A stretch of DNA of 15,950 nucleotides, from NCBI GenBank assembly GCA_002780675.1, contig PEUR01000222.1, positions 1 through 15,950 of the forward strand. The letters run 5' to 3'. Below are positions 1 through 15,950 of the stretch, one piece after another. The stretch comes from Gallionellales bacterium CG03_land_8_20_14_0_80_55_15 (GTDB lineage: Bacteria > Pseudomonadota > Gammaproteobacteria > Burkholderiales > Gallionellaceae). Numbering within the stretch: the stretch's first letter is position 1; every line of letters starts with the position of its first letter. Below the pieces are notes generated by a model, which did no database searches, was not told the DNA's origin, and saw nothing but the letters and a program-made list of their open reading frames with translations. The position numbers and the translations under genes are program-made.

Positions 1-695
1 TTGACGTGGGGTTGCGCAATCTCGATCTCATCATGGGCTGTGAACGGCGCGTGGTGTACGACATCATCAATGTCATCAACGGTGAAGCCTCGCTCAAACA
101 GGCCCTCATCAAGGACAAGAACTGCGACAACCTGTATGTGCTGCCCGCTTCGCAAACGCGCGATAAAGAAGCACTCAAACTCGATGTGGTCGGGCAGATT
201 CTGGACGAACTGAAAGAAAGTTTTGATTTCATCGTTTGCGACTCTCCGGCCGGGATCGAGTCTGGCGCATTCAACGCAATGTATTACGCCGATGAGGCGC
301 TGGTAGTCACTAACCCGGAAGTCTCTTCAGTCCGCGATTCGGATCGCATTTTGGGCATACTCGCAGCCAAATCGAAACGCGCTGTCGAAGGAAGAGACCC
401 GGTCAAGGAGCATCTGCTGGTGACACGTTACGACCCCAAGCGCGTGAATTCGGGCGAAATGTTGTCGGTCGGCGATATTCAGGAAATATTGCGTATCCCG
501 TTGTTGGGCGTAATTCCCGAATCCTCATCGGTATTGCAGGCTTCAAATTCCGGCACACCTGCCATCCATCTGGAAAAGAGCGATGTGGCCGAGGCTTATC
601 GTGACGTGGTAGGGCGCTTCATGGGCGAAGAGTTGCCGATGCGTTTCACTGCCGAAAAAGCAGGATTTTTCAAGCGTTTGCTGGGAGGCATCTGA
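1..695 (+). CDS. minD: Septum site-determining ATPase MinD (5' truncated by window edge)
   Basis: MinD is a membrane-associated ParA/MinD-family ATPase that recruits MinC to block Z-ring assembly away from midcell and is displaced by MinE. The reading frame is open to the left edge (first full codon at 3); the visible protein begins at [12 protein letters not shown], the conserved stretch after the Walker A region, so the P-loop itself is missing from the window. Other MinD hallmarks are [22 protein letters not shown], the [10 protein letters not shown] switch-II region and [15 protein letters not shown]. The last residues, FFKRLLGGI, are the short amphipathic helix that binds the membrane. 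The GTG at position 6 is an internal Val codon, not a start. minE follows one base after the stop, so the two are translationally coupled; minC is expected upstream. Confidence 0.97.
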
Positions 696-696
696 A

Positions 697-981
697 ATGG
701 ATATGATTGCCGGCCTGCTCAATTATCTGCGTGGAAACGAAAAGAAAACGGCTTCGGTTGCCAAGGAGCGTTTGCAAATTATTCTGGCTCACGAGCGCGC
801 GGGGCGCGGAACGGCAACCCCCGATTACCTGCCCGCGCTGCAAGAGGAACTGATGGCGGTCATCGCCAAGTATATCCATATTGACCGCGACTCCCTGAAA
901 GTCCAGTTGGACAAGCACGACCAGTATGACGTGCTGGAACTGAACATCACCTTGCCGGAAAAGGTCAACGCCAGACGCTGA
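697..981 (+). CDS. minE: Cell division topological specificity factor MinE
   Basis: A 94-residue protein, slightly longer than the usual 85-90. MinE stimulates the MinD ATPase and drives pole-to-pole oscillation so that division occurs at midcell. The N-terminal anti-MinCD part is clear ([28 protein letters not shown]), followed by the dimerising topological-specificity domain ([22 protein letters not shown], then LEVNI-like LELNITLPE). The start is set by a good ribosome site (GGGAGG, about 685-690) lying inside the end of minD and by the one-base spacing after the minD stop. Length, motif order and position after minD leave little doubt. Confidence 0.97.
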
Positions 982-1046
982 CAGGTGTGAGTTTCAAACG
1001 ATTTGCCAGACTTGATTCGTGTAAGCTGTAAAGCCTTTGTACCTTC

Positions 1047-1078
1047 CTGTTGAATATAAAATTATTTATATTCAACAG
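1047..1078. repeat. Perfect AT-rich hairpin (14-bp stem, 4-nt loop) after minE
   Basis: CTGTTGAATATAAA (1047-1060) and its exact complement (1065-1078) are separated by ATTA. It lies 66 bases after the minE stop. It has no GC-rich stem and no T-run after it, so it is not a textbook intrinsic terminator; it may still end or stabilise the min transcript, or be a protein-binding dyad or a repeat fragment. Confidence 0.75.
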
Positions 1079-1156
1079 CTTGTATTCGGTGCATGGAATT
1101 TGGTGCCGTTGCCTGGAAGATGGTAGCGATTCCCATAAGCCTGTTTATTTTTCTAG

Positions 1157-1316
1157 GAGTCTGTCGGACTTGAAGAATCGTAGCGAAAATTTGGCTGGGC
1201 GAGGGCAGGTTTTGCTGGTTTCGCAGGTCAATAGTTATTCTATTGACCAAGAAAACGGTGAAATATGCGCCGTTCAGGTGAATTTGCAGTAGATTTCCTT
1301 TAAGTCCAACAGACTC
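1157..1316. mobile_element. MITE-like fold-back element abutting the C-S lyase gene
   Basis: Terminal inverted repeats AGGAGTCTGTCGGACTT (1155-1171) and AAGTCCAACAGACTCCT (1302-1318) match at 16 of 17 positions. The element also has a perfect internal palindrome, GGTCAATAG-TTATT-CTATTGACC (1226-1248), whose centre (1237) coincides with the centre of the whole element. If the ends are read as GAGTC...GACTC, the flanks are CTAG (1153-1156) and CTTG (1317-1320), a possible decayed 4-base target duplication. There is no transposase, so this would be a non-autonomous element or a remnant. The family was not assigned. The 3' edge lies five to nine bases before the downstream ATG. Confidence 0.75.
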
Positions 1317-1324
1317 CTTGGCGA

Positions 1325-2494
1325 ATGAATAATCTATTTGATCGTATTTATATTCGCAGCGGTACCGCCAGTCTAAAATACGACGCGCGCCGCGAGGTGT
1401 TTGGCCGCGAAGATGTCATCCCTCTGTGGGTGGCCGATATGGATTTCGCGGTTCCGGACGCAGTTCAGCGCGCGCTGACGGAGCGCGCCGCGCATCCGCT
1501 ATTCGGTTACACCATCCATCCCGAATCTCTATACGACTCTCTGCTGCACTGGCTGACCACGCGCCACGGCTGGCATATCGAACGCGAGTCTGTCCTGTTC
1601 TGTCCCGGCGTGGTGCCTTCACTGCATGCCTGCATCATGGCGCTTTGCAGCCCAGGTGATGCTGTGATCGTGCAGCCGCCGGTGTATGCGCCGTTCCTTT
1701 CAGCACCAGAAACCTGCGGACGCAAGTCGCTACTCAATCCGCTCAAGCTGACAGCAGGAAAATACACGTTCGATCTGGACGATCTCGAACGCTGCGCGAT
1801 GGAAGGTGGGCGTTTGCTGATCCTGTGCTCGCCGCACAATCCGGTTGGGCGCGTGTGGCAGAGCGAAGAGTTGCGGGCGCTGCTGGCTGTATGCGAAGAG
1901 CACGACATCACCGTGATCTCGGACGAGATACATGCCGATCTGGTCTACCCCTGTATCAAGCATGTACCGCTCGCCACCCTGAGCGACAAGGTGAACATCG
2001 TCACCGCCATCGCACCCAGCAAGACGTTCAACATTCCTGGCCTCGGCCTGTCTGCGCTGGTGGTGCCGAATAAAGCCGACCGAGCCGCCATCGCCAAAGC
2101 ATTTGGCATCTTGCACGTCAGCGCCAGCAACCCCTTCAGTATCGTGGCGTTCGAAGCGGCCTATTGCGAAGGTGCGCCCTGGCTGGATGCGCTGCTGGCG
2201 TATTTGGCCGGTACGCGAGATATGGTGCGCGAATTTTTGCGGCAGTATCTGCCACAAATCAAAATGATTGAGCCGGAAGGCACTTATCTGTTGTGGTTGG
2301 ATTGCCGCGCGATGGGACTGAACGATAAGCAGCTCAAGGATTTCTTCGTGCGAGAAGCGGGTGTGGGTCTGAGTCCGGGTGCGATGTTCGGGGTACAGGG
2401 CAGCGGCTTCATGCGCATGAACATCGGTGCACCGCGCAGCGTGATCGGGCAGGCGCTGGAGAACATTGCGCGCGCCGCTGCGGCGCATACCTGA
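1325..2494 (+). CDS. patB: PatB/MalY-type PLP-dependent C-S beta-lyase (class I/II aminotransferase fold)
   Basis: A 389-residue cytosolic fold-type I PLP enzyme of the MalY/PatB group, which cleaves the C-S bond of cystathionine, cysteine conjugates and similar thioethers to pyruvate, ammonia and a thiol. Family features: start NNLFDRIYIRSGTASLKYD, PLWVADMDF (about 33-41), HNPVGRVW (171-178), SDEIHADL with Asp200, the PLP lysine Lys233 in APSKTFNIPGL, and Arg364 in FMRMNIGAP, which binds the substrate carboxylate. The N-terminus matches the family exactly, so ATG 1325 is the right start although no Shine-Dalgarno is visible; the MITE ends just before it. It is convergent, one base apart, with the minus-strand ergothioneine operon. 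It could act as the EgtE-type lyase of that pathway (inference); otherwise it is a methionine-biosynthesis-type lyase. Confidence 0.9.
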   Translation: MNNLFDRIYIRSGTASLKYDARREVFGREDVIPLWVADMDFAVPDAVQRALTERAAHPLFGYTIHPESLYDSLLHWLTTRHGWHIERESVLFCPGVVPSLHACIMALCSPGDAVIVQPPVYAPFLSAPETCGRKSLLNPLKLTAGKYTFDLDDLERCAMEGGRLLILCSPHNPVGRVWQSEELRALLAVCEEHDITVISDEIHADLVYPCIKHVPLATLSDKVNIVTAIAPSKTFNIPGLGLSALVVPNKADRAAIAKAFGILHVSASNPFSIVAFEAAYCEGAPWLDALLAYLAGTRDMVREFLRQYLPQIKMIEPEGTYLLWLDCRAMGLNDKQLKDFFVREAGVGLSPGAMFGVQGSGFMRMNIGAPRSVIGQALENIARAAAAHT

Positions 2495-2495
2495 A

Positions 2496-3335
2496 TCAAC
2501 GCTTGCTGTAGCGCAACACCAGCCAAATCCCTCCGAGTATCAGCAATGAAGCGATCAACAGATCACGCGTGAGTGCCTCGTCCAACAGCAGGATGCCGCC
2601 GATGGCGGCGATCACCGGCGCTGCGAGTTGTACTGTCGAGGCCGTCATGACGCGCATGTGTTGCAGTACGCGATACCACAGCACATAACCCAACGCAGAA
2701 GTTAGTGCGCCGGATAACACGGCGTATAGTGCACCGCGCGCGTCCCCATGCATCCAGGGTAAAGACAGCAGCACAAGCCCCAGCGACAGCGGTGCGGCGC
2801 GAAGAAAATTGCCAGCAGTGGCGGCAGCAGGGTGAGGTAATCCGCGTCCCCATAACGAATAAATGCCCCATGCAACACCACTCGCCAGCATCAGGATCGA
2901 ATCCAGCAGCGACGGCGCTGCCACGCTGGGTGACACCAGAACCAGCAGTCCCGCGATTGCGCCGACAAACCCCGCGCTTTGAATTTTGCTCATGCGTTCG
3001 CCCGCGATGAATCCGGCGATGAGCATGGTTGCTTGCACTGCGCCGAACAGCATCAGCGCACCGACCCCGGCATTGATCGTGCGGTAGGAAAAGGAAAAAG
3101 TGGCCGCATAGAGGAATAAGGCCAGCGCGCTGCGCCAGTTGCCGTGTCGCAAGGGAGAGAGGTTTTGCCAGTGCATCAGCAGCCACAATATCGCAGCACC
3201 GGACAACAGGCGCAGCGCGGTGAAGCTCGCCGCATCAATGGCCGTTTCCTTCAGCGCCATGCGGCAAAGCACCGAGTTCGCCGCAAAGGCTGTCATGGTC
3301 AGCGCGGTGAGCGCGACGAGGCGAATGCGCGTCAC
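2496..3335 (-). CDS. EamA/DMT-family transporter in the ergothioneine operon
   Basis: A 279-residue integral membrane protein with about ten hydrophobic segments arranged as two EamA repeats: the first begins MTAFAANSVLCRMALKE, the second around LMLASGVAWGIYSLWGRG, ending in a basic tail (LVLRYSKR). This is the 10-TMS drug/metabolite transporter superfamily, inner-membrane exporters or exchangers of small metabolites. The start is GTG at 3335, overlapping the egtD stop by four bases (GTGA), so it is co-translated with egtD as the last gene of the operon. The substrate cannot be read from sequence; its place suggests hercynine, ergothioneine, a precursor amino acid or a by-product, but DMT genes are often neighbours without a pathway link. 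Confidence 0.88.
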   Translation of the reverse strand: MTRIRLVALTALTMTAFAANSVLCRMALKETAIDAASFTALRLLSGAAILWLLMHWQNLSPLRHGNWRSALALFLYAATFSFSYRTINAGVGALMLFGAVQATMLIAGFIAGERMSKIQSAGFVGAIAGLLVLVSPSVAAPSLLDSILMLASGVAWGIYSLWGRGLPHPAAATAGNFLRAAPLSLGLVLLSLPWMHGDARGALYAVLSGALTSALGYVLWYRVLQHMRVMTASTVQLAAPVIAAIGGILLLDEALTRDLLIASLLILGGIWLVLRYSKR

Positions 3336-4336
3336 GGGGTGTCGAAGCGCAACAGATGACGCGGTTCGGCAGGGGAGCGACTCAAATAATGCACATTGAA
3401 TAAACCCTCCGCATCGCTCCAGGTGGTTTTTAGATGCCAGCCCGCCGCAAGTGCCAGTTGCTCGAATTCATGCGCGGTATATTTGTAGGAGTTCTCGCTG
3501 TGGATGGTCTCGCCTGCTTCAAACACAAACGATGCTTCGCCCAATCGGATGGTTTGGTAGTAGCGGCTGACCAGGTGCATCTCGATGCGCCCCAGCGTTG
3601 GGTTGTAAAAGGCGTAATGGGAAAAACTGTCGGTATCGAGTTGCGCGCCCAGTTCGCGTTGCATACGCACCAGCAGATTGAGGTTGAAGGCGGCGGTGTG
3701 GCCGGCGGCATCGTTGTAGGCGGCATTCAGGCGTTCCGGGAGCTTTTTACTATCCACGCCGATCAATAATCCACCGTCCGCACCGACCCACTGCGACGCT
3801 TGCTTTAGCAACTGCACCGCTTCATCCGGCGCGTAATTGCCTATCGTCGAGCCGGGAAAAAAGATAACCTGGCGCTGGGCGGGATTTCCCCTCAGTTCGA
3901 GGGCGGACAATTGAGTATAGTCCGCGCACAGCGGGCGCATGACCATCTGCGGAAACAGCGTTTGCAAACGTGCCGTGCTGTGCAGCAAATGCGGTTCGCA
4001 GATGTCTATCGGTACATATATCGCATCGTCGGACAGATGCCGCAGCAGCAACGGTGTTTTGCTTGCGCTACCGCTGCCCAGCTCGATCAACACGCAGGAT
4101 GCGCCAATCTGTCCGGCCATCTGCGCGCCGTAGCGTTCGAGAATGGCCGTCTCGGTGCGCGTCGGGTAATACTCCGGCGTGGCGCAGATCTGATCGAACA
4201 ACTGCGAGCCGCGCGCATCGTAAAAGAATTTTGGCGGGATGCTGCGCGGGCTTTGCTTCAGACCCGCGCTGGCCGCAGTCAGAAAATCGTTTTCATCAAA
4301 GGTAACTTTGGGGGTGGGCGATTCATTGCGCATCAT
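3332..4336 (-). CDS. egtD: L-histidine N-alpha-methyltransferase EgtD
   Basis: A 334-residue SAM-dependent enzyme that trimethylates the alpha-amino group of histidine to hercynine, the first step of ergothioneine biosynthesis. Family signatures: PPKFFYDARGSQLFDQICATPEYYPTRTE (35-62), the SAM loop LIELGSGSASKT (83-94), IDICE (110-114), FFPGSTIGNYAP (159-170) with the Asn that holds histidine, and IHSENSYKYT (278-287) with the Glu near the substrate imidazole/amine. Length is close to the usual 320-330. The start is ATG at 4336, a four-base ATGA overlap with the egtB stop; a second ATG follows immediately. It overlaps the EamA gene downstream in the same way. Annotation is firm. Confidence 0.96.
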   Translation of the reverse strand: MMRNESPTPKVTFDENDFLTAASAGLKQSPRSIPPKFFYDARGSQLFDQICATPEYYPTRTETAILERYGAQMAGQIGASCVLIELGSGSASKTPLLLRHLSDDAIYVPIDICEPHLLHSTARLQTLFPQMVMRPLCADYTQLSALELRGNPAQRQVIFFPGSTIGNYAPDEAVQLLKQASQWVGADGGLLIGVDSKKLPERLNAAYNDAAGHTAAFNLNLLVRMQRELGAQLDTDSFSHYAFYNPTLGRIEMHLVSRYYQTIRLGEASFVFEAGETIHSENSYKYTAHEFEQLALAAGWHLKTTWSDAEGLFNVHYLSRSPAEPRHLLRFDTP

Positions 4337-5625
4337 GCGTCCTCCGCCAGGCGTAGGCCGGAAAACATCCAGCGATCTGCAGCCCGGAAAAAATTACGGT
4401 AAGTGACTCGGAGGTGGTCTTGCGGCGAGACGCAGCATCCGCCGCGCAGCACCCATTGATCGCACATGAACTTGCCGTTGTATTCACCCAGCGTGCCGGG
4501 CAGCGGCTTGAAGCCGGGGTAGGGAAGATAAGCGCTTTGGGTCCACTGCCACAGCTCGCCGTACATTTGCTGAATTGAATTTGTGTGGCCGTGCGTTTTC
4601 TCCCTCTCCCCGTGGGAGAGAGTTGGGGTGAGGGTTGCGGGTTGCGGCACATACAAGCCGCTATCAAGAAAGCTGCCAGTGAGGCTTTGCGTGCTGGCCG
4701 CGTGTTCCCACTCCGCCTCGGTCGGCAGCCGCTTGCCAGCCCAGCGTGCGCAGGCATCGGCCTCGTAATAACTCAAATGCGACACCGGCTCGTCCTCGCG
4801 CAACGGATGCGCGCCCGTCAGGTCGAAGTGCATCCAGTCCTTGCCCTGCCTGAACCAGTACAGGGGCGCTTGCCAGCCTTGTGTATTGACCGTGTGCCAG
4901 CCGTCCGACAGCCACAGGTCAACACGGAGATACCCGTCGTCCTCGATGAAGGCGAGGTATTCCGCATTGCTGGTCAGGCGTGTGGCAAGGCGGAAATCGT
5001 CCAGCCATACTTTGTGGCACGGGCGCTCGTTGTCGTAGGCGAACGCTACGCCGTCGTGGCCGATCTCGACCAGACCGCCCTTGAAAGTCTGCCAGTCCAG
5101 CGGCGGCTGTGAAGACGGAGCGGGTAGGTTGGGGGGGTGATACGCGGGCAGCAGCGGATTGACGGAAAAGTTGTAGAGCGTGTCCATCAACAGCAATTCC
5201 TGATGCTGGATTTCGTGCTCGATGCCGAGTTGCACGCGCTGCAAAATATCGTCCAGATGTTGTTGCGGCGGATGCGCCAGCAGTTCCAGCAGCGCATCAT
5301 TGACATGCTGGCGATAGCGATAAACTTCCGCCACCGTCGGGCGCGACAGCAAGCCGCGCTGTCGGCGCGGAAAGAAAGTACCCGCCGTCTCGTAATAGGA
5401 ATTGAAAAGATGCGCGTAAGCCTGGGCAAACACGGGATAGCCGGGCGCAAATGGGATCAGGATGAAAGTCTCGAAAAACCAGGTGGTATGCGCCAGATGC
5501 CACTTAGGCGGACTCGCGTTTTCCATCGCCTGAATGCCATAGTCTTCGATTTCCAGCGGCGCGCACAACATCCCGGAGCGGGCGCGCACCGCCTGAAAAC
5601 GCTGCGCCAATGCGGACGTGCCCAC
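4333..5625 (-). CDS. egtB: Ergothioneine sulfoxide synthase EgtB
   Basis: A 430-residue non-heme iron enzyme that joins hercynine to a thiol (gamma-Glu-Cys or cysteine) with O2. The N-terminal DinB-like domain carries WHLAHTTWFFE (His46 as likely ligand) and GIEHEIQHQE with His137 and His141 (HxxxH), the three-His iron site. The C-terminal formylglycine-generating-enzyme/sulfatase-modifying domain shows KRLPTEAEWEHAA (298-310), GELWQWT (356-362) and WVLRGGCCVSPQDHLRVTYRNFF. An odd segment, TLTPTLSHGEREK (331-343), is encoded by a dispersed palindromic repeat and is probably a tolerated loop insertion. The start is GTG at 5625, three bases after the preceding stop, and gives the family N-terminus RFQAVRARSGMLCAPL. 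No egtA/egtC is present in the operon, which would fit a cysteine-using enzyme (inference). Confidence 0.95.
   Translation of the reverse strand: MGTSALAQRFQAVRARSGMLCAPLEIEDYGIQAMENASPPKWHLAHTTWFFETFILIPFAPGYPVFAQAYAHLFNSYYETAGTFFPRRQRGLLSRPTVAEVYRYRQHVNDALLELLAHPPQQHLDDILQRVQLGIEHEIQHQELLLMDTLYNFSVNPLLPAYHPPNLPAPSSQPPLDWQTFKGGLVEIGHDGVAFAYDNERPCHKVWLDDFRLATRLTSNAEYLAFIEDDGYLRVDLWLSDGWHTVNTQGWQAPLYWFRQGKDWMHFDLTGAHPLREDEPVSHLSYYEADACARWAGKRLPTEAEWEHAASTQSLTGSFLDSGLYVPQPATLTPTLSHGEREKTHGHTNSIQQMYGELWQWTQSAYLPYPGFKPLPGTLGEYNGKFMCDQWVLRGGCCVSPQDHLRVTYRNFFRAADRWMFSGLRLAEDA
4600..4636 (-). repeat. Palindromic 'CTCTCCC-GGGAGAG' dispersed repeat inside egtB
   Basis: On the minus strand it reads ACCCTCACCCCAAC then CTCTCCC-ACG-GGGAGAG then GGAG. 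This is the layout of the very common proteobacterial intergenic repeat whose translation is LTPTLS.GERE. The 7-base stem is 4604-4610/4614-4620. It is in frame and has no stop. A second copy in the opposite orientation is at about 6199-6233. Confidence 0.8.
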
Positions 5626-5628
5626 CGC

Positions 5629-5919
5629 TTACTCTTCCACCTTTACGCCGTGCCAGAAAGCGACGTGATCCTTGATGCGTACCGCCATGGCGGAAGGATC
5701 GGGGTAATACCACGCCGCATCCTCGTTCACCTCGCCGCCGACCGCCACGTTGTAATAACTCGCCGTTCCCTTCCAGGGGCAATGGGTATGCGTGTCGCTG
5801 GGTTGGAGGAATTCCTGCTTCACGGCGGAGAGCGGGAAATAGACATTGCCTTCCACGCGGTGGATATCGCTCGCGGGTGCCTCGGCGATGACCTGATTGT
5901 TCCAAATGGCTTTGGGCAT
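5629..5919 (-). CDS. DUF427 family protein, first gene of the ergothioneine operon
   Basis: A 96-residue protein of the DUF427 family (small beta-rich domain, no assigned reaction). Seen: MPKAIWNNQVIAEAP at the start, THCPWKGTASYYNV (44-57) and AAWYYPDPSAMAVRIKDHVAFW (68-89), the two family blocks with conserved Trp/Tyr/Lys residues. No signal peptide or membrane segment. The start chosen is ATG 5919, with a strong AAGGAG site seven bases upstream; an in-frame longer version beginning near 6012 lacks such a site and reads through the leader hairpin. It ends three bases before egtB GTG, so it is almost certainly co-transcribed with egtB-egtD. Its role in the operon is unknown; a link to ergothioneine is only by context. 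Confidence 0.88.
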   Translation of the reverse strand: MPKAIWNNQVIAEAPASDIHRVEGNVYFPLSAVKQEFLQPSDTHTHCPWKGTASYYNVAVGGEVNEDAAWYYPDPSAMAVRIKDHVAFWHGVKVEE

Positions 5920-5951
5920 GTTGCACTCCTTGAAATAGATGGAAGTTAGTC

Positions 5952-5986
5952 GGGCGGCAGGCATCTTTCTTACATCTGCGCCGCCC
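5952..5986 (-). promoter_or_regulatory. GC-rich stem-loop upstream of the ergothioneine operon
   Basis: GGGCGGC (5952-5958) pairs with GCCGCCC (5980-5986), extendable on the minus strand by GCA/TGC with a two-base bulge. It lies about 20 bases upstream of the AAGGAG site of the DUF427 gene, so it would be in the 5' leader of the operon if transcription starts above it. It does not cover the ribosome site. A regulatory role is inference; a chance stem in GC-rich DNA is possible. Confidence 0.4.
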
Positions 5987-6048
5987 CCGATTATGCCGCA
6001 GGTTTTATGCAAGGAGCCAAGAGGCAGGATAAATAATGGAAAACATGA

Positions 6049-6120
6049 CGCACACGGAGGTGCGGAGCACGCGGAGAAAAACCCGGTAATGGTTTTGAAT
6101 TTCTCCGCGCCTACGCGTGC
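6049..6120. repeat. Imperfect fold-back repeat rich in CGGAG units
   Basis: The left arm (6049-6079) contains CACACGGAGGTGCGGAGCAC then GCGGAGAAA. The right arm (6100-6120) starts TTTCTCCGC, the exact complement of GCGGAGAAA, and continues as an imperfect complement ending in CGCGTGC. The style resembles widespread bacterial 'ACACGGAG...GGAGAAA' dispersed repeats. It is non-coding and lies between the egt operon and the CMD gene. Confidence 0.55.
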
Positions 6121-6198
6121 AATGAGTTTTTCGTTGTCCGTTTAACGGGCATGGAAAAGTAACCACCCCTGATGATGAAACTCTCCATGCCCGCTCCT

Positions 6199-6233
6199 TC
6201 ACCCCCGTCCCCCCTCTCCCAAAGGGAGAGGGG
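6199..6233 (+). repeat. Palindromic dispersed repeat, second copy
   Basis: TCACCCCCGTCC is followed by a perfect 10-base stem CCCCTCTCCC (6211-6220), loop AAA, GGGAGAGGGG (6224-6233). This is the same consensus as the copy inside egtB but in the opposite orientation. It is 28 bases beyond the stop of the convergent-side CMD gene (minus strand), so it might also help end that transcript. The remainder of the 5920-6261 gap shows no gene. Confidence 0.75.
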
Positions 6234-6261
6234 TACAGTTCGTCGCTGCGCGAGTTTCACG

Positions 6262-6843
6262 TTAACGCTTGCAGCACGCATAGTCATCCGGTAACGCCCA
6301 CTTTTCGTCGGCGAATGCCGCATCCAGCGGGGTCTCGGTCAGGTGGTTGGTGTAGTTGCTGATGGTTTTCATGGCAACGCCTAAAATCACTTCGAGCGCG
6401 TGTTGTTGGGTGTAACCGGCGGCAAAGAATTCCTTCAGCTCGTTGCTATCGGCAACCCAGCCGCGCTCCTGCACCACGGCGCGGACGAAGTTTGCCAGCG
6501 CGTTCAGTTTCGCATCGGGTAATACTTGACCACCGCGCAGGGCGGCGATGATCGCGGCATCGGCTTTCACCATGTTGCGCGCGATGAAGGAATGCGCCGC
6601 CACACAATAGGCGCAGCGGTTCTCGAAACTTATCGCCAGCAGTAGGGTTTGTTGTTCAACCGGGTTGAACGCGCTTTTTTCCAGCAATGCGCCCAGTTGT
6701 TTGTAGGCCTCCAGGGTGACGGGCGACGAGGCTAGATGCGCGTATAGATTAGGAATGAAGCCCATTTCCTTGTTTGCTACTTCGAGGGTGGGCAGCGAGC
6801 CGACAGGGGCGGAAGCCAGCGTGTGTAATTTGAAGGTGGTCAT
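6262..6843 (-). CDS. Carboxymuconolactone decarboxylase/AhpD-like peroxidase-related protein
   Basis: A 193-residue protein of the CMD/AhpD superfamily. The core is ISFENRCAYCVAAHSFIARN (71-90) with Cys77-x-x-Cys80-xxx-His84, the thiol pair and histidine used in AhpD for alkylhydroperoxide reduction. Upstream, LEVANKEMGFIPNLYAHLASSP is typical of 'uncharacterised peroxidase-related' CMD proteins. No signal peptide is visible, so it should be cytosolic. It ends with an unusual Cys-Cys pair (YACCKR). The start chosen is ATG 6843, preceded by GGGAGA at good spacing; a longer in-frame version from 6870 has no support. It is 201 bases downstream of the HxlR regulator on the same strand, with a palindrome between them. 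The physiological substrate is unknown. Confidence 0.88.
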   Translation of the reverse strand: MTTFKLHTLASAPVGSLPTLEVANKEMGFIPNLYAHLASSPVTLEAYKQLGALLEKSAFNPVEQQTLLLAISFENRCAYCVAAHSFIARNMVKADAAIIAALRGGQVLPDAKLNALANFVRAVVQERGWVADSNELKEFFAAGYTQQHALEVILGVAMKTISNYTNHLTETPLDAAFADEKWALPDDYACCKR

Positions 6844-6910
6844 GACAATCTCCCAAGTGGATTCAAGCAACAGGACGTTGCAGGGTCATATTGTCAGGAA
6901 TAAGCGGATG

Positions 6911-6937
6911 CATTTCCATGCCTGATCAATGGAAAGT
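6911..6937. promoter_or_regulatory. Palindrome upstream of the CMD gene, candidate operator
   Basis: TTTCCAT (6913-6919) and ATGGAAA (6929-6935) form a dyad centred on the TGATCA region, 70-92 bases upstream of the CMD start codon. It is a reasonable place for a regulator site (the adjacent HxlR protein is a candidate), but no matching dyad was found at the cytochrome promoter. Confidence 0.3.
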
Positions 6938-7023
6938 GATGTCCAATCGTCCGAACGCTCATTCTGGGATCCATTAGAACGCGGGGAGAATGGCTACACG
7001 CGATGGCAATTTGTAAGTTGGAA

Positions 7024-7037
7024 AAGTGTTTACACTT
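7024..7037. promoter_or_regulatory. Palindrome AAGTGTTTACACTT just after the HxlR gene
   Basis: A symmetric 14-base sequence (AAGTGT-TT-ACACTT) ends eight bases past the HxlR stop (minus strand). It could be a regulator half-site pair in the HxlR-CMD gap or a weak transcript end. The stem is short, there is no T-run, and the evidence is the symmetry alone. Confidence 0.3.
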
Positions 7038-7044
7038 GGCGGCT

Positions 7045-7377
7045 TTATTGCGTTGCTTCATGTTGTAGCGCGTTAATTGCATCGAGTATGTCGGCGAAAC
7101 GACCGCCAAAATCGGTGAGGTAGTATTCAACGTGGGGTGGCGTTTCTGCGAAAACGCGCTTTTCGATAACGCCGAAGTGCGATAGCTTGTGCAAGCGTTC
7201 GTTCAGTACCTTGGCAGAAAGCCCTGCAATGGCGTGTTCCATTTTACCTGGGCGATTTACCCCTTTCCGTATTAACTCGATGATGGTCAGCGACCATTTG
7301 CAGCCGATTACGCTTTCCACCATCTGCGCAACGCTGGGATGCGCGACATCTAAAATATTTATTTCCTTATTTATCAT
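7045..7377 (-). CDS. HxlR family winged-helix transcriptional regulator
   Basis: A 110-residue DNA-binding protein of the HxlR family (MarR-like winged helix, usually dimeric, often sensing electrophiles, quinones or thiol stress). Seen: VESVIGCKWSLTIIELIRKGVNRPGKMEHAIAGLSAKVLNERLHKLSHFGVIEKRVFAETPPHVEYYLTDFG in the usual HxlR order (core helix, recognition helix, wing, then helix). A single Cys lies at about residue 26 (IGCKWS), the position where many HxlR members carry their N-terminal sensor cysteine. The start is ATG 7377 with only a weak ribosome site. It is divergent from the cytochrome P460 gene (107 bases between starts) and upstream of the CMD gene on the same strand, so it may control either; this is inference. 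Confidence 0.93.
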   Translation of the reverse strand: MINKEINILDVAHPSVAQMVESVIGCKWSLTIIELIRKGVNRPGKMEHAIAGLSAKVLNERLHKLSHFGVIEKRVFAETPPHVEYYLTDFGGRFADILDAINALQHEATQ

Positions 7378-7484
7378 AAAGATAGACCAAAAAGTGGGTG
7401 GCTTACCGTTTTGTATCCGCTTGTTTGGGGGGGTGAGTGCGGGTTACTTTGCATTCCCGTTCATTACCGTTTGAGGAGAATATC

Positions 7485-7970
7485 ATGAAAACAATGATCA
7501 AAATTGGTTTGCTGGGCAGCCTGTTGACGTTGTCTGCCAGTGCGCTTGCGCAAGAGGTACCTTATCCCACAGGCTATCGAGACTGGCATCACGTCAAGAG
7601 CATGGTGATCGAAGAGGGACACCCGCTGTTTGGCGCATTCGGCGGCATTCACCATCTCTACGCAAACAAGAAAGCGATCAAAGGTTACAAACAAGGCAAG
7701 TTTGCCGACGGCTCGGTGATCGTGTTCGATCTGCTGGAGGCGAACCATGGCGGCAATGCAACAACAGAAGGCAAACGCAAAGTGGTTGGCGTGATGCACA
7801 AGAACAGCCGCACATATGCCGAAACCGGCGGCTGGGGCTTTGAGGGGTTTGCTGGTGACTCAAAGACGCAGCGCGCGGTGCGTGACAACGCCAAGAATGC
7901 CTGCTTCGGTTGCCATGAACCGCAAGCAGGCAGCGATTACGTGTTCAGCAAATTGCGCGACGGGGAATAA
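7485..7970 (+). CDS. Periplasmic cytochrome P460-family c-type heme protein
   Basis: A 161-residue protein with a Sec signal peptide (MKTMIKIGLLGSLLTLSASALA, cleavage near 22/23) and one c-heme site, ACFGCHE (Cys140, Cys143, His144), near the C-terminus, the single-heme layout of the P460/cytochrome c'-beta superfamily. GIHHLYANKKAIKGYKQGKFADGSVIVFDLLE (54-85) is the characteristic core, followed by VVGVMHKNSRTYAETGGWGFEGF. P460 members oxidise hydroxylamine or NO; c'-beta relatives bind NO. Which applies depends on the Lys that crosslinks to heme in true P460, and this could not be assigned by eye. The start is ATG 7485, with GAGGAGA seven bases before; the longer in-frame version lacks support. 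A MITE begins four bases after the stop. Confidence 0.88.
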   Translation: MKTMIKIGLLGSLLTLSASALAQEVPYPTGYRDWHHVKSMVIEEGHPLFGAFGGIHHLYANKKAIKGYKQGKFADGSVIVFDLLEANHGGNATTEGKRKVVGVMHKNSRTYAETGGWGFEGFAGDSKTQRAVRDNAKNACFGCHEPQAGSDYVFSKLRDGE

Positions 7971-7974
7971 AAAA

Positions 7975-8117
7975 GGCTATGTCACAGTTAAATAGTGGTG
8001 GTCTCGCAAGCCTTATAGATGCAGTGCTTCGGCAGGTGTTATAAAAACACAACTCATTGATTATTAAGTATAATTTTAATGATGGATTTTGCTTCAACAA
8101 TTAACTGTGACATAGCC
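7975..8117. mobile_element. 143-bp MITE with perfect 17-bp ends at the cytochrome P460 stop codon
   Basis: GGCTATGTCACAGTTAA (7975-7991) and TTAACTGTGACATAGCC (8101-8117) are exact inverted repeats. The flanking 8 bases are ATAAAAAA (left, 7967-7974) and ATGAAAAA (right, 8118-8125), equal at 7 of 8, which is a probable 8-base target duplication. The left copy includes the TAA stop of the cytochrome gene. The 109-base interior has no open frame of note. An 8-base duplication and GGC-type ends would suit an IS1595-like parent, but this was not verified. Confidence 0.85.
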
Positions 8118-8269
8118 ATGAAAAATATGAATTTGCCAAGCAAAAAAGGTTGTTTAATGTTGGCAATTTATACAAACACTCACTGTGTCGGTGTGACATG
8201 CGCACCAATAAACTGATTTTCTCCTGCCAACAGACCAACTTATGTGTCCATCGTTGATCACGCCATTTT
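8118..8269. other. Intergenic stretch without recognisable gene
   Basis: Between the MITE and the stop of the AraC gene. It is AT-richer than its neighbours. The only open frame, a 32-codon frame from ATG 8118, has no ribosome site and no recognisable product. No terminator hairpin was found. Confidence 0.5.
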
Positions 8270-9184
8270 TTATCGTTTTTGGCGTATCTGTCCCGGTGTC
8301 ATGCCGATAATGCGTTTGAATGCTTTGCGAAATGCTGCTTCGGATTCGTAGCCGCACTTCATGGCGACATCCAGCATGTTGGCATGGCCGTCGGCAAGCA
8401 TATCCGTTGCTAGTTGCATGCGCCAGATCGTCACAAATTCCATCGGCGACAGCGCGACCAGCCGAGTGAAGCGCTCGGCGAAGGCGGAACGCGACTGGCA
8501 GGCGAGCGCGGCCATGCGTTTGATGCTCCAGCTTTCCGCCGGCGCATTGATGAACGCGGTCAGGGCGGGGCGCAGATGCGCATCCGACAGGGCAAGCAAC
8601 AAGGGCGAAAGCTGCGGTGCCTGATGCAGGGTGTGGCGCAGGACATACAGGAACAGCACATCCGACAGGCGATCCAGAACGGCAGTCACGCCGAGGTCAT
8701 TCAGTGTGGCTTCCCCGGTCATCAGCTCGATGATGCTGCGCAGATGCTTCCCCACCGGACTTTGATCCGGGCGAATCAGCATGAAGTCGGGGAAATCGGC
8801 GAGCAGCATGCGGCGAATATGCGCGGGTAATCTGAGATGTCCGCAAAGCAAGCCTGAGCCGGGTGCATTCGCATCGAGTGGTGCCGGGTGTAAATAATCG
8901 AAGGGTTGCTGCGGAATGACGGGCTGCGCACTAAAGGCGTGCGCCGCATCGTGCGGGAAAAAGGCGATGTCGCCCGCTTGCATTCGAGTTGCTACGGTGT
9001 CGCCCGTCAAATGTATCCACGCCTCGCCGTGGCAAATCAGGTGAAAAGTGACAGCATCCGAGCCGCCGGGGGTGGATAAATGCCAGGCATCGCACAACTG
9101 GCCGACGTAATACACCTCCGAGCCGAGATGCAGATGGCGCAAAAACGCTTCAAGCTGGGGTGATCTAGCCGACATGGGGTGCAT
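8270..9184 (-). CDS. AraC family transcriptional regulator (cupin-type sensor domain)
   Basis: A 304-residue regulator. The N-terminal cupin-like ligand domain shows WHLSTPGGSDAVTFHLICHGEAWIHL and AGDIAFFPHDAAHAFS; the C-terminal ~100 residues are the double HTH of AraC/XylS (SIKRMAALACQSRSAFAERFTRLVALSPMEFVTIWRMQLATDML... LDVAMKCGYESEAAFRKAFKRIIGMTPGQIR). This type controls an adjacent operon in response to a small molecule, here unknown. The start chosen is ATG 9184, with GGGAG five to six bases upstream; a longer frame reaching 9376 would overlap the divergent gene and adds non-homologous sequence. It is divergent from the FAD oxidoreductase-nrtS-sigma operon, 155 bases between starts, so it is a natural candidate regulator of that operon. 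Confidence 0.93.
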   Translation of the reverse strand: MHPMSARSPQLEAFLRHLHLGSEVYYVGQLCDAWHLSTPGGSDAVTFHLICHGEAWIHLTGDTVATRMQAGDIAFFPHDAAHAFSAQPVIPQQPFDYLHPAPLDANAPGSGLLCGHLRLPAHIRRMLLADFPDFMLIRPDQSPVGKHLRSIIELMTGEATLNDLGVTAVLDRLSDVLFLYVLRHTLHQAPQLSPLLLALSDAHLRPALTAFINAPAESWSIKRMAALACQSRSAFAERFTRLVALSPMEFVTIWRMQLATDMLADGHANMLDVAMKCGYESEAAFRKAFKRIIGMTPGQIRQKR

Positions 9185-9233
9185 ATAAACTCCCGATTGC
9201 TGTGCGTATTGGGTCGTCGTGGTGGGCGAAAAT

Positions 9234-9287
9234 CTTACAATGCCCCCTGTTGAGAGAATACTGGGGGTGACGACATCGCTGTAAGAA
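9234..9287. promoter_or_regulatory. Facing TGTAAG motifs in the AraC/FAD operon intergenic region
   Basis: CTTACA (9234-9239) and TGTAAG (9280-9285) form a spaced inverted pair in the 155-base divergent region; the full contexts are TTGTAAGAT (minus strand) and CTGTAAGAAT (plus strand). As single elements they point outward at each gene and could be -35-like boxes of an ECF sigma factor, such as the one encoded in this operon, or the two halves of an AraC site. Functional role is unproven. Confidence 0.35.
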
Positions 9288-9339
9288 TGCGGGCATCTGG
9301 CACGACTGTCCGGCGACACATCATTTTCCCGAATAAACC

Positions 9340-10497
9340 ATGACTGATACAGATCAACCTCAGCCCGTTGCGGCACAGAAAACGACCTATCGCCTGATAT
9401 TGGCGGGGGGAGGTCACGCGCAACTCAGCGTACTCAAGGCGCTGGCAAACAGTGCAGCCCAAGTAGATGCGGTATTGATTACGCCCAGCACCCGGCAGAT
9501 TTATTCCGGCATGTTGCCGGGATGGATGGCGGGACACTACAGCTTGTCGGATTGCATGATAGACCTGCGCCCGTTGGCAGAAGCCGCCGGGGTGCGTTTG
9601 CTGTCAGGCAAGGTGGTCGGCATTGATGCCGGGCAGCGGCGCGTCGAACTCTCCGACGGCACACGTCTCGATTACGATGTGCTATCGCTGGATGTGGGCA
9701 GTGAAACCGATACTTCATGGCTGGAGGCAGCGGGTACGCATTTATTGCCTGTCAAACCGTTGGGTGAGTTTATCAAACAATGGCCGAACGTTCTTGCGGC
9801 GGCATCGCAGGATTACCGGCTGGTGGTGGTGGGCGGGGGGGCTGCCGGGGTCGAGTTGGCATTTGCCGCGCAACAGGCTTTCGTCGAACATCACTGCAAG
9901 CGCGCCTCGGTCGCGCTGCTCGCTTCAGACAGCGGTATCTTGCCGGGACATGCGGCAAGCGTGCAGGCGCGCACGCGGGCGATGCTGAAAAAACGTGGCA
10001 TAGCCCTGTATCAGGGGCGAGCCGTGGGAACGGGGCAGGGGGTTACGCTTGCTGGCGGCGTGTCGCTGCGCGCGGATTGCCTGATCGCGGCCACCGGCGC
10101 CCGCCCGCCCGCCTGGTTGCGCAATAGCGGTCTCGCACTGGACGAGAAAGGTTTTATTTTGGTTGATGCGCAACATCGCAGCCCGTCTCACCCGGAGGTG
10201 TTTGCAGCGGGGGACGTGTGCGTACGCACCGATGTCGTGATGGCGCGTTCCGGCGTACACGCGGTATTCGCGGGGCCGATACTCGCCAACAATCTGCTCG
10301 CCAGCCTGACGGGGCAGCCCTTGCGGCGTTATCGTCCGCGCAAAAAATCGTTGTATTTGCTGGCGACAGGACCGAAACATGCCATTGCCTCCTGGGGGAG
10401 ATTCAGTGCGCAAGGGCGATGGGTGTGGCGCTGGAAGAACTGGATTGATCGTCGCTTCATGCGCAAGTACACCCCCACCAGAGAGGTCAAAACATGA
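9340..10497 (+). CDS. SelD-N-terminal-type FAD/NAD(P)H-dependent oxidoreductase
   Basis: A 385-residue pyridine nucleotide-disulfide-oxidoreductase-fold flavoprotein of the type found fused to the N-terminus of SelD in some organisms and standing alone elsewhere; related to type II NADH dehydrogenases. Seen: FAD-binding RLILAGGGHAQLSVL (18-32), the family hallmark YSGMLPGWMAGHY (55-67), second dinucleotide fold LVVVGGGAAGVELAFAA (161-177), FAAGDVC (288-294) and the C-terminal KKSLYLLATGPKHAIASWG (335-353). No redox CxxxxC pair is present. The C-terminus is rich in Trp/Arg, possibly membrane-touching. The start ATG 9340 has a poor ribosome site. The stop overlaps the nrtS ATG (ATGA). The electron acceptor is unknown. 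Confidence 0.87.
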   Translation: MTDTDQPQPVAAQKTTYRLILAGGGHAQLSVLKALANSAAQVDAVLITPSTRQIYSGMLPGWMAGHYSLSDCMIDLRPLAEAAGVRLLSGKVVGIDAGQRRVELSDGTRLDYDVLSLDVGSETDTSWLEAAGTHLLPVKPLGEFIKQWPNVLAAASQDYRLVVVGGGAAGVELAFAAQQAFVEHHCKRASVALLASDSGILPGHAASVQARTRAMLKKRGIALYQGRAVGTGQGVTLAGGVSLRADCLIAATGARPPAWLRNSGLALDEKGFILVDAQHRSPSHPEVFAAGDVCVRTDVVMARSGVHAVFAGPILANNLLASLTGQPLRRYRPRKKSLYLLATGPKHAIASWGRFSAQGRWVWRWKNWIDRRFMRKYTPTREVKT

Positions 10498-10748
10498 CCC
10501 GTTTCGTGAGCATTTCCTTGTCGCGGCATATCGTCATCGCTTCGCTCAAGATCGCATTGGTGGTCGGTACGATGCTTAATCTGGTCAATCAGGGTGAAGC
10601 CTTGCTGTCTGGCGGTACAATCTCGCTGCTTCATTTTTTATTGAATTATCTGGTGCCGTACTGCGTATCAAGTTACAGCGCGGCGAAGAACGAGATCGAG
10701 TTAAGGGAAAGTAATGAGTGCCAATTCAAACCGCCAGGAAAACACTAA
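10494..10748 (+). CDS. nrtS: NrtS-like small membrane protein (nitrate/nitrite transporter family)
   Basis: An 84-residue protein with two hydrophobic helices: HIVIASLKIALVVGTMLNLVNQGEALL (12-38) and SLLHFLLNYLVPYCVSSYSAAKNE (45-67). The pair LNLVNQGEALLSGG and LVPYCVSSYSA matches the NrtS family, small two-helix proteins for which nitrate/nitrite transport has been reported in cyanobacteria. The start ATG overlaps the stop of the oxidoreductase by four bases and the end overlaps the sigma factor start by 35 bases, so expression is coupled in one operon. Transport activity in this organism is inference; many family members are uncharacterised. The hydrophilic C-terminal tail (about 17 residues) overlaps the sigma gene in another frame and may vary. 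Confidence 0.8.
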   Translation: MTRFVSISLSRHIVIASLKIALVVGTMLNLVNQGEALLSGGTISLLHFLLNYLVPYCVSSYSAAKNEIELRESNECQFKPPGKH

Positions 10749-11346
10749 ACAAGTCGGGAATCTGTTGGCTGATGCCGCATTTTTGCAAGACATCCGCCGC
10801 CAGATGCTCAGGTTCGCCACGCTGCAACTGAACGATGCCAGCCAGGCGGAAGATGCCGTGCAGGAAGCCCTGATCGGCGCGATGAAAAATGCCGCTTCCT
10901 TCGGTGGGCGCGCCGCTTTCAAGACCTGGATGTTCGCCATCCTCAAAAACAAGATCGCCGACGTGCTGCGCTACAAACAGCGCATGGTGAACATCGGCAG
11001 TTTTGCGCATGACGAAGACGATGAAGACCTGTCCGAACTGTTCGACCGCAAGGGCTTCTGGCAGGTGGATGAGCGCCCGGTCGCCTGGGGCAACCCGGTA
11101 GCCAGTATGCGCGAATCCCAATTCTGGGTGGTGTTCGAGGCGTGCCTGGACAATTTGCCGCCCAAACAGGCGCGGGTTTTTATGATGCGCGAATTTGTCG
11201 AACTGGATGCCGACGAGATTTGTGCCGAAGTGGAGCTGACGACCAGCAATCTGCATGTATTGCTGCATCGCGCTCGCCTGCGTCTGCGCGAATGTCTGGA
11301 AAATAAATGGGTTTTGCAAGGAGAAAAAAATGATGAATTGCCGTGA
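10714..11346 (+). CDS. ECF-like RNA polymerase sigma factor (sigma-70 family)
   Basis: A 210-residue alternative sigma factor with region 2 (FLQDIRRQMLRFATLQLNDASQAEDAVQEALIGAMKNAASFGGRAAFKTWMFAILKNKIADVLR, about 23-86) and region 4 (FEACLDNLPPKQARVFMMREFVELDADEICAEVELTTSNLHVLLHRARLRLRECLEN, about 142-198), separated by an acidic linker DEDDEDLSELFDRKGFW. It lacks regions 1 and 3, as in ECF sigmas; the style fits the group annotated TIGR02943. The start is ATG 10714 with TTAAGGGA upstream, inside nrtS. A small zinc-finger protein overlaps its end by 17 bases and is the likely anti-sigma. It probably autoregulates the operon and may direct redox-stress genes (inference). Confidence 0.93.
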   Translation: MSANSNRQENTKQVGNLLADAAFLQDIRRQMLRFATLQLNDASQAEDAVQEALIGAMKNAASFGGRAAFKTWMFAILKNKIADVLRYKQRMVNIGSFAHDEDDEDLSELFDRKGFWQVDERPVAWGNPVASMRESQFWVVFEACLDNLPPKQARVFMMREFVELDADEICAEVELTTSNLHVLLHRARLRLRECLENKWVLQGEKNDELP

Positions 11347-11527
11347 AGCCACCAAGCTGATGTCGGATGCGCAGGAAAAACCGCTGTTACTAAAAACCCG
11401 TTTCGGACTGGAAATACATCTGATGATGTGCAGCGGTTGCCACAATTTCAAGGAGCAGATGGACGCGCTCAGAACGATGACGCGCGCTTACGCCAAAGGC
11501 AAGAACGAGCAGGAAAAAGAGACTTGA
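11330..11527 (+). CDS. Small zinc-finger (ZAS/zf-HC2-like) putative anti-sigma factor
   Basis: A 65-residue soluble protein with Cys4 and the motif His30-xxx-Cys34-xx-Cys37 (HLMMCSGC), the zinc-binding anti-sigma (ZAS) signature; no transmembrane helix follows, so it would be a cytoplasmic, redox-responsive type. The rest is charged and helical (FKEQMDALRTMTRAYAKGKNEQEKET). It starts at ATG 11330 (a second ATG is adjacent) with an excellent AAGGAG site and overlaps the sigma gene end by 17 bases, which fixes the pair as coupled. By analogy it holds the sigma factor inactive until the zinc site is oxidised or loses metal; this is inference from family and position. Confidence 0.85.
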   Translation: MMNCREATKLMSDAQEKPLLLKTRFGLEIHLMMCSGCHNFKEQMDALRTMTRAYAKGKNEQEKET

Positions 11528-11567
11528 TTTTTGTTCAGCAAGCCATTCGGTAGTTAATAATGCACCC

Positions 11568-12368
11568 TTATTTGCCGGTAAGTGGCGGCTCATCCGTTTC
11601 GGGCGAGCTATCCCATTGCAGGGTGTGGTAGTCGAAGCCGCGCACGATACTGGGTTTGACGATTTCAAAAAAAGGCGAAATATCAAAGTCGCGCGGGGTA
11701 AACAGGCTGTGATGGCGGATGTGCAGAATTTCCCGCTCGCAGGCATCACAACCCGGTGTGCCGAGTTTGTGTTCTACGTTGGGTAGTACCGGATAATGTA
11801 CTAACTGGAACGCCTGAGCGATCAGCGTAGAACATATTGCCTTGCTGGGTTCGCCGCTGCCGAGCGACAGGGCGCGCCGCCGCCAGCGCATCGGAATGAA
11901 ATTCAAGAAAGAGGGGATCAGGTAGCGCGCTAGATCAAACACGTTCTTCAGGTCGTAGGTATGGCCTATTTGAGCCTTTACCGAGTCAATCACGCGCTGC
12001 AATTCTGTTTCGGTCAAGCCTACCGGACGGCAGATGCGCGTGTGAAACCCGCGATAATGGCTGAGGGGGACGGCAACCACGCCATGCTCAAGGTCGGCCT
12101 CGATCAACACTCGCGGATCGGCGCTGTGTTCGTCTTCCGACAGCGTGCCAACATACAGCGCGGCGTGAGACCAGGTCGAATTGGTCAGGTATTTGATGAC
12201 CGCGCTGATGCGCAGATTGCCTTCCACCAGCAGCACATCCCCCGGCTGCAATACGCTGGCGATGTCCTGCGTCTCTTTGGTTGCCGCCGGAACGTAATAA
12301 TATTGGACGGGCTGGTTGAGGTAGTGTGCAAGCAGCTTTCCGATGGGACGTAAGGCTATTTTAATCAT
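11568..12368 (-). CDS. YiiX/YebB-like NlpC/P60-superfamily cysteine hydrolase
   Basis: A 266-residue protein of the circularly permuted NlpC/P60 (YiiX/DUF830-like) family. Seen: LQPGDVLLVEGNLRISAVIKYLTNSTWSHAALYVG (40-74) with His68, VLIEADLEHGVV with Glu90, and KAICSTLIAQAF with Cys179, the expected His-Glu-Cys order of a permuted papain-like fold. Such proteins are proposed amidases or acyl-group hydrolases acting on envelope or lipid substrates; the substrate is unknown. No clear signal peptide; the first 15 residues are mildly basic and hydrophobic. Start ATG 12368 has no ribosome site. It converges on the anti-sigma gene with 40 bases between stops. Confidence 0.85.
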   Translation of the reverse strand: MIKIALRPIGKLLAHYLNQPVQYYYVPAATKETQDIASVLQPGDVLLVEGNLRISAVIKYLTNSTWSHAALYVGTLSEDEHSADPRVLIEADLEHGVVAVPLSHYRGFHTRICRPVGLTETELQRVIDSVKAQIGHTYDLKNVFDLARYLIPSFLNFIPMRWRRRALSLGSGEPSKAICSTLIAQAFQLVHYPVLPNVEHKLGTPGCDACEREILHIRHHSLFTPRDFDISPFFEIVKPSIVRGFDYHTLQWDSSPETDEPPLTGK

Positions 12369-12376
12369 TTAATAAC

Positions 12377-12404
12377 AATATATTGAGATTGAAAGTTAAT
12401 GCAA
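12377..12404 (-). promoter_or_regulatory. Candidate sigma70-like promoter for the YiiX gene
   Basis: Reading the minus strand, TTGCAT (12399-12404), 16 bases, then TATATT (12377-12382, 5 of 6 to TATAAT). A start about seven bases on would leave almost no leader before ATG 12368, which agrees with the absence of a ribosome site. The region is very AT-rich, so chance matches are easy. Confidence 0.3.
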
Positions 12405-12632
12405 TATATATAGTTTATATGGAATCGTGGCTGGCATGAGATTGGAAATCCGTAAGCGGGTTATGGCTTTTAACGCCCGTTTCAAATCGCTAACCCGTTC
12501 AGGGGCAAACACTACAGCATTTGCATAGAAACGCAAAATCCATTTCTTCAATCCGGTTGATACGGAGTGCGCAGCGAGTATCATCCTCGCAACGTTGAAG
12601 CAGGGATTTTTTGGCAGCTTTGGGAGGGCATC

Positions 12633-13136
12633 ATGAATCGTAGGAGATTTATCAGGAATTTGGCTGGCTGGTCGCTGCTGTTGGCGCTGCCTGGTATTGC
12701 CCGACAGGCGTTTGCTGCCACCGTGCCGCTCATCAAGAGCAAGTCGGCATGGCGCAAATTATTGCCCGCCGAGCGTTATGCCGTGCTCTTTGAAGAGGCC
12801 ACTGAGCCGTCACACAGCAGCCCGTTGAACAAGGAAAAACGCGCGGGCAAGTTTGTCTGTGCGGCGTGTTATTTGCCGCTGTTCTCTTCGGCGCAAAAAT
12901 ACGAAAGCGGTACGGGCTGGCCGAGCTTCTGGCAACCCTTGCCAGATGCGGTGGCAACAAGTACCGATTTCAAGTTGATTTGGCCGCGCACCGAATATCA
13001 CTGCGCGCGCTGTGGTGGGCATCAGGGACATCGCTTCGACGACGATCCTAAGCCCACGGGCTTGCGCTACTGCAACAATGGGCTGGCATTGGAATTTGTC
13101 GCTGAAGGTACGCCGTTGCCAGCGTTGCGCACATGA
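12633..13136 (+). CDS. msrB: Peptide-methionine (R)-S-oxide reductase MsrB, Tat-exported
   Basis: A 167-residue MsrB that reduces R-methionine sulfoxide in proteins. The N-terminus is a twin-arginine signal (MNRRRFIRNL, hydrophobic stretch AGWSLLLALPGIA, cut near FAA), so export is folded, to the periplasm. Core: zinc cysteines CAAC (76, 79) and CARC (124, 127), SGTGWPSFW (92-100), GHRFDDDPKPTG and the catalytic Cys147 in LRYCNNGLALEF. The resolving-Cys position in SGxGWPSF is Thr here, so reduction may use another route. The start is ATG 12633 with GGGAGGG upstream; the longer in-frame start at 12567 is not needed. The stop overlaps msrA by four bases. Confidence 0.93.
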   Translation: MNRRRFIRNLAGWSLLLALPGIARQAFAATVPLIKSKSAWRKLLPAERYAVLFEEATEPSHSSPLNKEKRAGKFVCAACYLPLFSSAQKYESGTGWPSFWQPLPDAVATSTDFKLIWPRTEYHCARCGGHQGHRFDDDPKPTGLRYCNNGLALEFVAEGTPLPALRT

Positions 13137-13702
13137 AGCGGCTGTTGGGATGCGCGCTGTTGCTGGTGGCGACAACAGTCAGTGCTGAAACAAAAACCGC
13201 CGTTTTCGCCGGGGGCTGCTTCTGGTGCATCGAGGCGGACTTCGAGAAGCTGCCCGGCGTGATCGCGGTGGAGTCGGGCTATACCGGCGGCACGTTACGC
13301 AACCCGACTTACCAGCAGGTGAGCGTGGGCGGCACGGGACACGCGGAAGCGGTGCGCGTGAGCTACGACGCAGAGCAAGTCAGCTACGCTAAATTGCTCG
13401 ATTATTTCTGGCGGCATATTGATCCGACCGTGAAAGATCAGCAGTTTTGCGATGTCGGCTCGCAGTATCGCAGCGCGGTCTTTTATCAGAACAAGGCGGA
13501 GCAAGCCTCGGCCTTGGCCAGCAAACAGGCGTTGCAAAGCCGTTTTGCCAATATTTACACGGAAATCGTCGCAGCTAGCACGTTTTATCCCGCCGAAACC
13601 TACCATCAGGATTATTACCGGAAGAACCCTTTGCGTTACCAATACTATCGCTACCGTTGCGGGCGGGATGAACGGGTCAAAGCGGTTTGGGGTACACGTT
13701 AA
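13133..13702 (+). CDS. msrA: Peptide-methionine (S)-S-oxide reductase MsrA, Sec-exported
   Basis: A 189-residue MsrA for S-methionine sulfoxide. The Sec signal MKRLLGCALLLVATTVSAETK is followed by the active site AVFAGGCFWCIEADF with catalytic Cys29 (GGCFWC), then SGYTGG, GHAEAVRVSYD (75-85), HIDPTVKDQQFCDVGSQYRSAVFYQN (95-120) and YHQDYY near the end. Cys176 (RYRCGRD) is the probable resolving cysteine. It starts in an ATGA overlap with msrB, so both periplasmic repair enzymes are made together, covering both sulfoxide epimers. The signals differ: Tat for MsrB, Sec for MsrA. The electron donor is not encoded in this window. Confidence 0.95.
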   Translation: MKRLLGCALLLVATTVSAETKTAVFAGGCFWCIEADFEKLPGVIAVESGYTGGTLRNPTYQQVSVGGTGHAEAVRVSYDAEQVSYAKLLDYFWRHIDPTVKDQQFCDVGSQYRSAVFYQNKAEQASALASKQALQSRFANIYTEIVAASTFYPAETYHQDYYRKNPLRYQYYRYRCGRDERVKAVWGTR

Positions 13703-13730
13703 CTGTAAACAAAATTCGCCCACAAAATGA

Positions 13731-13901
13731 TTAAGGAAGCACTGATTTATTCGTCATTGATGAAACTACCAGCCAATCCACTAAGCCAGCAAGCTGGCAA
13801 GTGGCTGGTTATCCGGCGAAGGCCGGAATCCAGTGCTTTGATTAAAAATGGTTTCCGCTTTTGCGAAAACGACAAAATCGAATAAATCAGCATCTCCTTA
13901 A
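13731..13901. mobile_element. 171-bp MITE-like element with internal hairpin repeats
   Basis: The ends TTAAGGA.. then CTGATTTATTCG (13731-13753) and CGAATAAATCAG.. then TCCTTAA (13879-13901) are inverted: 12 + 7 bases identical around four mismatches. Inside are an inverted array (CCAGCC near 13770, GCCAGC-AA-GCTGGC at 13785-13798, GTGGCTGG at 13801-13808) and CCGGCGAAGGCCGGAATCCAG (13813-13833), a motif common in dispersed bacterial repeats. There is no transposase and no clear target duplication. It lies between msrA and arsS. Confidence 0.7.
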
Positions 13902-13949
13902 GTCTGGATGAACGGAATTTTATGCATTTTCTCGCCGTGTGTAAGAAAC

Positions 13950-13974
13950 CTCGGCTTTGCTTCGACTAGCCGAG
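13950..13974 (+). promoter_or_regulatory. Stem-loop upstream of arsS
   Basis: CTCGGCT (13950-13956) and AGCCGAG (13968-13974) pair perfectly around an 11-base loop, 27 bases before the arsS ATG (14001). It could be a leader structure of the arsS operon or a weak transcript end for msrBA; no T-run follows. Confidence 0.4.
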
Positions 13975-14000
13975 CAAGCATTCAATCATCAGGAAATACC

Positions 14001-14987
14001 ATGCACGCCACCTTCCCTTTGCTGCAAGCCACCGATTTTCCCGTCATTCGTCGTCATGCGCTGGAAATTCTGCAAGTCAATCTGGGTTACAAGTGCAACA
14101 TGAGTTGCGTGCATTGCCACGTTAATGCGGGACCCAGTCGCACTGAGATGATGGATAGCGAGACGCTGGCGCTGATACCGGAGGTGCTGGCGGCGCGCGC
14201 TTTGCACACGCTGGATTTGACCGGTGGCGCGCCGGAATTGCATGAAGCGTTTCGCTGGTTGGTGCGTGCAGCGCGTGCGCAGGATTGCAAAGTGATAGAC
14301 CGCTGTAACCTGACTATCCTGTTCGAGCCGGGGCAGGAAGATTTAGCCGAATTCCTGGCGGAGCAACAGGTTGAGATCGTTGCTTCACTTCCGTGCTACT
14401 CGCTGGAAAATGTGGACAAACAGCGCGGCAAAGGCACGTTCGACAAGAGCATCCTCGCGCTGCAAAAATTAAATGCGCTGGGCTATGGTCTACCCAACAC
14501 AGGGTTGGTGCTCAATCTGGTGTTTAACCCGCAAGGCGCGTCATTGCCGCCCGACCAAGCCACGCTCGAAGCGGACTACAAGCGTGAATTGTTGCAGCAC
14601 TTCGGCATCTACTTCAACCAACTGTTGGCGATTACCAATATGCCGATTCAACGCTTCGGCTCGATGCTGATTTCCAAAGGCCAGTTCAACGATTACCTGC
14701 GTTTGCTGCACGAGAACTTTGCCGCCGCCAATCTGGCGACGGTAATGTGCCGCAATCTGGTCAGTGTGGACTGGCAGGGTTTTCTCTATGATTGTGATTT
14801 CAATCAGCAGCTTGGACTCGCTTTACCGAGCAGTGGACGGCCACACTTGCGGGATTTGTTGCAACAAAACATAGCGGGTCAGGCGATTCGCGTGGCGGAT
14901 CATTGCTATGGCTGTACCGCTGGGCAGGGCAGCAGCTGCGGCGGCGCACTCAAGGATGAATCGCAGCTACAAGGATGTGCGGCATGA
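14001..14987 (+). CDS. arsS: Arsenosugar biosynthesis-type radical SAM protein ArsS
   Basis: A 328-residue radical SAM enzyme. The 4Fe-4S/SAM cysteines are in YKCNMSCVHCHVNAGP (Cys32, Cys36, Cys39; CxxxCxxC). The body has DLTGGAPEL (72-80), DRCNLTILFEPG and LPCYSLENVDKQRGKGTFDKSI, all typical of the ArsS family, and the C-terminal Cys-rich end HCYGCTAGQGSSCGGAL (301-317). In some relatives the end is a selenoprotein; here the codon of Cys313 is TGC. ArsS acts in arsenosugar biosynthesis after arsenic methylation. The start is ATG 14001 with AGGAA upstream; a longer frame from 13908 has no ribosome site and reads through the stem-loop. The stop overlaps the next gene (ATGA). No ArsM is in the window; it may lie beyond the edge. 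Confidence 0.92.
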   Translation: MHATFPLLQATDFPVIRRHALEILQVNLGYKCNMSCVHCHVNAGPSRTEMMDSETLALIPEVLAARALHTLDLTGGAPELHEAFRWLVRAARAQDCKVIDRCNLTILFEPGQEDLAEFLAEQQVEIVASLPCYSLENVDKQRGKGTFDKSILALQKLNALGYGLPNTGLVLNLVFNPQGASLPPDQATLEADYKRELLQHFGIYFNQLLAITNMPIQRFGSMLISKGQFNDYLRLLHENFAAANLATVMCRNLVSVDWQGFLYDCDFNQQLGLALPSSGRPHLRDLLQQNIAGQAIRVADHCYGCTAGQGSSCGGALKDESQLQGCAA

Positions 14988-15950
14988 AGCGCGCATTACT
15001 CATGCTGTTGGTGACAGGCCTGGTTGTCAGCTTCTTCGCCTTCGATCTGAATCATTACCTGACGCTGGAGGCACTCAAGCACAGCCAGAGCGATTTCGCC
15101 GAACTCAGGGCACAGTCGCCGAGGCTGGTTGCCGGAATTTTCTTTGTGCTGTATGTGCTCGCCACGGCGTTATCTTTGCCGGGCGCGGTCATTCTGACGC
15201 TGGCGGCGGGCGCGCTGTTCGGTCTGGCGGTGGGGATGTTGCTGGTGTCGTTCGCCTCCAGCATCGGTGCGACGCTGGCTTTTTTGGCCTCGCGTTTTGT
15301 GTTGCGCGATGCCGTGCAACGGCGTTTTGGCGACCGTCTGAAAACGATTAACGACGGGGTTGCCAGGGATGGCGCGCTGTATCTGTTCACGCTGCGTCTG
15401 GTGCCGATCTTTCCGTTCTTTCTCATCAATCTGTTGATGGGGCTGACGACCCTGCGCGCGCGCACTTTTTACTGGGTGAGCCAGGTCGGCATGTTGGCGG
15501 GTACGCTGGTGTTCGTGAATGCGGGCACACAGTTGGCACAACTCCAAAGCCTGTCCGGCATTCTGTCGCCGGGATTGTTGTTCTCGTTTGTTTTATTGGG
15601 GCTATTTCCCCTGCTCGCGAAAAAAATGACCGCCTGGCTGCAAGCTCGGCGCGTTTATGCCAGATGGCAACGTCCCGCCAGATTTGACCGCAATCTGATC
15701 GTTATCGGCGGCGGGGCGGCGGGGCTGGTGTCGGCTTATATCGCGGCGGTAGTGAAAGCTAAAGTGACGCTGATCGAGGCACACAAGATGGGCGGCGATT
15801 GCCTGAACTATGGCTGTGTGCCAAGCAAGGCGCTCATCAAGAGTGCAAAACTCGCGCACCAGATGCGTCACGCCGAACATTACGGCTTGAATGCGACGAT
15901 ACCCGATTTCAGCTTCCGCGAGGTGATGGCGCGCGTGCATCGCGTGATCG
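14984..15950 (+). CDS. TVP38/DedA-like membrane domain fused to FAD disulfide oxidoreductase (3' cut by window edge)
   Basis: 322 complete codons visible. An N-terminal helix (residues 4-21) is followed by a TVP38/TMEM64 (SNARE-associated) domain with helices near 49-65, 66-103, 130-155 and 165-180; hallmarks are SLPGAVILTLAAGALFG and LRLVPIFPFFLINLLMG. A last membrane segment is at 195-212. From about 235 a mercuric-reductase/dihydrolipoamide-dehydrogenase-type domain begins: LIVIGGGAAGLVSAYIA (238-254), MGGDCLNYGCVPSKALI (269-285) with redox Cys273/Cys278. It is a membrane-anchored disulfide oxidoreductase, probably cytosolic active site. The start ATG overlaps arsS by four bases with AAGGAT upstream, so the two are coupled. 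Substrate unknown; context suggests arsenic/thiol chemistry (inference). The NAD and dimer domains lie beyond the edge. Confidence 0.92.
   Translation, partial: MKRALLMLLVTGLVVSFFAFDLNHYLTLEALKHSQSDFAELRAQSPRLVAGIFFVLYVLATALSLPGAVILTLAAGALFGLAVGMLLVSFASSIGATLAFLASRFVLRDAVQRRFGDRLKTINDGVARDGALYLFTLRLVPIFPFFLINLLMGLTTLRARTFYWVSQVGMLAGTLVFVNAGTQLAQLQSLSGILSPGLLFSFVLLGLFPLLAKKMTAWLQARRVYARWQRPARFDRNLIVIGGGAAGLVSAYIAAVVKAKVTLIEAHKMGGDCLNYGCVPSKALIKSAKLAHQMRHAEHYGLNATIPDFSFREVMARVHRVI

Follow-up and report, generated by a model that had tools for sequence, protein, structure and literature searches.

A TM/PIT-type palindromic repeat translated in frame within EgtB of a Gallionellaceae bacterium

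A dispersed palindrome is translated within EgtB

In the window (the whole 15,950-nucleotide stretch of contig PEUR01000222.1 analysed here, from a Gallionellaceae genome), a dispersed palindromic repeat and its 3′ arm encode 20 in-frame residues of EgtB (Table 1). To judge from its letters, the repeat matches the G/C-rich intrastrand triplex motif TM/TMECO, or PIT, and a TM/PIT copy with part of its 3′ arm has probably entered EgtB at a loop that tolerates insertions, and is translated there as a disordered peptide. Our best reading of this and of the similar cases described below is that coding insertions are passively tolerated where a loop permits them, as with the RPEs of Rickettsia and intragenic REPs. 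TM/PIT-type repeats would enter genes often in this bacterial family, and selection would purge out-of-frame copies and hits to the protein core, so that the survivors would gather in few tolerant loops; the inserted peptide would have no role of its own.

In-frame palindromes are already known, namely RPEs and intragenic GTAG/CGTC REPs (PMC3733652) and RU elements (PMC2759123); the present case adds TM/PIT to the coding palindromes of Rickettsia and of some REP families. The open-licence literature that we searched held no description of TM/PIT in coding sequence, of loops with several types of insert, or of the bracketing of DUF559 genes by palindromes, and no work combining 'repetitive extragenic palindromic' with Gallionella.

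Table 1 Features of the window discussed in the text
Feature	Coordinates	Strand	Description and basis
egtB	4333–5625	−	430 aa, GTG start as listed; ORF list, TIGR03440, structural match to 6qkj
egtD (histidine N-alpha-methyltransferase)	3332–4336	−	TIGR03438, 376.3 bits (cut-off 290.9)
Whole insert, residues 331–350 TLTPTLSHGEREKTHGHTNS	4576–4635	−	Palindrome plus degraded 3′ arm; from comparison of empty sites, carriers and arm consensus
TM/PIT-type palindrome	4602–4634	+	Hairpin CCCTCTCCC-CGT-GGGAGAG.G plus putative third strand GGGGTGAGGG; one stem mismatch
123-bp element, subfamily related to but distinct from the EgtB-copy type	6143–6265	+	Core hairpin 6214–6230; ends TAACG/CGTTA; outside the EgtB insert

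On the minus strand, where egtB runs from 5625 to 4333, egtD follows it directly, forming an ergothioneine gene pair. The egtB product scored 551.5 bits against TIGR03440 (EgtB; curated cut-off 360), and the best matches of its model were to solved EgtB structures of Chloracidobacterium (6qkj, TM-score 0.91 by query length), in which the inserted segment is absent. By score and predicted fold the protein is a type II-like EgtB sulfoxide synthase carrying an insert. The DNA at 4602–4634 reads CCCTCTCCC-CGT-GGGAGAGAGTTGGGGTGAGGG and is translated in frame on the minus strand, residues 331–343 (TLTPTLSHGEREK) corresponding to 4597–4635, and the whole insert lies between EAEWEHAA (residues 303–310) and GELWQWT (356–362). 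Coordinates and translation thus bear out the earlier note on this DNA, which had placed an in-frame palindromic repeat between these two motifs and held that the frame and the downstream motifs were kept; both are intact, and egtB reads as an undamaged gene. The note's palindromic segment also stands, but the full insert reaches beyond the extent given there, since translation runs on into part of the element's 3′ arm. The RNA fold of the insert was only weakly unusual (z = −1.56, with 13 of 200 shuffles equally good), and therefore we make no claim at the RNA level.

That the palindrome is an assembly error in a metagenome-derived genome has a vanishingly small probability. The genome is fragmented, at 222 contigs, but the same segment occurs in a 98% identical protein from an independent collection (P0001, in a cluster of 47 sequences), and such inserts are also found in other genomes.

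The repeat corresponds to TM/PIT and has distinct subfamilies

The available text of Holder et al. (2015) reports that in E. coli MG1655 the intrastrand triplex motif lies between genes without exception and has no association with transposons, phages or plasmids, and takes the name PIT from earlier work cited there (PMC4666352). Its hairpin, CCCTCTCCC-short loop-GGGAGAGGG, is present at 4602–4622 with one mismatch (GGGAGAGAG), and the third purine strand, which follows a short spacer, is present as TT-GGGGTGAGGG up to 4634. The two repeats are thus alike in the hairpin CCCTCTCCC/GGGAGAGGG with GGGGTGAGGG as third strand and in being dispersed in many bacteria, whereas the copy in EgtB is translated in frame; any triplex here is putative. 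A 2010 Enterobacter genome paper, in the part available, likewise mentions one hundred palindromes of the form CCCTCTCCCXX(X)GGGAGAGGG (PMC2869309).

The core CTCTCCC-N2-8-GGGAGAG occurred twice in the window and never in 200 shuffles, and 11 times in the window's genome (1.61 Mb, 81% complete), where the reversed control pattern gave 0 matches. Across the genus, 66 of 76 genomes contained it, at 0 to 79 copies each (control pattern, 0 to 2). By their flanks, the 11 copies in this 81% complete genome split into seven of a 123-bp subfamily and four with the EgtB-type arm (CTCACCCCAACC-like). The 123-bp element has nested hairpins between its TAACG/CGTTA ends; its seven copies, all located via the core, are the one in the window and L035, L039–L042 and L045. 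One frame per strand is open throughout the window copy.

This split bears on the second repeat copy, about 1.6 kb from the insert, from which current spread had been proposed. The copy at 6214 does share the core hairpin and part of the 3′ arm with the EgtB copy, but aligning the flanks of the 11 core copies led us to reject it as the same repeat; it belongs to the longer 123-bp subfamily, and the argument for current spread from a neighbouring copy falls with that.

In related genomes, EgtB-type copies often continue as GGGAGAGGGAGC(A/G)AACG, a string present in 62 of 158 genomes of the family, and among 30 loci that we read, many, not all, run on as AATCGCTACGCGA, the others having a different arm. 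EREQTNRYA in EgtB carriers is this arm in translation (GAG AGG GAG CAA ACG AAT CGC TAC GCG), and EREQTNRYAN, with which the insert ends at its 3′ side in many carriers, translates the repeat's own arm as it occurs at other loci. The repeat core itself is free of stop codons in four of six frames.

Set against known systems, the insert behaves like the Rickettsia RPEs, palindromic repeats that, as far as PMC3733652 conveys, are tolerated in frame across many unrelated proteins; the EgtB-type repeat, too, is inserted in frame into conserved proteins. The likeness is one of insertion behaviour, the RPE being another repeat from another branch of the phylum tree. Intragenic GTAG/CGTC REPs are similar in lying in frame within genes; the same source, in its available text, places them in repair and housekeeping genes and describes two recB genes hit at about the same site (PMC3733652). 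Unlike those REPs with their RAYT, the TM/PIT-type repeat showed no such end tag and no adjoining Y1 transposase: when core and arms were aligned and inspected by eye, neither GTAG nor CGTC was noticed at an end (the 123-bp subfamily ends in CGTTA), and the repeat was found within 300 bp of none of 20 Y1 transposase loci. The RU elements of enterobacteria (Delihas 2007, PMC2759123) are, from the available text, also small MITE-like repeats read into proteins, but are 103–168 bp long and of other sequence.

The insert is scattered among EgtB homologues

We assembled 146 EgtB rows (the window, the best 120 of 7998 scored homologues, and 25 loci), some of them identical or near-identical. A contig search, in which the matches listed were mostly distant EgtB, supplied loci for the deep alignment. 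An insert of this kind occupied the same place in 18 of the 146 rows, whose homologues are the best 120 of 7998, and the carriers' identity to the window protein went down to 68%. The insertion had been taken for a recent one; such sharing at one place, down to 68% identity, speaks against this. Within the genus, a strong EgtB match (E ≤ 1e−100) was found in 11 of 76 genomes, and the ten other than the window's all lack the segment, as the idea of an insertion relative to close relatives had predicted. Rows without the insert, outgroups among them, retain the uninserted spacing, give or take a few residues. In P0030 and P0054 the inserted repeat is itself interrupted by nested sequence that reads like another repeat (e.g. 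NPLPQAGEEA).

On a tree of 82 rows, built with the insert columns excluded and keeping all 18 carriers (64 non-carriers left out), presence of the insert required 15 changes, compared with a mean of 16.4 after shuffling, and 103 of 500 shuffles were as low. At least five changes are forced by starred branches. The tree is weakly resolved along its backbone, with 14 of its 76 inner branches starred. Grouping of the carriers in a single clade was rejected (lnL difference 441, p-AU = 8.7e−5).

Instead of repeated insertion at one place, the scatter could reflect one old EgtB insertion that has since disappeared many times over or moved between species through short-tract recombination, a possibility to which we give somewhat less than an even chance. 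In every classified carrier the element and its frame are the same and the ends similar, which would also fit one origin followed by exchange or loss; the carriers have the arm, the in-frame length and the following I/L-Q junction in common. Moreover, the window's insert looks most like those of L139 (52 of 66 bases) and L140 (48 of 66), both of another genus; with the window, these make up the 3 of 18 carriers with DNA. However, non-carriers and outgroups have the same empty spacing and motif, so each loss would have needed to be precise, and in the GatB and Opp/Dpp proteins described below, different types of insert sit at one place in a loop and therefore arrived there by separate insertions. 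In the three carriers with DNA the stems are intact, with loops of three or six bases, and the flanks were mixed on exchange versus insertion. Compared with the nearest non-carrier, L148, and the carrier L139, respectively, the window's upstream flank scored 0.86 and 0.77 at 60–300 bp and 0.73 and 0.78 over the last 60 bp; downstream, the values were 0.90 and 0.83 over the first 60 bp, and 0.79 and 0.81 beyond.

The bin that contains L139 (G153) has two EgtB genes, on C104 (L139) and C207 (L159), one with the insert and one without; in the tree, the second is the same as the EgtB of a Sideroxydans MAG contig (L058).

The insert is predicted to form a loop

The AlphaFold model that we used, with 75 diverse sequences as input, had a mean pLDDT of 93.6, and residues 331–340 and 341–350 averaged 61 and 56, respectively. 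These were the only 10-residue blocks below 70, and both were modelled without helix or strand, so that the predicted structure agrees with the earlier suggestion of a loop: the insert appears loop-like, lacks regular structure and coincides with the lowest-confidence part of the model. A first model, from 22 close homologues, had a mean pLDDT of 43.5 and was set aside.

A selected function of the insert in EgtB, such as regulation or partner binding, seems to us highly improbable. The insert does persist over 68–82% protein identity, but its palindrome or peptide is decayed or interrupted in several carriers (e.g. P0014, P0017 and P0092) and holds nested sequence in P0030 and P0054, the same peptide occurs in unrelated proteins, and the model places no structure at the insert.

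Repeats lie in frame in other conserved proteins

The repeat had been said to sit normally between genes. This does not hold for the EgtB-type copies of the window's genome. Of these four, three lie in frame within an ORF: one in egtB, one in that of an Opp/Dpp-type ABC ATPase (L043) and one in that of an N6/N4 DNA methylase (L036), here in the C-terminal part, after the domain. The fourth precedes an ORF that reads like threonine synthase.

Two further genomes, G149 and G153, had 25 and seven core copies, respectively. Their in-frame copies, each either inside a family match or flanked by two portions of one, were found in MutS, AroA, UvrD, AmgK, RlmN-like and MiaA proteins, and further ones in an Eco57I-type methylase, MmeI-type methylases, GatB, HsdM and EgtB. 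Family models extend across the copies, or match on either side of them, in MutS, GatB, AroA, UvrD, MiaA, AmgK, HsdM and RlmN-like proteins. Together with EgtB and the ATPase from the window's own genome, and with nothing else counted, these families account for 16 of 36 copies across the three genomes; the remaining 20 fell outside known families, close to the ends of genes or in intergenic DNA, or were unscanned. Three more genomes yielded in-frame copies in UvrD (G020), HpnE (G013) and a DsbD_2 protein (G062).

In two of these enzymes, single loops have been refilled by different inserts, which amounts to a natural assay of insertion tolerance. We sorted the inserts by heuristic expressions into classes under our own labels (TM, RGG, ASLLA, TSHST, NPDL and ELVEA). 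Among the 120 best GatB homologues, 49 had an insert at one loop: 29 of TM type, six, two and two of three other recurrent types, and ten unclassified. A quick GatB tree gave 25 changes of presence, or 31 with types. For the Opp/Dpp ATPase, 87 homologues were parsed (17 others stayed unparsed), and 47 of the 87 had a loop of more than 15 residues, with at least five types represented: 12 were of TM type, seven, five, three and two of four other types, and 18 unclassified. Two non-TM types were common to both proteins. Two of the classes look like what we take to be translations of other bacterial repeats. Some loop inserts among the GatB and Opp/Dpp homologues (P0121–P0360) are nested, as in P0335 and P0172.

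DUF559 genes are often bracketed by matched palindromes

The starting case was an ORF (L184) with a DUF559 domain (376–482) in frame between two TM copies, within an MmeI-type methylase. The contig in question (G149:C39; L183 and L184) carries an MmeI-type methylase ORF with in-frame palindromes, the DUF559 domain lying between two of them.

Among 30 DUF559 loci sampled from the genus (the best match per genome, so that the tested loci are the strongest matches), the core occurred within 150 bp in 14 when exact and in 27 with up to two mismatches. In a more general test, for pyrimidine–purine hairpins within 160 bp, 18 of the 30 loci had them on both sides (left 18, right 24). For the class, sampled through 185 genomes, 21 of 30 loci did so (left 24, right 25). 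The corresponding figure was 0 of 20 for Y1-transposase loci (left 2, right 1) and 0 of 797 for random windows (0 of 530, with left 0 and right 2, and 0 of 267, with left 4 and right 3). Left and right copies of one DUF559 locus were more alike than copies across loci, to a degree reached by 1 and 0 of 5000 permutations. A simple motif placed a purine third strand on the inner side, left as well as right, in 9 of 18 and 11 of 21 loci.

Since DUF559 genes are often bracketed by matched hairpins, DUF559 is a candidate mobiliser of the TM/PIT repeats. The evidence is one of association, and offers a directly testable candidate route for TM/PIT spread. We would go further with almost even confidence: TM/PIT may be the terminal inverted repeats of mobile elements with a DUF559 gene, and solo copies, among them coding ones like the copy in EgtB, their non-autonomous offspring, which would constitute a second partnership of the REP–RAYT kind. 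The resemblance to REP–RAYT pairs lies in a nuclease-type gene flanked by its palindromes; the difference lies in the protein, since DUF559 belongs to the Vsr-like PD-(D/E)XK domains and Y1 transposases do not, and its action on the palindrome is a candidate one, by analogy. The available text of one study describes a Caulobacter DUF559 protein as Vsr-like PD-(D/E)XK (PMC12907096), and that of another places a DUF559 gene among EDxHD homing endonucleases (PMC9403480); these repeats are the subject of neither text. DUF559 together with 'palindromic' retrieved, in the open-licence literature, only works unrelated by title and abstract.

Over the 47 genomes at least 90% complete, core copies correlated with DUF559 matches at rho = 0.74, as against 0.62 for Y1_Tnp, although copy numbers of different mobile genes may climb jointly. 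Flanking, likewise, does not prove movement, as DUF559 genes may simply settle in palindromes. The window's genome has no DUF559 match and is one of nine genomes with at least ten cores and none; conversely, DUF559 occurs in two of ten core-free genomes. Spread of the repeat by Y1 (RAYT-type) transposases instead of DUF559, as for classical REPs, is unlikely in our view. The correlation with Y1_Tnp would fit it, but no core lay within 300 bp in any of 20 Y1 loci even with two mismatches (a loose match within 600 bp occurred in three of 20), and one genome (G090) combines 39 copies with 0 Y1 matches. RAYT was accordingly rejected as the mobiliser, the copy numbers correlating while physical association was absent (0 of 20 loci).

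In E. coli K-12 (L301), with up to three mismatches allowed, two TM copies lie beside ycjD (DUF559, 1351407–1351760): the one at 1351217 is, by sequence and place, entry 9 in the table of Holder et al., and the other, at 1351396, is weaker. Neither at this gene nor in another E. coli record (L302) did the general hairpin test give a match. A DUF559 gene on a Sphingomonas plasmid (L303, 821–1418) has hairpin pairs on both sides of the domain.

The palindromes flanking DUF559 genes are matched and inverted and comprise several subtypes (L221–L250, L271–L300, L301 and L303), and further DUF559 matches lie inside long open frames of about 840–1560 residues.
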